This document shows, piece after piece, positions 1-64,000 of a stretch of DNA of 64,000 bases (position 1 is the first letter of the stretch; each line of letters opens with the position of its first letter). Location of the stretch: NCBI RefSeq assembly GCF_002157835.1, contig NZ_CP020810.1:62001-126000 (forward strand), read 5' to 3'. This DNA is from Mycobacterium dioxanotrophicus. Lineage in GTDB: Bacteria > Actinomycetota > Actinomycetes > Mycobacteriales > Mycobacteriaceae. A model generated the notes under the pieces. The model was given only the letters and a program-made list of their open reading frames with translations, had not been told where the DNA came from and did no database searches. The translations under genes and the position numbers were made by a program.

Positions 1-2678
1 ACCTCCGGGTACTCATCGGGGTCGATGCCGATGGCTTTGAACTCGGCGCGGGCCTGGTCGCGTTCGATCGGTTTGAACGGGGTGATGATCCGTGTCGGTA
101 GGTCTTTTGTGGGGATGCCCGCGAAGTGCTCCACATGCTGGGAGATCGCGATCAGCCCATAGCGTTCTTTGCGGCCCTGGGTGATCAGTCGGACCGCGTC
201 CTCCTGCCCGACCGGGGATGAGAAGTAGGTGCGGGCTTCCTCTGCGACGAACCAGCCGAACCCTCCCGGCCTGCGGTTAGGGCCGGTGTAGGCCTCGCGG
301 GTGATTGCGGCGATCATTCCGTAGATCGCGAAACCGGCTCTGGCGCGCGCACTCTGGCGACGGTACTGATGCAGGTCCTCGGTCTGGGCGGTGGTAGGCA
401 GCTCCAGCTCGGAGGTCAGCCACACCACGGCGTCCTTTTCCCCGATCGGCGGCACGGGAAGGGACTCGTCGAACATCGCCCGCAGGTAGTCGATGTTGGC
501 CCACATGTCGAGCTTGGCGGTCAGCTCCGCATACTCGCGCGCCTGTTCGCCGCGCAGGCTATTGAGGTAGCGCACCAGCGCGCCCATGCTTTCGGCCACC
601 CGCTGGTCGGGGCGCAGCAGATACCTGAACTGGCGGGCGATCTCGGCGTCCGGTTCAACACCCATCATCGGCAGCAGGTGATCCAGCGTCCGCTCGACGG
701 CGATCTCCCGGCGGAAGATGCGCAGACCGTCCATCGACACATCACCGCGGGTCGGGTTGATGTAGACCACCCGATCCCCCAGGTGCGCCAGGGCCGGCTC
801 CCACTCCCGATTGGTGCCGGGGTCAACGATCGAACACTGGCTGTTGCGGGCGATCAGCTCGGTGACGACCCGCTTGGCGCCCTGTGACTTTCCGCCACCG
901 GGCGGGCCGAAGAACAGCACCCCCGGCGCGCCGCGCCGCTGCGCAGCGCCTTCGGGATCCAGCAGGACCGGACTCGGCCGACGGGTAGCCATGTTGCGGG
1001 CGAACAGGATTCCGGTCTCGTTGCCCAGCTCGTTGGACACCAGCGGGGAAAACCGCGCCCATTCTGTGGTGGTGGTGGGCTGGTCGAATTGGCTGCGGGG
1101 GCTGCGTTCCTCACTGCCGGGCAGACCCGTCTGCCACAGCCCGATCTGGGCACTGCCGCCCCACCGGCTCAAGGTGGTGTCGAGTTCCTCGGCGAAGTGC
1201 GTCTGCATCTGCTGGGCGGCATGATCGAGTGCGGCCCGACTGTTGGCGCCCACGGCGACGACGGTGGAGGCGCAGACCTCGCGTTCGAGCTTGCTGGCCC
1301 GCAGTTTGGCGTTGTACTCCTCGCCGGCGGCATACCGCTCGGCCAGATCGGTGTTGCTCGCCCGCACCGACCCTCGCTGGAAGGCCTGGTCATCGAGATT
1401 GCGCTGCGCGCGGTCGACCCGGTTCAAAGCCCGTTCTGCCGAGCGGGTGGTGATGTGCTGAAACCAGTCGACCTCGACGTCGCTGTCGACATCGACGTCG
1501 TAGATCGACAGCAGATACTCCGCACGCGGATACACCAGACCCGCTCGGGGAAGCTGGGCGACAGCGAGCATGCTCTGATAGCTCACCGGTTGCTGCCGGC
1601 GCCGAATGACCACCACCGCGGCCAGGGACGGCACGATGCGTCGCCACCAAGACCGATGCTGACGACGGGCGAGCTGGTCGCCGCAGTCGAACTCCGCGGG
1701 CATCAACGGCTCAAAGTCGGTGCGAGTCAACCGATCAGGACCACCCGGTTCGTGCGGGAAGGGCTCAGAAACCGCCCCCAACGACCAGCGGCGTCGATAC
1801 CACCAGTGAATCTGGCGTGGCGTGGCGGGCCGGGCGTTGAACTGCCGCGGGATTTTCGTCAGCAGCTTGTCGACCATCTCGCGGTAGCCGGCCAGCGACT
1901 GCGGATCATCGGGGTCACGCCCGGCGACAACCGTCGCCACCTTGGCCAGACCACCAACCCCGCTGCGGCCCTCCATCCCGGCATCGACCGGAATGCGCAG
2001 TCCAAAGACCTGTTCGTAGAACGGTTCGATCTGGACGAACTGCTCCCAGTCGCGGACCTCCTGAATCCAGGCAGGATGGTGACCGTACCCAGAGATCATG
2101 CGCCGCAACAGTTGTCGCGGATTGATGCGCACATTGGCGCACCACAGCAGCATGCCCGACGGCAGCTGCCGAACCAGAGGGCGATGACCTCGCGCGACGG
2201 CGTCCTTGCGGTCGTAGGACATCATCCCGCCCGGCTGGCCATCCACCAGGAACTCGGCATACACGCCACCGGGGGTGAAGATCAGGTTGTCAATCACCTC
2301 ATCCGGTGGAGACAACCACGCATCGCGGCGACCATCGACATCGGCGGTGCGCCGGGTGTGCACCAGTCCCTCCAGCATCCACAGGATGCGGTACAGCGGG
2401 CTGGGCCGCGACACCGGCATTTGCCGGGCCAGGAAGGTCAACCCGACGGTCAGGGCGGAACCGAACAAGAAGATCGTGATCGCGTGCCCGGAGTCCAGCC
2501 AGCGGCGGGTGGCCCACACCGTCGCTGCGGCCCCGAGCAGGAACGTCGCTCCATCCCAGATGCGCCACGGCGCGAACCACAGCCGCGTGTTGTCGTCGAT
2601 GTGCGACAGGTAGATGGGAAAGTCGCGGACATCGGCGTAGACCCGTGCTCGGCGTGGCCTGTCTGCGTCGTCGGACAC
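1..2678 (-). CDS. virB4: VirB4/TraC-type conjugation ATPase (3' end beyond window)
   Basis: The reading frame is open from a GTG at 2678 (preceded by GAGGAG) to the window edge, so about 892 N-terminal residues are visible and the C-terminus is missing. Two hydrophobic helices lie near residues 40-60 and 65-87. A long middle domain follows, then Walker A GPPGGGKS near residue 590. The Walker B position reads WFVAEEAR near residue 810, so the usual D-E pair is A-E-E. VirB4-type ATPases energise assembly and substrate passage in T4SS channels at the inner membrane. It is the last visible gene of a T4SS run that includes TcpC and VirD4 homologues, which supports the call. The start could be slightly different; the family is well supported. 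Confidence 0.85.
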   Translation of the reverse strand, partial: MSDDADRPRRARVYADVRDFPIYLSHIDDNTRLWFAPWRIWDGATFLLGAAATVWATRRWLDSGHAITIFLFGSALTVGLTFLARQMPVSRPSPLYRILWMLEGLVHTRRTADVDGRRDAWLSPPDEVIDNLIFTPGGVYAEFLVDGQPGGMMSYDRKDAVARGHRPLVRQLPSGMLLWCANVRINPRQLLRRMISGYGHHPAWIQEVRDWEQFVQIEPFYEQVFGLRIPVDAGMEGRSGVGGLAKVATVVAGRDPDDPQSLAGYREMVDKLLTKIPRQFNARPATPRQIHWWYRRRWSLGAVSEPFPHEPGGPDRLTRTDFEPLMPAEFDCGDQLARRQHRSWWRRIVPSLAAVVVIRRRQQPVSYQSMLAVAQLPRAGLVYPRAEYLLSIYDVDVDSDVEVDWFQHITTRSAERALNRVDRAQRNLDDQAFQRGSVRASNTDLAERYAAGEEYNAKLRASKLEREVCASTVVAVGANSRAALDHAAQQMQTHFAEELDTTLSRWGGSAQIGLWQTGLPGSEERSPRSQFDQPTTTTEWARFSPLVSNELGNETGILFARNMATRRPSPVLLDPEGAAQRRGAPGVLFFGPPGGGKSQGAKRVVTELIARNSQCSIVDPGTNREWEPALAHLGDRVVYINPTRGDVSMDGLRIFRREIAVERTLDHLLPMMGVEPDAEIARQFRYLLRPDQRVAESMGALVRYLNSLRGEQAREYAELTAKLDMWANIDYLRAMFDESLPVPPIGEKDAVVWLTSELELPTTAQTEDLHQYRRQSARARAGFAIYGMIAAITREAYTGPNRRPGGFGWFVAEEARTYFSSPVGQEDAVRLITQGRKERYGLIAISQHVEHFAGIPTKDLPTRIITPFKPIERDQARAEFKAIGIDPDEYPE

Positions 2679-2721
2679 CTGGGACTCCTCGGGGATTTGC
2701 TGCGGTCAGAGGCTGATCTCG

Positions 2722-2994
2722 TCAGCCGAACTGGCCGGAAGTGATTCCGCCGCCGTGCTTGTCGACGGTGCCCTTCAAGCTCACCGCCAGGCCGACGCCG
2801 CCAAGGATGATGGCCGCGATGGCGATTCCGCCGAGCACCTTGCCGGCCGCCGCGCCGAATCCACGGACCAGGGAGAACGCTCCCGCCACACCGCCGACGA
2901 AGATGGCGATGATTGCCAACGGAATCTGCAGGGCCTGCCACAGCGAGGGAATAGCGGTGATGAGGTCACCGGCTGCCAGTGCCGTCTCGGTCAT
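2722..2994 (-). CDS. small two-helix membrane protein of the T4SS operon
   Basis: This 90-residue protein has two strongly hydrophobic segments, around residues 22-45 and 52-72, joined by a short Arg/Lys-containing loop, and a Gly-rich C-terminus. It sits between the TcpC and VirB4 genes, 43 bp upstream of virB4 and 29 bp downstream of tcpC. Size and topology resemble VirB2/VirB3-like or TcpD-like small channel subunits, but no residue motif identifies a family. Its role as a membrane subunit of the conjugation channel is inferred from position. Confidence 0.72.
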   Translation of the reverse strand: MTETALAAGDLITAIPSLWQALQIPLAIIAIFVGGVAGAFSLVRGFGAAAGKVLGGIAIAAIILGGVGLAVSLKGTVDKHGGGITSGQFG

Positions 2995-3023
2995 GATGTG
3001 TTCCTTCCAGTCGTGTCGATGTC

Positions 3024-3974
3024 TCAGTTCGGGGTCTCAGCGCTGCGCCAGTCGGTGTCCACCGTGGCCGGAACTAGCGCGTCATCGGTGGACACCGCCG
3101 GCGCGAAGTCGATCGCCGCCACCAGCCAGCGGCCACCCACCCCGGTCAGCGTCAGCGGATAGCTCAATTCCGTTGGGGCGTACTGAGAGTTAACGGCCGT
3201 GACGGCAGCCAGCACGCGCACGGTCTCTCCGTCGGCCGGTGTCGTCGGGGGCGGTGAGACGGCGGTGATTCCCGACACGGTGATGCTCTGATAGGCCCCG
3301 GCAACACCGATCAGCTTCGACTCGGCGGTCACGTACCGCTCCACCTGCCCGTCGCCGGTCAGGTAGGCGGTAAGGAATCCCGACGCCACCGAGTAGGCCG
3401 GGTCGGATTCACTCAATGTGGTCGGATAGCTCAGCGGCACGTCCGCCCCGGCCCCGGGCCCACTGATCCGGGCGGGCAGCGACGCTGCTCGTGGGCCGTA
3501 GCGGGACCACAGCACCGGCACCCGATACAGCGCCCGCTGCGGGCTGGCCGACTCGTAAGGCCGCTGCGTGACGCCGACGACCACGGAGAACACTTCGGCG
3601 TCAGCGTCTTTGCCCGCCATTCCCGCGTAGGTGACTGCCACCACCGTGGGGGTGTTGATCACCACCGCCGGGGTGGAGGGAAGCTGCAGGTTGGCATTGT
3701 CGACCGTGATGAACTGGTTCAGGCTCGCCACATCGGACTGGCTTGCCGTCAGCCATACCGACACGTAGTCCTGTGCGAAGGCGCTGACCACCGCCGACTT
3801 GTTCACTACTTCGCGTGACGGGGTGACGAGATCCGGTGGAGACCCGAACAGGAACTGCCACACCAGGTTCAGGCCGGCCAGGGCCGCCAACCCCAGCACC
3901 AGCGGCTTACCCGCCGCGGTCACCGCGCTCTTGCCGCGCTGCACTCGCCGCTGCCACGTCCTGCTCATCTGCAT
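3024..3974 (-). CDS. tcpC: TcpC-like conjugation channel protein (VirB8-like)
   Basis: The 316-residue protein has a short basic N-terminus, one transmembrane helix near residues 25-45, then two successive alpha/beta domains of about 110 residues, each of the NTF2/VirB8-like kind seen in TcpC of Gram-positive conjugative elements. Typical features are the aromatic-rich segment after the helix and the closing segment with WLVAAID. TcpC proteins anchor in the membrane and build the extracytoplasmic part of the channel. It lies between a discoidin-like membrane gene and the small two-helix gene, in one transcription unit with virB4. Family call from overall pattern and context. Confidence 0.8.
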   Translation of the reverse strand: MQMSRTWQRRVQRGKSAVTAAGKPLVLGLAALAGLNLVWQFLFGSPPDLVTPSREVVNKSAVVSAFAQDYVSVWLTASQSDVASLNQFITVDNANLQLPSTPAVVINTPTVVAVTYAGMAGKDADAEVFSVVVGVTQRPYESASPQRALYRVPVLWSRYGPRAASLPARISGPGAGADVPLSYPTTLSESDPAYSVASGFLTAYLTGDGQVERYVTAESKLIGVAGAYQSITVSGITAVSPPPTTPADGETVRVLAAVTAVNSQYAPTELSYPLTLTGVGGRWLVAAIDFAPAVSTDDALVPATVDTDWRSAETPN

Positions 3975-3993
3975 TCGGGGTTATCCCTTCGCT

Positions 3994-5040
3994 TCACAGC
4001 GGCTCGTGGCCGATGATCTTCAAGCTCTTGATCGCGAACGCGGCATCGACCGGATCGGACGCGGCCTGCCCGCCCAGCGAGGAGCCCGGCAGCGGCGCCA
4101 GCGTCAGCGGCGCCGGGAGGTTGAAGCCACCAGGAGTCGGCGTGGGACTCGCCCCGGGCTCGGGCTGTGCCGGTGGCCGTGAGGTCTGGCGGATCAGAAT
4201 CCTGATCTTGGAGGCCAACACCCGCTTGATGGGCTGCACCGCCTCACCGTGGACGTTCTTGGTCTCCTGCGTCACCATCGTTTTGTCGGTGTCGTTGAAC
4301 AGATACTGCACAGTGGTCACCACCCGGTACTGCCCCCACTGCGACACCCCGCTGGCGTCCTTGCCGACCCAGCCAGGGGTGAGGGAGATCGCGGTGATCA
4401 TGTAGGTCTTCGACAGATCGATCTCGATCACCTGACCGTCGGCCCCGCCCCGCACGCACACGAACGCGCTGTGCGGATCAGCCCCGGCCATCGTCTGCGC
4501 CGACGTCGAGCCCGCCGCGCACGATCCCGCCGCATCGGCGCTGTAGGGCAACGGACGATCAGCCGACTCCGCGGCCGCCGGCTTAGGCGCCGCCGAGCGC
4601 GTCGGCGGTACCGCACCCGGTTCGGTGACCGAGGCGGCCGTGGGCCGGGCCGGTTCATCGGAGCCATAAACGACCACCGCGCCGATGATCGCCACCAGAA
4701 CCGCGACCAGACCGGCCGCGGCGAAGCCCATCGCGATCTTGCCGTCGAACCGGCGTGGACGCTGCGGCTCGTCGTGCTCCCCGCTGTCGAGCGGAACCTC
4801 TACCAGACCCTGCGGCGCGCCCGGATCGCCATCTTCCTCGGGGTCGGCGTAGTCACCGAAAGCCTCACCGCCGTCGTCGTATTCGTCGCCCTCGTCGCCG
4901 TCGTAATGATCGTCGTCGGCGACCTCGTAGTCGGTATGCGCGCCCTCGGGCATGTCGTACTCGGGCGCATCCGGGTACAGGCTGTCGGGATCCTCGGATG
5001 CCTGCAACTGCTCAGTCCACTGCTCATTGGTCAACGCCAT
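3994..5040 (-). CDS. acidic single-pass membrane protein with discoidin-like C-terminal domain
   Basis: The chosen start is the ATG at 5040, giving 348 residues; the frame stays open upstream but the extra sequence looks non-coding. Residues 1-90 are extremely rich in Asp, Glu and Tyr and should be cytoplasmic. One transmembrane helix follows near residues 103-125, then a Pro/Ala linker, then a beta-rich domain with two Cys and the phrase YMITAISLTPGWVGKD, which resembles discoidin/NADase-type glycan-binding folds of actinobacterial membrane proteins. The start overlaps the stop of the upstream small ORF. It probably binds envelope components as part of the T4SS apparatus; this is inferred. 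Confidence 0.75.
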   Translation of the reverse strand: MALTNEQWTEQLQASEDPDSLYPDAPEYDMPEGAHTDYEVADDDHYDGDEGDEYDDGGEAFGDYADPEEDGDPGAPQGLVEVPLDSGEHDEPQRPRRFDGKIAMGFAAAGLVAVLVAIIGAVVVYGSDEPARPTAASVTEPGAVPPTRSAAPKPAAAESADRPLPYSADAAGSCAAGSTSAQTMAGADPHSAFVCVRGGADGQVIEIDLSKTYMITAISLTPGWVGKDASGVSQWGQYRVVTTVQYLFNDTDKTMVTQETKNVHGEAVQPIKRVLASKIRILIRQTSRPPAQPEPGASPTPTPGGFNLPAPLTLAPLPGSSLGGQAASDPVDAAFAIKSLKIIGHEPL

Positions 5041-5441
5041 GACCGGCCTCCGTGAGGGTCGACGCGATGATGCAGTGCCGCCGCACCACGGGAGCTGATC
5101 CGGCGACGCTGCCCGTGCCCCGACAGCCAGCCCCGGCCGCGAAGCGATGTGCCGCCACCAGGAGTCGTCGGCGGCCCCACCAGCGTCGCCGGCCACAGCG
5201 CCGACCCCCCGGCACAGGTGAACCCGGCCGGTGTCGAAGTGTTCACGAGTGACGCACCTGTGCGGGCACCTCGGCAACCCGACATCGAGACCGACGCGCG
5301 GCCGCCGCGGCGCCCACCCCTGCCCACCAGTTTGCGAATCGCGCTGCTTACAAACAAAACACTGGCGACAGCGAGCGCGGCACCCGCCAAAAGGGAGACA
5401 TTCGCCAGTCCCAGAGCTACGCTGTCCAACATGCTTCTCAT
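5031..5441 (-). CDS. hypothetical small membrane protein, first gene of T4SS operon
   Basis: An ORF with one clear N-terminal transmembrane helix (LLAGAALAVASVLFVSSAIR) followed by an Arg/Gly/Ser-rich tail. The ATG at 5441 is chosen because the longer ORF start (5471) lies inside a conserved promoter-like element. Its stop overlaps the start of the next gene by 10 bases, as in translational coupling. The tail has unremarkable composition and its reality is less certain than the helix. No family recognised. Confidence 0.5.
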   Translation of the reverse strand: MRSMLDSVALGLANVSLLAGAALAVASVLFVSSAIRKLVGRGGRRGGRASVSMSGCRGARTGASLVNTSTPAGFTCAGGSALWPATLVGPPTTPGGGTSLRGRGWLSGHGQRRRISSRGAAALHHRVDPHGGRSWR

Positions 5442-5452
5442 GCTGACAGACA

Positions 5453-5478
5453 AGACATAGAAAGACAACACGTAAACA
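5453..5478 (-). promoter_or_regulatory. recurrent plasmid promoter/operator element, site D
   Basis: Reads TGTTTACGTGTTG-N6-TATGT on the minus strand. It is one of five intergenic copies of a shared element and lies directly upstream of the minus-strand T4SS genes, with the divergent plus-strand gene starting two bases away. It may control both directions. Confidence 0.55.
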
Positions 5479-5479
5479 A

Positions 5480-6397
5480 ATGTTGTTCAAGCCGAGTGTG
5501 GACAGATACGACGAGTTGCGCCGCGAGTGGATCGCCGAGCACTCCGCAATCTTCACGATGCAGATACGCCGCGCCGAGCTGCTGAACCGGCGCATCCGCC
5601 GCCGTCACCGCGAGACCGCCGGCGCCCGCCCCAACCCCTACGACGACCACGCTACCCATCCGTTGCTGAGCCGCGGCGCCAAGACCGTCGAGGCCAAACT
5701 TGAGCTCGCCATCGTCATCCTCGCCGCACTCGCGGCGCCACTGGGCTGGCCTGCGGGGCGGTTCATCTACCAGCGCATCGAGGCGTTGATCCCCGACCGG
5801 CTGCGTTCCTACCCCATTCCAGCGTTGCTGTTTGCTGCGGCCGTGCTCGGCGCGGTGACGACGCTGCTGTACGACCCCGGCCAAGGGTTCACAAGCGCGC
5901 TCCTGGCGCCCTGGCTGATGGCGCAGCTCCCAGCCGCAGCCCTGACCGCCGCTGTCTACGGCATCCTCAACGGCTGGCTGGCCATCGACGGCTCCACCGA
6001 GTGGTGGCCACTGACCCCACCAGCGCCGTCGGTGGAGCTGCCCGCCACACTGCTACCTGACGACCTGACCGCACCCTCACTGTTCGACACCGCGCCCGTG
6101 GCCGACCCCATCGACCGCACCCCACCAGGCGCCGGATCAGTCCGCTCGCTGCCACGATCCTCCCGGCTGCTCACCCTCGCGCTGGTGGTCAATGTCCTGG
6201 GCATCATCTGGACCCTGGCATCCGTCGGCGTCGGTGTGAAAACCGTTGTCGTGAAGTCGCTAACGCCATCGACCACCATCGGTGCCACCTACGCCGTTGC
6301 TGCGAGCAGTAGCGACGAGCACCTCGCCGAACACAGTGGATCACGCCGCGCCGACTGCCAGACTGACCGGTTCTTGGCCGCAAGCCTCGGACTTTAG
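5480..6397 (+). CDS. four-helix membrane protein, divergent inside T4SS block
   Basis: This 305-residue protein has a basic N-terminal 70 residues, then hydrophobic segments near residues 73-95, 110-128, 133-160 and 232-255, with a Pro-rich acidic loop between helices 3 and 4. It is the only plus-strand gene in the first 38 kb and points against the T4SS and ESX operons. The ATG at 5480 directly abuts regulatory element D, so the true start may be a later codon (Met near residue 27). No enzyme motif is visible. Given its place it is probably a membrane component or modulator of the conjugation machinery; function unknown. Confidence 0.65.
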   Translation: MLFKPSVDRYDELRREWIAEHSAIFTMQIRRAELLNRRIRRRHRETAGARPNPYDDHATHPLLSRGAKTVEAKLELAIVILAALAAPLGWPAGRFIYQRIEALIPDRLRSYPIPALLFAAAVLGAVTTLLYDPGQGFTSALLAPWLMAQLPAAALTAAVYGILNGWLAIDGSTEWWPLTPPAPSVELPATLLPDDLTAPSLFDTAPVADPIDRTPPGAGSVRSLPRSSRLLTLALVVNVLGIIWTLASVGVGVKTVVVKSLTPSTTIGATYAVAASSSDEHLAEHSGSRRADCQTDRFLAASLGL

Positions 6398-6516
6398 TCC
6401 GGGGTGAGCCCATCCCGTGTGTTGCCGGCGGTCAGAGTGGTCGGGCTTGTCCGTCGATGTACTGCTTGATGATCGACAGTGGTGCCGGTTCGTTGTCGTT
6501 GCCGTTGAGATGGTGA

Positions 6517-7974
6517 TCATAGATCGGCGTCTTTGCGGGTGTCCGACCATAGTCGGCGCACCAGTCCCGCGGCGCGTGAATACTGTTTGGTGTCAGTGTC
6601 TTCCTGGCCGCCGGTGCGTGACAGGATCGCCTTGATGGCCGTGTCGTACCGGTGCAGGAACTCTGACCAGTCCGGAATTTCCACGCAGGTTCCTACACCT
6701 CCGCGCACCAGCAGGCGTGCGTGCTCGCGGTCGGGGGGCAGCAGCTCCTGCCAGCGCAGTGTCGCCCCTAGGTCGCTGTTGAGGCTTTTGTGGGCGTCGG
6801 CCTGCCCGAACCCTTGACTGCGCCGGTTGGTCAGACCTGACCAGTTCTCGGCGGCCGTGAGCAGCTCTTCCTCGCGGGCGCCGAACATGATCACTGCGGC
6901 GCCGAAGATGTCGCGCAACTCGTTGGCATAGGTCTGCCCGTACACGGTGTCCAGCGACGAGGACGCCTGCACCGCGGCCATGAAGTTGATTCCCAAACCG
7001 CGGCCCTCTCCGACGATCCTGCGTAGCGAGGGAATCGGTGCGGTGTTGGGTAGTTCGTCGACGATCATCAACAATCGGTGCATCGGCTCGCGGGCCGAGG
7101 TCTTCTCGCGCCACCGCCGTACCAGCGAATCCAGCAACGTGACCGCCGAACCGGCCACCGTGCCGTCGGCCGGGGCCAACACGTACAGCGTTGCTTGCGG
7201 ATCATCGAGGAAATCTGCGGTGAACGGTTTCGCGCCCGGGCGCTGCACCAGCGAGGTTCGCAGCCACGGCGTGATCGCCTTGCGCATGGTGATGGCCACC
7301 GAATCACGTTGGCGGGGATCCATTTCCATGATCCGCATCATGCCCATCGACAGTGTGGGGTACTGATGGCAGATCGCGGCGGCCTGCGCCCAGCCCGGTT
7401 CACTGGTGTTCTTCGGGTCAATGTTGTCCACCCCGGTCAGCACCCAGTCCATGCCCTTGCCGTTGCCCTGCGGACTGGCCGCGAACAGAAACGCCGCCAG
7501 TGGACCGGCCGCCTGGGACTCCCACACCCCGCCGTCGGAGACCTGATCGGCTCCAGATCCCAGACCGACGGTGGCCATCTGCATGATCGTCTCGGCCACC
7601 GTCAACGCCTCGTATGGGCTGTCGATGGTCACCGTCGGGTCGTAGACGTTGGCGACGATGCCTTCGGGGTACACCGGGGAAGTCAAGGGGCGCAGATCAA
7701 GCAGCGCCCGCGGCCCCCACCGGCGCTGCATCACGTTCTGCATCAGATCGTCTTTGGATGACACCACCACGGCCGGGCCGCCCCACAGCACCGCCGCCGG
7801 CGCCAGGATGCGCCGCGACTTACCGGTGTCCGATGGTGCGGACACCAAAACCATTGGGGCACTGCGAGGCACGTACAACTGCTCACGCTTGCCGACGATC
7901 CGGCGGCCGAAGCCGCAGTAGGTGGTGGGGGTGGGGGTGAAGCTCGGAGCCTCACTCACCGCCGGACTAGCCAC
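6517..7974 (-). CDS. virD4: VirD4/TraG-type conjugal coupling protein
   Basis: About 485 residues from GTG 7974, which overlaps the upstream stop by 8 bases; an upstream start at 8043 is possible but would overlap the preceding gene by 77 bases. Walker A SAPSDTGKS lies near residue 45 and Walker B LLMIVDELPN near residue 308; an all-alpha domain lies between. There is no N-terminal membrane anchor, unlike classical VirD4. Coupling proteins are hexameric ATPases that bring the relaxase-DNA complex to the T4SS channel. It lies next to the ESX genes, fitting pRAW-type plasmids where T4SS and T7SS are jointly needed. Confident as a TraM-recognition/VirD4 family member. Confidence 0.85.
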   Translation of the reverse strand: MASPAVSEAPSFTPTPTTYCGFGRRIVGKREQLYVPRSAPMVLVSAPSDTGKSRRILAPAAVLWGGPAVVVSSKDDLMQNVMQRRWGPRALLDLRPLTSPVYPEGIVANVYDPTVTIDSPYEALTVAETIMQMATVGLGSGADQVSDGGVWESQAAGPLAAFLFAASPQGNGKGMDWVLTGVDNIDPKNTSEPGWAQAAAICHQYPTLSMGMMRIMEMDPRQRDSVAITMRKAITPWLRTSLVQRPGAKPFTADFLDDPQATLYVLAPADGTVAGSAVTLLDSLVRRWREKTSAREPMHRLLMIVDELPNTAPIPSLRRIVGEGRGLGINFMAAVQASSSLDTVYGQTYANELRDIFGAAVIMFGAREEELLTAAENWSGLTNRRSQGFGQADAHKSLNSDLGATLRWQELLPPDREHARLLVRGGVGTCVEIPDWSEFLHRYDTAIKAILSRTGGQEDTDTKQYSRAAGLVRRLWSDTRKDADL

Positions 7975-8380
7975 AGCGCCGCTGACGGTGCAGTCCGTCG
8001 GTGTCGACGATCGCCGCGCGAACCGCCGCCACGATCGAATCACGCTGGCGGGGGTCGCAGGTCAGCGTGCGCACGACCGACTGGCCCAGCATCGGTGCTG
8101 ACACCGAACACCGCATCGCCGCATGTGCCCAGCCCGGACTCTGCACGTCCTCGGGGTCGACGTTGGCCAGTGCTGCCCGCACCCAGTCCATGCCTTGCCC
8201 GTTGCCGAGTGGAGATGCCGCGAACAGTAGCGCGGCCAGCGGTTGGACCGCCTGCACATCCCAGAAGTCGGCGGGCCGACTGCGGCCCATGCCGGGTCGG
8301 CCCACCCTGAGCAGGGTTTCAGCTTGGACGATCGCCGTGTGTGCGCTCTCCACATCAACGGTCGGGTCATCTGAAGGCAT
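7967..8380 (-). CDS. stand-alone paralogue of the VirD4 all-alpha domain
   Basis: A 137-residue protein from ATG 8380 that closely matches the central all-alpha domain of the coupling protein encoded immediately downstream. It has LLFAASPLGNGQGMDWV where VirD4 has FLFAASPQGNGKGMDWV, PGWAHAAM against PGWAQAAA, and DPRQRDSI against DPRQRDSV. It lacks both Walker motifs, so it cannot be an ATPase. It is translationally coupled to virD4 (8-base overlap) and is the first gene after regulatory element C. In other systems this domain binds relaxase or cargo, so it may be a substrate adaptor or a modulator of the coupling hexamer; that is inference. Confidence 0.75.
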   Translation of the reverse strand: MPSDDPTVDVESAHTAIVQAETLLRVGRPGMGRSRPADFWDVQAVQPLAALLFAASPLGNGQGMDWVRAALANVDPEDVQSPGWAHAAMRCSVSAPMLGQSVVRTLTCDPRQRDSIVAAVRAAIVDTDGLHRQRRCG

Positions 8381-8398
8381 GTCCAAATCCTGGCAGAT

Positions 8399-8426
8399 AG
8401 ATACAGAGTCGGTCAATACGTGAACA
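8399..8426 (-). promoter_or_regulatory. recurrent plasmid promoter/operator element, site C
   Basis: Minus strand reads TGTTCACGTATTG then, after six bases, TCTGTATCT. It lies about 20 bp upstream of the all-alpha-domain paralogue/virD4 unit, in the gap after eccA. Confidence 0.55.
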
Positions 8427-8441
8427 ATGAACGAACAGCGG

Positions 8442-10328
8442 TTAGGTGGGTGGTTGAGCCTGCCGCCGGTCCTGGGACTCGCGCAGCCAGTCGGCCGCCC
8501 GCGCGCGGTTGGTCCGCATCTCTGGAGGTAGCGCCTGCTGATGCCCGTAGTGCACGTCCTCTGCTGTGAGCAGAGTCAGCGTGTCCTCGTCGAGGTCGGT
8601 GCCCAGATCGGGGTCGGACAGGTCGGCACCACTCAATCCCAGCGAGCTCACGATCCGGCTGTTGCGGTTCACCTGCGCCTTCTCCACCATGGTGCGCACG
8701 AAACGCCCGTTGCCTAGGCCGTCGATGACACGGATGACATCGCCTTCGCTGCTGGTGATGTGGGAGTTGTAATACTGCGCGAAACTCTCCCGCAGCGACA
8801 GCAGCGCGCCCGGTGCGAAGGTGTCACCGTCCTTGGCGGCCAGACCTTCCATGATCGCTATCAACTGATCCGGGTTGTATGAGGCGTATTCGATGAGGGT
8901 GGCGAAACGCGATCGCAGTCCGTCGTTGGCGGCCAACACGCGCTGACTGGCCATCGGATAACCGGCGGCGATGACGACCATCTCGTCTCGGTGGTTCTCC
9001 ATGAACGGGACCAGGGTGCTGATGATGGCCTGCCCGTAGGGGTCACCCGACCCGTACCCGGTGTGGATGAGGTCGCCGAACTCGTCGATGAACACCGTGG
9101 CGCCCAAACCTTCCTTGAGCTGATCGCGGGTGTTGTTCTCGGTGTCACCGACATGACGGCCGACCAGTTTGTCTCGGCGGGTTTCGTAGACGTCGGGCCG
9201 GCGCAGCAGCCCCAGACCGCAGAAGATACGGGCAACCGCCCGGGCTGAGGCCGTCTTGCCGACTCCAGGGGGACCCATCATCAGCAGATGCCGTGATACC
9301 GGCGACGTCGGCAACCCTTTGCGCTGCCGCAGGACTCGCGCGATCGAGTCGTTTCGCAGTTCGGTGATCCGCGCTTTGACCTCATCGAGGCCGACCATCG
9401 CCGCCAACTCCGCTTCGGCCTCAGCCAGCAGCGTCTGCGCTGAGCGGGCCGACTCCGCAGCGGCCCGCTGCTCGGCGCTGGTCTCGGTGGAAGGGTCCCA
9501 GCGATCCGTGCGCGTCTCGATCGTTTGTGGATCCGTGATCTGCAGTCCGAAGGTCGGATCCGACAGCGCGGTCTGGGCACGCTCGAAACCGGGCCACTGC
9601 ACGCGGATGTTGGTGAGGACCGTCCGGGCCTCCTCAGGCTCGCCCTGGTGGCGCAGCACCAGCGCCCGACAAAACAGCGCGTCGCGGGTCAGCTCGTCGC
9701 TGGCCTGCTGGGCGCTGGGCTTCCACCCTGACGTGGTGTCGTCGGCGGGAGGGTTGATCACCAGTTCGACGGCTGCCAACGCTCGATCGCTGAGCCCCAA
9801 AGACGCTGCCGCCCAAGCCTCCTGCAGGCTCGCGGCCCTGCGCAGATGCGGTTCGCCATGCCACTGGCGGCAGTTGCTCACCGCGACCAGCACATCAGGC
9901 CAGCGTTTGGTGGCCGTGGCCAGAACCGACCGCACATAGCCCACCGAAGGAGTCGCCGGCAGCTCGGCCATGGCGTCGTCGGCGCCCTGCCAGTTCTGCT
10001 CGCGAATCAAGGCCGCAGCGTAGGCCAGCCGTGCAGTGGTGGTGTCGACAATCGGCATGCGCACATAATCGATGTCGAAGTGGGCTCCCAGATCGGCGGG
10101 CCGGTGCTGAATCCGCAGCAGACCCTCGCCGAGCCGGTCAGCGTGGCTGGCCAGCCGCTCTAGCACCTGCATGGAGCGCTCCCCTGTCGCATACCGGCCC
10201 AACCAGGCGTCGGCCAGTTCCGGGTTGTCCCCGGTGGCCAGGACGAACACCTGCGCCGCTTTATCCGGAGAACTGTGCAGCACCTTCATCGCGGCACGAA
10301 GCGCCTGCAGTGAACGGTCATCGATCAC
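8442..10328 (-). CDS. eccA: ESX type VII secretion AAA+ ATPase EccA
   Basis: This 628-residue protein has an N-terminal alpha-helical TPR-like half and a C-terminal CbxX/CfqX-type AAA+ domain with Walker A MGPPGVGKTASA near residue 350 and Walker B TVFIDEFGDLI. EccA is the cytosolic chaperone-like ATPase that works with EspG on PE/PPE and Esp substrates. The ATG overlaps the eccE stop by 4 bases (ATGA). It is the last gene of the ESX run; about 40 bp later comes a new promoter-like element for the VirD4 unit. Length matches chromosomal EccA proteins. Confidence 0.92.
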   Translation of the reverse strand: MIDDRSLQALRAAMKVLHSSPDKAAQVFVLATGDNPELADAWLGRYATGERSMQVLERLASHADRLGEGLLRIQHRPADLGAHFDIDYVRMPIVDTTTARLAYAAALIREQNWQGADDAMAELPATPSVGYVRSVLATATKRWPDVLVAVSNCRQWHGEPHLRRAASLQEAWAAASLGLSDRALAAVELVINPPADDTTSGWKPSAQQASDELTRDALFCRALVLRHQGEPEEARTVLTNIRVQWPGFERAQTALSDPTFGLQITDPQTIETRTDRWDPSTETSAEQRAAAESARSAQTLLAEAEAELAAMVGLDEVKARITELRNDSIARVLRQRKGLPTSPVSRHLLMMGPPGVGKTASARAVARIFCGLGLLRRPDVYETRRDKLVGRHVGDTENNTRDQLKEGLGATVFIDEFGDLIHTGYGSGDPYGQAIISTLVPFMENHRDEMVVIAAGYPMASQRVLAANDGLRSRFATLIEYASYNPDQLIAIMEGLAAKDGDTFAPGALLSLRESFAQYYNSHITSSEGDVIRVIDGLGNGRFVRTMVEKAQVNRNSRIVSSLGLSGADLSDPDLGTDLDEDTLTLLTAEDVHYGHQQALPPEMRTNRARAADWLRESQDRRQAQPPT

Positions 10329-11971
10329 GGTTGCAGCGCTCCCGTCCGCAGATGGGTCAGGAACTGCGCTTCATTGCGGGGCCGCATCACCGACAACCGC
10401 ACCCCACGCACCGCCGGGGTGCCGATCACCAGTTCATCCGGGGATTCCTGCACGATCGTCACATCGGCGTCGGAGTCCACCGATCCCACGGTCACTAGAC
10501 TGCGCCCCCGCTCACCGACACCACCGGCTAGCCCCTCGCCGTCGGCCACGATGACCGTCGGTTGCCGCACCGGGTCACGATCACCGGCCAGGCTGATCCG
10601 ATAATCGCTGTCGCACAACGGTCGCCACACATCGGGACGATCACTGTGAATCAGGATCACCGCCCCGGCGGCACTGGTCCGCAGCAGCAGCGGGATCACG
10701 ACCGGCAGGTCAGCGCTGATTGAAACCCGTGTGGCCCGAAGCGGATCGGTCAGCGGCATCAGGAACGGGACCCCGGTGACGGTCATGCCGAACATCGGCC
10801 CCGACGGACCTACCGGAATCTTCAGGTCGGAGCCGTCGCCCAGCAGACGTGGCGACATCTCCAGGTGCAAAGCCCTGTCCCCCAACGGTAACGATGCCAG
10901 CAGGGAGTCGAAGGCCTGACCGGAGACCGGCTGCAGCGCCAGCAGTGGAGGGTGGGTCAACGGGGCGTCGGTGTGGAACCGCACCAGGCCGGCGACGCGG
11001 GAGCCGCCCGCGCAATCACCGAACAGCCTCACTGTGGTGACGGTGCGGTGTGCCCGCACCGTCCACAGGTCGTTGAGCATCTTGGTGCTCAGGTCGCGAC
11101 CGGCGATGCGGTAGGTGGTCACGTAGTCGGCGTCGGCGTCCAGGTTCGACCAATTCTCCTGCACCCGATCCAGATCGGTGTCGTTGAGCAGAGCGGCGAT
11201 GGCTGCGCCCATCTGGGGCGCGGTGCAGGTCACTGCCCGGCAGCCCGCCCGCAGCACCGCTTGGCGCACCCGTTCGGTGGCCGCCGCGGCGGCCGCGGCG
11301 GCATCACCGCGATACAGCATCGCCGCCAGACATGCCTGCGGACACAGCCGCAACACCAGCCAGGAGCGGCGGTCGCCGACAGCGGCGCGGTCGCCGACGA
11401 TCTCGGCGTACTTCGGGGTGTAGCTGCCGTCGGCGGCCACCCGGCTGCCCACCTGCACCACGTCCACCGAGTGCAGCTCCAGACCAGCGAACTGGCTCAG
11501 CCGCGACTCAATCGCCTCCAACGGGATCGTGTTGATGGTCTCTGCTCCCGTCGGCACCAGCACCGTGGGCGAGAACGCGCGACCGTGCAGCGCGATCATC
11601 GTGACTGCGTACTGGCCGTCCCAGATCATCCCCACCGGCCCCGCACCGGGCATGTCCACGGTGAACGGTTCGGGGATACGGGTGCGGGCCCGGCGGGCAC
11701 TTCCGCGGTGCCGGAAGTACACAAACCGCGCCCACCGCGCCAGCCAGCCGGCCGCCGTCGCACCGTTGTAGCTGACGGTCACCACCATCAGCACCACACC
11801 CAGGACCAGCGGAATGAGCCACCACGGCACCGGTGAGGCCGCCACCAGAATCGCCGCGGCGATCAGTTCGGCGATCACCACCAGCTTCAACCGCAAATCC
11901 AGCCGCCAGCGTCGAATCTGCTCACCGAATCCTGCGTGTGGGCCAGGGATTTGCTCATCGAGCACGGTCAC
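10325..11971 (-). CDS. eccE: ESX membrane complex component EccE
   Basis: A 548-residue protein with two adjacent N-terminal transmembrane helices (roughly residues 33-70) followed by a large soluble region. This is the layout of EccE, which sits at the periphery of the ESX inner-membrane complex with EccB, EccC and EccD. It lies between mycP (10 bp gap) and eccA (4-bp overlap), the conserved eccD-mycP-eccE-eccA order. Motif content in EccE is weak, so the call depends on topology, size and position. Confidence 0.88.
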   Translation of the reverse strand: MTVLDEQIPGPHAGFGEQIRRWRLDLRLKLVVIAELIAAAILVAASPVPWWLIPLVLGVVLMVVTVSYNGATAAGWLARWARFVYFRHRGSARRARTRIPEPFTVDMPGAGPVGMIWDGQYAVTMIALHGRAFSPTVLVPTGAETINTIPLEAIESRLSQFAGLELHSVDVVQVGSRVAADGSYTPKYAEIVGDRAAVGDRRSWLVLRLCPQACLAAMLYRGDAAAAAAAATERVRQAVLRAGCRAVTCTAPQMGAAIAALLNDTDLDRVQENWSNLDADADYVTTYRIAGRDLSTKMLNDLWTVRAHRTVTTVRLFGDCAGGSRVAGLVRFHTDAPLTHPPLLALQPVSGQAFDSLLASLPLGDRALHLEMSPRLLGDGSDLKIPVGPSGPMFGMTVTGVPFLMPLTDPLRATRVSISADLPVVIPLLLRTSAAGAVILIHSDRPDVWRPLCDSDYRISLAGDRDPVRQPTVIVADGEGLAGGVGERGRSLVTVGSVDSDADVTIVQESPDELVIGTPAVRGVRLSVMRPRNEAQFLTHLRTGALQP

Positions 11972-11981
11972 GGTCGCCCCC

Positions 11982-13404
11982 CTACTGTCCTCGTCGCGAT
12001 TTCGACATCGACGTCACCAGCAGCACCACGCCAAGCACCAGCAGCAGCGTGGTGCTTCCCGCCACCGCGAGGATCATCGGCCGATGATCCGCCGGTGGGG
12101 GTGGCGCCGGAGGCCCCAGCGGTCGTGTCAGGTTCTCCCGAGGTGCCGGGATTTCGGGTACATCGAAGTTCAGCGCAGCCAGCGGGTCGATCACCCCGTA
12201 GCCGACTCTGTTGTCCACCACCGCGGCCGGGGAGTGTGCGGTCTGCTTGATCCGGTTGATCACCTGTGCGGCAGGCAGATCGGGATACTTGGCGCGGATC
12301 AGCGCCGCCAGTCCCGACACATACGCGGTAGCGAAGCTTGTGCCGCTCATCGGCTTCAGCTCCGAGGTCTGCGGATCGACGGTGGCGTTGATGATGCCCC
12401 CGGCGGGGTTGACCCCCTCCACGAACAGACCCGGAGCACCCACCCCGACCCACGGCCCAGCCAAGCTGATGTCGGCTCCCTCGCTGGTCTGCGCGGGCTG
12501 ACCCCGGTCATCGGTCGCACTCACCGACAGCACATAATTGGAGAACCACGACGGCGTGCTGATCGTCACGACCCCACCCCAGTTGCGGGGATCATCCACA
12601 TTGGTGGCGTCGATGTTCGGGTTCTGGGAACACCCTGTGCCCATGGGCATTCCGGCGCTGGCGGCATTGGCGTTTCCGGCCGCGGCCACCAGCACGACAT
12701 CCTTTTCCATCGCCGCATACCGCACCGCGGCCCCCAGCGTGGTCTGGTCGACCGGCTTGGTCACCGGCACACACGACACGATGGACATGTTGATCACCCG
12801 GGCACCGAGGTTGGCGAGGTGCACGATCGCGCGTGCCAGCGTGCTCACCGTGCCCGCTCGTGCGTCATCGTCGTTGCCGCCGCGTTCGCGCACGAACATG
12901 CCCGAGGACTGGCGGACCGAGATGATCTCGGCATCCGGCGCGACCCCGACTAGGCCGTCGCCCTCGGCCGGGCTGGCGCCGATGATGCTGGCGACCACGC
13001 TGCCGTGGGTGTCGCAGTCCGACAGCCCGTCACCGCCCATCACGTAGTCGCCGCCGCCGCGCAGGTGGGGTAGACGCGGAGAGGGCCACACGCCTGTGTC
13101 GATCACCCCGACCGTCACGCCGGCCCCACGCCCGGCCGACTTCCACAGCTCCGGCAGATTCATGAACGTCTGCGCTGCCGGCGGCACGGCCACATCGGTG
13201 CCCGGCATCAGCGCGTTGGCGGGGCATTCGTAGCGTTGCTTCATCGGCTCGTCCGGGCCGGGTTCGCCATCGGCAGGAACAGCGGTCGGATCGATCGCCG
13301 GAGGTGTGATCGCCGTGGCGGTGGCCGACGGCCACATCAGCGCAAGCATCGCGGCCGTTCCCGCGACCGCCAGACGACGCCCGATCCCCACGAAGCTAGC
13401 CATC
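11982..13404 (-). CDS. mycP: mycosin subtilisin-like serine protease MycP
   Basis: The chosen ATG 13404 overlaps the eccD stop (TGATG) and gives 474 residues beginning with a signal peptide (MASFVGIGRRLAVAG). The catalytic triad is visible: Asp in VIDTGVWPS, His in CDTHGSVVAS and Ser in MSGTSFATAY, with the oxyanion Asn in VAAAGNANA. A Pro-rich linker and a C-terminal transmembrane helix followed by a basic tail complete the mycosin layout. Mycosins are anchored outside the inner membrane, cap the ESX complex and are required for secretion. The ORF is open upstream to 13442 but those residues lie inside eccD. Confidence 0.93.
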
Positions 13405-14938
13405 ACATGTTCCTTGCCAGGGCCAGCAGGTTCAGCAGCCATACCGCGACCGGGGGGACCGCCACGATCAGCAGGTATTCACACCATTCCACGATTTTGC
13501 GGAACACCGGGGAGAACACCTTCGCCGGCACAACCGCAGCGGCCCCCATTCCGGCGATGCCCAGCGCAATGATCACCGCTGCCGCCGCGTAGGCCGCCAC
13601 CGGGCTGGGCCAGGTCAGCGCGTACTTCACGGTCGTGACCATGACCATCAGCACCGAAGCCGCCACCACGGTGATCGCCTGACCCCGGGCGGCGAACGCC
13701 CTGCCGCGCAACAGCAGCACTGCTGCCAGCAGCCCGATGAACACCGTCGCCAGCCACCAGCGGCCCTGCCCCGGTTCCACGACGAACACCGAGGCGCCCA
13801 CGAAGAAGATCGCCACCGCGATCAGCAACGCACTCAAGTAGACGTTGGCCGCCTCGGCTCCCCGGCGCAGGTCCTCCACACTGGGTGTGCCCTGGTGCTC
13901 GGCGGCCACCAGCGCCTCTTTGGCGATGGCGTCGGCGTTATCAAAAGTGTCCTTGCCAGTGACTGTGGGAAACGGCGGCACCGGGATACCGGCCATGCGG
14001 GCAGCGATCTTCGGCGCACCGGTCAGCACGAACAAGGCCAGCACCATCACCACTACCGACAGGTTCTGCAACGTCGCCCCGGTCAGCGCATGGACGACGG
14101 CCAGCGCCGCCAGGCCGATGCCGACGATGACGATGGTTGCCATCAGAGCGCGCGGGGCTGGACTGAGCCTCCACAACAGCGCAGCCAAGACCACCGCCAC
14201 CATCACCGCGAAGGTGAGGTGCCAGGGTCCGACGCTTCCCGGAGCAGCCATGAACGCCGCCGCCGGGCAGGCGATCAACGCCCCCGGAAGCCATAACGCG
14301 TTGGCGGTCACCGAGTCTCGCTGCTGCCTCCACACCAGTGCCCCACCGATGATCAGCAGCAGTCCCAGTCCCGCAGCGCCGGCGGTCGGGATCAGGTTCC
14401 ACTCCTGGCCTGCGCCACGGTTACGCGACCACGCCAGCATCAGCAGCCCCGTGGTCACCGCCACTGCAACAGCCACGATGATCCCGGCCACCAGCCGGGC
14501 CGTGGCAGCAGTCACCACAGGGGTGCGGGCCTTGTTCAGCACCGCCACCGCCGACGACGGGGACTCGATCACCGGTGTGAATTCGACGTCGGCGTCGATC
14601 ACCTCCAGCACCAGCAGGTCGCCGTCGACCACCCCCTGCTGACCCAGTGTCTGTGTCCGGTCCAGCGGCCTTCCGTCGATGTGGGTCAGGTTGACCAGGC
14701 CCGGGCTGACCATGCCGTTCTCGTCGGGGCTGCGTAGCCCCTCTTCACCGCTGTCATCGGTCTGCAGTCGGCGCACCAGGGAGTCGACCACCGCCGCCAC
14801 CGGGGAGCTGGCCGGAAGCGTCACGTCGTGTTGGCGGCCTTCGAACAGCACCGCCACATTGACCTGCTCGGCCAGACGGACCTGACGCGCCGGGACCGCC
14901 CCCTGCGTGCTTCGCTCCGTCGCTGCCGTCATCGCCAC
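13403..14938 (-). CDS. eccD: ESX membrane channel protein EccD
   Basis: This 511-residue protein has an N-terminal ubiquitin-like domain (about residues 20-110) and then about eleven hydrophobic segments to the C-terminus, the defining EccD architecture. EccD forms the dimeric membrane vestibule of the ESX complex. Start could be GTG 14938 or ATG 14932; the latter gives an ATGA overlap with the end of espI. The downstream mycP start overlaps its stop, so eccD, mycP, eccE and eccA are one tightly coupled transcription unit. Confidence 0.92.
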   Translation of the reverse strand: MAMTAATERSTQGAVPARQVRLAEQVNVAVLFEGRQHDVTLPASSPVAAVVDSLVRRLQTDDSGEEGLRSPDENGMVSPGLVNLTHIDGRPLDRTQTLGQQGVVDGDLLVLEVIDADVEFTPVIESPSSAVAVLNKARTPVVTAATARLVAGIIVAVAVAVTTGLLMLAWSRNRGAGQEWNLIPTAGAAGLGLLLIIGGALVWRQQRDSVTANALWLPGALIACPAAAFMAAPGSVGPWHLTFAVMVAVVLAALLWRLSPAPRALMATIVIVGIGLAALAVVHALTGATLQNLSVVVMVLALFVLTGAPKIAARMAGIPVPPFPTVTGKDTFDNADAIAKEALVAAEHQGTPSVEDLRRGAEAANVYLSALLIAVAIFFVGASVFVVEPGQGRWWLATVFIGLLAAVLLLRGRAFAARGQAITVVAASVLMVMVTTVKYALTWPSPVAAYAAAAVIIALGIAGMGAAAVVPAKVFSPVFRKIVEWCEYLLIVAVPPVAVWLLNLLALARNM

Positions 14939-15779
14939 CCCTCACCTTGCTCGGGCCACTGCGGTCGATACCCCGGGTCTTTGTCAGCGGCCTTGACGAA
15001 CCCGTCGGCCACCGACGCCGCAGCCTCGATGAACGCACGCCGCGTCGCAGGTGCCAGACGGTTGAAATCAACGGCGGTGGCATCGCTGAGGTGTGGGTCG
15101 TAGGGGATGTCGTGCACCGCACGCACCACCCGCTCAAACCCCTCATGCAGATTGCGGACCGCCTTCGTCGGCGTGATCTTGTTGACGTTGCTGATCACCA
15201 TCACCGCCTCCCGCACCAGGCCCGGATAGCCGTGCGAGATCAGCCAATTCAAGGTCTGCTGGGCTGCCTCGGCGCCGTCGTAGCGGGTCGTCGAGGCCAC
15301 CACCACCGCATCGGCCATCGACAACACCGCCGCGGTGATGTCGTCGCGCATCTGATTGCCGCAGTCCAGCAGTGCCACCGGATACACGCGTGCCAACCGC
15401 TGCCAGGCCATCACCAACTCACGGCCGGTCAGCACCGCATCGCCGGGATCACCGGCGAGCACCTCCAGCCCTGACGAGGAGTCGATGCCCAGGTGGTGCC
15501 GAAAATCGCTGTAGGAATGAAGATTCGGATCGGCCAACAGCGTGCGCCACGTGCCCGTGCTCGGTTCGTTGATCCGCTTGGCCAGGTTGCCCGACGCCGG
15601 GTTGGCGTCAATGGCCACCACCTTGTCACTACGGTAATGGGCCAGCGCCGCACCGATTCCCAAAGTGGTTGTGGTCTTGGAGACCCCACCTTTTTGCTGC
15701 AGCACCGCAATGACGTAGGTGCCGCGAAGGTTGACCTTCAACCGGCGACGCAGATCATTCCACTCACGCTCATCGGCGC
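14929..15779 (-). pseudogene. espI: 3' part of espI (ParA/MinD-like ATPase domain), separated by IS copy 1
   Basis: This part encodes a MinD/ParA-like domain of about 270 residues with deviant Walker A KGGVSKTTTT (Ser where Gly is usual), a VVAIDANPASGNL switch and VALLDCGNQ. An internal start at 15741 could still give a free ATPase domain. The gene upstream of it is displaced by the IS21 element: joining 18461-19049 to 14929-15779 yields one 480-codon frame reading INLGPGADEREWNDLRRRLK across the junction. EspI is a cytosolic ESX-associated ATPase with a Pro-rich N-terminus; here it is broken, so the intact protein is probably absent. Confidence 0.85.
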
Positions 15780-15847
15780 TGATGGCGCTAAAGAAGACTG
15801 CCCAGAGATGCTAAGCGAAATTGCCCAGTTGGCTTGAGTGGCTAAGG

Positions 15848-16147
15848 TTAGCAGGTTCGTCGTTGCAGGGGAACGATTGTGCCGTCGCCGGGGGTGCTGG
15901 GGCGGGCAGCTTCTGGAGTGGTCAGCAAAGCGACGATGGTGATGGGTTCGCCGCAATGCGGGCAGGAACGGGTGGCGGCCGGCTGTGGGGCGGGTGGCCG
16001 GGCCTCGGTGACGGTGGCGGCGGTGTCGCTGTGTTTGCGTTGCTCCCAGGCGTGTTTGCGGCAGCGGTCTGAGCAGTAGATCTTGGTCGGTGTGGTGGCG
16101 GTGAATTCGGTCCAGCAGGCTTGGCAGGAACGGGTCTCAGCTGACAT
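15848..16147 (-). CDS. IS21-borne zinc-ribbon passenger/accessory protein (copy 1)
   Basis: A 99-residue ORF whose ATG overlaps the istB stop (ATGTCAGCTGA), so it is translationally coupled to istB. It has Cys pairs typical of two small zinc-binding modules: CQAC with YCSDRC near the N-terminus and CPHCGEP later, separated by a Pro/Ala linker. Standard IS21 elements carry only istA and istB. The phrase KIYCSDRCRKHAWEQRK resembles short zinc-finger proteins of actinobacteria. It may assist target choice or regulate transposition; unproven. It is intact and identical in both IS copies as far as read. Confidence 0.6.
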   Translation of the reverse strand: MSAETRSCQACWTEFTATTPTKIYCSDRCRKHAWEQRKHSDTAATVTEARPPAPQPAATRSCPHCGEPITIVALLTTPEAARPSTPGDGTIVPLQRRTC

Positions 16148-16923
16148 GGGCGGCGACCGCCTTACGCATCGTTTCGGCGGTGGCTTGGTGGTTGCGCAGC
16201 CGGTAGCTGGGTCCGTCGATACCGACCACGGTGGCGCGGTGCAGTAGCCTGTCCAACATGGCGGCTGCGACGGTGGCGTCTCCGAAAGCGGTTGCCCAGT
16301 CAGCGATCCCAACATTGGTTGTCAGAATCGTACTCGACTTCAGATACCGTTGGTTGATCACCTGGAACAACGCGGATGCCCATCGCCGGGCAGCGGAAGG
16401 TAGCCAAGTTCGTCAATCACCAACAGTTTCGGTCCGGCGAAGAACCGCATGCAGGTGTGCCAGCGGCCTTCCAGGGCGGCTTTGTGGCAGCGGGCCGCCA
16501 GGTCGGCGGCGGTGGTGAAATACACCCGGTGGCCGGCCTCGACCGCGCCGCGGGCCAACGCGACGGCCAGCATGGTCTTGCCGACCCGGGTGGGCCGACG
16601 AACAGCACGTTGGCCGCGTCGTCGAGGAAGCGCAGACTGGCCAGGTCGTTGATCAGTTTGGCGTCGACCCCGGGCTGGGCGGCGAAATCGAAATCGGCCA
16701 TGGTCCAGGGTTCGGGCAGACAGGCGAACCGCAACCGTGAGGTCAGCCGGCGGGCTTCGGTGGCGTTGACCTCGATCTCCAACAGCCGCTCCAAAGCGGC
16801 GGTCAGGGACAGGTTTTCGGCGCGGGCGGCATCGAGGATGCGGGGTAGCGCTTCGGCTGCGTCGCCGAGTTTCAGATAGGACAGATGTGCCCGGAGTTGT
16901 TGGTATCGGCGGGCTTCGCTCAT
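16137..16923 (-). pseudogene. istB: IS21 transposition helper ATPase IstB, frameshifted (copy 1)
   Basis: The pieces together show a DnaC-like AAA+ helper: N-terminal YQQLRAHLSYLKLGDAAEAL, Walker A region NVLFVGPPG, Walker B LLVIDELGYLPLPGD and a C-terminal INQRYLKSSTILTTNVGIADW segment. The frame breaks at a C-run near 16584 (one C fewer than copy 2) and again near 16376, where both copies have GGG while GGGG would restore the frame. IstB assembles on target DNA and activates IstA. The breaks are probably consensus errors in a repeat. Confidence 0.8.
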
Positions 16924-16948
16924 CTGTGGGACGGTTTTGCTCAAGGGG

Positions 16949-18309
16949 TTACTCCTGGTTCTGTTCGGTTGGATGGTGTTGGGGAACAACGGATAGCCGT
17001 GCTGCGGTCGCCGCATAGACGGCCAGATCGATCACTACCTTCTGGGCGGGATCGTTCGCCGGGGCACCACGCAGCCGCGCGGCCTCGGCAACGGCGGCCA
17101 CCGAGGGCGGTCGCCGGGTCTTATGAGTGCAAGGCCTGGCCGTCGAGAACCCCGATAGCACTGCCTGTTCGAGCGCGACGACGTGACCGGCATCGCGCAC
17201 CACCGCGCCGCTGCCGTCGACCGCGCGGCGGTGCGCGGCAACAACGGCTCCCGATGCCGTGGTCAATTGCACGGTGTCAGAGCCCAGGCGGTGGGTGACG
17301 GTCACCGTGGCCCGGCCAGCCCGGCGGCACCGAGTACTGATTGCCCGCCAGGACACCAACGCTTGTGGAGTGACGATGCGGTGTTCGGTCAACTCGGCCG
17401 GATACGAACCCGTCGGCAGTGACCGTAGTGGTTCGGCATCGGCCAGGGCGCCGACGGTGGTGGCCTGCCCGTCGCGGCGCCGGCGGCGCCCGTCGAGCTT
17501 CACGCACAGCCGGTCCAGCGACGCCTGGGCTTGCTCGATCGTGGTGTCGTCGGTGACGGTGCGCCACCAGCGTTGGGCGGCAGCGTGATTGGACTTCTCC
17601 ACCACACCCTTGCGGTTGCCCCGTCGTGGCGGGCACACATCGACGGCGACAGCGTAGTGTTTGGCCACCCCGGCGAACGCCGCGGTGATCCGGCCCGATT
17701 CGGGATGACATACCGTGGCCATCCGGTCGAACCGCCACCGCTGGGTGACCCCACCCAACCGGATGCTGACCGCCTCGATCGCTTCCACGACGTGCGCGAA
17801 GTCCTCGGCCGGGCCAGCGCCCCGCGCCAGCGGCTCGAATGGGCCAACGCCCCGACCAGCAGGTGGGCATGCCGGTCAGCCGCCCACGATGCTGGTGGAT
17901 CGGGCAGCTCGACCCAGTCCCACTGAGTCTCGACCCCGGGCGGATGATCGATGACCGCGACGTCGCGGCCCTTGACCGACTGACACGGCTCGCAATGCGG
18001 TCGCAGCCCCAGGTTTCGGATTGCCAGGGTCAGCGACGGATACGAGCCGGTAAAACCTAGCTCGACGAGTTCGTCGAACAGGGTTGAGGCCCACAGGTGC
18101 GGATCGTCAGCCAGGCGGATCCGGCAGTACTCGACGAACGGATCGATCACCAGCGGTTCAGAGCGTTGGCGTTGCCCGGGTACTCGTTCCCCAGCCAGAT
18201 AGGCCCGAACGGTTCGGCGATTGATCCCGAGATGGCGAGCGATCGCCGATATCGACCAACCCTGCTCCCGAAGCGCATGCGCTTCCACATCACCCTCCAG
18301 CGACAGCAA
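16949..18309 (-). pseudogene. istA: IS21 transposase IstA, frameshifted (copy 1)
   Basis: The N-terminus has a helix-turn-helix (SISAIARHLGINRRTVRAYLAGE), followed by a DDE integrase core whose recognisable stretches are VIDHPPGVETQWDWVE and RGNRKGVVEKSNHAAAQRWW, and a C-terminal beta-barrel region. Relative to copy 2 it lacks one base at four C4/G4 runs (about 17311, 17322, 17344 and 17811), which scatter the protein over three frames. Its C-terminal end (RPCTHKTRRPPSVAAVAEAA) is in frame here but broken in copy 2. Combining the two copies gives one full IstA of roughly 455 residues. Confidence 0.85.
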
Positions 18310-18460
18310 ACGACGGCCCTCCCATTCATCAGCGGAAACACAACTCCGCTGACGATGAGCAGAACCCCGACAAGCAGTCCGACGACACGCCGAACCACCG
18401 CTGCCAACTGGGCACTTTCAATTAGCGAGACTGAGCACTTTCACTTAGCGCCATCAGCGC

Positions 18461-19049
18461 CCGGCCCCAGATTGATGCGCGTGGTCTTGTATAGCCGCTT
18501 GCGCCACCCCGATTCAGGCGACGGCTTGTACGGGCGAACCAGGTCGGCTTGACGCACCTGGGCCTGCATCGGCCCCACCGATTCCCCGCCCCGGGCAGGC
18601 CATGTCGCAGGCTGGGGCGGTCGCGGCGCCCACCCGGGCGGCGGAGGCGGCGGGCCACCCGGCGGCGGCGGAGGCGGCGGCTGATGTGTGCCCGAAGGCC
18701 GATACCCGCCAGAGCGGCCAGGCGGCGGTGCAGGAACCGCGCCCGGATCGCGCGGCGCACCGAGGGCGTGACGACCCGCACCCGCAGGTGGAGCGGCAGG
18801 ATTCGGTGGCCCAGCAGGGGGATAGTCCACCGGTGGCCGCGCCGACGGTGCCTGTGGGGGTGGTGCCAGCGGGTACGGATCGACCGCCGGCATCCGGGGA
18901 TCGGTGTGGGCATCGCTGGGCTCAACACCGTTGTGGGGATGCTCGACCGTGCCGGTCGGCTCCGGCGCCGCCGCGGCGGTGTCTGGCGCGGCCGGCGCCT
19001 CGGGCTCCTCCGGCTTGAGGTACTGGCTGTAGAAGTCTTGTTCGCTCAC
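18461..19049 (-). pseudogene. espI: 5' part of espI (Pro-rich N-terminal domain), cut by IS copy 1
   Basis: Starts at GTG 19049 and encodes the typical EspI N-terminus: an acidic start, a long Pro/Ala/Gly-rich disordered stretch and a basic segment ending WRKRLYKTTRINLGPGA. The IS21 element follows directly after GCGC. In its present form the ORF ends a few codons inside the IS. Upstream lies regulatory element A, so espI was the first gene of the espI-eccD-mycP-eccE-eccA unit; the insertion may be polar on all of them unless the IS provides outward transcription. Confidence 0.85.
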
Positions 19050-19114
19050 AATGACTCGATCCTGTTGCGCCGCACGGGCCTGCCTCCTAGCACTGCCTCA
19101 GTATCGCACATTCC

Positions 19115-19140
19115 AGACATATTCAGACAGTACGTGAACA
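19115..19140 (-). promoter_or_regulatory. recurrent plasmid promoter/operator element, site A
   Basis: Minus strand reads TGTTCACGTACTG-N6-TATGTCT about 65 bp upstream of the espI start. It is the best match to the element shared with sites B-E. Confidence 0.6.
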
Positions 19141-19218
19141 CAATTTTTGTTTGATGTTGGCGGGTGGGTTGATGGGTGGTCTGCCCCATACTCTGCGATG
19201 GGTCGTGTTGTGTGGCCC

Positions 19219-20097
19219 CTATCGGCGAGAGGTCCGGTCGTTCCACTCGCGGATGCCGACCATCCCCAGCACCGCCGTCACTGACGACTTGATCGCCGCC
19301 GTGGTGCCCGGTGTGATCAGCGTCCACCACGAGCCGTTTTCACTGCGGATCGGCCCCGTCAGGACCCGCCCCAGCGCCGTGTCGGTCACGGTGGCCGCGG
19401 TCCTGCTCACCTGGATTTGACCCGCGGTGTCGGGAGTCATCGCGGTCATCGACAACTCCATGATGGGGTTGTCGGCGGCCATGGTGACCACCCGGTACTG
19501 GTCGCTGTCCATCCCCAGACTGGCGAACACCGTCGCCGCGCTGTGCTCGCCCCGCGCCACCTGTCCTAGCGCTTCGAGCAGATTCGCCGTCGGAACCGAC
19601 ACCGCGTCGAACTGTGCAGGCTCCACCTGCGGCCCACACACCGGCAGCAGGCGGTCGACCAGACTCGACACCGTCGCCGAATGACCCAGGTACTCCACCG
19701 TCAGGTCATCCTCATGTTGGATCGCCGACACCGAGACCTCACCCCGGCGGGCGATGGCCAGCCGAAGATGCTGCCCGCCGCGACGAATCATGGCCGCCAA
19801 CACCACATCTGGTGCGCCCAGGGTCTCCAACCACAGGCGCACCTGCGGGTGCACCTCATCGCCGAACACCAGCCCCTTCTCGCGCAGCACCTCCACACCG
19901 GGATGCCCCCACGGACGCTCGGCGGGATCGCCGGTATCGGTGAAGGGTCGAGTCACCAGCACCGCCGGCATCCGCTCCACCCCGCACAGCGCCTGCAGCA
20001 GCCACAGCGCCTCTCGGGTCACCTCCATCGAGGTGGCCGGCTGAGGTCCGGTCGCCGTCGGCGCCGGCCGATTCACGAATGTCGGTCGCCCCGCCAC
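19219..20097 (-). CDS. espG: ESX secretion-associated chaperone EspG
   Basis: This 292-residue protein fits the EspG family, cytosolic chaperones that bind the tip of PE-PPE dimers and keep them soluble for the ESX machine. The alternating beta/alpha pattern with an opening VTREALWLLQALCGVERMP and the repeated half (SATVSSLVDRLLP...) agree with the EspG quasi-two-fold fold. It starts at GTG 20097, downstream of the esx pair and a strong hairpin, and upstream of element A and espI, matching ESX gene order. Confidence 0.85.
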   Translation of the reverse strand: MAGRPTFVNRPAPTATGPQPATSMEVTREALWLLQALCGVERMPAVLVTRPFTDTGDPAERPWGHPGVEVLREKGLVFGDEVHPQVRLWLETLGAPDVVLAAMIRRGGQHLRLAIARRGEVSVSAIQHEDDLTVEYLGHSATVSSLVDRLLPVCGPQVEPAQFDAVSVPTANLLEALGQVARGEHSAATVFASLGMDSDQYRVVTMAADNPIMELSMTAMTPDTAGQIQVSRTAATVTDTALGRVLTGPIRSENGSWWTLITPGTTAAIKSSVTAVLGMVGIREWNDRTSRR

Positions 20098-20147
20098 CGT
20101 TGGACTCCTTCGTTGCTCAATTGGTCACCACCTGTTCGCCCATGACA

Positions 20148-20182
20148 ACGGCCCGGCCTGCCTTGGTGCAGGGCCGGGCCGT
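20148..20182 (-). terminator. strong GC hairpin between esx pair and espG
   Basis: Perfect 11-bp inverted repeat ACGGCCCGGCC / GGCCGGGCCGT with a 13-base loop, 47 bp after the second esx gene. No clear T-run follows. It may be a partial terminator or an mRNA 3'-end stabiliser that raises esx expression over espG. Confidence 0.6.
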
Positions 20183-20228
20183 GTCGTGCTCGGAGCTTTT
20201 CTGGCGCACGCGCCACGCGAGCCCTGAG

Positions 20229-20516
20229 CTAAGCGAGGTACTGTGCCTTGATCGCGGCGTCCTTCTGGATCACCCCGTCCAGGCCCATCCCCAGCGCCGC
20301 CTTGGCCGCGTGGAGCTTCTCGCGCAGCCCGTCGACGTAGGTCAGGACCCGGGTGTAGTCCTCTTGGAATCCCTCGCCGCCGCCGCCCTTGAAGTGCTCC
20401 ATGGTGCGGGCCTTCATCGACATGGCGTCGCTGTGCACCTCTGCCGTCAGGAGTTCGCAGGCGCCGATCATCTCCTTGCATTCCTCGATGATCGGCACGT
20501 TGTACTGAATCGTCAT
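20229..20516 (-). CDS. Esx (WXG100/ESAT-6-like) protein, second of pair
   Basis: A 95-residue all-helical protein of WXG100 size, second gene of an esx pair placed after PE-PPE. The turn between the two helices reads EHFKGGGGEGF, so the Trp of the WXG motif is absent and a Gly-rich loop is used instead. No YxxxD/E export motif is visible at its C-terminus, as expected for the EsxA-type partner. It probably forms a heterodimer with the protein of the adjacent gene and is secreted by this ESX system. Confidence 0.8.
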   Translation of the reverse strand: MTIQYNVPIIEECKEMIGACELLTAEVHSDAMSMKARTMEHFKGGGGEGFQEDYTRVLTYVDGLREKLHAAKAALGMGLDGVIQKDAAIKAQYLA

Positions 20517-20579
20517 CTTGTGCTCGCTTTCTCAGTTCTCAGTTGGTCTTTGGTGACTCGTTGAAATCGCTCAGGCCGA

Positions 20580-20885
20580 TCACACCGACATGGTGTCGAT
20601 GGCGCTGAGGTAGGTGGCCGCGTCATCGTCGCCGGCGGTCAGATGTGCCGCGGAGGTGTTCATCTTGTCGGCGTGGTCGGCCTGCATGGTGGCCTGCTGG
20701 GTGCCGTAGGACTGCAGGTCCTCGCCGGCACGCTGCAGCGCCACCTGCCCCTTGCCCTGCATGCCTGTGGCGGCGTGCTGCAGCATTGAACCGAGCTGCT
20801 GGACCATCGCCCGCAGCCGGTCCTCTTTCTCCGACATCGCCGAAGAGTCGCCATGCATGGCCTCGATGTCGCCATAGATGTCCAT
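20580..20885 (-). CDS. Esx (WXG100/CFP-10-like) protein, first of pair
   Basis: A 101-residue helical protein, first of the esx pair and 63 bp upstream of its partner. The expected WXG turn reads MQGKGQVA, again without Trp. The C-terminal tail contains YLSAID, one residue longer than the canonical YxxxD/E export signal. By analogy this would be the CFP-10-like partner carrying the secretion signal. Position after the PPE gene and size support the family; sequence motifs are atypical. Confidence 0.8.
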   Translation of the reverse strand: MDIYGDIEAMHGDSSAMSEKEDRLRAMVQQLGSMLQHAATGMQGKGQVALQRAGEDLQSYGTQQATMQADHADKMNTSAAHLTAGDDDAATYLSAIDTMSV

Positions 20886-20977
20886 CGTGAGTCCTTCCCC
20901 GAATGTTGTTTGCCCCGAACCGGATCGCCGGTGTTGGGATTACTGCCTACGCGTTGGCGGTTGCCCCCGCTCACCTG

Positions 20978-22213
20978 TCAGACCGGCGCCCCCTTGTCTC
21001 CAGGTTCACTGGCCCGTGTCAGGCCCCCTTCCCCGGTGATCACCGGCATCGCGTCAGCTGATCGGAACAAATCGGCCGCCGAGACCAGCACCTGGCCCGG
21101 TTCGATCTGTTCCTTCTTTTCGTCGTTGTTGGTTTGTGCTCCCGCCGCAGCAGCACCGTGGGCCAAAGGCGCCATCGCCCCGCCCATGCCGCCACCGGCT
21201 GAGGCCGGAACTGTGGTGGCTTGAGGCCGCACCTCGCTGAACCGTGACGTGCTCTCACCGGTGGCCGGGGCCGCACTGACCGCCGACGCCCACGAGCCGG
21301 GACTGCGCAGCGCCGCCGAGGCCGCCGAGACCGTGCCCGCCCCACCGAAACCGCCTCCGCCGCCACCGGCCAACGACGCGTTCACCGCGCCCCCGGCCAG
21401 CGGTGTCGCCGTCACCCAGTCCGACGCGGCGGCGCCATCAAGGCCTGCTTCAGGACTCAGGTTCGCCGCCGAGGCCAGCGATCCCATCTGACCGAGGAAC
21501 TGCTGCGGCAGTTCGGTCAGGCCCTTGAGCGGGCCACCGCTACCCACCGACTGGAACAGCGACATCGGCATCTGCCCGATCGTGGGCAGCATGCCGGTCA
21601 TCTGCTGGAAGAAGCTGTCCATCGGGGCGCTCGCCTCAGCAGAGGCCTGATCCAGCCCTGGAGTTCCCGCGCCAGCACCACCAGTGGTCGACGGCGGCGC
21701 CGGTGGCAGCGGCGGCACCGTCTGCAGCGGCACCGACCCCGCTTCATAGGCGTACTTGTTGCTCACGCCCTGCATCCACATCCGGCCGTAGTCGACGCGG
21801 TTGGCGATGATCAGCGGTGTCAAGAATCCGAGGAAGTTGGCGTTGTTCAACGCCACATGCTCGGACTGATTTGCCGCCACCTCGCCGGGGTGAGGGGTGG
21901 CGAACTTCGATGTCTCAAAGGACGCGGCAGTGGCGTCGATCGCCATCCCGGCCTCAGCGACCATCGCGCCCGCGCTGGCCAGCCACCCCAGATGGGGAGT
22001 GTGCGCCAGACGGGCGATCTCCCCACTGAGCGACGGCCAACTGGCCGCCATGGCAGCCTCGGTCGAGATGTGCCCACCGAGCATGCCGATGATCGCCGCT
22101 GCCAGCGCCTTGAGGTTGGCGGCCGAGGCGAAGAAAGACCCCGCCCCAGGGCCCAGCCAGAACTGCGCCGAGGTCGCCTCGGGCGGCTCGGCCTGGTAGA
22201 CCCCGGGTGGCAT
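20978..22213 (-). CDS. PPE family protein
   Basis: This 411-residue protein carries the Pro-Pro-Glu signature at residues 10-12 (YQAEPPEATSA) and a helical PPE domain of about 170 residues, followed by a Pro-rich linker and a Gly/Ala/Ser-rich C-terminus. PPE proteins dimerise with a PE partner, are escorted by EspG and exported by ESX systems. The PE gene is directly upstream with a 15-bp gap and the esx pair follows, the standard order. Confidence 0.9.
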   Translation of the reverse strand: MPPGVYQAEPPEATSAQFWLGPGAGSFFASAANLKALAAAIIGMLGGHISTEAAMAASWPSLSGEIARLAHTPHLGWLASAGAMVAEAGMAIDATAASFETSKFATPHPGEVAANQSEHVALNNANFLGFLTPLIIANRVDYGRMWMQGVSNKYAYEAGSVPLQTVPPLPPAPPSTTGGAGAGTPGLDQASAEASAPMDSFFQQMTGMLPTIGQMPMSLFQSVGSGGPLKGLTELPQQFLGQMGSLASAANLSPEAGLDGAAASDWVTATPLAGGAVNASLAGGGGGGFGGAGTVSAASAALRSPGSWASAVSAAPATGESTSRFSEVRPQATTVPASAGGGMGGAMAPLAHGAAAAGAQTNNDEKKEQIEPGQVLVSAADLFRSADAMPVITGEGGLTRASEPGDKGAPV

Positions 22214-22228
22214 GACTTCTGCTGCTCT

Positions 22229-22540
22229 CTAGATCACCGCGTTGATGACCGCGCCGGCCGCTTCGTCAGCCACCGTGGTGACCACGCCCGCAGTGCCGTT
22301 GGCCAGGCTATAGAGGGCCTGCTGGCCCGCTGCTGCCGCCAGAACAGCGGCGATATCAGCCGAGATAGCGCCGATCTTGGCGACATTGGCCGCCGAGATC
22401 TCATCGAGCCCAGGCGGCACGACCGCGGCCGCGGCCGCAGCCTGAGCGGTGTGGCCAGCAGCCTCGGCCGACAGTGCAGCGGTCGCGGCCGCCGCGGCCG
22501 CCACCCCACCCGGTTCCATGAAAACTGACAGTGCCGACAT
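22229..22540 (-). CDS. PE family protein
   Basis: The 103-residue protein from ATG 22540 is Ala-rich and forms the two-helix PE hairpin; the signature appears as MEPGG near residue 8 rather than a strict Pro-Glu. The second helix carries LYSLAN where YxxxD/E would be expected. It is the presumed partner of the adjacent PPE protein. An upstream in-frame start at 22573 is less likely because it falls into the regulatory repeat area. Confidence 0.82.
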   Translation of the reverse strand: MSALSVFMEPGGVAAAAAATAALSAEAAGHTAQAAAAAAVVPPGLDEISAANVAKIGAISADIAAVLAAAAGQQALYSLANGTAGVVTTVADEAAGAVINAVI

Positions 22541-22573
22541 AAGCGTGCTCCTTACTGCTCCCCGTAGACGCAA

Positions 22574-22614
22574 CCTAACACATCGTTAGGCACTTCGTAC
22601 ACACTTCATACACA
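22574..22614 (-). promoter_or_regulatory. inverted and direct repeats upstream of PE-PPE-esx operon
   Basis: Holds the inverted repeat CCTAAC-N5-GTTAGG (22574-22590) and, further upstream, two tandem 11-mers CTTCGTACACA and CTTCATACACA (22593-22614). They lie 34-75 bp upstream of the PE start and look like an operator plus promoter region separate from the five shared elements. Confidence 0.45.
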
Positions 22615-22694
22615 TGAGCCGGTCCTTTCTGGGACACACCGTCATGTGTTTGCTCCGTTACTCCACCACGACCTGCTGACGTTGTCACTACAGT

Positions 22695-25694
22695 TCACCA
22701 CGAATCAGCGGACTGCTCATGCAGAGATTTCCCGGGCGGCGGTAGCGCCACCTGCATGAGCTGGCGGCCCAGCTTTCGATACACCAGTTCACCCCGCCCA
22801 GGTGCCCGTGGAGCAGGACGCACCCCGTCGACAATGACGCCGTCGGCGCGGGTGCCGTCAAGGATGAGCACCCCCGCCCCGGCGCGATCCATCGCGGTCA
22901 CCACCTTGTTGTGGGCGCTCGTTGCCGCCCATCCCGTGCCGTTGAGGCTCGCCAACACATGCACCCCCATTTGCCGTCCACGTTCGATCACCGGCTCCAA
23001 CGCCGGCATCAGCCGCGACGTCATCGAGGACCCCGGTGCGTTGAACAGGTGCAGATCATCGATCACGATGAAGTACCGAGGACCGCTGAACCGCCACTGC
23101 GCCCGCTCATGAGGCGTGGCGTTCTCCGGCGGCCGACGTTCGCTGGTGAACCTCTTGGCAAGATGAGCCGCGATCGCACCGACATCCACCGCCGGGTTGT
23201 CGACGTGTAGGGCCAGATACTCCGGTTCGATGTAGGCCGCCAGCTTCAGATCCGGGTCCAACGCCACGATCTGTGCTTCTGCGGGCGAGAACGTGTCCTG
23301 GATTGCGCTGACCAGCGTGCGCATCACCGTCGTGCGGCCCGACCCGCTGCTGCCCACCACGTAGAAGTTCGTTGCCGCGGTCAGATCCACACCGACGGTC
23401 TCGAGGGCGACCTCGCCCACACCCAGCTTGAGGGTGCCCGCAGGAACCGGCCCCAGCTCGTGCCAGTGCAGCTCGGTGGGCAGTTCAGGCAGCGGGGGCG
23501 CCACGTCAACTCCCCGCCGCTGCCAGGACTGCGCGATCAGCTGACACGTCGCCTCCACCGAGGACTGGTCATACGTCACCGCGCCGTGGGCGTCGGCCGT
23601 CACCGCCGCCGTCGCCACCGGAGCGCTCATCAGGAAGTGCAGCCCGCCGCGCTTGAGTCCGCGGCCCGGCTGGTCTGGCACGGTCTTGGCGCGTTCCCGA
23701 TCCCCCATCTCCGATTCGCGGTAATCGGCCATCCGCAGTTCGATGCGGGTGCCGAACTTACTGTTGAGGTTGTAGGGCAGGGTGACCCACTGGTCGTTGG
23801 TGACCATCAGGTGGATGCCGTAGTTCAGCGCCGACGCCGACCCCAGTTCGGTGATCCGAGTGAACAGCTCCTGATCCTTGATCTTCAACGCCGCCAAGTT
23901 GTCGACGAACAAGAACACATCACCGTATCCGTCCTCGGGCACCTCACCGGGCTTGCCGGCGAACTTACGGGCCCGAAACTCCGTGAGGTCGATTCCGGCC
24001 AACTCCCAGTTGCGCACCCGGCCGGCCAGCAGACGCTCGACCTCGCTGAGGATTCGGGTGATCCGCTCCTCATTGCCCTGCCCGGCGACACCGCTCATAT
24101 GCGGCAGACCCGACATGTTCTGCAGCTTGCCGCCGCCGAGGTCGATGCAATAGAACTGTACTCGCTGCGGGCTGTGCGACACCGCGAGGTTCGCCATAAT
24201 CGACTGCAGCGCAGTGGATTTCCCGCTCTGCGCCGCGCCGATGATGGCCGCGTTGCCCTTGCTTCCCGACAGATCCACGCTCAGCAGCTTCTGGCTGTGG
24301 TCGAACGGATCATCTTCGCGGGCATAGGGAATCGTCAGACCCGCGTCGGCGCTCACATCGAGCCAGTCGCGTCCCCAGAACTCCTGTGCCACCTCATCGA
24401 CGGCCACCACCGGGGTCTCGTCCAGCGGAGGCAGGTACAGCTTGTGCATCGCACGGCGGGTGCGACCCGCCTCGACCAGACGCTGCACCAACACCGACAC
24501 CACGGTGTCGGCGTCCACACTCATCTGCTCGATCGAAATCTCGTCGGCGAGGTCGTCGTCCTGTTCTTCGTCGCCGACCTCGATGTCCAGCGGCAGCGGC
24601 GCCACGGCGGCGCCGAAACGGAGCGGATCGATGTACTGGCCTTCCCGGCGGCGCCGCTGCTGGCGACCCACCACAGGAGGGGTAAACGGTGCCGAGACGT
24701 AATACGACCGAAACAAGGTGTGTTCGTCCTCGTAGACCAGGAACCCTGTGCCCTCCGGAGCGCCCTTGAGGTCTTCGTATGCACGTGTCGAGCCAATCGC
24801 CTGCCGCGATTGGCCGGCGTCCTTGACCTTCAACCCGATCGAATACGTCTGCTGCGCGATCATTCCGGCCATCCGCCCCTGCTCCACGCGCTGTGAGGCA
24901 TTGAGGATGTGCATCCACAGACCGCGTCCCTTTCGGGCCACCACGTCAAAGGTCTCAGCCAGCCGAGGCCGAATCCGCAACAGCTCACTGAACTCGTCCA
25001 GCACGATGAACAACGTCCCCAACGGTTCCAGATCGGGGCGCGTCGTGGCCCGCGCCCGTTCATAGTCGCGGACGTCCTTGTACCCCGCGGCTTTCAGGAT
25101 CGCCTCGCGCCGGCCGGTCTCACCGTTGATCATGTCCTCGAAGCGATCCAGCCGTGCCGCAGCCTCGGCCAGGTTCGACACCACACCCTGGCAGTGCGGA
25201 ATATCGGCCAGCTTCATCATCGCCGTCTCGCCCTTGAAATCGCCCAGGATCATCTGCAGCACTTCCGGCGGGTGCAGCATCGCCATCGCCAGACAGAACG
25301 ACACCAGGGTTTCGGACTTACCCGAACCGATCTGACCGGTCAGCATGCCGTGCGGCCCCATCCCGCCCTCGGCGCCTTCCTTGAGGTCCAGCCACACCGT
25401 CTTACCGGTGTTCGGATTCTTGCCCAGCGGGGCACGCAGACGCGTGGTCGTGGTCAGTTGCGACCACAACGTGGTCGGATCCCACACGCGGGCATCCTCG
25501 ATCTGGAACAGGTCGAGGAAATCCTGTCCCGCTCGCGCGGAGGCGGCCCGCTCGGCCACATACCGGGTGGCCGCGTCCTGCGGCTCCCAGGCGGCCACCG
25601 CGCGCGCCAACACCTCGGCCTCCACCAGCGGCATCACGTCCGGTGTGGCCGCGAAGGCAAGTCCCTCCTCAGCCAAAGGCGAAACCCGAACCAT
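22695..25694 (-). CDS. eccC: ESX ATPase EccC, three-ATPase-domain subunit
   Basis: This 999-residue protein contains three FtsK/SpoIIIE-type domains: Walker A TGQIGSGKSE near residues 119-128, AAQSGKSTAL near 485 and GSSGSGRTTV near 785 (Lys replaced by Arg in the third). Walker B of domain 1 is LFIVLDEFSE. It lacks the N-terminal membrane helices and DUF domain of EccC, which are encoded by the separate gene just upstream, starting 2 bases after that gene's stop and in another frame. EccC drives substrate recognition and secretion. The split position differs from EccCa/EccCb of ESX-1. Confidence 0.9.
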   Translation of the reverse strand: MVRVSPLAEEGLAFAATPDVMPLVEAEVLARAVAAWEPQDAATRYVAERAASARAGQDFLDLFQIEDARVWDPTTLWSQLTTTTRLRAPLGKNPNTGKTVWLDLKEGAEGGMGPHGMLTGQIGSGKSETLVSFCLAMAMLHPPEVLQMILGDFKGETAMMKLADIPHCQGVVSNLAEAAARLDRFEDMINGETGRREAILKAAGYKDVRDYERARATTRPDLEPLGTLFIVLDEFSELLRIRPRLAETFDVVARKGRGLWMHILNASQRVEQGRMAGMIAQQTYSIGLKVKDAGQSRQAIGSTRAYEDLKGAPEGTGFLVYEDEHTLFRSYYVSAPFTPPVVGRQQRRRREGQYIDPLRFGAAVAPLPLDIEVGDEEQDDDLADEISIEQMSVDADTVVSVLVQRLVEAGRTRRAMHKLYLPPLDETPVVAVDEVAQEFWGRDWLDVSADAGLTIPYAREDDPFDHSQKLLSVDLSGSKGNAAIIGAAQSGKSTALQSIMANLAVSHSPQRVQFYCIDLGGGKLQNMSGLPHMSGVAGQGNEERITRILSEVERLLAGRVRNWELAGIDLTEFRARKFAGKPGEVPEDGYGDVFLFVDNLAALKIKDQELFTRITELGSASALNYGIHLMVTNDQWVTLPYNLNSKFGTRIELRMADYRESEMGDRERAKTVPDQPGRGLKRGGLHFLMSAPVATAAVTADAHGAVTYDQSSVEATCQLIAQSWQRRGVDVAPPLPELPTELHWHELGPVPAGTLKLGVGEVALETVGVDLTAATNFYVVGSSGSGRTTVMRTLVSAIQDTFSPAEAQIVALDPDLKLAAYIEPEYLALHVDNPAVDVGAIAAHLAKRFTSERRPPENATPHERAQWRFSGPRYFIVIDDLHLFNAPGSSMTSRLMPALEPVIERGRQMGVHVLASLNGTGWAATSAHNKVVTAMDRAGAGVLILDGTRADGVIVDGVRPAPRAPGRGELVYRKLGRQLMQVALPPPGKSLHEQSADSW

Positions 25695-25696
25695 CT

Positions 25697-26848
25697 TTAG
25701 ACAACCTCCCTGGCCCGCAACAGATTTCCCACCGCATCGAACTTCATCGCCGTCGCCGACGTCGCCAGCGGCGAGGAGTAGTCGTTGGTGGCCTCAACCA
25801 CCGCCACCCCGGCGTAGCCGGAATCGCGCAGCAACGGGGCACAGTTCGCGCCCGGCATATCCACCACGATCACCCAATGGTCCTCAGCGCGGGGCTGTCC
25901 CTCCATCGGTGGCGACCACGCTGGCCGGCTCGCCCACTGCTCACCGAAGCGCTCCATGAACTCCCCCACATCGCTGTAGATCATCCGCACCGGCCCACAC
26001 GCGTCGACCAGCTCAGGGTCAGCGACATGGGGCCACCACTTAGCCCACTCCCACGACTGCAGGTCGTCGCTGATGATCGCCAGCCGCACCACGTCAGGAC
26101 CGTGAAACACACACAACTGGCACACCAGCGCCCGCAATGTCCCCTGCAGCAGCGGGCGCTGGGTCTCCTCGGCGAAGAACGCCCAGCCCATCTGGTCGAA
26201 CAGATGCAGCGGTCGTGCCACGTCGTGAACCACATTCTGCGCCAACAGGAAATCGCGCGCCGCGATAGCTGTCGAAGTCTCCCGGTACTCCGGGGGCGGC
26301 ACCTTCTGCGGCGGGTTGATGATCGTGCGCAATCGGGTCACCCCCAGCCCCAGCCGCACATGCCCGAAATTGCGGTCAGTGGGTCGACGCTCCCACATTC
26401 GGCCAGTGCCGACGATGGTCAGCAGCGAACCGTTGCAAGGATTGGGATGGTGATAGGCGATCTCAGCCGCCTGCTCCTGAGCGCCGACGGTCACATCATC
26501 GCGCAGTTCATCCAGACTGCGCATATAGTCAACCCTGGTCTGGTTGAGCGCCGCAGGCTTGGTCTTCTCGTTGCCGCCCCCACCACGGTTGCGCAGCATC
26601 ATCAACATCGACACCAACATGATCGGCATGATGAACATGCCACCCAGGCCGATCGAGCGAGCGCCGGTTCGGATCATGATCACCAGCAACACGATCACCG
26701 CGACCACGAAGATCAACACCCACACCCACACCGGGGGCCGCTGCTGCGGCGGCCGCGTGATCTCGCCGATCTCGGGCATCGTGGCAGTGCGCTCCGGAAG
26801 GATCGGCGCCGCCGGCTTCTCCTTGTCGAAACCCTTCTTCGTCGTCAT
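25697..26848 (-). CDS. eccCa: EccC N-terminal membrane subunit (TM + DUF domain)
   Basis: A 383-residue protein from ATG 26848 with two transmembrane helices (about residues 39-58 and 65-84) and the following degenerate ATPase-like DUF domain of EccC, ending AMKFDAVGNLLRAREVV. It contains no Walker A. The start overlaps the eccB stop by 4 bases and its stop is 2 bases from the start of the three-domain EccC subunit. Together the two match a full-length EccC, so either this ESX-P type works with a membrane adaptor plus a soluble ATPase, or one frameshift split the gene. Confidence 0.85.
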   Translation of the reverse strand: MTTKKGFDKEKPAAPILPERTATMPEIGEITRPPQQRPPVWVWVLIFVVAVIVLLVIMIRTGARSIGLGGMFIMPIMLVSMLMMLRNRGGGGNEKTKPAALNQTRVDYMRSLDELRDDVTVGAQEQAAEIAYHHPNPCNGSLLTIVGTGRMWERRPTDRNFGHVRLGLGVTRLRTIINPPQKVPPPEYRETSTAIAARDFLLAQNVVHDVARPLHLFDQMGWAFFAEETQRPLLQGTLRALVCQLCVFHGPDVVRLAIISDDLQSWEWAKWWPHVADPELVDACGPVRMIYSDVGEFMERFGEQWASRPAWSPPMEGQPRAEDHWVIVVDMPGANCAPLLRDSGYAGVAVVEATNDYSSPLATSATAMKFDAVGNLLRAREVV

Positions 26849-28389
26849 CGCGTGCCCTTCTCGCTCATCGGCGCGGCGGCCGGGTTGGCGCCCAAGGTGT
26901 CGTGCTCGACCATCGCGGACTGCCGCGACAACGCCGGGCCGGCCGGAAGCCAACGCACCACCGCCCACGGCGCCGGAGTCGGTGCCACACCCGACAACCC
27001 CAGCGCCCGCAGCGGATCATGTTGTCTATCAGAGGTTTCGATGCCGAAGCGCACACCGCTGTGGCCGATCCACCACACCGACTCGCTGCGCCCGGAATCA
27101 GGTTCCACGCCGGTCACCTGGACAAAGTTCGCGCTGCCCGGCCCCAGATACACCTCATCGGCTGACTGCTGGCCCGACTGCGCCGACACCATCCTGATCA
27201 CCCTCGACTCCTCACCCTGCGCGATCGGCAGACGCCGACCCGACACCGTGGTCACCGTGGCCTGCGGTGAACCAGAATCCTTGCGCCACATCACGCACGT
27301 GACCGGTTCTGCGGCCTTGTCCAGCAGCTTCACCGGCCCGTTGGGATACATCGACACATCGAAGCCCACGGCCTGCGGAGCCGCCGCAACCACCGGAGCC
27401 TCCACGTCGAGCACCCGCCCCTGCCCAGACACATTGGCGTTGTGCAGCATCAGCGCCACCGTCTCCGGAATCATCTGCAGCCCTGCCGGCAGCGCCACAA
27501 AGAACTGGTCGTCGCCAGTAGCACTGCGCGACTTGACCACCGACCCCGACACCACCGCCAGCCCCGGCCCGGCATACCCGACCGGGCCGCCCGGGGAGGG
27601 CACGTCGGGAACCCGCAACGGCGCTGTCGGAATCAACGCCTCATACAGTGCCCGCGACATCGGAGTGGGCCGAAGATTGCCCGCCTGCAGCCCCAGCGCC
27701 AACATCACCGGCTTGTCGGCCAGATCGAGCTGCGACCGGTGCCCATCAGTGACCAAAAAGACGCTGCCGCCATAGGTCATCAGCACCGCCTCCGGAGAGG
27801 CCATCTCGTGGGCCCAATCCCCCAACTCGGCCTGTCCGGTTAGTGCGGTCACCTGAGGACTCGCCAAAGTGCCCGCGGTACCGGCCTTGTCACACAACCC
27901 CCACCCGGTGTTGGTGGGAGTACGCGGCGTCAGATCATTTGGGGCCCCGACGATGCCGACCGTCGGCCCGATCGGCCGCTCCTCGATCTGAGCCATCGGC
28001 ACCAGCGTCGGGGAAGCGTCCTGGCCGAGAATCAGCCGCGCCGACGCCAGATTCAACACCGGGTGCATCGTGCTGTTGACATCAACGAACAATGCTCCAC
28101 TGCCCCGGTCAGCCACCAGCTTGGAATTGCCGATCTGCCCCACCGGCCGCAGCCAAGACAACACGAAGCACACCCCAAGTGCCAGTGCGGCGATCACCAC
28201 CCCGACGGTGGCCGCCGCCCCGTAGTTCTTCGACGGGTCATGCACCAGACGCACCGAATGGCGAGCGACCGCCACCGCCATCCGGTGCCACAGAAACCGC
28301 CACGCCGCAACCTGTTCCAAAGAGGCGTACGTCAATCCGGTCCCGCCGCGGCGCCGCTCGGCCCGATGGGTGCGCCTCGGTTCGGTCAC
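26845..28389 (-). CDS. eccB: ESX core component EccB
   Basis: This 514-residue protein has a cytosolic N-terminal segment (YASLEQVAAWRFLWHRM), one transmembrane helix near residues 60-82 and a large periplasmic domain with repeats, the EccB layout. EccB is a core membrane component with periplasmic ATPase-like activity reported for some systems. It is preceded by the cell-wall hydrolase genes (3-bp gap) and overlaps the split eccC by 4 bases. Confidence 0.92.
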   Translation of the reverse strand: MTEPRRTHRAERRRGGTGLTYASLEQVAAWRFLWHRMAVAVARHSVRLVHDPSKNYGAAATVGVVIAALALGVCFVLSWLRPVGQIGNSKLVADRGSGALFVDVNSTMHPVLNLASARLILGQDASPTLVPMAQIEERPIGPTVGIVGAPNDLTPRTPTNTGWGLCDKAGTAGTLASPQVTALTGQAELGDWAHEMASPEAVLMTYGGSVFLVTDGHRSQLDLADKPVMLALGLQAGNLRPTPMSRALYEALIPTAPLRVPDVPSPGGPVGYAGPGLAVVSGSVVKSRSATGDDQFFVALPAGLQMIPETVALMLHNANVSGQGRVLDVEAPVVAAAPQAVGFDVSMYPNGPVKLLDKAAEPVTCVMWRKDSGSPQATVTTVSGRRLPIAQGEESRVIRMVSAQSGQQSADEVYLGPGSANFVQVTGVEPDSGRSESVWWIGHSGVRFGIETSDRQHDPLRALGLSGVAPTPAPWAVVRWLPAGPALSRQSAMVEHDTLGANPAAAPMSEKGTR

Positions 28390-28392
28390 GGC

Positions 28393-29478
28393 TCAGTACC
28401 CCCCGCCCAATGAAGCCACGTGAACGTGGTCGAAGTGATTCTGTGTGGCGCTGCCTCGATCTTCCATCCTCGAGGAACTGCCGTCCGGTCGGATCATCTG
28501 CTGTCGCCAGATGATGTGGTCCAGACCCAGCGGCTTCTGGTGGCGGATCAAGAAATTGACCACCCGATCACCCAGGGCACGCCCCTCGGGGGTGTCCCAG
28601 TTCGGGATCATCACGTCGAGCGCCAACCCATTCGGGTGCCATTTCAGCGCATCGGGACGCCAGCCGCCGATCTCCTTGATCTCAGGGAACGCGTTCGAAA
28701 TCGCCCGGTTCATCAACTTTGTGTACTTCTGCAAACCCCGCTCACTGGCCTTTCCAGGGCCGCTGGTGTCCAGACCGGGAATCGCCGCCGAAGCGAACTT
28801 GGCGGTGCTGCCGTTGGTGCTGCCGGTCAGTTTGGCGGCTTGGGTGAACGGGGCGGTCAGCCCGCTCAACCCCGACAGCGGTGCACCGAAACCAGGCATC
28901 CCACCGCCACCCATCGGCATCCCGCCACCCATCGGCATTCCACCGCCCATCGGCATGGCGCCCAACGAACTTGCGCCCATCCCCGCAGGGCGCGTCAGAC
29001 CCGCCACGTCACCGTACCCGGCGGCGTTGGCATTGGCCGCCGCCGCGTGCGTGCCCGCCTCAGCAGCACCGGTCTGCACCGTGCCGCGAGTCTCCTCCAA
29101 CCGTGTCCTGATCGCAGTGATCAACGCCCGCTTGCCCTCCGGGGTGTTGGTGCTCAAACCCAGCGCCTGCACATCAGCGACCGCCTGGGCGATGATCGCC
29201 TCCATGTTCACCCGGCCCCCCGACGCCGAGGCCGCCGCCGCATCCAGCTCGGCGCGACCGGTGTCATCCAGGGAGCTGAGCGCGGCCGTGGAGTTGTGGT
29301 GCTCGACAGCCGAATCCTGCTGACCATCAGCGGCCTGACCCTGCCCGGGAGTGATCGACGGCGGCGGCGCCGGAGCCAACGGCGGCAGCGGCAACAACAC
29401 CCCCACCCCGGTACCAAAACCATCCCGCGCCTGACCCATCACCCCACCAGCAGCACGCACAAACCCCTCCACCGACAT
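28393..29478 (-). CDS. ESX-exported protein: DUF4226-type module plus ARB-07466-like hydrolase domain
   Basis: The 361-residue protein has an N-terminal helical module (residues 1-220) with a Gly/Met-Pro repeat tail (MPMGGGMPMGGG), then a C-terminal domain with RAISNAFPEIKEIGGWR, PNGLALDVMIPNW and NHFDHVHVASLGGGY. His/Asp residues in this pattern are typical of ARB-07466/peptidase-M15-like cell-wall domains. The N-terminal 220 residues are identical to those of the next gene upstream, with identical DNA. Its ATG overlaps that gene's stop. It probably remodels peptidoglycan for passage of the secretion or conjugation apparatus; inferred. Confidence 0.78.
   Translation of the reverse strand: MSVEGFVRAAGGVMGQARDGFGTGVGVLLPLPPLAPAPPPSITPGQGQAADGQQDSAVEHHNSTAALSSLDDTGRAELDAAAASASGGRVNMEAIIAQAVADVQALGLSTNTPEGKRALITAIRTRLEETRGTVQTGAAEAGTHAAAANANAAGYGDVAGLTRPAGMGASSLGAMPMGGGMPMGGGMPMGGGGMPGFGAPLSGLSGLTAPFTQAAKLTGSTNGSTAKFASAAIPGLDTSGPGKASERGLQKYTKLMNRAISNAFPEIKEIGGWRPDALKWHPNGLALDVMIPNWDTPEGRALGDRVVNFLIRHQKPLGLDHIIWRQQMIRPDGSSSRMEDRGSATQNHFDHVHVASLGGGY
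28804..29466. repeat. 663-bp direct repeat, copy 1 (N-terminal module)
   Basis: Matches 29979-30641 at a constant offset of 1175 bp; no difference was noticed on reading. It encodes the shared N-terminal module of the two adjacent hydrolase genes. Confidence 0.88.
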
Positions 29479-30680
29479 CAGTAACCACCGCCTGCAGAGT
29501 TGGGGTTGAACTGCGGCACCTTCGTTACGTTGCTGCCATCACGAGACACGCCATAACAGTCCATCACGTAGTTCATGGCGGCGGCGATGTTGGCCACCGG
29601 GTCGTAAAGATTAGTCGACGTGCCGGGCTGGTGATAAGCAGCGAACGTCTCCGGAATCGTCTGCAACCCGCCCCGTGACGAACCCGCCGGGAACCCGTCC
29701 GGCCCGGATCCGGCCAACCGCGTGGCGTTCATGTCGGAGGTGTTGACCGCCAACGGATTGAAGCTGGACTCCCGCGCTGCAGCGGTCATCAACCCGGTCA
29801 TCCAACGTGCCCGCGCCCTCGGGTCGTCAACACCCATCACATCGAGCGCCTCGCTGATGTATCCCCGATAGGCCTCCCTGCCCGCCGGGAACTTCAGCCG
29901 GTCGTATTGCACAGCACTGAGCGGGATCTTCGCGGCCTGCGACACCGCCGCCTTCGACCCGCCGGTCCCCGACGCCGGGGTGCTGCCGTTGGTGCTGCCG
30001 GTCAGTTTGGCGGCTTGGGTGAACGGGGCGGTCAGCCCGCTCAACCCCGACAGCGGTGCACCGAAACCAGGCATCCCACCGCCACCCATCGGCATCCCGC
30101 CACCCATCGGCATTCCACCGCCCATCGGCATGGCGCCCAACGAACTTGCGCCCATCCCCGCAGGGCGCGTCAGACCCGCCACGTCACCGTACCCGGCGGC
30201 GTTGGCATTGGCCGCCGCCGCGTGCGTGCCCGCCTCAGCAGCACCGGTCTGCACCGTGCCGCGAGTCTCCTCCAACCGTGTCCTGATCGCAGTGATCAAC
30301 GCCCGCTTGCCCTCCGGGGTGTTGGTGCTCAAACCCAGCGCCTGCACATCAGCGACCGCCTGGGCGATGATCGCCTCCATGTTCACCCGGCCCCCCGACG
30401 CCGAGGCCGCCGCCGCATCCAGCTCGGCGCGACCGGTGTCATCCAGGGAGCTGAGCGCGGCCGTGGAGTTGTGGTGCTCGACAGCCGAATCCTGCTGACC
30501 ATCAGCGGCCTGACCCTGCCCGGGAGTGATCGACGGCGGCGGCGCCGGAGCCAACGGCGGCAGCGGCAACAACACCCCCACCCCGGTACCAAAACCATCC
30601 CGCGCCTGACCCATCACCCCACCAGCAGCACGCACAAACCCGTCTACCGACTCTCCAATAGCACACCCGCCGCCGCACAT
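29478..30680 (-). CDS. ESX-exported protein: DUF4226-type module plus lytic transglycosylase domain
   Basis: A 400-residue protein sharing its N-terminal module with the downstream gene but ending in a different C-terminal domain of SLT lysozyme-like type: catalytic Glu in TAAARESSFNPLAVN, then RGGLQTIPETFAAYH and PVANIAAAMNYVM. Such domains cleave peptidoglycan glycan strands. The layout resembles Rv3896c next to ESX-2, from general knowledge. The first ATG is at 30680 with an unusual Cys/Gly start (MCGGGCAIGE), so translation may begin slightly downstream. Confidence 0.82.
   Translation of the reverse strand: MCGGGCAIGESVDGFVRAAGGVMGQARDGFGTGVGVLLPLPPLAPAPPPSITPGQGQAADGQQDSAVEHHNSTAALSSLDDTGRAELDAAAASASGGRVNMEAIIAQAVADVQALGLSTNTPEGKRALITAIRTRLEETRGTVQTGAAEAGTHAAAANANAAGYGDVAGLTRPAGMGASSLGAMPMGGGMPMGGGMPMGGGGMPGFGAPLSGLSGLTAPFTQAAKLTGSTNGSTPASGTGGSKAAVSQAAKIPLSAVQYDRLKFPAGREAYRGYISEALDVMGVDDPRARARWMTGLMTAAARESSFNPLAVNTSDMNATRLAGSGPDGFPAGSSRGGLQTIPETFAAYHQPGTSTNLYDPVANIAAAMNYVMDCYGVSRDGSNVTKVPQFNPNSAGGGY
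29979..30641. repeat. 663-bp direct repeat, copy 2 (N-terminal module)
   Basis: Second copy of the direct repeat. Recombination between the copies would delete 1175 bp and leave a single fused gene. Confidence 0.88.
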
Positions 30681-30725
30681 CTCAGTGCGCCTTCGGTGGG
30701 GTCGTCATCGTGGCCATCGTCGTCG

Positions 30726-32162
30726 TCAGTCAGCAGCCGGTGCCGCCGCCGGTGAGCCTGACTTCGCGGCCGTGGGATCGAACCAGCCCAAAAAGTCCGG
30801 GCCCGAACTCACGCTCTCCAGCGGCTGCACCTGCCCTGAGACCAGCACCTTGCCGCTGCCCAGCGCCATCACCTGGTGGTCCTTCCACATGCCCACATCC
30901 CCCGCCTTGAGCTGAGGCGGCGGCACCGGATCGGTCACCGGGGTGCCCGGCGGCGGCAGCGTCACACCCGCAGCCTGCTGCCACGCCTCGGCCACCGGAG
31001 CGCCGTTGAGCGCCGCCCGCACCGCTTCCGCGCCCTGCGGGGTCCGCGCCTCCGTCACCGAGTTGTCGGGCAACTGCACATCAGTCGACTTCGTCGCGGG
31101 CTCCACCGTCTGCGCCTGCTGGCCAGCCTGATCCGCGGCAGCGGCCTGAGTCTGCGCCGACTCCTCCTCGCCCTCCTCGGAGTCACTCTCGCCCTCGGAG
31201 GCCGACTCGGTCGTGGCGTCGCCCTCGGTGAAGTCCGGGGCAGCCTCCTCGTCCTGGCCGGCCTTGTCGTCGGTGAACTCCGGGCCAGCCTCCTCGGGCG
31301 GCTTCTGATCGCTGAACCCCGCCAGCGTCGAGGCCAGCGGGTCCATGAACCCAGTGGGCAGCCCACCACCGCCGCCGAACCCGGGCAATCCGCCACCGCC
31401 GCCGAACCCGGGCAATCCGCCACCGCCGCCGCCGAACCCGGGAAGACCACCCATCGGCATGCCCATCCCCAGCCCCGGCTGACCCAGCATCCCAGCCGGG
31501 TTGGTCTGAGCCTCCCCCTGGGCCGAATCCGCTTCCGCAGGAGCCTCGTTGCCGCCGCCGCTGCCTCCACCGTCCGCACTGTCGGGTGCAGTGCCCACGC
31601 CGCTGTACTTGGTGGCATTCTCCTGCGACACCGCCGCCTTGTCCTCGGAGTCGGCCGCCGCCTTCTCGATAATCGTCCGAGCCTCCTCCAGACGGGTCTT
31701 GACGAAATCCATCAACGTCTTCTGACCCTCGACGGTGTACAGCGACCCGTCAGCCTTCATCTGCTCGATCTTGGCCGTCACATCGGCGCGGATGTCCTCC
31801 AACTCCTGGCGGCCGACCTCACCGGCAGCCGCCACCTCCTCAGCGCTGATCCCCGCACTATCGAGTTCCACGAGCTGCTCCAGCATCTCCCCCACCCGCC
31901 GAGCCTCCTCCTTGGCGGCCTCAGCGGCAGGCCCCTCAACCCCCTCCGGCGGCACCGGAGGCGCCGGCGGAGGCACCAGAGGCCCCTGCGGCGGCGAAGG
32001 TTGACCGGCCGGCCCTTCGGGTGCGGGCGATGCGGGCTCTCGGCCATCAACCTCAGTGTCCGGGGCAGGCGACAAAGGCAGCATCGGCGCCAGCCGTCCG
32101 ATCCCGAGGATGGCGTTGGTCAGGACCGTCTCGACGGCTTTGCTGACAATGTCCCACGACAT
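30726..32162 (-). CDS. acidic DUF4226-like ESX-associated protein
   Basis: This 478-residue protein has an N-terminal Pro-rich leader, a helical region (residues 85-190) with the same EGQKTLMDFVKTRLEEARTIIEKAA pattern as the modules of its two neighbours, a Gly/Leu-Pro-Gly-Phe repeat tract (GGGGLPGFGGGGG), a very acidic central part and a C-terminal segment LKAGDVGMWKDHQVMALGSG that recalls the end of an NlpC/P60-like fold without the catalytic residues. It is the third paralogue of the module family in a row. It is probably exported or chaperoned by this ESX system; exact role unknown. Confidence 0.7.
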   Translation of the reverse strand: MSWDIVSKAVETVLTNAILGIGRLAPMLPLSPAPDTEVDGREPASPAPEGPAGQPSPPQGPLVPPPAPPVPPEGVEGPAAEAAKEEARRVGEMLEQLVELDSAGISAEEVAAAGEVGRQELEDIRADVTAKIEQMKADGSLYTVEGQKTLMDFVKTRLEEARTIIEKAAADSEDKAAVSQENATKYSGVGTAPDSADGGGSGGGNEAPAEADSAQGEAQTNPAGMLGQPGLGMGMPMGGLPGFGGGGGGLPGFGGGGGLPGFGGGGGLPTGFMDPLASTLAGFSDQKPPEEAGPEFTDDKAGQDEEAAPDFTEGDATTESASEGESDSEEGEEESAQTQAAAADQAGQQAQTVEPATKSTDVQLPDNSVTEARTPQGAEAVRAALNGAPVAEAWQQAAGVTLPPPGTPVTDPVPPPQLKAGDVGMWKDHQVMALGSGKVLVSGQVQPLESVSSGPDFLGWFDPTAAKSGSPAAAPAAD

Positions 32163-32178
32163 GCAACTCTCCCTATGA

Positions 32179-32466
32179 CTAGAAGTTCAATGCACGCTCG
32201 TCGGCAGCCACCGCGTCAAGCGTCAGATACGTCCCATCAATGCCAAGATTGGCCAAGTACCGGTCATGAGCGACGGCGGCGACCTTGCGGACACGATTGT
32301 TCAACGTCACCGAATCCCAGTTCCGAGCATCGGGCTTCAACACCACACCACACACAAAACCGAGGCCATTGACCTGCACAAACACCGTGCGCTTCACAGA
32401 GATCGCCGTCGCGACAACCTGCTCGCCAAGATCACCGGCCGACTCAGCAGCCTCCTGCTCCGTCAC
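32179..32466 (-). CDS. small EspD/EspH-like (DUF2694-type) ESX-associated protein
   Basis: A 95-residue protein from GTG 32466 (preceded by GGAAGGGG), with a short acidic N-terminus, a beta-rich middle (RTVFVQVNGLGFVCGVVL) and a helix (NNRVRKVAAVAHDRYLANLG). The pattern resembles ESX-1 associated EspD/EspH proteins and other YbaB-like small cytosolic factors. It is the first gene after regulatory element B and 16 bp upstream of the DUF4226-like gene. Family assignment is tentative. Confidence 0.6.
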   Translation of the reverse strand: MTEQEAAESAGDLGEQVVATAISVKRTVFVQVNGLGFVCGVVLKPDARNWDSVTLNNRVRKVAAVAHDRYLANLGIDGTYLTLDAVAADERALNF

Positions 32467-32523
32467 GGTTCCCCTTCCGGCCACACACCCACTTCACCTG
32501 ACCCGCATGTTGCTGGACATATT

Positions 32524-32549
32524 ACACATATTCATGCAATAGGTGAACA
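32524..32549 (-). promoter_or_regulatory. recurrent plasmid promoter/operator element, site B
   Basis: Minus strand reads TGTTCACCTATTG-N6-TATGTGT, about 58 bp upstream of the EspD/EspH-like gene that begins the DUF4226-hydrolase-eccB-eccC run. Confidence 0.6.
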
Positions 32550-32581
32550 TGTCAGGCACACTTTTGATGAGAGGGTGTCGG

Positions 32582-34987
32582 TCAGCTGGGCGTCCCCGCA
32601 GTCTGCGGCCGCGGCGCCAGCACCGCATCCACAACATGGCCGAACCCAGCAATCTTGGCGCAGTAGACGAGATCCGGCAGAGACGGCGGCTGAACACGCC
32701 AACACCTCAGCAGCTCGATCATCAAGCCCGCCCGGTAGAAGTGCACATACACCTGCTGGGAAGCCCGCGACACTTCGGAATCGTCAGCGTCGAGCACCCC
32801 TCCGGCCATGCTCGGATGCAGAACCGCAGAATTATGCCGCTCAATCACGTTGCGGTAGTGAGCATCCCAGTCCACCGCGGTACGGCTGCGCAACGGCTCC
32901 AACACATGGTCCACGTCGTACTGCTCGACCAGCCGCGACTCCTGGCCATCCATCCCGGCCAGCGCGCTCGGCGTCTGCGCAGCAGCGGCCAACACCGCCT
33001 CGGTGATCGCCCCAGCGGCCTGCAGCCCCAGCCCCTGCTGCAGGACGGCCTGCACCTTCGCCCAAGCCGGACGATCCACCGTCATCAACCGATGGACGTA
33101 TCCACCACCCATACTCGGAGCCTCACCAGGAGTGTGCAGGATCTCGACCGCGCGGACAGACTCGAAATCAGGCCACCCCACCGGTCGAGCAATACCCAAC
33201 TCCGTGGTCACCAACGCAGACCGGCGAGCCCCCGCCACATGCTCAGACAACTCCTCGGCATGAGCGGCGAGCAACGCTGTCGGCTGCTCAACCCCCATGA
33301 ACCGGGTGGCCCAGTTCAAAGGAAGCAGCTCATCGAACACCGCCAGGTGCGCTGAGTTCGGAATGAAGACTCCAGGTGGCACATAGGCGCCCCCGCCCAC
33401 GCTCGACGCAATCGACACCGACGGACCAGAAGGCAACTGCACCACCGACACTGCCCACTGCACGAACCCGCCATTGAGCAGGTCCTCACGAACCTCTGTA
33501 CCGCGCACCAAGCCATCCAGAACCCGCCGCGCCAACAGCAGGTCCGCGCTCGGCTCCGAATCCGTCAGTGCCGCACCAGCACCGGCACCCCCGCTGCCGG
33601 CCACCAGCGGAGCGCCCGCACCGCCGCCCTGCTGCGTCGTCGGGCCGACCGGAGTCGCAGGCTGAGCCGATGCCGGCACCGTCCCCGCGCCAGGTGGTGG
33701 CACAGGACCACCACCCCCGCCAGGCGGTACATACGGCGCCAAACCACCACCACCACCACCAGCGGCGACCGGCGGCACCATACCCCCGCCACCACCAACA
33801 GGAGCCGGTCCACTCGGTGCGGACGGTGCAGCCGCACCCGCTCCCTGAGCGGGAACCACCGGAGCCTGCTGCCCGGGAGAGGCAACCGGAGTCACCGAAG
33901 GATGCTGCGCCGCAAACTTCTCCAACGCCGGCGACGGCGTCGCAGACACCGCACCCGAAGCCCCCATTCCCGACGCCAAACCCGACTGGAAACTACTCGC
34001 CGCACTCGACAACGGATTACTCGACACCGGGTTACTGCTCAACGCCTCCGACATCGACGACGCCGGAGCCGTCGCCGCATCCTTCAACGGATTCCCGCTC
34101 AACGCACTCAAACCCGACGGCACCTGCGGCGGCCGCATCGAGCCCATACCGCTACCCACGCCAGTGCCCGTACTGCTTGCTGCTGAACCTGTTGTAGGCA
34201 TCCCCGTGGTTGGCAGTCCCACCCCACTGAGGGGTGTGGACACCGGCGGCTGATCTGCCAGCGGATTGTCAGCGGGCAGTGCACCCTCGGTTTTCGGCTG
34301 GTCGGTTTGACTCAGTTCTGTGACGGTGGGCGCGTCTGACAGGTCCCCCTCCACCTTCTTCCCGTCGTTGGCGAGTGGCTCGTTAGCCTTCGCCCCTGGG
34401 TCGTCGGTCCCCTCCGCCTTCTTCTCATCCTTCGGCGTTTCGTGATTAGCAGCGGTGGCGTCTTCACCCTTACGGGAATCTTCGCCTGGTATGGGGAGTG
34501 GTGGCGGGGCCGCGGCGATGTCTCCGAGCGCGGTGCTGAAGGCGGTGGCGGCTTCTTCTTTGAAGGTGGCTGCAGAGAAGGGTGTCTTGGTTTTTTGTGC
34601 TGTCTCCCAGGCTTGTTGAGCGGCATCCCCGATCTGTGTGAGGCTCAGTTTCAGGCCGAGGACGGTGCTCTTGTAGGACTCCGCGGTAACGGCTTTCGAA
34701 CCAAGATGATCGGCTACGTCGTAGGCGTGGTTGCGCATTTCGGTGAGCCGTTCCACCCGCGCGGTGCCGGCCTGGCCCTGGAGAAGATCGGGGCTCGTGG
34801 ACATTTTGCGTTTGAGGGTGTCGCCGTAGGCGGAGAACCGGGTTTCGGCGTCGCGATGTTCATCGGCGACACTCTGAATGTCGTTCTCGCTGATGCTCGG
34901 CCAGAATTCGCCGATTGCCATCTGAGCACCGATGCCTGATGGCCGCTGAATGTCGCCCGCACCGCCTAGCGATCCAGTAGCCGGCAT
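32582..34987 (-). CDS. large ESX-associated protein, DUF5631/DUF5632 type (Rv3899c-like)
   Basis: The 801-residue protein has an N-terminal four-helix region of about 150 residues with a possible export motif YDVAD, then an acidic linker, a long Gly/Pro/Ser/Ala-rich tract, and two folded C-terminal domains (about residues 500-600 and 610-790) rich in Trp and Leu. From general knowledge this matches Rv3899c beside ESX-2, which carries DUF5632 and DUF5631. It ends the upstream substrate block; element B follows. Likely an exported or surface-associated accessory factor; function unknown. Confidence 0.7.
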   Translation of the reverse strand: MPATGSLGGAGDIQRPSGIGAQMAIGEFWPSISENDIQSVADEHRDAETRFSAYGDTLKRKMSTSPDLLQGQAGTARVERLTEMRNHAYDVADHLGSKAVTAESYKSTVLGLKLSLTQIGDAAQQAWETAQKTKTPFSAATFKEEAATAFSTALGDIAAAPPPLPIPGEDSRKGEDATAANHETPKDEKKAEGTDDPGAKANEPLANDGKKVEGDLSDAPTVTELSQTDQPKTEGALPADNPLADQPPVSTPLSGVGLPTTGMPTTGSAASSTGTGVGSGMGSMRPPQVPSGLSALSGNPLKDAATAPASSMSEALSSNPVSSNPLSSAASSFQSGLASGMGASGAVSATPSPALEKFAAQHPSVTPVASPGQQAPVVPAQGAGAAAPSAPSGPAPVGGGGGMVPPVAAGGGGGGLAPYVPPGGGGGPVPPPGAGTVPASAQPATPVGPTTQQGGGAGAPLVAGSGGAGAGAALTDSEPSADLLLARRVLDGLVRGTEVREDLLNGGFVQWAVSVVQLPSGPSVSIASSVGGGAYVPPGVFIPNSAHLAVFDELLPLNWATRFMGVEQPTALLAAHAEELSEHVAGARRSALVTTELGIARPVGWPDFESVRAVEILHTPGEAPSMGGGYVHRLMTVDRPAWAKVQAVLQQGLGLQAAGAITEAVLAAAAQTPSALAGMDGQESRLVEQYDVDHVLEPLRSRTAVDWDAHYRNVIERHNSAVLHPSMAGGVLDADDSEVSRASQQVYVHFYRAGLMIELLRCWRVQPPSLPDLVYCAKIAGFGHVVDAVLAPRPQTAGTPS

Positions 34988-35023
34988 AGCTGCGCTCTCC
35001 CCTCATTCACGCGATGCAGAACT

Positions 35024-35719
35024 TCAGCCTTGGTCGAGTCCGCAGACTTCCCAGGCTTGGTCGTACGCGGCCTGCGCTGCCCGCTTGTCATCGGCAGGCG
35101 GTTCAGCCAAGCCTCGTTCTCGGACTTCACCGAAGACCGCCATGCGGGCGTAATACGCCGACACGACATCTGAGATTGCTTGCCGCACTGGTGCACTCGC
35201 TCCCGGGTAGTCCTGCAACGACGCCTGTAACGCAGCCGCAGCAGGGAGGATGTCCATGGCGTTTGTGTAATTGTTCGGTATGGCGCTGTTGATGGTTGCG
35301 TAGCGCGTGCACAGCCCGACGTCCTGTGCGTGGGTGTCCCCAGTGGCCGGTGCGCCTGCAACATTGGTGGGTTCACTTGTTTGAGACGCACGGTCATTCG
35401 ATGACGCGGAATTAGTGGCAATGGTCCCGACTGCGGCTCCCACTCCTGCAGCGACGAGGGCGGTGGCCGCGACGAGAGCGATGAGGCCACCGCGCCCAGA
35501 GCGCTTCGGCGTCGACATGGGTGGTCCGAAGTGTCCCGGGGCGGGTGCTGGCTGGTAGCCGGTTCCCGCGTGGGCTGGGTGGTAACCCGTGGTCTCGGCA
35601 GGTGCCTGGTGGGCCGCCCCTTCCGGGGCGGGGTGATAACCCCACCCTTCGGGTGCTGGTTGGTAGCCGGCACCGTGTGCGCGTCCTGTGCCAGGCCCGG
35701 TTGTGGTGGGGTGGCTCAT
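35024..35719 (-). CDS. membrane-anchored protein with Tyr/Pro repeat N-terminus
   Basis: A 231-residue protein with an N-terminal tract of imperfect GYQPAPEG / GYHPAHAG repeats (residues 18-65), a basic stop and a transmembrane helix near residues 78-100, followed by an exported helical domain with two Cys (GLCTRYATINSAI and WEVCGLDQ) that could pair. Similar proteins flank ESX-2 in M. tuberculosis. It lies 36 bp upstream of the DUF5631-type gene and is presumably in the same transcript. No enzymatic motif seen. Confidence 0.7.
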   Translation of the reverse strand: MSHPTTTGPGTGRAHGAGYQPAPEGWGYHPAPEGAAHQAPAETTGYHPAHAGTGYQPAPAPGHFGPPMSTPKRSGRGGLIALVAATALVAAGVGAAVGTIATNSASSNDRASQTSEPTNVAGAPATGDTHAQDVGLCTRYATINSAIPNNYTNAMDILPAAAALQASLQDYPGASAPVRQAISDVVSAYYARMAVFGEVRERGLAEPPADDKRAAQAAYDQAWEVCGLDQG

Positions 35720-35811
35720 CCTCGTCTCCCTGCGGTATCGGGTGGATGGTTAGAGCCTACCGCTCACCACCAGGCCCCAACCACGCGATTTAGGTCCTGA
35801 ACTCCCTCTTG

Positions 35812-36192
35812 TCAGATTGGTGCGACGCCGCCGGAGACGTTCGGTCCAGGCACCGCAGCACTGATGGTCGCGGCGGCCTGACCATCCTCGGCTTCCAACG
35901 TCGCAGAGCAGGTGCTGTCCGTCGAAGCTGTCTCGCTTGCCAGAGCAGTGGCGCGAGCTTCGCATGCGGCCAGTTCGGCAGCCCACGGGCTCATGGCGGC
36001 GGTGATCGCAGCGCTCACGGCATCTGGTCCCGCCCCGGCCGCCGTCGCCGCGGCGGCCCCGACCGCCCCGCCCGCCCCTGCGGCGGCAACAGTGGCTGCC
36101 TCGGCCGCGGTGTTAGCGCCATCGGCGATCAGCGGAAGCGCCTCGACCTGGATGTTGTCGGCTGACTGTCCAGATGTTGTGACTGCGGGCAT
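35812..36192 (-). CDS. Ala-rich helical EspC-like/PE-like small protein
   Basis: A 126-residue Ala-rich helical protein whose C-terminal part reads CSATLEAEDGQAAATI, comparable to the segment before the export signal in EspC-type proteins, with Leu where Tyr is usual. The turn contains SPWAAEL rather than WXG. It sits two bases after the YbaB-like gene. Probably an ESX substrate or partner of one of the neighbouring helical proteins; family not certain. Confidence 0.6.
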   Translation of the reverse strand: MPAVTTSGQSADNIQVEALPLIADGANTAAEAATVAAAGAGGAVGAAAATAAGAGPDAVSAAITAAMSPWAAELAACEARATALASETASTDSTCSATLEAEDGQAAATISAAVPGPNVSGGVAPI

Positions 36193-36194
36193 TT

Positions 36195-36593
36195 CTATTG
36201 CCTCCGTTGGGTGTTCGGGCTGTGCAGTGCTTGAGCCAACTGGTTAGCCACGGGATGCTGGAGCAGCGCGGGGGAGGCGATCTTGGCGCACTCGTCGAAC
36301 AGCTTTTGTGAGATGGCATCGAGGCCCTCGGCGGCCCTGCGGGCGTTCTGTGCCAAGGCGTCGCTGATGCGGTCGTTGAGTTCGCTGATCGTCAGCTCCT
36401 GCTGGAGCCCCTCGCGGACGTCGAGGTCAAGAAGCCGTCCCCTCGAGTCGTGGACGACGATGATGTCCTCGTCGTCGCTGGTGCTCGACAGGAATGCGTC
36501 GGTTTCCTCATCCCAGGCGTAGATCGCATCCAGCATCGTGTTCAGGGGTGCCAGCGCCGCCTCGGCGGCTGGGTTAATCGGTGGTGTCGCCAT
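36195..36593 (-). CDS. YbaB/EspL-like protein
   Basis: A 132-residue protein with an N-terminal helix, a beta hairpin (DIIVVHDSRGRLLDLDV) and a long C-terminal helix, the YbaB/EbfC nucleoid-protein-like fold that also occurs in ESX-1 EspL. Its start overlaps the end of the large EspB/PPE-like gene by 20 bases. In ESX loci such proteins act as cytosolic stabilising partners for Esp substrates; that role is inferred here. Confidence 0.65.
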   Translation of the reverse strand: MATPPINPAAEAALAPLNTMLDAIYAWDEETDAFLSSTSDDEDIIVVHDSRGRLLDLDVREGLQQELTISELNDRISDALAQNARRAAEGLDAISQKLFDECAKIASPALLQHPVANQLAQALHSPNTQRRQ

Positions 36594-38340
36594 CGGTCTC
36601 CTCCTGAGTCTTGGACGACTTACGCCGGCCAGGACGCTTCCTCACTTGTTCCAACTCCCCGAACACCGGCTCGGTGTTGGCGTGATCGCGATGTACGACC
36701 CGCTTATCGGGATGTAGGTCTTTGTCTCTCTCCGGGGTGTTGTTGCCCCCCATACCGCCCATCATCGGCGGATACATGCCACCCATCATCGGCCCACCGA
36801 CCCGGCCAGCGGTCGGTGCTGGAGCCGACGCCGCCGGCGCGGCCGGTGGAGCGATCGCAGCACCGGGTGCGGCCGCCGACACCGAACTCGACGGGCCGCC
36901 AGCGGGCAACCCGCCACCGCCGCCACCACCACCGCCACTGCTGGCCGGAGTGGTGCCCAGGTCACTCGGGCCGAGGTCGTCAAAGCCCATGTCCTCCGGG
37001 GACGGCAAGCCCTCACCGCCGGTGCCGGGCATGCCACCCAGGCTGGGCAAACTCGGCATCCCCGACAGCGCAGACAGCGGAGAAGCTCCCCCACCGGGCA
37101 TCATCCCGGAGGCGCCGCCCGCAGATTGGCTCACCGCACCCAGAATCGAGCCCAGGACGTTGCCCGCGGTGTTGGCGGTGGCGTCGGTGGCCGGAGTCAG
37201 CGCCGTCTGGGCCGCAGTCGGCTCATTGGGAATGTCGGACTGCTCTGCTGCGGCGATGTCGCCGCTCGGTTGCCCTGCCGGATCGGGCTGGCTGGTGGTT
37301 CCCGGATCGTCCTCGGTGTCCGGATCGCCAGCCCCGGGTTCGTCCTTGACCTCCTTGAACGTGGCCTCCAGCTCGTCCTTCTCCTCAGCCTCGGTGCTCG
37401 ACTCGGGTTTGTTCTCAGGCGTGGCGGTGCCCGGTGTGCCCCCCACGATCGGCGGGGGCACCGACGGCGGCGGCGGCACGGTCACCGTGTCGACGTTGGC
37501 GGCCGCCGCATAGCTGGCCTGTGCCGTCACAGCCTCAGCCTGCGCGGTGGAGAGGTTGGCCTTGGCCACCACCAACGGCTCACTGACCACACCGGCGCTG
37601 GCGTTGAACTTCTGCAGCGCGGTGCGGTACTCCTCACGCAATGCCTGGAACGTCTCCGGTGTCGGAGTGGCGGTGCGGGCGTTGTCGACGGTGCTGGCCG
37701 CCGATTCTGCCGAGGCGGCCAGCGTTCTGGCGTAGTTCGCGACATCGGCCAGCCACGAGGCGTGGTCGGAAATGTTGCGGCCTGCGGGTTGGTTGCCTGC
37801 GTTCCAGTTCGCGTCGACCCCTTGAGCCGCCCGCTTGGTGTCACCGGACTGCTTGTCCAGCTCCGTTGCCAGCGTGCGGAACTGGCTCGCCAGCGTGCGC
37901 AGCGGCTCCGATCCCGGCCCGCCGTGGATGACCGCCGCCCAGTTCTCGGCCGGCATCGGTGCGGGCGCGGCCGGAACCGGCGGAGCGGCCGGTAACGACG
38001 GCATCTGGCCAGGCCCGGTGGGCAGGACAGGCGCCGCCGAGGAGGGCTGGGCCTGTCCATAGCTCGAGATCACCGCGGCGGCATCGGCGTCGCTCTGGTC
38101 CAGTGCCACCCCGGTGGTGGCCACGGCCATTCCTCCGGCGGCGCGCTGGGCCATCGAATGCGCGATGAGCAGTTCCAGGCCCGTAGCCCATGCGGTGAAC
38201 GAGGCGGCCACAGCGGTCGACACCTGGTCGGGGGCCGCCGGCTGGCACTGCGAGCAGGAGGGTGCATGTCCGGCCGCGTCGTCCTGCAACTCGCGGCCAT
38301 GGGCGACCAGGGCGGGCGGTTCGAACGAAATGTTAACCAC
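36574..38340 (-). CDS. large EspB/PPE-like ESX substrate
   Basis: This 588-residue protein begins with a PPE/WXG-like helical bundle of about 270 residues: an N-terminal WXG100-like pair, a Pro-rich loop, then LRTLASQFRTLATELDKQSGD and a W-x-x-G turn in DANWNAGNQ. An acidic linker, a Gly/Pro-rich tract (GGGGGGGGG, MMGGMYPPMMGG) and a strongly basic C-terminus (RKRPGRRKSSK) follow. Size and order resemble EspB/EspK-type exported proteins. It lies 49 bp downstream of an EspC-like gene, a common pairing. Confidence 0.7.
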   Translation of the reverse strand: MVNISFEPPALVAHGRELQDDAAGHAPSCSQCQPAAPDQVSTAVAASFTAWATGLELLIAHSMAQRAAGGMAVATTGVALDQSDADAAAVISSYGQAQPSSAAPVLPTGPGQMPSLPAAPPVPAAPAPMPAENWAAVIHGGPGSEPLRTLASQFRTLATELDKQSGDTKRAAQGVDANWNAGNQPAGRNISDHASWLADVANYARTLAASAESAASTVDNARTATPTPETFQALREEYRTALQKFNASAGVVSEPLVVAKANLSTAQAEAVTAQASYAAAANVDTVTVPPPPSVPPPIVGGTPGTATPENKPESSTEAEEKDELEATFKEVKDEPGAGDPDTEDDPGTTSQPDPAGQPSGDIAAAEQSDIPNEPTAAQTALTPATDATANTAGNVLGSILGAVSQSAGGASGMMPGGGASPLSALSGMPSLPSLGGMPGTGGEGLPSPEDMGFDDLGPSDLGTTPASSGGGGGGGGGLPAGGPSSSVSAAAPGAAIAPPAAPAASAPAPTAGRVGGPMMGGMYPPMMGGMGGNNTPERDKDLHPDKRVVHRDHANTEPVFGELEQVRKRPGRRKSSKTQEETDGDTTD

Positions 38341-38389
38341 CCCAGCCCCCTTTCCGGTTCAGACCCATCCCCACGTCACACGCGTGAGG

Positions 38390-38707
38390 TCAGATCTGCA
38401 CCGCGGCGTCGATGGCGCGGGCGGTGTCGCCGTCAGCGACCTCGAATCCCGTCCGATGATTACGCAGTTTCTGCGCGTGCGCACGAGCCCAGGCGATGAC
38501 GCGCTCATAACTCAGACCGCGTTCGGTCGTCTCCAGCGCCTTGGCCTGAATGAACGCCGAGTAGATCGGCCCCAGCTGACTGCTCAACTGCTCGATGTCG
38601 GGCTGTGTCGACGCCACGTATTGAGCCAGCTCGTCGGCGTAGGTGTCCCAACGGTCGGCCAGGGCCGCCGCGGCCTCAGGGTCCAGACTGATCTGATCAG
38701 TGCTCAT
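38390..38707 (-). CDS. EspC-like (DUF2580-type) ESX substrate
   Basis: A 105-residue protein with the EspC-like pattern: an N-terminal LDPEAAAALADRWDTYADEL helix, a turn SQLGPIYSAF, a second helix and a closing GFEVADGDTARAI, where FEVAD corresponds to the YxxxD export signal with Phe in place of Tyr. It is the first gene of the 30-kb minus-strand ESX run and lies next to regulatory element E. It is probably co-secreted with the following EspB/PPE-like protein. Confidence 0.75.
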   Translation of the reverse strand: MSTDQISLDPEAAAALADRWDTYADELAQYVASTQPDIEQLSSQLGPIYSAFIQAKALETTERGLSYERVIAWARAHAQKLRNHRTGFEVADGDTARAIDAAVQI

Positions 38708-38748
38708 AACGGTTCAGCCTCTCTCGTGCCCGTCCGACGTGCCTAACA

Positions 38749-38775
38749 TGTTCACGAACTGCTCTATTGTGTACT
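38749..38775 (+). promoter_or_regulatory. recurrent plasmid promoter/operator element, site E
   Basis: Plus strand reads TGTTCACGAACTG, then after six bases TGTGTACT. The core GTTCACGAAC is nearly palindromic, and the site lies in the divergent gap between the EspC-like gene (minus) and the tandem RHH-like gene (plus), so it may serve both. Confidence 0.5.
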
Positions 38776-38866
38776 GTACGTCTCATCACGCGCAAGGGAG
38801 TGTGTGCAAGACACGCGGGAATGGCTTACAGGGTAGGTCGGTTCCGAGATGAAAGAGTGACCTGTT

Positions 38867-39352
38867 ATGGAGATGCCTCGTCGCCATCGCAGCACCTACA
38901 AGGGAGACCGCGCGCAGATCATGGCCCTACCGGACCCGGTCGTGTGCGCCCTGGTTCGCGAACGCGCCGCACTGCTTCACGTCGGGGTGGCGCAGTATGC
39001 CGGAGACGTGCTGTCTGAGCACGTCGGCCTGGATCATCTTGTCCGCGAACTCCACGGACTGGACCTTGGCAACCTGCCCCCCGCGGTGCCGGATTCGGGA
39101 CGGCCCTCCTACGTCGAAGCGCTGGAGGCGCCCAGTTTCGTCAAGGCCATCGCCCCGCGCGAGGTCTACAACGTGATCAGGACCCGTGCCACGATGCTCG
39201 GCATCTCCATGGGCCGCTACGTCGGTGATGTGCTGTGCGTGCACGTCGGCATGCCCGAGCTGATGACCGACCTGTACCGGTTCGACCTCAACGAGTTGGA
39301 CCTAACCGTCGATGCGCCCGGGCGCAGTGAGGGGCTGCCGTTGGCGATATGA
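38867..39352 (+). CDS. tandem ribbon-helix-helix-like protein
   Basis: The 161-residue protein consists of two related halves: ALPDPVVCALVRERAALLHV-GVAQYAGDVLSEHVG and IAPREVYNVIRTRATMLGI-SMGRYVGDVLCVHVG, each ending in a similar LxxLxxxDL segment. The pattern of a short strand, RxRA helix, Gly turn and YxxDVL helix resembles CopG/Arc-type RHH DNA-binding folds. A single chain with two RHH units could act as a pseudodimer. It is divergent from the ESX operon and adjacent to element E, which makes it a candidate regulator of the plasmid transfer genes; inferred. Confidence 0.65.
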   Translation: MEMPRRHRSTYKGDRAQIMALPDPVVCALVRERAALLHVGVAQYAGDVLSEHVGLDHLVRELHGLDLGNLPPAVPDSGRPSYVEALEAPSFVKAIAPREVYNVIRTRATMLGISMGRYVGDVLCVHVGMPELMTDLYRFDLNELDLTVDAPGRSEGLPLAI

Positions 39353-39447
39353 CCCACCGGCCCCCACCTTCGTCTTGGATGACTGCGCTTGGGGGCAGAT
39401 GTGACAAATCCATAGCTGGCGTGCGGATTCCACCCGGAAATGAACAA

Positions 39448-39466
39448 AGGCCCCGCTAGGGGGCCT
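39448..39466 (+). terminator. hairpin AGGCCCC-N5-GGGGCCT
   Basis: A 7-bp GC-rich perfect stem with a 5-base loop, about 95 bp after the stop of the RHH-like gene. It is followed by AGTTCC rather than a clear T-run. Possibly a terminator. Confidence 0.45.
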
Positions 39467-39478
39467 AGTTCCGGTTTC

Positions 39479-39503
39479 GATTCGAAGTTGGTGGCTTCGA
39501 ATC
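39479..39503. repeat. perfect inverted repeat GATTCGAAG-N7-CTTCGAATC
   Basis: A 9-bp perfect stem with a 7-base loop, 175 bp upstream of the Rep start. It could be a Rep binding site, part of the origin or an RNA control element. Confidence 0.6.
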
Positions 39504-39679
39504 CGGGTCCGCACCCGTTTTCCCCGAAGGGACGTTGTCTTGCACGACTCGTCTCACGGTAGCGCATACCCGCGATTCTTTCCAGAACTGGCGCAGGGTC
39601 TGTGCAGAAACCGTGACATTTCACGCACCCCCGACCCTGGGGTGACCTACGCACCGACCCCCAGGCGGCCGGTGTAACC

Positions 39680-41692
39680 GTGGCACACCATGTGTCACCT
39701 TCACCCACTCCCGACCAGGTGTGGGCTGCACTGGCGCCGCTGCTCAGCGCCCCGGGGCGCACCACCATGCGCCTGTACAACCCGAAGACGGGCAAGTTCA
39801 GCACCAGCCGCCAGCTCACGCGCAAACTGCCGGGCCGACCCGCAGCGGTCTACCTCTACACCGAGCACGCCGCAACCACCCGCATCCTGGCGTTGGACTT
39901 CGACTCCACACGCGGCGGGCCCGCTGCGGTGGAGCGTGACGTCGAGATCGCACGCCACTGGCTCACAGCCGCCGGCGGCCGCCTCATCGTCGACCGCTCC
40001 ACCAACGGCGGCATGCACATCATCTGCCCGCTGGCGCCAGCCACCAGCGCCACCCACGCCGAGATCACGCACCTGACCGCGGTCCTGGCCGCACACCTGC
40101 CGACCCTGGACACCTCACCCAACGGCAACATCGCGACCGGATGCCTGAGCCTGCCCGGCACCCTCGACAAGCAGGGTGGCCACCGCCAGCTACTCGGCAG
40201 TCTGCGCGATGCCCTCGACACTATCGCCGACGGCTCCACCCCAGACTTCCTGCCGACCCTCTACGCCCACCTCGGCATCCTCAAACGGCAGCCCACTCCC
40301 GCAGAGACCACAGCCCCCGACAACTGCCCCGCCCTGGCACAGTTCACCACGGGCAATGGCGACGACCTGCGCCTCGCGCCTGCCCACACCAACCCCACGC
40401 CCATCCCGGCCCAAGTGCTGCACTACGCCATCCACGGCGACCCCACCGGATCGGCTGGACGCGCCTGGCCCACCCACTCCGAAGCCCGGATGTCGGTGAT
40501 CTACCACGCCGTCATGCGCGGCTACACCCTCAACGATCTACGCGCACTCATCGCCCCGAACGGCCCCTGGCACCGCGGCTTGGGAGCAGCGTTCAACCGC
40601 TACGCCAGCCGCGCCGACAAAGCCCTGAGCAGGGACTTCAGCAAAGCAATCAACCACTACTACGAAATGGTGCTCATTCACCGGCACCGTCAACACAAGG
40701 TACAGAAAGAATCACCGGGGGGGACGACATCAAAGGCAGCCGGCCCAGCAACGCGCGGAGCCAGCGGACCCGTGGAACTGCGTCGCTGGCTGGCCTACGC
40801 ATTCCGCTGGGCTGATGCCGAATACCAAGGCCGACGACAACGGTGGACGGTCAAGGTAGTCCTGCAGGCGCTGGCCTACCTGGCGATGAAATCAGGCGAG
40901 CAAGTCAACGGTGTCTGGGTGGTCGCAGTTGGAGGACGCAGCCTGTCGCTGGCGGCCGGCCTGATGACCGCCGACGCGGTGTGGAAGGTCCTGCGCGACG
41001 TGCGAGACCGTGTCGGCGCTCCGCTGATCCTGACCCGCCGCGCCGTCGGCCGCGAAGCCGACGCCTACGCCCTGACCAGGCAAGGCGCCCAAACAGTCGA
41101 CATAGTCGCGGCCGAGCGGATCCGCATCGAACCCGTACACGACGCCTGGCAGATTCTGGGTTGGCGACTGCAACGCATCCACGACCTGGTCGTGCACCAC
41201 GGCCTCACCGACCGCGCCGACATCTACGCCGCGGCCGCAGTCACTCGAAGCACCGGCGACGCCATCATCCTCGACCTACAGATCGCCGGCTTAATCGCCG
41301 TCACCGGCCGCGGCCGCGTCGGGCCCGGCCCCACCACCCTTGACGCCATCGCCGCCCGCCACAGACTCCACGACACCCGCCAAGACCGCATCGAGCGCTA
41401 CCGCGCCGAACGCAACGCCTGGCACCAGTGGCTCGACAACAAACATGACGAGCAAGCACACCTGCTTCTCGCACAGACCGCCGACGAGGCCTACCTGCGC
41501 GGCCCCAGACGTGATCGCGCCCTCGCGATGCACGCGGCCTACCTGCAATCAGTACTGGCCACCGGCCCTCCCCCAATGCCCGGATACGACACACCGACCG
41601 ACACCGGAGAAGACGACGAAACTCTCGTCATTGAGCGCCGGGCACTGACCCTGCTGTGGGAAATGCTGGGCGCCGTCGTGGTGCGGTGCTGA
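39680..41692 (+). CDS. plasmid replication initiator with archaeo-eukaryotic-type primase domain
   Basis: A 670-residue protein from GTG 39680. The N-terminal 200 residues carry primase-type motifs: ALDFDS with Asp73 and Asp75, STNGGMH with His113, and SLPGTLDKQGGHRQ with Asp163. A helical middle (residues 230-330) with HSEARMSVIYHAVMRGYTLNDLRALI resembles the PriCT-like extension of plasmid Rep proteins. The C-terminal half carries helix-turn-helix-like DNA-binding segments. It stands between the transfer region and the partition genes, as expected for a Rep. It probably opens and primes the plasmid origin. Confidence 0.78.
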   Translation: MAHHVSPSPTPDQVWAALAPLLSAPGRTTMRLYNPKTGKFSTSRQLTRKLPGRPAAVYLYTEHAATTRILALDFDSTRGGPAAVERDVEIARHWLTAAGGRLIVDRSTNGGMHIICPLAPATSATHAEITHLTAVLAAHLPTLDTSPNGNIATGCLSLPGTLDKQGGHRQLLGSLRDALDTIADGSTPDFLPTLYAHLGILKRQPTPAETTAPDNCPALAQFTTGNGDDLRLAPAHTNPTPIPAQVLHYAIHGDPTGSAGRAWPTHSEARMSVIYHAVMRGYTLNDLRALIAPNGPWHRGLGAAFNRYASRADKALSRDFSKAINHYYEMVLIHRHRQHKVQKESPGGTTSKAAGPATRGASGPVELRRWLAYAFRWADAEYQGRRQRWTVKVVLQALAYLAMKSGEQVNGVWVVAVGGRSLSLAAGLMTADAVWKVLRDVRDRVGAPLILTRRAVGREADAYALTRQGAQTVDIVAAERIRIEPVHDAWQILGWRLQRIHDLVVHHGLTDRADIYAAAAVTRSTGDAIILDLQIAGLIAVTGRGRVGPGPTTLDAIAARHRLHDTRQDRIERYRAERNAWHQWLDNKHDEQAHLLLAQTADEAYLRGPRRDRALAMHAAYLQSVLATGPPPMPGYDTPTDTGEDDETLVIERRALTLLWEMLGAVVVRC

Positions 41693-41749
41693 CCAGTTCT
41701 CCAGGGGTTAACGTTGGTAAGTGAGTAGTGGGAAGGGGGATGCCTCGGC

Positions 41750-42199
41750 ATGCGACCTGTGACCGTCGCGGCTGGCGTCGCAGTGTGCTGCACCCTGGTG
41801 GGGTGTGGGGTCGGCGGCGGAGTGACGGCTCGTTCCACATCGGCCGCGTCCTCGCAGAACGCCGCAGGTGACCTCGGTCTGCCGGGAAAGACGTTTTCAC
41901 CATTCGACATCCGCGTGTACGCCCAGGTGCCTCAAAGCAGCGACCGTGTTCCTCCAAACTCGATCTGGCATTTGCCGACCCAGACACCGATCAGGGTCAT
42001 ATGTATCCGGGAATCACCCGAACCCAGGCAGAACTGGCCACATGACCACGCGAAATGGGTGTGGATCCACTACAAGGGAAAAACGCCGAATGACGCGGGG
42101 TTCATCAGCCTGACGGATGTCACCGTCGAGACCGGACGGGACCCGAGTACGAACGCTCAGCTGACGATCGAAGAGGCTGTGCCAGCCTGCCCCAAATAG
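41750..42199 (+). CDS. putative lipoprotein
   Basis: A 149-residue protein with a signal peptide ending in lipobox LVGC (Cys19), then a Ser/Ala-rich linker and a beta-rich domain reading WVWIHYKGKTPNDAGFISLTDV with two more Cys (VICIRE, VPACPK). The SH3-like pattern suggests a small envelope domain. It lies 57 bp downstream of Rep and is convergent with parB. Plasmid-borne lipoproteins of this kind may act in surface exclusion, but nothing here proves it. Confidence 0.65.
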   Translation: MRPVTVAAGVAVCCTLVGCGVGGGVTARSTSAASSQNAAGDLGLPGKTFSPFDIRVYAQVPQSSDRVPPNSIWHLPTQTPIRVICIRESPEPRQNWPHDHAKWVWIHYKGKTPNDAGFISLTDVTVETGRDPSTNAQLTIEEAVPACPK

Positions 42200-42262
42200 C
42201 CGGTCGCCAGGCACGATCGGTCGAAGCTGCTCCTTGTGCGCGCGCTCGACCGGCTCCGCGCT

Positions 42263-43036
42263 TCAGCGCTTCGGCACGTACTCGGCGGCCAGCGCCGCCG
42301 AGACAATCTCGGAACGCGACGCTTCCCGACGTCCAGGATGTCCGTCAGTGATGATCGCATTCACCCAGGCGACAATGCGGTTGAGTGCCTGGTCCTCCCC
42401 ACCGTTTGGGCGGATATAGAGCGGCACCTGCGGGTCGGTCCTGTTCCTGCTCGCAACCGTCGGCCGCCGATAAAACGACGTGAAGTCGGTGTGCTCATCT
42501 GGGCGCCGCGCCAACACCAACTCGGGTAATCGTGCCAGGTGAGTACTTACCGCCGCCATGATCAGCGACGTCTGCGGAGGCTGCCCTGGCTGCTCGGCGG
42601 CCGCCTTGAACGCATCGAACACCGAACTGGCCACGCTGAGGCGGGTCGAGCGCACCACATGCATCACCGGATCGGACCAGTCGATGGTCAGATCCGGCAG
42701 CGGTCGCCGCCCCACGGTATGCGCCACACCCGCGCGCTCATCACGAGCTTCTACGGAGGTCTGCGCCGCACCCGCACCAGCCGATACCTCCGTGTCCGCG
42801 GCACGCGCAGGTGGGATTGCGGTGTCACGGTCGGCGCCACGTCCAGCACGCGTAGCTCCGCTGCTGGTCACAGCGTTGCCCGCAGCAGGCACGGTCGTCT
42901 CGGCGCTCACCGGGTCCTGGGGGGTGGCGGCAGGCGCCGCCGCGGGATGCCGCGGCGGCGGGACCTGCCCGGCCCGGCGCTGCCGGCCCGCCCGAAGCTT
43001 GCTCAATCCACCGCCGTTGACAGCAGTCTCGCTCAC
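42263..43036 (-). CDS. parB: ParB-type centromere-binding partner with C-terminal RHH-like end
   Basis: A 257-residue protein whose GTG start overlaps the parA stop by 4 bases (GTGA). The N-terminal 120 residues are basic and Pro/Ala-rich; the C-terminal part contains a helical segment and closes with REASRSEIVSAALAAEYVPKR, which fits a ribbon-helix-helix helix pair. It is not a classic HTH-type ParB. Together with ParA and the iterons upstream of parA it would form a type Ib-like partition system. Confidence 0.72.
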   Translation of the reverse strand: MSETAVNGGGLSKLRAGRQRRAGQVPPPRHPAAAPAATPQDPVSAETTVPAAGNAVTSSGATRAGRGADRDTAIPPARAADTEVSAGAGAAQTSVEARDERAGVAHTVGRRPLPDLTIDWSDPVMHVVRSTRLSVASSVFDAFKAAAEQPGQPPQTSLIMAAVSTHLARLPELVLARRPDEHTDFTSFYRRPTVASRNRTDPQVPLYIRPNGGEDQALNRIVAWVNAIITDGHPGRREASRSEIVSAALAAEYVPKR

Positions 43037-43920
43037 AACAACGCCTCCTCATCCTGCTGGTCTTGTGCCATGGCGTTGCGCACCGCATGGGTCAACACAG
43101 TGCGAGCAACGTCCTTGACCTCCGCGACAAACCTCGCACTGGAGGCCGGAATCTGACCGGACCGGCCCGGTGCACACACCGCCCCTGAAAGCTTGCGGCG
43201 CTTCAGAAATGCATGGCTGTGCACCGGCGGGCCCACCTCGATGCCATAGGTTGTGCTGATCTTCTCCAGGCGACTGACCTCAGGCTCGGGAGCGGCCTCA
43301 ACCCGATTGGGCACCAACAGCAGCGGATACCCACCCTGCAACTCGTTGGTCATCTGCTCTGTCGCCGCCAGAGCACGCGTTTCCAGGTTCACCGGCACCA
43401 CCACCACATGAGCGGCGCTGGCGGCGCCCACCGTGGACGGGACACCACCAGGATGGGTGTCGATGATCAGCGGACGTTTCAGCTCGGCTGACCATTTCTC
43501 CAGCGCGGCAGCCATATCGGGGCCCGAGGGCTGATTAACCGCGAAGTCAGGGTGCGACGGGATCAGGTCGGCCCGCATCCCCCGCCCGGACAGCGGACGT
43601 GGACACCGTCCGCGCTCCAGCGCGTCCAGCAGCGGCGCGTTCGTCCGCGTCTCGTAGCGATATCCCCACGCCCGGGTGGCGCCGCCGGCATCCCAGTCCA
43701 GGTCCACCAGCACGCCGTCCAGTAGCCATGCCAGCTCTTTGGCCAGCTCGGTCTTGCCGACCCCGCCCTTCCACGCCGCGATGGTGATGATGAGCCGGTT
43801 GAACAGGTCGAGGACGTAATCCGGGCTAGCGCCCACGTCCACACAGAACGTGTCCAGAGCAGAGCCCGTCAGCCCGATGCGCTCCAGCCCTGTCCCTTGC
43901 TGCACCGCCGTCCCTTGCAT
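43033..43920 (-). CDS. parA: ParA-type partition ATPase
   Basis: A 295-residue Walker-type ATPase with deviant Walker A AWKGGVGKTELAKEL near residue 50, VLVDLDWDAGG as the switch region and PLIIDTHPGGVPS as Walker B. It lacks a long N-terminal HTH domain; about 45 residues precede the P-loop. ParA proteins pattern plasmids on the nucleoid with a centromere-binding partner. It is first in the parAB operon, with the iteron-rich region upstream. Confidence 0.85.
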   Translation of the reverse strand: MQGTAVQQGTGLERIGLTGSALDTFCVDVGASPDYVLDLFNRLIITIAAWKGGVGKTELAKELAWLLDGVLVDLDWDAGGATRAWGYRYETRTNAPLLDALERGRCPRPLSGRGMRADLIPSHPDFAVNQPSGPDMAAALEKWSAELKRPLIIDTHPGGVPSTVGAASAAHVVVVPVNLETRALAATEQMTNELQGGYPLLLVPNRVEAAPEPEVSRLEKISTTYGIEVGPPVHSHAFLKRRKLSGAVCAPGRSGQIPASSARFVAEVKDVARTVLTHAVRNAMAQDQQDEEALL

Positions 43921-44327
43921 TGGGAAGCCCCTTCCATCCCCGCGTGCGGCGGATCAGACCACCACACCTACTAGCCGCACCGCGTCGCCATGCAACATCG
44001 CTCAGCGTTGTGAGCCACCACGTGGTGACAGATACTGCTGCACCACAACACAACTCACTGCGGCTCACCATAGCACAAACCCCCGTGTCGTACAGCACAT
44101 GCGCACATACGCGCCGCACGTCATCGCTCCATCACAGCGGCGCATCACAGCGCCGCCCATACGCGCCGCACAGGTGCGGCGCACCCAAGCGCGTAACCTC
44201 CGTGCTCTACCACCGCGCCATATATGCACGCCGCACGTCGACGGCACACGAAGTGGGCGATGCGCGTCACAAGCCGTAGCGGCGCACAACAGCGACATCC
44301 GGCATGGGCGAACGTGTGCGCCTCGCC

Positions 44328-44395
44328 ATGTTGCATATCCTGTTGCGCCGCATGTTGCGTACCATGTTGCATACCGCCGTGGTGTCTGATGTTGC
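44328..44395 (+). repeat. iteron array 1: ATGTTGC-N5 repeats
   Basis: Heptamers start at 44328, 44340 (CTGTTGC), 44352 and 44364 with exact 12-bp spacing, plus a further ATGTTGC at 44389. Likely ParB/RHH binding sites. Confidence 0.75.
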
Positions 44396-44587
44396 GGACC
44401 ATATCCCCAGTCCGGGAGGATGTGTACCCAAAGCCGGGGGCTCTGCGTGCCGTCGCACATGTCAGAACCCGGCACGGCACCAGGCATATAGGGGAGTCCG
44501 CGTTCGTGGCGCCACGGCCGTTCAGCGCCGTTTTCGCAGGTCGCAATGCTCGCGCCCATGGGGTATCGCGGCGGGGGATTGGCGGGC

Positions 44588-44635
44588 ATGTTGCGCCCGA
44601 TGTTGCATCCAATGTTGCCGGCGATGTTGCAGAAC
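44588..44635 (+). repeat. iteron array 2: ATGTTGC-N5 repeats
   Basis: Four perfect ATGTTGC heptamers at 44588, 44600, 44612 and 44624, exactly 12 bp apart, same orientation as array 1. Confidence 0.8.
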
Positions 44636-44980
44636 ACTGACGTGGTCGCGCCGGGCCGGGTGGGTTGATGGGTGGCGTACCTAACCGGGACGCGACGCTC
44701 GCAGTGATGTTGTGCGCCGCACATGACCCGGGGGGCCCACCGCAGAATCACCTGCGCGGCGCACAACATGCCGGGGGACGTTGCGCGCAGGGGGCAGCCG
44801 AACCTCGCCATGCGCCGGGGGAGAGGGTCGGTGAGCAGTGATGCGCGGCGCACATGGTCGGCGCTGGCGTGAGCCCGGAGTATGGCCGGGCCCGGCCCGA
44901 CGGCGCGGCGCGCAACGCGCAGAACGCACAATGCACATCGCCGCGCTCTGCGCGTGTGGTGGCGCTCGCGGAAACCGGCG

Positions 44981-45000
44981 CTAAACCAGGTAAAATGTCC
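44981..45000 (+). promoter_or_regulatory. promoter-like element CTAAACCMGGTAWARTG, site 1
   Basis: CTAAACCAGGTAAAATGTCC contains a -10-like TAAAAT (44991-44996) placed so that transcription would begin at about the ATG at 45007, a leaderless arrangement. A second copy lies at 45222. Confidence 0.5.
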
Positions 45001-45006
45001 GGTGTT

Positions 45007-45225
45007 ATGGATGCCCAGAAAGCTGCAGCATTGCGGCGTGTTCGCGCCCAAGCTGGCGAGCTAGATCGGATCGACGCGGATCGCAGACGCCACATTGCGC
45101 TGCGGGACAAAGCGATTCGTCAGGCCAAGGAGGCAGGCGCTACCTGGAGCGAACTGCAGCGCGAGGCCGGCCTCACCGCAGCCGGGCTTCGGAAAGCCTT
45201 ATCTCGTACTGACAACGATCACTAA
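45007..45225 (+). CDS. small helix-turn-helix protein
   Basis: A 72-residue basic protein: a helical, Arg-rich N-terminal half (ALRRVRAQAGELDRIDADRRRHIALRDKAIRQA in two stretches) and a C-terminal HTH (GATWSELQREAGLTAAGLRKALSR). The ATG at 45007 is preferred over 44995 because the latter overlaps the -10-like sequence. The same promoter-like element occurs before this gene and before the following one, so it is a candidate autoregulator. Confidence 0.65.
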   Translation: MDAQKAAALRRVRAQAGELDRIDADRRRHIALRDKAIRQAKEAGATWSELQREAGLTAAGLRKALSRTDNDH

Positions 45226-45240
45226 ACCCGGTATAGTGCC
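45222..45240 (+). promoter_or_regulatory. promoter-like element CTAAACCMGGTAWARTG, site 2
   Basis: CTAAACCCGGTATAGTGCC with -10-like TATAGT (45232-45237). Expected transcript start is near GTG 45244, which opens a 25-codon ORF (45244-45321) overlapping the start of the following membrane gene. Confidence 0.45.
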
Positions 45241-45304
45241 ATTGTGGCGCGGCCGGCTCGTTGTCCGCGTGGTAAGTCCCCTGCCCTCGATTACGGAGAG
45301 CGCG

Positions 45305-46600
45305 ATGACCGTTTCCGCTGAGCCGACGCGCCAGCCTCATCAGGCGGCCCAGCCCAGCCCGCCGCAAGTCGACACCGCCCGCTCCCAGCACACACATTTG
45401 GAAGCGCCCCCGCACCCGCCGCAACGTGCATCGGGCGTCACCATCGCGTGCTACGTTGCCGCCCTGGCCACCCTGCCTGTCAGCCTCAACACCTCGTGGC
45501 GTTTTTTCGACGAGGTACTCAATATTCCCACCGCCGACGGCGAGCGCTACATCATGTTCGCCGTCGCCGAGTTGGCGCTGATCGTCTCCGGTGCGGGCAT
45601 GGCTGTGAACGTGCGCCGCACCGGCCACCCCGGACCGTTCCGAATGGTCGTGTGGGCAATGTGCGCCGTCTCCGGCTACATGGCCTGGGCGATGAGCGAC
45701 CTCGAGGAAGGCCTTGCCCGTGTGATCCTCGGGCCAGTCCTCGGCGCGATCATGCTGCACCTCGCGCTCGGCCTCGAGCTTCGCGCCCGCCACCATCGAA
45801 CAGGCACCCCGGCCCGCATCGGCCGAGAGTTACGGGAACGGATGCTCTCACGGCTCGGCCTAGCCGACGACGAGCGCGACGCACTGCAGCGCACGCGCGA
45901 CCGCGCCGCCTTCCGAGCCGCTCAACTCAGCATGCCCCGACGCTGGCGCTGGTCACGCGAAGCACGCCTACAGCGGGCACTTTTGGCCGCCAACGTTGCC
46001 GACGACCCGGACATGCGCGATAAGATGCTCGCCCGCCTATCTGTTCTGCATCACGCCCACGAACTCTGCACCTTCCGCCAGCCCTCACCATGGCCCGACG
46101 AGCACCCCGCGCCGAGCGGGGGACCCGATCATGACCCAGGCCCGACGCCGCCGAAACCACCGACCTCCCAATCAACGCCGGCGGTGAACACAGCGCAGAT
46201 GGCGCGACCGCACCCGCCCGCAGGAGCCGCGCACATGCACACGCGCAGCGCATCCGATCCCGGGCAGCCAAGTCCCGCGCACACCGACCCGCGCACATTG
46301 GCCGCCGTGCCAAACCGCACATCCGCGCATCAGGTGCGCGTACCTGCGCATTACAGCGTGGACACCACGGAAATCCAGAAATGGCTGCCGTTGGCCAGGA
46401 ATCTTGTCCACAGCGGCGTAACCCAGGGCCGGATGAAACGACACCCCACCACCAAGCACCCCGAAATCGTTGCCGCGATGCTGGCCCAGCACGACTCCGG
46501 CACACCGCCAAGCACGATCGGGCGCTACCACAAGGTCCACCACACCATCGTCGACGAAATCCTCGACGCGGCACGAACCGCAACCCGCAGCGCAGGCTAA
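45305..46600 (+). CDS. membrane protein with DUF2637-like N-terminal region
   Basis: A 431-residue protein from ATG 45305. After a Pro-rich 43-residue start it has four hydrophobic segments (about residues 45-65, 80-100, 113-130 and 135-155) similar to the DUF2637/Spd-type membrane domains of actinobacterial plasmids. A charged helical stretch, a long Pro/His-rich linker and a C-terminal helical domain with a possible HTH (TTKHPEIVAAMLAQHDSGTPPSTIGRYHKVH) follow. In Streptomyces such proteins act in plasmid spread or as transfer regulators; the comparison is by pattern only. Confidence 0.6.
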   Translation: MTVSAEPTRQPHQAAQPSPPQVDTARSQHTHLEAPPHPPQRASGVTIACYVAALATLPVSLNTSWRFFDEVLNIPTADGERYIMFAVAELALIVSGAGMAVNVRRTGHPGPFRMVVWAMCAVSGYMAWAMSDLEEGLARVILGPVLGAIMLHLALGLELRARHHRTGTPARIGRELRERMLSRLGLADDERDALQRTRDRAAFRAAQLSMPRRWRWSREARLQRALLAANVADDPDMRDKMLARLSVLHHAHELCTFRQPSPWPDEHPAPSGGPDHDPGPTPPKPPTSQSTPAVNTAQMARPHPPAGAAHMHTRSASDPGQPSPAHTDPRTLAAVPNRTSAHQVRVPAHYSVDTTEIQKWLPLARNLVHSGVTQGRMKRHPTTKHPEIVAAMLAQHDSGTPPSTIGRYHKVHHTIVDEILDAARTATRSAG

Positions 46601-46717
46601 TGGGCTTCTTAGGCGTCCTGAGGTTCGCGGGGCACCACCGCCTGACCCGCCTGAGGCCGGGCTACCTCTAGCTGTCGAGGTGCGCGGCGTCCGAGACGAC
46701 CGGGGTGTTGATCAATC

Positions 46718-46762
46718 CGTTGCACAAAGGCGATTGACGATTGCGCAACGTTGACCTATCTG
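46718..46762 (+). promoter_or_regulatory. promoter with flanking inverted repeat before the double-HTH gene
   Basis: -35 TTGACG (46734-46739), 17-bp spacer, -10 TATCTG (46757-46762). An inverted repeat CGTTGCACAA (46718-46727) / TTGCGCAACG (46741-46750) overlaps it, the layout of a repressor operator. Confidence 0.55.
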
Positions 46763-46806
46763 TATGCGTGTTAGGCATGTAATATCTGGGGACAATTAGG
46801 GCCTTT

Positions 46807-47697
46807 GTGGTCCTGTTGAGCAGCGGACCCAGGGAGGCGATCATCGAGGCCGTTGAGCCCGACGCGGAATCCGGCGGGCAACCCGACGTCAAACGGTTGT
46901 CCCAGCAGATGCAGATTCGTCTACGCGAGCTGGGGTTCAGCCTCCTTGGCGCCTCCAAGCTTGGAATCCTATCGCGCTCAACCCTGACCAGCCTGCGTGA
47001 CGCAGATCGTGTCCCGAACCTGCAGACCCTCACCAAACTCGATGACCTGCTGGTGTGGGAGCCCGGGTCAGCCAAGGCCGTTCTGCACGGCGGCGACCCG
47101 GTGCCGCGCGAGCGCGGTGTGTACAGCCAGCTGCCGAAGTCGACCCTGCCCGAGGAGCAGGCACAGTCCGGGGTCACCCTCGACACCCTGTTCGACCCCA
47201 ACGAGGACCCCGCCCAGTGGGACTACAGCGGGTTGGTCACCGCGATCGAGCGTCGGCTGCGCGAACTGAACATGACCAAGTCGAAGTTCGCCGCGATCGG
47301 TGGCCCCGGACGCTCGACGTTGGCGACGCTGGGCCAGCGCGGATACGTGCCGACCGCCGAGACGCTCGACCGTATCGACCGGTTTCTAATGTGGGAACGC
47401 GGGTCGGCGCTGACCGTGCTGCGTGGGGGAGCCCCGGTGCGCATCGGCGCCGCGATCGCCCATCCCGCGCTGGTGCCGCTCAACGCGCTCCGCGACACCA
47501 TGAAGGCATTCAAGATCAGACTCAACCGCCAGGCCCAGAGCGTGGCGCAACTTCTGTCCGACGTCGATGAGGCTTTGACCCGTGTCAACGTCGCCATAGC
47601 AGAAGTGGGGGATCCGGCACGGCGATCCGTGCCAGGTCCAGATTCGGGCAGCCCCGATGAGGGTGATGCCGCAGGTAAGGGAGAAATCCATGACTAG
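46807..47697 (+). CDS. tandem XRE-like double-HTH regulator
   Basis: A 296-residue protein starting at GTG 46807 with two related XRE-type units. Unit 1 (about residues 27-100) contains MQIRLRELGFSLLGASKLG and ends in VWEPGSAKAVLHGGDPV; unit 2 (about residues 140-215) contains IERRLRELNMTKSKFAAIGG and ends in MWERGSALTVLRGGAPV. A coiled-coil-like C-terminus follows. The inverted repeat over its own promoter suggests autorepression. It is followed at 25 bp by the small gene and the methylase/helicase, which it may control. Confidence 0.72.
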   Translation: MVLLSSGPREAIIEAVEPDAESGGQPDVKRLSQQMQIRLRELGFSLLGASKLGILSRSTLTSLRDADRVPNLQTLTKLDDLLVWEPGSAKAVLHGGDPVPRERGVYSQLPKSTLPEEQAQSGVTLDTLFDPNEDPAQWDYSGLVTAIERRLRELNMTKSKFAAIGGPGRSTLATLGQRGYVPTAETLDRIDRFLMWERGSALTVLRGGAPVRIGAAIAHPALVPLNALRDTMKAFKIRLNRQAQSVAQLLSDVDEALTRVNVAIAEVGDPARRSVPGPDSGSPDEGDAAGKGEIHD

Positions 47698-47721
47698 CGG
47701 TATGGCCGTAGGGAGGCTGCT

Positions 47722-48363
47722 ATGGGCGACCAGCAGCAACCGGATCTGTTCAGCATCAACGCATCGATAATGAAGCCCGTGAGCAGCCAATGGATGCGCG
47801 AGGCGGTGCAGGCCGCCTACCGGCAGCTCGGCCTGCCGACGGGCTGGTCCAGCGAGCAGACCGAGACGTTTCTCAACCTGGTGACCGAGCGGCTGGACAA
47901 CAAAGCCGCAGCGTTGTCGATCGACCTGGCGCAGGACGCGATCAGTCGGTGGCGGACGGCCCACCCCGGCCAGGAACCCGACCATCAGACCACGGTCGGC
48001 CTGCACGAGACAGCGCTGGAGAACGCCCGGGAAGCGGTCGTGCGGCAGGAACTGTACGCACTGATTCCGACCCCGGCCGACGATCAGCCGGAGCCGGCCA
48101 GCCGGCCCAGGCCCGAGGTGAGCTGGCAGGACAGGTGGCGCGACGTCCGCTACCGGACCGAACCCAGCGAGGCCGTGGAGGATCTGGTCGACACGGTGTG
48201 GCCACAACGCTCGGTGATGTTTCGGGTCAAGGCCGCCTACCTGCTCGCGACCCGCGCGGAGGAAGGCCGTCCAATACCCACCAGCCCCCGCCACCACCTG
48301 GTGCCCCGACTCACCCCGCAGGTGGAGGAGGAGCTGAGGGCCGACGGGTACCCGATCGAGTAA
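47722..48363 (+). CDS. hypothetical helical protein upstream of methylase/helicase
   Basis: A 213-residue, mostly helical protein of mixed charge with no recognised family. The central part (ALSIDLAQDAISRWRTAHPGQEPD) and the C-terminus (HHLVPRLTPQVEEELRADGYPIE) look globular. It is directly upstream of the giant methyltransferase/helicase ORF, which has no ordinary start codon near this stop, so coupling or frameshifting between the two is possible. Confidence 0.6.
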   Translation: MGDQQQPDLFSINASIMKPVSSQWMREAVQAAYRQLGLPTGWSSEQTETFLNLVTERLDNKAAALSIDLAQDAISRWRTAHPGQEPDHQTTVGLHETALENAREAVVRQELYALIPTPADDQPEPASRPRPEVSWQDRWRDVRYRTEPSEAVEDLVDTVWPQRSVMFRVKAAYLLATRAEEGRPIPTSPRHHLVPRLTPQVEEELRADGYPIE

Positions 48364-48410
48364 CCCGCAAGAAGAAGGCGCGTCAGCGCAGCGAGTACGA
48401 CGACCCGCAG

Positions 48411-51400
48411 TTGGCGCTGTTCGCCGAGGACAGCTTCGACCTGCCCACCGATCCCCGGGTCATCGACCCCGGTGGCGCCCCACTGCCCCCGGTGCACCAC
48501 CCTGACCGCGACGCCACCAACGAACAGGCCCAGGAGACCTCTCCGCCGGCGGTCGACTCGCTGACCCTCAACCCCCCGCAGCGACCGGCACTGGCCCTAG
48601 TGCCGCCGGTGCTGGCCGACACCCCCGCCGCGGCCGAGCCAGCCCAAAACCGGCCGCACCTGAGCGCAGTACCCGATACCACCGCCCCCGCCGTCGACCA
48701 TGACACCGCCGCCACTGCTGTCGACACCGACGTCGTTGCCGAGCACCCAGCCCCGGCCGAGGCCACCGCGCCCCCGCAGCCGGAGGAGGTGGTGCACCCA
48801 CCAGCGGTGGACTTCCAGCCCGGCACCGACATCCGCGTCCCGTCGGGCACCAAGGCCCGGCTGCTGGCCAACATCGCCGTCATCGACACCCTGACGCGGC
48901 TGCAGCGCGACGGACGCCCCGCCACCGCCGCCGAGCAGCAGACCCTGGCGTGCTGGTCGGGCTGGGGCGCGATCGCCGACGTCTTCGACACCCGCAAGGA
49001 CACCTACGAGTCTCAGCGTGAATACCTCAAGGAGGTGCTGGGACAGCGGCAGTACCGGGCGGCCTCCGCCAGCACCCTCAACGCCCACTACACCGACCCG
49101 GCCATCGCCGAACACATGTGGAAAGCCGTGCAGCACGCCGGATTCAGCGGCGGCCGCGTCCTGGAGCCCGGCTGCGGATCGGGCACCTTCATCGGGCTGG
49201 CACCCGGCAACGCCCAGATGGTCGGGGTGGAGAAAGACCCGATCAGCGCCGCGGTGGCCGCCCACCTGTATCCGTCGGCCCAAATCCGTTCCGAGGGCTT
49301 CGAAACCACCAACGTGCCCAACGGCAGCTTCGCCGCCGTCATCGGCAATGTGCCGTTCGGGGACTTCGCGCTGCGCGACCCCTCCTACAACCCGAAACGG
49401 CTGTCCATCCACAACCACTTCATCGTCAAGTCGCTGGATCTGACCGCCCCCGGCGGCTACGTCGTGGTGCTCACCAGCCGCTACACGATGGACAACGTCG
49501 ACGATAAGGCCCGGCGTGAAATCCTGGCCCGCGCTGACCTTCTCGGCGCCGTGCGGTTGCCCACTGCCGCGTTCCGCCGGGTAGCCGGCACCGAGGTCGT
49601 CACCGACATCCTCGTGCTTCGCCGCCGCGAGGCCGACCGCGAGATCGCAGTGGGGGAGGACGGCTGGCTGGCCGTAGCCGACATGGACCTCGTGACAGAC
49701 GATGGGCGCGAGTCGTCGCTGCCGGTCAACACCTACTTCCATGAGCATCCCGAATACATGCTCGGCACCCCGATGATCGGGCACGGCATCCACGGCAGCA
49801 CCACCCTGCAGGTCCGCACGATGGACCCGTCGGCGGTCCCCGACCAGGTCGCCCGCTGCCTGCGCAGCATCGTCGATGCCGCGGTTGACAGCGATCGCGC
49901 GCTGACCGCCAGCCCGGCCAGCCTCACCGACGTCAGCGAGGTCAGCTTCGATCCCGGCCTGCTGACCAAAGCCACCGCCGGCCAACTGCCCGCCTACGGC
50001 ACGCTGCGCTTCAACGCCGAAGCCGACCGGTTCGAATCCTGGGACCGCGACTCGTGGGTGGAAACGAAGGTCTACCAGAGCCGCAAGGACGAGACGATCA
50101 AGCTGCTGGCGCTACGTGATGCCGCCAACGCCGTGGTGGCCTCGCAGCGCAACGGGCTGCCACCGCAGGAACGCGAGCAGCTCCGCGGCCAGCTCAACCG
50201 CCTCTACGACGCCTACGTCAAACGCCACGGCCCGATCCAACGGTTCAAGTGGAGCACTCCCGCCGAGATCACCCAGGACAAACACGACAAGAAGCTCGGC
50301 AAGAAGATCGATTCGTGGCGCAAGAAGAACCCCGACGCCGACCGTGTCCCCGAGGAACTCCTCGAGCAGTGGGACCAGGAAGCCTGGGAGACCCCCAACC
50401 CCTACAAGCTGCGCCCGCACATCGTCACAGCCCTACGCAACGACCCGTCCTGGACCACGGTGCTGGCCCTGGAGACCTACGACGAGCAGACCAAAGAGGT
50501 CCGCAAGGCACCGATCTTCAGCGTCGACCTGCTGGGGCCGCCCACAGTCCGCGACCGCGCCGAAACCGCCGACGAAGCACTGGCCATCAGCCTCGACCAG
50601 CACGGCGGCGTCGACCTCGACCACATCGCCACGCTGCTGGACACAGACAAGGCCGCCGCGCGCGAACACCTGCGCGGCCTGGTATTTCCCTCGCTGCGTG
50701 ACCCCGACGTGCTGATCCCTGCCACCGCCGCCCTGTCAGGCAACGTGCGCCGCCAGTTGCGGGAAGCCGAAAAGGCCGCCGAAAACGATCCCCGCTACCA
50801 CGAATACGTCGATGCGCTGCGCAAAGTGCAGCCCGTCGACCGGCAGGCCAGCCAGATCAGCGCCCGCCCCGGATCGCCCTGGATCGACGCACGCTACGTC
50901 GCCCAGTTCGCCCGCGAAACCTTCGCACCCTCCGAGCACAAGATTCCCCGCGTCACCGTCGACCACATCCAGGGCGTGTGGACCATCGAATGCCCCAACC
51001 ATGACCGGGCGCATGCCAGCTTCTTCGAAACCTGGGGAACCCGCTACGACAACCGCGACGCCATCGACCTGCTCGAAATGGTGTGCAACAACAAAGAAAT
51101 CGTCGTCAAGTACACCGCCGAGGAGACCGAGCGCACCGGCCGAACCGGCGTCAACCGCGACGCCACCGTAGCCGCGCAGGCTAAAGCCACCAAGATCAGC
51201 GAGGCGTTCCAGAAGTGGATCTTCGCCGACGAGACCCGCCGCGACGAACTGGTAAAGGTCTACAACGAACGGTTCAACTGCCTGCGGGCACCCAAATACT
51301 CCGGTGCCGCGCTGACCCTGCCCGGACTGTCGAAGCGCTTCGAACCGCACCCCTACCAACGAGATGCGGTGGCACGCATCATCGCCGAACCCAACGTGCT

Positions 51401-54146
51401 GCTCGACCACGTCGTTGGCGCAGGAAAATCCGGCACCATGTTCATGGCCGCCATGGAGTTGCGCCGACTCGGGCTGGCACGCCAACCCTGGATCATCGTG
51501 CCCAACCACATCATCGAGCAGGTCGGCAAGGAGGCCAAATGGTGGTACCCCAGCGCTGAAATCCTGCTCGGCGCACCGGGAACCGACCCCGAAGGCCGCC
51601 GCCGCTTCGTCGCCCAGTCGGCCACCTCGGACTGGGACATGGTGATCGTGCCGCAGTCACTGTTCGAGGCGATCCCGGTCGGGCCCGAGGTGCAACGCGA
51701 CTATATCGAACGCGAACTGGAAATCCTGCGCGAGGCACTCAGCGCCACCACCGAAGACACCACCCCGACCAGCGTCAAGCGTCTGGAAAAAGCGCTGCAG
51801 CGCTACGAAACCAAACTCAAAGACCTCACCGATCAGGCCAGCAAGGACACCGGCCTGCGTTTCGAGCAGACCGGCGCGGACTACCTTTTCGTCGACGAAG
51901 CCCACATGTTCAAAAACAGAACACGGCTGTCAGCAGTCAAGGAATTGGCCTGCCCCAACGGATCTGAACGTGCCGACGACCTGGCGATGAAAATGGACAT
52001 GCTGCGCCATCGCCGCCGCGAAGAGGCGCTTGCCGCCGGCCGCCAACCCACCCCGGCCGATGAGCGGGTCGCCACCTTCGCCACCGGCACCCCGGTCGCC
52101 AACAGTCTCGGCGAAATGTATGTCATGCAGCGCTATCTGCGCCCCGACCTGCTCGACGACGCCGGCGTATTCCACCTCAACGACTGGGGAGCAGCCTTCA
52201 CCTCCACCATCAACACCGTCGAAGTCAACGCCACCGGCACCCAGCTCAGACCCGTCACCCGCGTCGGCAAGTTCACCAACCTGCAAGAGCTGCTAAAGCT
52301 GTCATCGGTGTTCACCGACGTCATCACCCGCGACCAGGTCCTCGACCAAGCCAAAGTCGAGCTACCCGAGCTGGTCGGCGGCAAACGCACCATCATCAAC
52401 ATCCCGGCCGATCAGGAACTCAAAGACTTCATCACCGACCTGGGCTACCGGGCCACCGACATCGACCCGAAGAACATGGCCCGCGACAACATCCTCAAGA
52501 TCAGCAACGACGGCCGAGAGGCCAGCCTCGACCCGAGGATGGTCCACCTGCCCGCCCCGGCCCACTCACGCACCGCGGCCGTGGCCGACCAAATCATGGC
52601 GGTGCACAAAGCCACCGCCGACCGCATCTACAAAGACCCCCAGCACGGCCACGACATGCCTAATCCCGGTGCCCTGCAAATCGTGTTCTGCGACCGAGGG
52701 ACACCGACCAAGAAGGCCGGGAAACCCAAAGACAGCTTCGGCATGTACACCGCCATCCGCGACGAGCTCATCGCCCGCGGCATGCCGGCCGAGAAAATCC
52801 GGTTCATTCACGACGCGGAAAAACCCGAAGACAAACTGCGACTGTTCGATGAATGCAACCGCGGGATGGTGTCGGTGTTACTCGGCTCGACAGAAAAGAT
52901 GGGCACCGGGACAAACGTGCAGACCCGCGCGGTCGCCCTACATCACGTCGATGTGCCCTGGCGCCCAGCCGATCTGGAGCAGCGCGAGGGCCGCATCATC
53001 CGCCAAGGCAACCAGAATCGCCAGGTCCACATCTTCAACTACGTCGTCGAAGGCAGCTACGACACGGTGATGTGGCAGAAAATCGAGGCCAAATCGCTGT
53101 TCATCGAGCAAGTCAAACGCGCCGACATCGCCGTCGATGAAGTCGAGGACGTCGGCGGGGGAGACCTCAGCGCCAGCGCCGCCGAGACCAAGGCCATCGC
53201 CACCGGCGACCCGCGCTACGTGCGGCAAGTGCAGCTCCAAGACGAGATCGACCACCTCGCCGCACTGGAACGCTCCCACCACGAGACGCTGGCCAGCCGC
53301 GACCGCGAAATCGCCGCCAACCAACGCCAGCTCGCCATCGTCGCCTCCGACCTGCAGGCCCTGGCGCCCGTGGCAGAAGACGTCGCCGCCCGCGACCCCG
53401 ACACCCGACCAACCATCCTGGTCGAAGGCCGTCGCTACCCGGAGCGCAAGGACGCCGCCGAAGCGTTCGCCACCGTCTGCCGCAACACCTACCACGCCAT
53501 GAAGAACGCCCCCGGTTACGAGAACCGCCCGCTCAACGCCTCGATCAACGGTGTCGGGCTCCTGGCACGCCGCGACCACCTGAACTCGAAACTGTGGATC
53601 AAAGCCGAAGTACCGTCAGCCGAAATCGACGTCACAGTGACGGACCTGCACACAACCGTGGGCAGTCTCGATGACAGCGGCAGCGCCAAAAGCCGAGGTC
53701 TACTCACCCGCGTGGAGAACCTCTACAAGGACCTGCCCAACCATCACCAGCGGCTGCAGCGCAACCACGACCAGATCGCCGGCGCCATCGAAGACCTCCA
53801 AACCACTGAGGTCGAGGCGTTCGACCGCGGCGACGAACTGGCCGGGCTGCGAGAAGAACACGCCACCTTGACAACAATGCTGCGGCTGGAAGCCGAATCC
53901 GAAGCAGCCAAAGCCAAAGCCGCCGAGGCGCAGCACCGCATGCGGGCCGCCGGCCGAGAACCCGGATGGTCGCTGCACCTCAACCCCACCCCGTTCCTCC
54001 TCGAGGAATCCGGTTTCGACACCGCCGAGCAATACCGCTTCGCCCAAAAGATCGCCGAACGCGCCCGCGCCGCGGAATACCTTGCCTCCCAGCAGGACAA
54101 AGGCGCGGAGGAAGACCGAGACAACGACGACGGGCTGGCCCTGTGA
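48411..54146 (+). CDS. giant N6-DNA methyltransferase / SNF2-type helicase fusion
   Basis: About 1911 residues from the TTG at 48411. After a Pro-rich N-terminal 140 residues comes an N6-MTase: AdoMet motif LEPGCGSGTF near residue 250 and catalytic IGNVPFGDF (NPPY-type, as N-V-P-F) near 311. Helicase motifs follow: HVVGAGKSGT (Walker A) near 1000, FVDEAHMF near 1160 and QREGRIIRQGNQ near 1523. A coiled-coil C-terminus ends the protein. Such fusions are common on phages and conjugative elements and are linked to anti-restriction or DNA protection. The frame is open back to 47790 but no ATG or GTG lies near the upstream stop; the start is uncertain. Confidence 0.8.
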   Translation: MALFAEDSFDLPTDPRVIDPGGAPLPPVHHPDRDATNEQAQETSPPAVDSLTLNPPQRPALALVPPVLADTPAAAEPAQNRPHLSAVPDTTAPAVDHDTAATAVDTDVVAEHPAPAEATAPPQPEEVVHPPAVDFQPGTDIRVPSGTKARLLANIAVIDTLTRLQRDGRPATAAEQQTLACWSGWGAIADVFDTRKDTYESQREYLKEVLGQRQYRAASASTLNAHYTDPAIAEHMWKAVQHAGFSGGRVLEPGCGSGTFIGLAPGNAQMVGVEKDPISAAVAAHLYPSAQIRSEGFETTNVPNGSFAAVIGNVPFGDFALRDPSYNPKRLSIHNHFIVKSLDLTAPGGYVVVLTSRYTMDNVDDKARREILARADLLGAVRLPTAAFRRVAGTEVVTDILVLRRREADREIAVGEDGWLAVADMDLVTDDGRESSLPVNTYFHEHPEYMLGTPMIGHGIHGSTTLQVRTMDPSAVPDQVARCLRSIVDAAVDSDRALTASPASLTDVSEVSFDPGLLTKATAGQLPAYGTLRFNAEADRFESWDRDSWVETKVYQSRKDETIKLLALRDAANAVVASQRNGLPPQEREQLRGQLNRLYDAYVKRHGPIQRFKWSTPAEITQDKHDKKLGKKIDSWRKKNPDADRVPEELLEQWDQEAWETPNPYKLRPHIVTALRNDPSWTTVLALETYDEQTKEVRKAPIFSVDLLGPPTVRDRAETADEALAISLDQHGGVDLDHIATLLDTDKAAAREHLRGLVFPSLRDPDVLIPATAALSGNVRRQLREAEKAAENDPRYHEYVDALRKVQPVDRQASQISARPGSPWIDARYVAQFARETFAPSEHKIPRVTVDHIQGVWTIECPNHDRAHASFFETWGTRYDNRDAIDLLEMVCNNKEIVVKYTAEETERTGRTGVNRDATVAAQAKATKISEAFQKWIFADETRRDELVKVYNERFNCLRAPKYSGAALTLPGLSKRFEPHPYQRDAVARIIAEPNVLLDHVVGAGKSGTMFMAAMELRRLGLARQPWIIVPNHIIEQVGKEAKWWYPSAEILLGAPGTDPEGRRRFVAQSATSDWDMVIVPQSLFEAIPVGPEVQRDYIERELEILREALSATTEDTTPTSVKRLEKALQRYETKLKDLTDQASKDTGLRFEQTGADYLFVDEAHMFKNRTRLSAVKELACPNGSERADDLAMKMDMLRHRRREEALAAGRQPTPADERVATFATGTPVANSLGEMYVMQRYLRPDLLDDAGVFHLNDWGAAFTSTINTVEVNATGTQLRPVTRVGKFTNLQELLKLSSVFTDVITRDQVLDQAKVELPELVGGKRTIINIPADQELKDFITDLGYRATDIDPKNMARDNILKISNDGREASLDPRMVHLPAPAHSRTAAVADQIMAVHKATADRIYKDPQHGHDMPNPGALQIVFCDRGTPTKKAGKPKDSFGMYTAIRDELIARGMPAEKIRFIHDAEKPEDKLRLFDECNRGMVSVLLGSTEKMGTGTNVQTRAVALHHVDVPWRPADLEQREGRIIRQGNQNRQVHIFNYVVEGSYDTVMWQKIEAKSLFIEQVKRADIAVDEVEDVGGGDLSASAAETKAIATGDPRYVRQVQLQDEIDHLAALERSHHETLASRDREIAANQRQLAIVASDLQALAPVAEDVAARDPDTRPTILVEGRRYPERKDAAEAFATVCRNTYHAMKNAPGYENRPLNASINGVGLLARRDHLNSKLWIKAEVPSAEIDVTVTDLHTTVGSLDDSGSAKSRGLLTRVENLYKDLPNHHQRLQRNHDQIAGAIEDLQTTEVEAFDRGDELAGLREEHATLTTMLRLEAESEAAKAKAAEAQHRMRAAGREPGWSLHLNPTPFLLEESGFDTAEQYRFAQKIAERARAAEYLASQQDKGAEEDRDNDDGLAL

Positions 54147-54720
54147 TGAACGGCCAGGAACGCACCCCAGCGCAGGCCGCGGCCGCCGGCGCCGAACGGC
54201 GCCAGCCCGACGACCCATGGTGGAGCTACACCCAAGGCTGCGCCGCCGCGTTGAGCAGGGGAGCAGAACCACCCGTGGTCGCCACCCACGGCCCACTGCT
54301 ACAGCCCAACGAGGTGACCAGGCTCAGCGCCCCCGCCAACTACAGCCGCCTTGTCGGAGGCGACGGGCACTTCGACCGCGCCGGCGCCCCCTTCTTCGTC
54401 AACCCGCTGCTCATGGCCGGAGCAATGGCCACCCAAGGAGCCATCAACCGTGGCCGACGACGCCGCGCCGAGCAGGACGCCCAGCCCACTTGGCGCAACC
54501 ACCGGCAAACCGCAGTGCTCACCACCAACCTGCGGCTGATGTGCAGCCGCCCCGACGGCGGCTACGTGTCGTTCTGGTACCAAGACCTCGCCGAGTTCTA
54601 CCCCCACCCGCACGCCCGCACTCTGGTCATGTCATTCGACGAAGACCACACCCCGCCCCTGCAGCTCACCGGGCCCGCCGTACCCGCGATCAGCCTGTGG
54701 GCAGGCCACGCCATCTACGG
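54146..54720 (+). pseudogene. 5' part of a PH-like-domain gene, cut by IS copy 2
   Basis: The ATG overlaps the methylase/helicase stop by one base. The 192 visible codons include FFVNPLLMAGAMATQG (hydrophobic patch) and a beta-rich part TAVLTTNLRLMC...YVSFWYQDLAEFY that resembles bacterial PH-like domains. At 54720 the IS21 element interrupts the frame after GHAIYG. Joined to 57403-57613 it gives 261 residues reading GHAIYGDSWREHPHL across the junction. Likely a functional partner of the methylase/helicase in the intact plasmid; function unknown. Confidence 0.8.
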
Positions 54721-54788
54721 TGATGGCGCTAAAGAAGACTGCCCAGAGATGCTAAGCGAAATTGCCCAGTTGGCTTGAGTGGCTAAGG

Positions 54789-55088
54789 TTAGCAGGTTCG
54801 TCGTTGCAGGGGAACGATTGTGCCGTCGCCGGGGGTGCTGGGGCGGGCAGCTTCTGGAGTGGTCAGCAAAGCGACGATGGTGATGGGTTCGCCGCAATGC
54901 GGGCAGGAACGGGTGGCGGCCGGCTGTGGGGCGGGTGGCCGGGCCTCGGTGACGGTGGCGGCGGTGTCGCTGTGTTTGCGTTGCTCCCAGGCGTGTTTGC
55001 GGCAGCGGTCTGAGCAGTAGATCTTGGTCGGTGTGGTGGCGGTGAATTCGGTCCAGCAGGCTTGGCAGGAACGGGTCTCAGCTGACAT
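54789..55088 (-). CDS. IS21-borne zinc-ribbon protein (copy 2)
   Basis: Same 99-residue protein as in copy 1, with CQAC, YCSDRC and CPHC motifs, coupled to istB by an ATGTCAGCTGA overlap. No difference from copy 1 seen. Confidence 0.6.
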   Translation of the reverse strand: MSAETRSCQACWTEFTATTPTKIYCSDRCRKHAWEQRKHSDTAATVTEARPPAPQPAATRSCPHCGEPITIVALLTTPEAARPSTPGDGTIVPLQRRTC

Positions 55089-55864
55089 GGGCGGCGACCG
55101 CCTTACGCATCGTTTCGGCGGTGGCTTGGTGGTTGCGCAGCCGGTAGCTGGGTCCGTCGATACCGACCACGGTGGCGCGGTGCAGTAGCCTGTCCAACAT
55201 GGCGGCTGCGACGGTGGCGTCTCCGAAAGCGGTTGCCCAGTCAGCGATCCCAACATTGGTTGTCAGAATCGTACTCGACTTCAGATACCGTTGGTTGATC
55301 ACCTGGAACAACGCGGATGCCCATCGCCGGGCAGCGGAAGGTAGCCAAGTTCGTCAATCACCAACAGTTTCGGTCCGGCGAAGAACCGCATGCAGGTGTG
55401 CCAGCGGCCTTCCAGGGCGGCTTTGTGGCAGCGGGCCGCCAGGTCGGCGGCGGTGGTGAAATACACCCGGTGGCCGGCCTCGACCGCGCCGCGGGCCAAC
55501 GCGACGGCCAGCATGGTCTTGCCGACCCCGGGTGGGCCGACGAACAGCACGTTGGCCGCGTCGTCGAGGAAGCGCAGACTGGCCAGGTCGTTGATCAGTT
55601 TGGCGTCGACCCCGGGCTGGGCGGCGAAATCGAAATCGGCCATGGTCCAGGGTTCGGGCAGACAGGCGAACCGCAACCGTGAGGTCAGCCGGCGGGCTTC
55701 GGTGGCGTTGACCTCGATCTCCAACAGCCGCTCCAAAGCGGCGGTCAGGGACAGGTTTTCGGCGCGGGCGGCATCGAGGATGCGGGTAGCGCTTCGGCTG
55801 CGTCGCCGAGTTTCAGATAGGACAGATGTGCCCGGAGTTGTTGGTATCGGCGGGCTTCGCTCAT
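55078..55864 (-). pseudogene. istB: IS21 helper ATPase IstB, frameshifted (copy 2)
   Basis: The P-loop is intact here (VLFVGPPGVGKTMLAVALARG), with LLVIDELGYLPLPGD as Walker B. One base is missing near 55784 (GGG where copy 1 has GGGG), which breaks the N-terminal part, and the shared GGG run near 55319 breaks the C-terminal part, as in copy 1. Both are homopolymer positions. A corrected sequence would encode about 262 residues. Confidence 0.8.
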
Positions 55865-55889
55865 CTGTGGGACGGTTTTGCTCAAGGGG

Positions 55890-57251
55890 TTACTCCTGGT
55901 TCTGTTCGGTTGGATGGTGTTGGGAACAACGGATAGCCGTGCTGCGGTCGCCGCATAGACGGCCAGATCGATCACTACCTTCTGGGCGGGATCGTTCGCC
56001 GGGCACCACGCAGCCGCGCGGCCTCGGCAACGGCGGCCACCGAGGGCGGTCGCCGGGTCTTATGAGTGCAAGGCCTGGCCGTCGAGAACCCGATAGCACT
56101 GCCTGTTCGAGCGCGACGACGTGACCGGCATCGCGCACCACCGCGCCGCTGCCGTCGACCGCGCGGCGGTGCGCGGCAACAACGGCTCCCGATGCCGTGG
56201 TCAATTGCACGGTGTCAGAGCCCAGGCGGTGGGTGACGGTCACCGTGGCCCCGGCCAGCCCCGGCGGCACCGAGTACTGATTGCCCCGCCAGGACACCAA
56301 CGCTTGTGGAGTGACGATGCGGTGTTCGGTCAACTCGGCCGGATACGAACCCGTCGGCAGTGACCGTAGTGGTTCGGCATCGGCCAGGGCGCCGACGGTG
56401 GTGGCCTGCCCGTCGCGGCGCCGGCGGCGCCCGTCGAGCTTCACGCACAGCCGGTCCAGCGACGCCTGGGCTTGCTCGATCGTGGTGTCGTCGGTGACGG
56501 TGCGCCACCAGCGTTGGGCGGCAGCGTGATTGGACTTCTCCACCACACCCTTGCGGTTGCCCCGTCGTGGCGGGCACACATCGACGGCGACAGCGTAGTG
56601 TTTGGCCACCCCGGCGAACGCCGCGGTGATCCGGCCCGATTCGGGATGACATACCGTGGCCATCCGGTCGAACCGCCACCGCTGGGTGACCCCACCCAAC
56701 CGGATGCTGACCGCCTCGATCGCTTCCACGACGTGCGCGAAGTCCTCGGCCGGGGCCAGCGCCCCGCGCCAGCGGCTCGAATGGGCCAACGCCCCGACCA
56801 GCAGGTGGGCATGCCGGTCAGCCGCCCACGATGCTGGTGGATCGGGCAGCTCGACCCAGTCCCACTGAGTCTCGACCCCGGGCGGATGATCGATGACCGC
56901 GACGTCGCGGCCCTTGACCGACTGACACGGCTCGCAATGCGGTCGCAGCCCCAGGTTTCGGATTGCCAGGGTCAGCGACGGATACGAGCCGGTAAAACCT
57001 AGCTCGACGAGTTCGTCGAACAGGGTTGAGGCCCACAGGTGCGGATCGTCAGCCAGGCGGATCCGGCAGTACTCGACGAACGGATCGATCACCAGCGGTT
57101 CAGAGCGTTGGCGTTGCCCGGGTACTCGTTCCCCAGCCAGATAGGCCCGAACGGTTCGGCGATTGATCCCGAGATGGCGAGCGATCGCCGATATCGACCA
57201 ACCCTGCTCCCGAAGCGCATGCGCTTCCACATCACCCTCCAGCGACAGCAA
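55890..57251 (-). pseudogene. istA: IS21 transposase IstA, C-terminus frameshifted (copy 2)
   Basis: The frame is open for 453 codons and the first 370 or so are correct IstA sequence: HTH at the N-terminus, DDE core with WDWVELPDPP, and VEKSNHAAAQRWW. Near 56089 one base is missing from a C4 run relative to copy 1 and the end becomes nonsense; two more losses follow near 56000 and 55921. With copy 1 as guide the complete protein is restored. Confidence 0.85.
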
Positions 57252-57402
57252 ACGACGGCCCTCCCATTCATCAGCGGAAACACAACTCCGCTGACGATGA
57301 GCAGAACCCCGACAAGCAGTCCGACGACACGCCGAACCACCGCTGCCAACTGGGCACTTTCAATTAGCGAGACTGAGCACTTTCACTTAGCGCCATCAAC
57401 GG

Positions 57403-57613
57403 CGACTCCTGGCGCGAACACCCCCACCTGGCCACACTCATCCCCACCCAACAGCAGCAGCGCGACCACCCCAACCACAGCCACCAGCAGAACCACCACG
57501 AACAGGGCAACGGCGGGTTGACTGCCGAGCAGGAGCAGTGGTGGACCGAACAGCAGCAGCGCCGGCGCCAGCGCAGCGACCGCCGCGCCGACGAACAAGG
57601 GCTGAGCCGCTGA
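57403..57613 (+). pseudogene. 3' part of the PH-like-domain gene, beyond IS copy 2
   Basis: Continues the gene begun at 54146. It encodes DSWREHPHLATLIP and then a Gln/His/Arg-rich tail ending in RADEQGLSR. The two parts plus one target copy make exactly 262 codons including the stop. Confidence 0.75.
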
Positions 57614-57640
57614 CTGCCCCGGCCCCGGCGACCTGAGCGC

Positions 57641-58714
57641 CTAGACCCGCTCCTGGCCGGGCGCAGCGGGGGAAGGGGGAGCAGCTGCGGACATCGACTC
57701 GATGCGCCGCCAAAGCCCGCGCGTCTCTTCAGATTTCATCTTCGGAAAGACCCTGACCGGGGTCAGCCCCTGACCGTCGTCGTCGCCGCCGTGCGCGGTC
57801 GCCAGACACCCTGCTCCCGGCCCCAACATGTCCAGCGAAGACAAGGCGCCGGGTGACAAGGGCCAGCCGCTGCCGGTGGGTCCCAACAGCCAGGGGTCGA
57901 TCTGTCCAACAATGCGCGACAACCCGCGCGAGTCTGGCTGTGCCGGAGCCGAGTCCACCGTGACCACCAGTCGCATTCCCAGCGCGCGACCTGTGCGCCC
58001 TACCGCCTCGATAACCTCAGCCACCGCGGGATGCTCATCCATGAGCCTGTCGACGTCGGTGAGGATGATCAGCAAGTCCGGCAGCGGGGCAGCTCCGTCC
58101 TCCGCTGCTTGACTGCGGTAGTCGTAGACGTCCATGCAGTGGGTCAGTCCGAGTAGATGGTGGCGCCGACTCATCTCCTGCTGCAGGAAATCAACCAAGG
58201 CGGCGGCGTTGGGACGGTCCTGACGCACATTCTGGGCGGTGAAGGCGAGGTGTGGGAACTTCGTAACTGCGGCCAATGTGCCGCCGTCGGTGGAGTCGGC
58301 CAAGGCGAACTGCAGCCGCTCCGGTCCATGCCATGCAGCCAGGCTGGTCACCATGGTCTGCAGGACAGCTCCGGTGTCGGGGCCCCAGCCCACGAGCCCG
58401 AGGTGGACGCCATCGCCGCCCAGCGCCCGCTGCACCAGGTCAACCCACACCGCTTCGGGCTCGTCGCCCGGAATCAGCTGGACGCCGATCGGCCACCGTA
58501 AATGGTGTGATGCCAACGTGTTCGACCAACGTGTGGCCAACGCTTCGGCGCTGGGAACGCCGCCCACCAGGCGCAGCCATTCCCGCTCGGTGGGCGCACC
58601 TGCAGTGCTCGATAACGTGGCCTGCACTGCCGCGAGGGCCTGCTGGTAGCGCACCCCAGGATGGGCTTGCATGTATTGGCGGGCCAGCTTCTTCAGCCGG
58701 GCGGAATCAGTCAT
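57641..58714 (-). CDS. orphan degenerate EccC/FtsK-like ATPase-fold protein
   Basis: A 357-residue protein from ATG 58714 with a good ribosome site (GGAGG). A short N-terminal helical module (LARQYMQAHPGVRYQQALAA) precedes one FtsK-like fold that parallels EccC domain 1: AVWVDLVQRALGGDGVHLGL against TVWLDLKEGAEGGMGPHGML. The P-loop position reads GWGPDTGAVLQ instead of GQIGSGKSETL, so the Lys is gone; Walker B is LLIILTDVDRLM. It is therefore probably inactive as an ATPase. Isolated from the ESX operon, it may be an adaptor or regulator that binds ESX substrates or EccC. Confidence 0.7.
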   Translation of the reverse strand: MTDSARLKKLARQYMQAHPGVRYQQALAAVQATLSSTAGAPTEREWLRLVGGVPSAEALATRWSNTLASHHLRWPIGVQLIPGDEPEAVWVDLVQRALGGDGVHLGLVGWGPDTGAVLQTMVTSLAAWHGPERLQFALADSTDGGTLAAVTKFPHLAFTAQNVRQDRPNAAALVDFLQQEMSRRHHLLGLTHCMDVYDYRSQAAEDGAAPLPDLLIILTDVDRLMDEHPAVAEVIEAVGRTGRALGMRLVVTVDSAPAQPDSRGLSRIVGQIDPWLLGPTGSGWPLSPGALSSLDMLGPGAGCLATAHGGDDDGQGLTPVRVFPKMKSEETRGLWRRIESMSAAAPPSPAAPGQERV

Positions 58715-59106
58715 GACAACCTCCTGTCACCGTGCGCGTCGCTGGTGCCGCGACCACCTGCTATCGCGCAGTGCAGAAGGAATGCCACGATCCCTTTGGG
58801 GACTGACTGCTCCGATGGTGCAGGGTCGCGGCCCACACCGAATCGCAGCTCCCGCCGCGTGACATGGCGATTGCCACCAATATAACTCCACCCACCGACA
58901 AACAACCATTACCTATGCGGCGGGAGGGCAGAGTTGAGGTTCACGGTTCGTAGACCGGCTCGTGCCGAGGTCGTGCTTCTCCTACTTGGCCTTGGTACGT
59001 GCGCTCATAGCTTGATGATGCCATTCCGGTGTGACAAACGATTCGTGTCCGACTGGACGGCCCAACTAGATGCAGATAATTCGTCACGGTGACGAAAGTG
59101 GCGTCG
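58715..59106. other. 392-bp intergenic region
   Basis: No gene seen. On the minus strand it holds a promoter-like pair TTGTTT (58900-58905) and TATATT (58879-58884) with a 15-bp spacer for the orphan EccC-like gene, and the 17-bp palindrome at 59080. Confidence 0.5.
59080..59096. repeat. palindrome TTCGTCACGGTGACGAA
   Basis: A perfect 17-bp palindrome 10 bp beyond the relE stop. Its 15-bp core recurs at 61768, beyond the transporter gene. Possible small hairpin terminator or a shared binding/boundary site. Confidence 0.65.
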
Positions 59107-59388
59107 TCAGAGGCGCCGGTACGCGTCGTCGCGGTGATCGACGCGGTGGATAAACACGGTGCGGGCAGCCTCGTCGATGCGGTACAGGATGCGGTAGGGG
59201 CCGCGGCGGGCGCTGAACTGTCCGGCCAGCTCGCGCCGCAGCGGTTTGCCGGCCTTACGAGGCTCGCGCGCGAGATCACCGAAGGCGAACTCGATGACCG
59301 CAGACACGATCCGTGGCGGTAGGCGGTCGAGGTCTCGGCGGGCGGTCGCGGTGAATCTGGTCGTGTAGGAGTCATCGTGGCCGCTCAC
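59107..59388 (-). CDS. relE: RelE-type toxin
   Basis: A 93-residue protein from GTG 59388, one base after the antitoxin stop. RelE/ParE-fold features are visible: YTTRFTATARRDLDRLP at the start, GKPLRRELAGQFSARRGPYRILYRID in the middle and VFIHRVDHRDDAYRR at the end. It closely resembles M. tuberculosis RelE (Rv1246c) from memory. RelE toxins cleave mRNA at the ribosome. Plasmid addiction is the likely role. Confidence 0.85.
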   Translation of the reverse strand: MSGHDDSYTTRFTATARRDLDRLPPRIVSAVIEFAFGDLAREPRKAGKPLRRELAGQFSARRGPYRILYRIDEAARTVFIHRVDHRDDAYRRL

Positions 59389-59389
59389 G

Positions 59390-59671
59390 TCAGCTCGGCC
59401 GTTGTGGAACGTTGTAGGCGGAACGGATCTCGTCCGCGCCGTAGGTGCGGCCGGCCGCGATGTCGATTTCGGACGCGGCGACCGATGCGAGGACTCCTGG
59501 CTTCGAGAGCCAGTGCAGGGTTTCTTGAATCTCTTCCCACTCGTCGACGCCGATAAGGACTGCGGCTGGCGCACCGTTCTTGGTGATGGTGATCTGGTCG
59601 TGCGTCTGTGACACCGCGTCGACGTACTCGTTGATCTTGTCTTTCAGCCGTGAGATCGGCATGATCCTCAT
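59390..59671 (-). CDS. relB: RelB/Phd-type antitoxin
   Basis: A 93-residue protein with a Phd/YefM-like N-terminus (MPISRLKDKINEYVDAVSQTHDQI, then ITKNGAPAAVLIGVDEWEEIQETL) that binds DNA, and an acidic C-terminal tail (IDIAAGRTYGADEIRSAYNV) that would wrap the toxin. It is the first gene of the relBE operon. The promoter just upstream suggests a leaderless transcript starting at about the ATG. Confidence 0.85.
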   Translation of the reverse strand: MRIMPISRLKDKINEYVDAVSQTHDQITITKNGAPAAVLIGVDEWEEIQETLHWLSKPGVLASVAASEIDIAAGRTYGADEIRSAYNVPQRPS

Positions 59672-59678
59672 ACGTTCG

Positions 59679-59707
59679 ACCGTAGGCCTGTATTACACCC
59701 TAGTCAA
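59679..59707 (-). promoter_or_regulatory. relBE promoter
   Basis: Minus strand TTGACT (59702-59707), 17-bp spacer, TACGGT (59679-59684). The predicted start lies at about 59672, adjacent to the relB ATG. The rest of the gap to the divergent gene holds TTAA-N6-TTAA (59745-59758) and TTGACA (59778-59783). Confidence 0.5.
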
Positions 59708-59813
59708 GGCCTAAATTCGGGCCGATAATGTATGTTATGTCGGTTTAACGATACTTAACACACTTGGTTAGTCGCCATTGACACACGTTGTCTTGTGGCT
59801 CATGCTTGGTTGC

Positions 59814-61019
59814 ATGACTCCCAGCAGCCGCCTGGTCGACCTGCTCGACTGGTTCAAAAGTGCTCATCCGGACGTCACCGACGCCGAGCTCGCGCGACGC
59901 GTCGGTGTCACTCGGGCGAACTTGTCCCAGTGGCGTTCCAATGGTGTGCGCGGATGGCCGGCGCGAGCCACGCTCGACGCGTTGGCCGCGACGATCGGCC
60001 GGCCGTATCGAGAAGTGCTCGACGCGGTATTGGCTGACACGGGCTATGCCGACAGCGGCGGCAGCGGCGGCCTGGCCGCGCGACCGTATCGAGTGGTCCT
60101 CGATGATGCGGTGCGAGTGCTCACCGAAGCAGCCCGGCTGACCAACCAGCCAGTACGTCAAACCCCTGACGGCTCTTGGGAACCCGACCTCGGCGCTGAT
60201 GGCATACCGATCGATTGGGCCGCGTTCGTCACCGACGCTCTCGCCGCAGCGGCTGCCAACATCGGTGGCATCGACGCGATCCTGGCTGGGCGACCGGGGT
60301 CCTGGGAAGCCGCGGCGGTCCGCGACGTCCTCAATGCTGCTGTGGGCCACGATGAATGGGATCTGTGGCGCCACCGCACCGAACCGGTCAATGTCGTCGT
60401 GCACCCCGAACGGATCCTGGCTGACACCGATTCGTCATCGTGGTTCGACGAACTGGATGCCGCCGAGACCGAACTCCAACGCCGAGAGAACGCGATCAGA
60501 CCCACTCACGTGTACAGCTACCCGGGCCGTGAGCTCAGCACGAAAATGCGGGAGTACTACACCGATCTGGGCGTCGAGATCATCGAAGGCACTCCCCCAC
60601 CGACACCGACGGTAGCGGAGATGGAGGCAACGCTAGCGGCCGAACAAGACAACCCGACAGACCTCACCCCCGAAGAGCACGCCGCCGAGGACGCTCTAGC
60701 GGCTATCGAGGTACTCAGAGGCCGCCTCGAAACCCTTCAGCGCGACGAGCTCGCCCAATACGCGGAACGGATCGCCCAGGCCATTCGGCAGCGTCTCGCG
60801 GCGCTCAGGCTGCCCGTTCCGGTGACTGTCACAATCGACCTCGACACTCCCCTGCATGAGGCACCAGAAACGCCGCATGGAACCTGGGCCGTCGGAGCGA
60901 TCGACACCGCGATCGCAACAACGATCGCGGAAACGCCAACCCCCGAGACGCTGCCCGGCACGCCGCTGCAGCGGGCGGAAGCCGCACTCAACCACGAGGG
61001 CGGATCCACCGATGAGTGA
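59814..61019 (+). CDS. XRE-type HTH protein with long C-terminal region
   Basis: A 401-residue protein from ATG 59814; an earlier start at 59778 is possible. Residues 1-75 form an XRE-type HTH (VTDAELARRVGVTRANLSQWRSNG). The remaining 320 residues are mostly helical and acidic, with no recognised catalytic motif. It is divergent from relBE and couples by ATGAGTGA overlaps to two short ORFs. Actinobacterial mobile elements often carry such HTH proteins with unknown C-terminal parts. Confidence 0.7.
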   Translation: MTPSSRLVDLLDWFKSAHPDVTDAELARRVGVTRANLSQWRSNGVRGWPARATLDALAATIGRPYREVLDAVLADTGYADSGGSGGLAARPYRVVLDDAVRVLTEAARLTNQPVRQTPDGSWEPDLGADGIPIDWAAFVTDALAAAAANIGGIDAILAGRPGSWEAAAVRDVLNAAVGHDEWDLWRHRTEPVNVVVHPERILADTDSSSWFDELDAAETELQRRENAIRPTHVYSYPGRELSTKMREYYTDLGVEIIEGTPPPTPTVAEMEATLAAEQDNPTDLTPEEHAAEDALAAIEVLRGRLETLQRDELAQYAERIAQAIRQRLAALRLPVPVTVTIDLDTPLHEAPETPHGTWAVGAIDTAIATTIAETPTPETLPGTPLQRAEAALNHEGGSTDE

Positions 61020-61116
61020 CCTCGAACCCGCCTCGGCGGCCGTCCCGTGTTTCCCCATGTGGCTTGGCATGACGGGATCCCCGTGTCCGCAAACGGAGCA
61101 GCGTGACCATGAGTGA
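61012..61116 (+). CDS. 34-residue coupled ORF
   Basis: The ATG lies in an ATGAGTGA overlap with the XRE gene stop and the stop lies in an identical ATGAGTGA overlap with the next ORF. The product contains two Cys (VPCFPMW and SPCPQTEQ). Its size makes it uncertain, but the double coupling favours a real gene. Confidence 0.45.
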   Translation: MSDLEPASAAVPCFPMWLGMTGSPCPQTEQRDHE

Positions 61117-61509
61117 CGGCTACTGGTGGTCTGTGTCGACCGGGACACGGGCGAAGCGACCACCTCGGCGCGGATTACCGATAAGGACAAAGCTTGGGCG
61201 GAAGCGACGAGGCTTGAACAGCCCAACATCTTCACCACGTCGTCTCCCGCCGGCACAGCACGCCGCGGCGCGACCAGACCTAGCTCCGAGGATTCGGACC
61301 TGTCCTGTCTTGCGGTGCCAGTCCTGGATTGTGGGAGGGAGCCGAAACACTCCCCCAGCTTGCTACTTCGGTTTCTTGGCCGGTCCCCCGCTGCTGGGCA
61401 GGTAGGCGTCCAGGACGGCCGCGACCATCTCGCTCCCGGTTGGTTTCGCTATGGCCGGGGCGGCGCGCGCGGATCTGTTTGGTCGAACAGTCCTGGAGCG
61501 TCTTCATGA
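61109..61509 (+). pseudogene. short frameshifted ORF
   Basis: Starts MSDGYWW at 61109. Adding one base to the GG at about 61128 would join it to CVDRDTGEATTSARITDKD in the next frame, giving a natural-looking small protein. As it stands the first frame leads into Arg/Pro-rich nonsense and the second ORF has no start. The end of the gene is unclear. Confidence 0.35.
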
Positions 61510-61828
61510 CCTTGAGTTCAGCCGTTGTGGGGCGAATCCGCAGGGGAAGTGGCGTTTCGGATCCTGAAATCGCGGGGCGCGTCTAGCCATGGGAACAGGT
61601 CGCCAGGGTTGGGCCCAGGTCGGCGAGCGACGATCAGTGCTGGGAGCTCGTGTGCGTGCTGGCACACAGTGCGTTGTTGAGTACGACCATCGTGTGGGCA
61701 GCTCCTCAGACGATGGAAACTCGTTGCACGACCGCGCTTTCCCCGTAACCCACCCAACAGAGACGAATCGTCACGGTGACGAACTCAGCCCTCGCCTGGA
61801 AGCCCCGTCCGATGCGAGTTAGCACTTC
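61510..61828. other. degenerate intergenic region
   Basis: No reliable gene. Short coding-like remnants occur on the minus strand (for example GSEMVAAVLDAYLPSSGGPAKKPK split around 61370-61440), suggesting decayed genes between the plasmid accessory block and the transporter. Confidence 0.4.
61768..61782. repeat. palindrome TCGTCACGGTGACGA
   Basis: Same 15-bp palindrome as at 59081-59095; 46 bp beyond the stop of the transporter gene. Confidence 0.65.
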
Positions 61829-63148
61829 TTACCCCGTAAGCGTCCGTACGATCCCGACCAGGCCGTGTGCGGCAATAACAAGGGATACGAGCGCAGCTGC
61901 GGTCATGATGACTAACAATCCTGACTGCCATCGACGAACGAATTCAGCGGGCAAAAATCGGGTGCTACCGGTGAGACGTATCAGCCCGATAAGCATGAAT
62001 GGTGTGGCTACCAGCGGGATCGTGACGGCAACAATGGCGAGGACCACCATGTTGGGCGCCCAGGGGGTAGCGCAAAGCAGCGGCAATACGAGCCCCAGGA
62101 CAGTCAGCCGCTTAATGATTGGGCTCTTGTCTATATCGGTATTACGTTCGTGACGCGAAGGAAAGGCATTACGTAACGCATCGACGACTGCCCTGCTGAA
62201 AAGGAAAACCGTACCAACTACGGATGTAAATGAGGCAAAGAAGATTGCAAGCCACAGAAGTGGCGGCCCAATGTCACCAACTGCAAGTCGCATCAACTTG
62301 GCGAGATCATCGGTATCGCTGATAGCGAATCCGGAACCGTGCGCAGTCTCTGCGGCGACAACCCATATGCTGAAGTCGATGATGGCAATAGCTACGATCG
62401 ATACCAGTAGGTCGAGCACTTGCGTAGCACGATGGCCTGGACTACGCCAGCCCTTCTCGTAAATTGCATAGTTGTAGATTATCGCCGCGGGGGTGACTCC
62501 AGCTACCCCAATTAGTGCAACCACGACGTAAAGAGAGCCAAACATGCCCTTTTCGGACGGCACGCTGAACAACAGTCCCTTAACCAGCGCCAGCAGGGAG
62601 GGCCCTTGGGAGATCGCGGTAAAAACGAAGGTGCCCACGAGTAGCAGCACAACTAACCGGCTGAAATTCTCGACAATTGCATAGGCCCGCTTGGCTCTCA
62701 GCATAAACGCTGCAAGTGCCACTGTTGCCACCGCACCGATGAATTTGGCAGAAGATGAGCTGGATCCGATGAGTTCGGCCAACGCAGTGCCCGCGGCAGG
62801 CACGTAAAAAGCGCCGTACGCAAATATGCCGAGCAGGAGGCCCAGCCCCGTAGCCAAAGGGAAAACTCGTCCCAGTTTGCCAAAACCCTGCATGATCGTC
62901 AGCCCTTGTCCATTAAGGAGCTGATACTTCGACATCATGAACATGAAAAAGAACTTGCTGAGCAAGACTAATGCAAAGCCCCACATCAAGGCGTAACCAT
63001 AGTTCGCCCCAGCGACCGTTACATCTATAAGCTCGCCGGCTCCGAGCAGAGTCATCGCCGCGACGAAACCAGGGCCAATCTGCTTTACGTGCGATACCCA
63101 TCTAGGCAATTTTCCGGCCGGCTGCGCCGTTTGGGTGGACTGTTCCAT
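61829..63148 (-). CDS. Nramp-related membrane transporter
   Basis: A 439-residue protein with about eleven hydrophobic helices and the LeuT-like opening IGPGFVAAMTLLGAGELIDV of Nramp relatives. The metal-binding Asp-Pro-Gly-Asn of helix 1 is replaced by AGELID, and the helix 6 Met-Pro-His by TPAAIIYNYAIYEKG. Canonical Mn/Fe coordination is therefore unlikely; it may carry another cation, such as Mg, or a different substrate. AT content and codon use look higher than in the ESX region, suggesting separate acquisition. It starts at ATG 63148 behind GAAGGAGAGAGT. Confidence 0.78.
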   Translation of the reverse strand: MEQSTQTAQPAGKLPRWVSHVKQIGPGFVAAMTLLGAGELIDVTVAGANYGYALMWGFALVLLSKFFFMFMMSKYQLLNGQGLTIMQGFGKLGRVFPLATGLGLLLGIFAYGAFYVPAAGTALAELIGSSSSSAKFIGAVATVALAAFMLRAKRAYAIVENFSRLVVLLLVGTFVFTAISQGPSLLALVKGLLFSVPSEKGMFGSLYVVVALIGVAGVTPAAIIYNYAIYEKGWRSPGHRATQVLDLLVSIVAIAIIDFSIWVVAAETAHGSGFAISDTDDLAKLMRLAVGDIGPPLLWLAIFFASFTSVVGTVFLFSRAVVDALRNAFPSRHERNTDIDKSPIIKRLTVLGLVLPLLCATPWAPNMVVLAIVAVTIPLVATPFMLIGLIRLTGSTRFLPAEFVRRWQSGLLVIMTAAALVSLVIAAHGLVGIVRTLTG

Positions 63149-64000
63149 ACTCTCTCCTTCGTTCGAATGGGCGAGCGCGCGAAATACGCACGCTAACTTT
63201 GCCCTCAGAGCGGCAAAAGTTTAAAACGGGTACCGGCACGTAGCGGCAGGCTCAAATGAATCCGAAACAGATAAAGGCCGGTTCAGGGATTGTAGGAATA
63301 GATTCTTGAATCCGACTGCCCGGTCTGAAGTCTGCCGTCTATAGCGGCAAGCGCAATTGGCGCACTGAAGGATCGCCGCGTTGACGCTCAGCAACATGGC
63401 GGCAGGCGCCTTCGAAAGCTCCCTACGACTCTTCAGAGCGTGACGCTTGAGCTGGGCTTGCTGTCATAAGTCCGTCATCGTCCTTTCGTTCGATTGACAC
63501 GAGACTTCACTTCGGCGTGGATTGCTGGTGCGCCGAGTCGGGATCGGCGACGTGGCGGCGGGGTAGTCACTCCGTCTCCGTCTGGTTCGGTCAGACCACT
63601 TGCAATGGTATGACTGGCATCACACTTTCCGCAAGACTTTTCCGGAATACAGAAGATGATTTCGCATCATGGACTGGCAATGGTTCGGCTTGCCGGCTTG
63701 GCGCTGCTTCCAGTCATCACATGTGGCGTGGAACGTTCGCTGGCGGGGCGCTCGCGGTACGGCCCCTTGGCCCGACGTTGAGGTGAAGCCCAGGATTCGC
63801 GTGCGGATTCAGCTGCCTCGGACATTGCTGTGGCTTGTCCGTGGCGATCAAAACAGTTTTGGCCGGCTAAAAGTATCCACCCCGTGTTCGTCGTGTCGAT
63901 CAGGAACTGCGGGGTTCGATGGTGACGGTGAAGGCGCCAACCAATCGCCGCCAGCACCGGGGAGATCCATTGAAGTCCGCGAAGGACGTATGGTCATCAT
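63149..64000. other. 852-bp region with no supported gene
   Basis: No ORF has convincing composition. The leader of the transporter gene occupies the first few hundred bases; a minus-strand ORF of about 55 codons beginning MLLSVNAAILQCANCACRYR is visible near 63393 but may be chance. The last 50 bases may be the start of a gene beyond the window. Confidence 0.45.

Follow-up and report, generated by a model that had tools for sequence, protein, structure and literature searches.

The small gene that lies ahead of virD4 in the window (the whole 64,000-nucleotide stretch of DNA analyzed, positions 62001-126000 of a 155,598-base contig in an 8.08-Mb mycobacterial assembly) encodes a free-standing homolog of the all-alpha domain (AAD) of the adjacent coupling ATPase. 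We consider it, with a probability of about 0.45, to be a dedicated stand-alone VirD4 AAD paralog that serves the type IV coupling complex of the plasmid as an accessory subunit. Homology, predicted fold, conservation, genomic coupling and co-diversification are what the analysis showed, while contact with VirD4 or the relaxosome and a role in cargo choice are what we infer. The gene is situated on the minus strand between eccA and virD4, among the following features:

3024..3974, minus strand: tcpC (Pfam)
5480..6397, plus strand: separate hydrophobic protein adjoining virD4
6517..7974, minus strand: virD4, coupling ATPase (T4CP), 485 aa, Walker A and Walker B present
7252..7644, minus strand: AAD inside VirD4, about residues 111-241, homologous to the small protein
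7967..8380, minus strand: stand-alone AAD protein, 137 aa, ATG at 8380, stop codon TAG at 7967-7969
8442..10328, minus strand: eccA, upstream neighbor of the small gene (Pfam)
10325..11971, minus strand: eccE (Pfam)
11982..13442, minus strand: mycP, subtilase family (Pfam; named by its place in the ESX locus)
13403..14938, minus strand: eccD (Pfam)
22695..25694, minus strand: eccC, FtsK/SpoIIIE domains (Pfam)
26845..28389, minus strand: eccB (Pfam)

Together with a MobF-type relaxase encoded elsewhere on the contig (TrwC domain, E 1e-74), these neighbors link the small gene to the T4SS, ESX and relaxase genes of an ESX-P conjugative plasmid. The VirD4 of the window has its Walker A GK pair at residues 51-52 and its Walker B DE pair at residues 306-307. 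The hydrophobic protein is 45% identical over 213 residues to the virD4-adjacent protein of pMyong1, and a similar-looking gene lies ahead of virD4 on pRAW. By hydropathy, the VirD4 proteins of the window and of pRAW have no N-terminal membrane segment, and the coupling protein may consist of a soluble and a membrane component encoded separately. Another contig in this assembly has a further VirD4-like match (G000:C3:92268-92498, in a 634-codon frame) and a second TrwC-type relaxase.

The first-pass annotation had described the small gene as a stand-alone copy of the VirD4 AAD, and the open reading frame does occur where it was placed, its product being 47% identical to the AAD of the adjacent VirD4. 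In a profile-profile comparison, 127 columns aligned to VirD4 residues 108-241 (probability 99.9%, E 1.6e-33), a region that sits between Walker A and Walker B, as a T4CP AAD does. The cargo-contact motifs attributed to the protein, LLFAASPLGNGQGMDWV and DPRQRDSI, are both present, and the reported lack of Walker motifs also holds, since there is no GK or DE pair anywhere in the 137 residues; the protein is thus not a T4CP (VirD4/TraD) ATPase, which has both Walker A and B. No named family was returned over the curated cut-offs of Pfam, NCBIfam, PHROGs or PADLOC, the single Pfam match having an E-value of 0.084 and the other three collections giving nothing. A chance open reading frame or fragment is ruled out by the relatives, selection and start signals described below. 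The longest open reading frame starts at a TTG at 8416 (149 aa); we rejected this N-terminal extension because relatives (L020/L022, L023 and L024) have an in-frame stop between the TTG and the ATG while the TTGACT box stays, and we read the TTG as part of a -35-like box, not as a start codon.

The structure model of the small protein was all-alpha (pLDDT 86.8). Its best solved matches were Cagbeta AADs, which were weak and rose to this place only in a second comparison; with Foldseek alone the best E-value was 1.2 and a Cagbeta AAD was at rank 47. TrwB was not among the best 50 matches in either structure list, and a PDB sequence search returned no T4CP, its one match being at chance level (E 0.054). 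The small protein is homologous to the AAD of the adjacent VirD4 and, with its all-helical model, may share the fold of the T4CP AADs (TrwB, Cagbeta and VirD4); it differs in being a separate protein of 137 aa with no ATPase and in lacking residues that are near-invariant in the compared VirD4 AADs. Most AAD rows of the alignment share A, L, W, PLA, L(F/Y)AAS, G..W, W, A, RQRDS and A. In VirD4 the VGxG..V.D.G loop is kept at 70-95% and the last-helix T, K, W and R at 91-100%; these residues are variable or absent in the stand-alone copies, which would thus have kept the domain core and released contacts needed inside the ATPase.

An overlap with virD4, which had also been reported, is present in all nine window-type loci compared (eight distinct sequences), the GTG at 7974 overlapping the small gene's stop by 8 nt. 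In each of them the small gene ends in TGTGGCTAG, with the possible virD4 start GTG inside it; this GTG is the only in-frame virD4 start codon kept in all nine, and in L015 it is the only start codon ahead of the conserved YCGF. There is no clear Shine-Dalgarno sequence ahead of the virD4 GTG, and translation of virD4 would therefore be coupled to that of the small gene. The signals at the two ends of the gene are:

7967..7974, minus strand: 8-nt overlap GTGGCTAG, holding the virD4 start GTG and the small gene's stop TAG
8387..8392, minus strand: -10-like box CAGGAT, 6 nt ahead of the ATG, conserved in relatives
8411..8416, minus strand: -35-like box TTGACC, conserved in relatives, consensus scan negative

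The promoter-like element proposed for the small gene stood in part: an upstream pattern is conserved, but a consensus sigma-70 scan gave 0 sites. The pattern TTGAYY-N18-CANNNT-N6-ATG was present in 9 of 10 distinct upstream regions, the tenth having N17, and was also kept in the M. chelonae type despite differing flanking bases. Only 25 of 200,000 shuffled sequences contained it, a figure that is a guide only, because the sequences are related and had been inspected before the pattern was defined. We therefore treat it as an after-the-fact footprint of a putative promoter. Leaderless transcription is common in mycobacteria, and the mRNA of the small gene would be leaderless or near-leaderless.

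Absence from all other ESX-P plasmids, named in the first-pass annotation as a result that would count against its proposal of an adaptor that could help to select relaxase or ESX-linked cargo, did not occur; instead, copies proved widespread. A protein search identified 14 relatives, of which 12 were near full length (136-168 aa, 62-96% identity) and two were fragments. A tblastn search of a plasmid collection matched 44 records that mix VirD4 with stand-alone copies, 43 of them mycobacterial and the other an E. coli record at E 7. The six records that were opened, pRAW, pMK12478, pMyong1, pMAH135, pMchErm55 and an M. riyadhense plasmid, all have stand-alone copies, and the small gene is therefore not a stray duplication. 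Databases give some of the relatives the name "type IV secretion system protein VirD4", which misleads about domain content, the window protein having no Walker A/B motifs. The pRAW copy (NZ_HG917973.1, about 98010-98456; L006:5977-6423) has a strong AAGGAGG ribosome-binding site and is absent from the gene table of PLSDB, a table that is not meant to be complete; where it has no gene for pRAW, a hypothetical protein is entered in the M. marinum record AP018497.1. Immediately after virD4 on pRAW (L006:5710-5928) and pMAH135 (L009:5717-6001) there is a small protein that, by eye, is perhaps of the DNA-binding helix-turn-helix kind.

Across the genus, 98 of 396 genomes had a match. We sampled the window and 97 loci from among the matches listed, and found VirD4 in 95 of these 98 loci and only stand-alone copies in three. 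VirD4 proteins were classed as window-type or pRAW-type when at least 60% identical to that of the window or of pRAW, respectively, and the rest as distant. Among the matches listed, a stand-alone copy was near VirD4 in 23 of 28 window-type, 15 of 30 pRAW-type and 2 of 37 distant-type loci (15 of 19, 11 of 23 and 2 of 32 after 95% clustering). The window-type and pRAW-type rates are inflated because the window and 17 loci were in hand on account of the small gene, and one region was shifted so as to include a listed copy; there is an opposite bias in that 26 of the 80 regions retrieved did not reach full length, in most cases because of contig ends, and all five window-type loci without a copy are among these. 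One of the two distant-type copies (L110) is a virD4 broken by a stop, not a stand-alone gene.

A sensitive rescan of the 73 loci without a copy gave a best E-value of only 0.37. When 23 VirD4-bearing genomes, most of them picked for a VirD4 locus without a nearby copy, were searched whole, stand-alone matches were found in 13 (two with an in-frame stop, one with only fragments) and none in the other 10. The small gene is common, yet neither universal nor essential to such plasmids. Among 301 genomes of the family, matches occurred in three other genera, all in VirD4-length frames except L191 and L195, which are broken virD4s and not stand-alone genes. Only three of 396 genomes of the phylum had any match, two being of the genus and the third having a VirD4-length frame; distant copies could be missed since in the family and phylum searches no more than 10-13 first-look candidates were scored for each genome. 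Stand-alone copies do occur on two actinobacterial MAG contigs (L071 and L073).

In nine related loci the median dN/dS was 0.44 for the small gene (29 pairs) versus 0.12 for virD4 (30 pairs), indicating that the small gene is under purifying selection and is evolving faster than virD4. Stand-alone and VirD4 distances were correlated over 38 loci (Mantel r 0.70), the small gene thus co-diversifying with virD4. A tree built from 39 stand-alone and 44 VirD4 AADs has one branch (96/94) that parts the two kinds, pointing to a single early split and later diversification. However, AU tests on the same short AAD alignment do not reject joining the stand-alone copies to the VirD4s of their own type (window-type p 0.317, pRAW-type p 0.056), and repeated local duplication instead of a single origin is possible. 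Two diverged stand-alone copies occur downstream of virD4 as tandem pairs in L058, L111, L112, L126, L127, L141 and L143, and 6 of the 30 pRAW-type loci have two copies. In one subfamily of stand-alone copies the DPT start has been lost, as has much of the AASPxGN motif. One contig (G123:C3; L129 and L130) has a distant-type VirD4 and, at distances from about 48 kb upward, two stand-alone AAD genes, with no other VirD4 among the matches listed.

If the small protein is an accessory coupling subunit, it would most likely sit on the relaxosome or on the cytoplasmic side of the VirD4 ring, and would offer the MobF relaxase-DNA complex or an accessory factor a second surface for recognition, one that evolves faster. 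Since VirD4 keeps its own AAD, the small protein would add to that domain, not replace it. Known AADs, according to the available portions of two reports, recognize their cognate relaxosomes or effectors and contribute to channel activation (PMC7434980, PMC12624023), and coupling ATPases have been proposed, in the part of the source available, to form coupling complexes together with auxiliary proteins (PMC12857230).

A regulatory role is nearly as good a fit as that of an adaptor, although we regard it as somewhat unlikely: as a regulator or decoy, the small protein would bind VirD4 or its cargo and hold the ATPase unassembled, or occupy the cargo, until mating. There is a precedent in CagZ of Helicobacter, which, in the accessible text, binds the Cagbeta AAD, traps the ATPase as a monomer and can block assembly (PMC9886983). 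CagZ is likewise a small protein, and that of the window would act on a VirD4-type ATPase; however, CagZ binds an AAD whereas the window protein is itself an AAD, and we liken the two by role and claim no homology. The virD4 overlap and conserved promoter-like element could set stoichiometry, and a domain that has lost the conserved residues specific to VirD4 would suit a dominant-negative role. Against this, AAD-AAD contacts are minimal in the Cagbeta hexamer as described in the accessible text (PMC9886983), and an AAD fragment may therefore not poison the ring.

The faster evolution relative to VirD4, the strongly diversified subfamilies, some in tandem pairs, and the presence of more than one such VirD4 in several genomes would each be consistent with a factor directed by plasmid against plasmid, which hinders the coupling complex of other ESX-P plasmids, whether resident in the cell or entering it (fertility inhibition), or shields that of its own plasmid. 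We consider this improbable, as co-diversification and the overlap with its own virD4 favor a partner in cis. That the gene is a functionless remnant of a virD4 duplication is very improbable: one in-frame stop in each of the G245, G202 and G004 matches, only fragments in G221 and the many plasmids that do without the gene fit decay, but the exact domain boundaries, dN/dS below 1, conserved start signals and many divergent intact copies do not.

Returning to the accessory coupling subunit, the small protein may have an accessory role around a VirD4-type ATPase like that of DotM, DotN, DotY and DotZ with DotL in Legionella; these belong to a different machine, and the portions of the sources available do not describe them as paralogous to the AAD of their T4CP. 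A resemblance has been noted between the TrwB AAD and the DNA-binding domain of TraM, which is part of the relaxosome and interacts with T4CPs (PMC7434980, available portions), and a free AAD could accordingly act in a TraM-like manner; the likeness to TraM of the F plasmid would be one of role. The open-access literature searched, as far as its text was available, has no description of such a protein, and the terms looked for are absent from PMC11877719, although the original pRAW paper, which was outside that scope, may mention it; the pMK12478 transposon data, in the part available, concern growth, not transfer (PMC10470612).

A broader model, which we regard as possible but doubtful, is that ESX-P coupling is modular, with a soluble VirD4 ATPase, a separately encoded membrane partner and a stand-alone AAD that can be exchanged and so swaps or modulates the specificity for cargo; this would be the first coupling system whose recognition domain was duplicated as a separate gene and went on to diversify into a family. 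We know of no settled account of how ESX (type VII) and VirD4-type components jointly move mycobacterial plasmids. A conserved, nameless VirD4 partner gene that is present on the prototype pRAW provides a concrete handle on cargo recognition, and the small gene represents a natural experiment in which a recognition domain evolves free of its motor. The stand-alone AAD, often present on mycobacterial plasmids with ESX-linked conjugation, is conserved but unnamed and may help to choose or control what is transferred.
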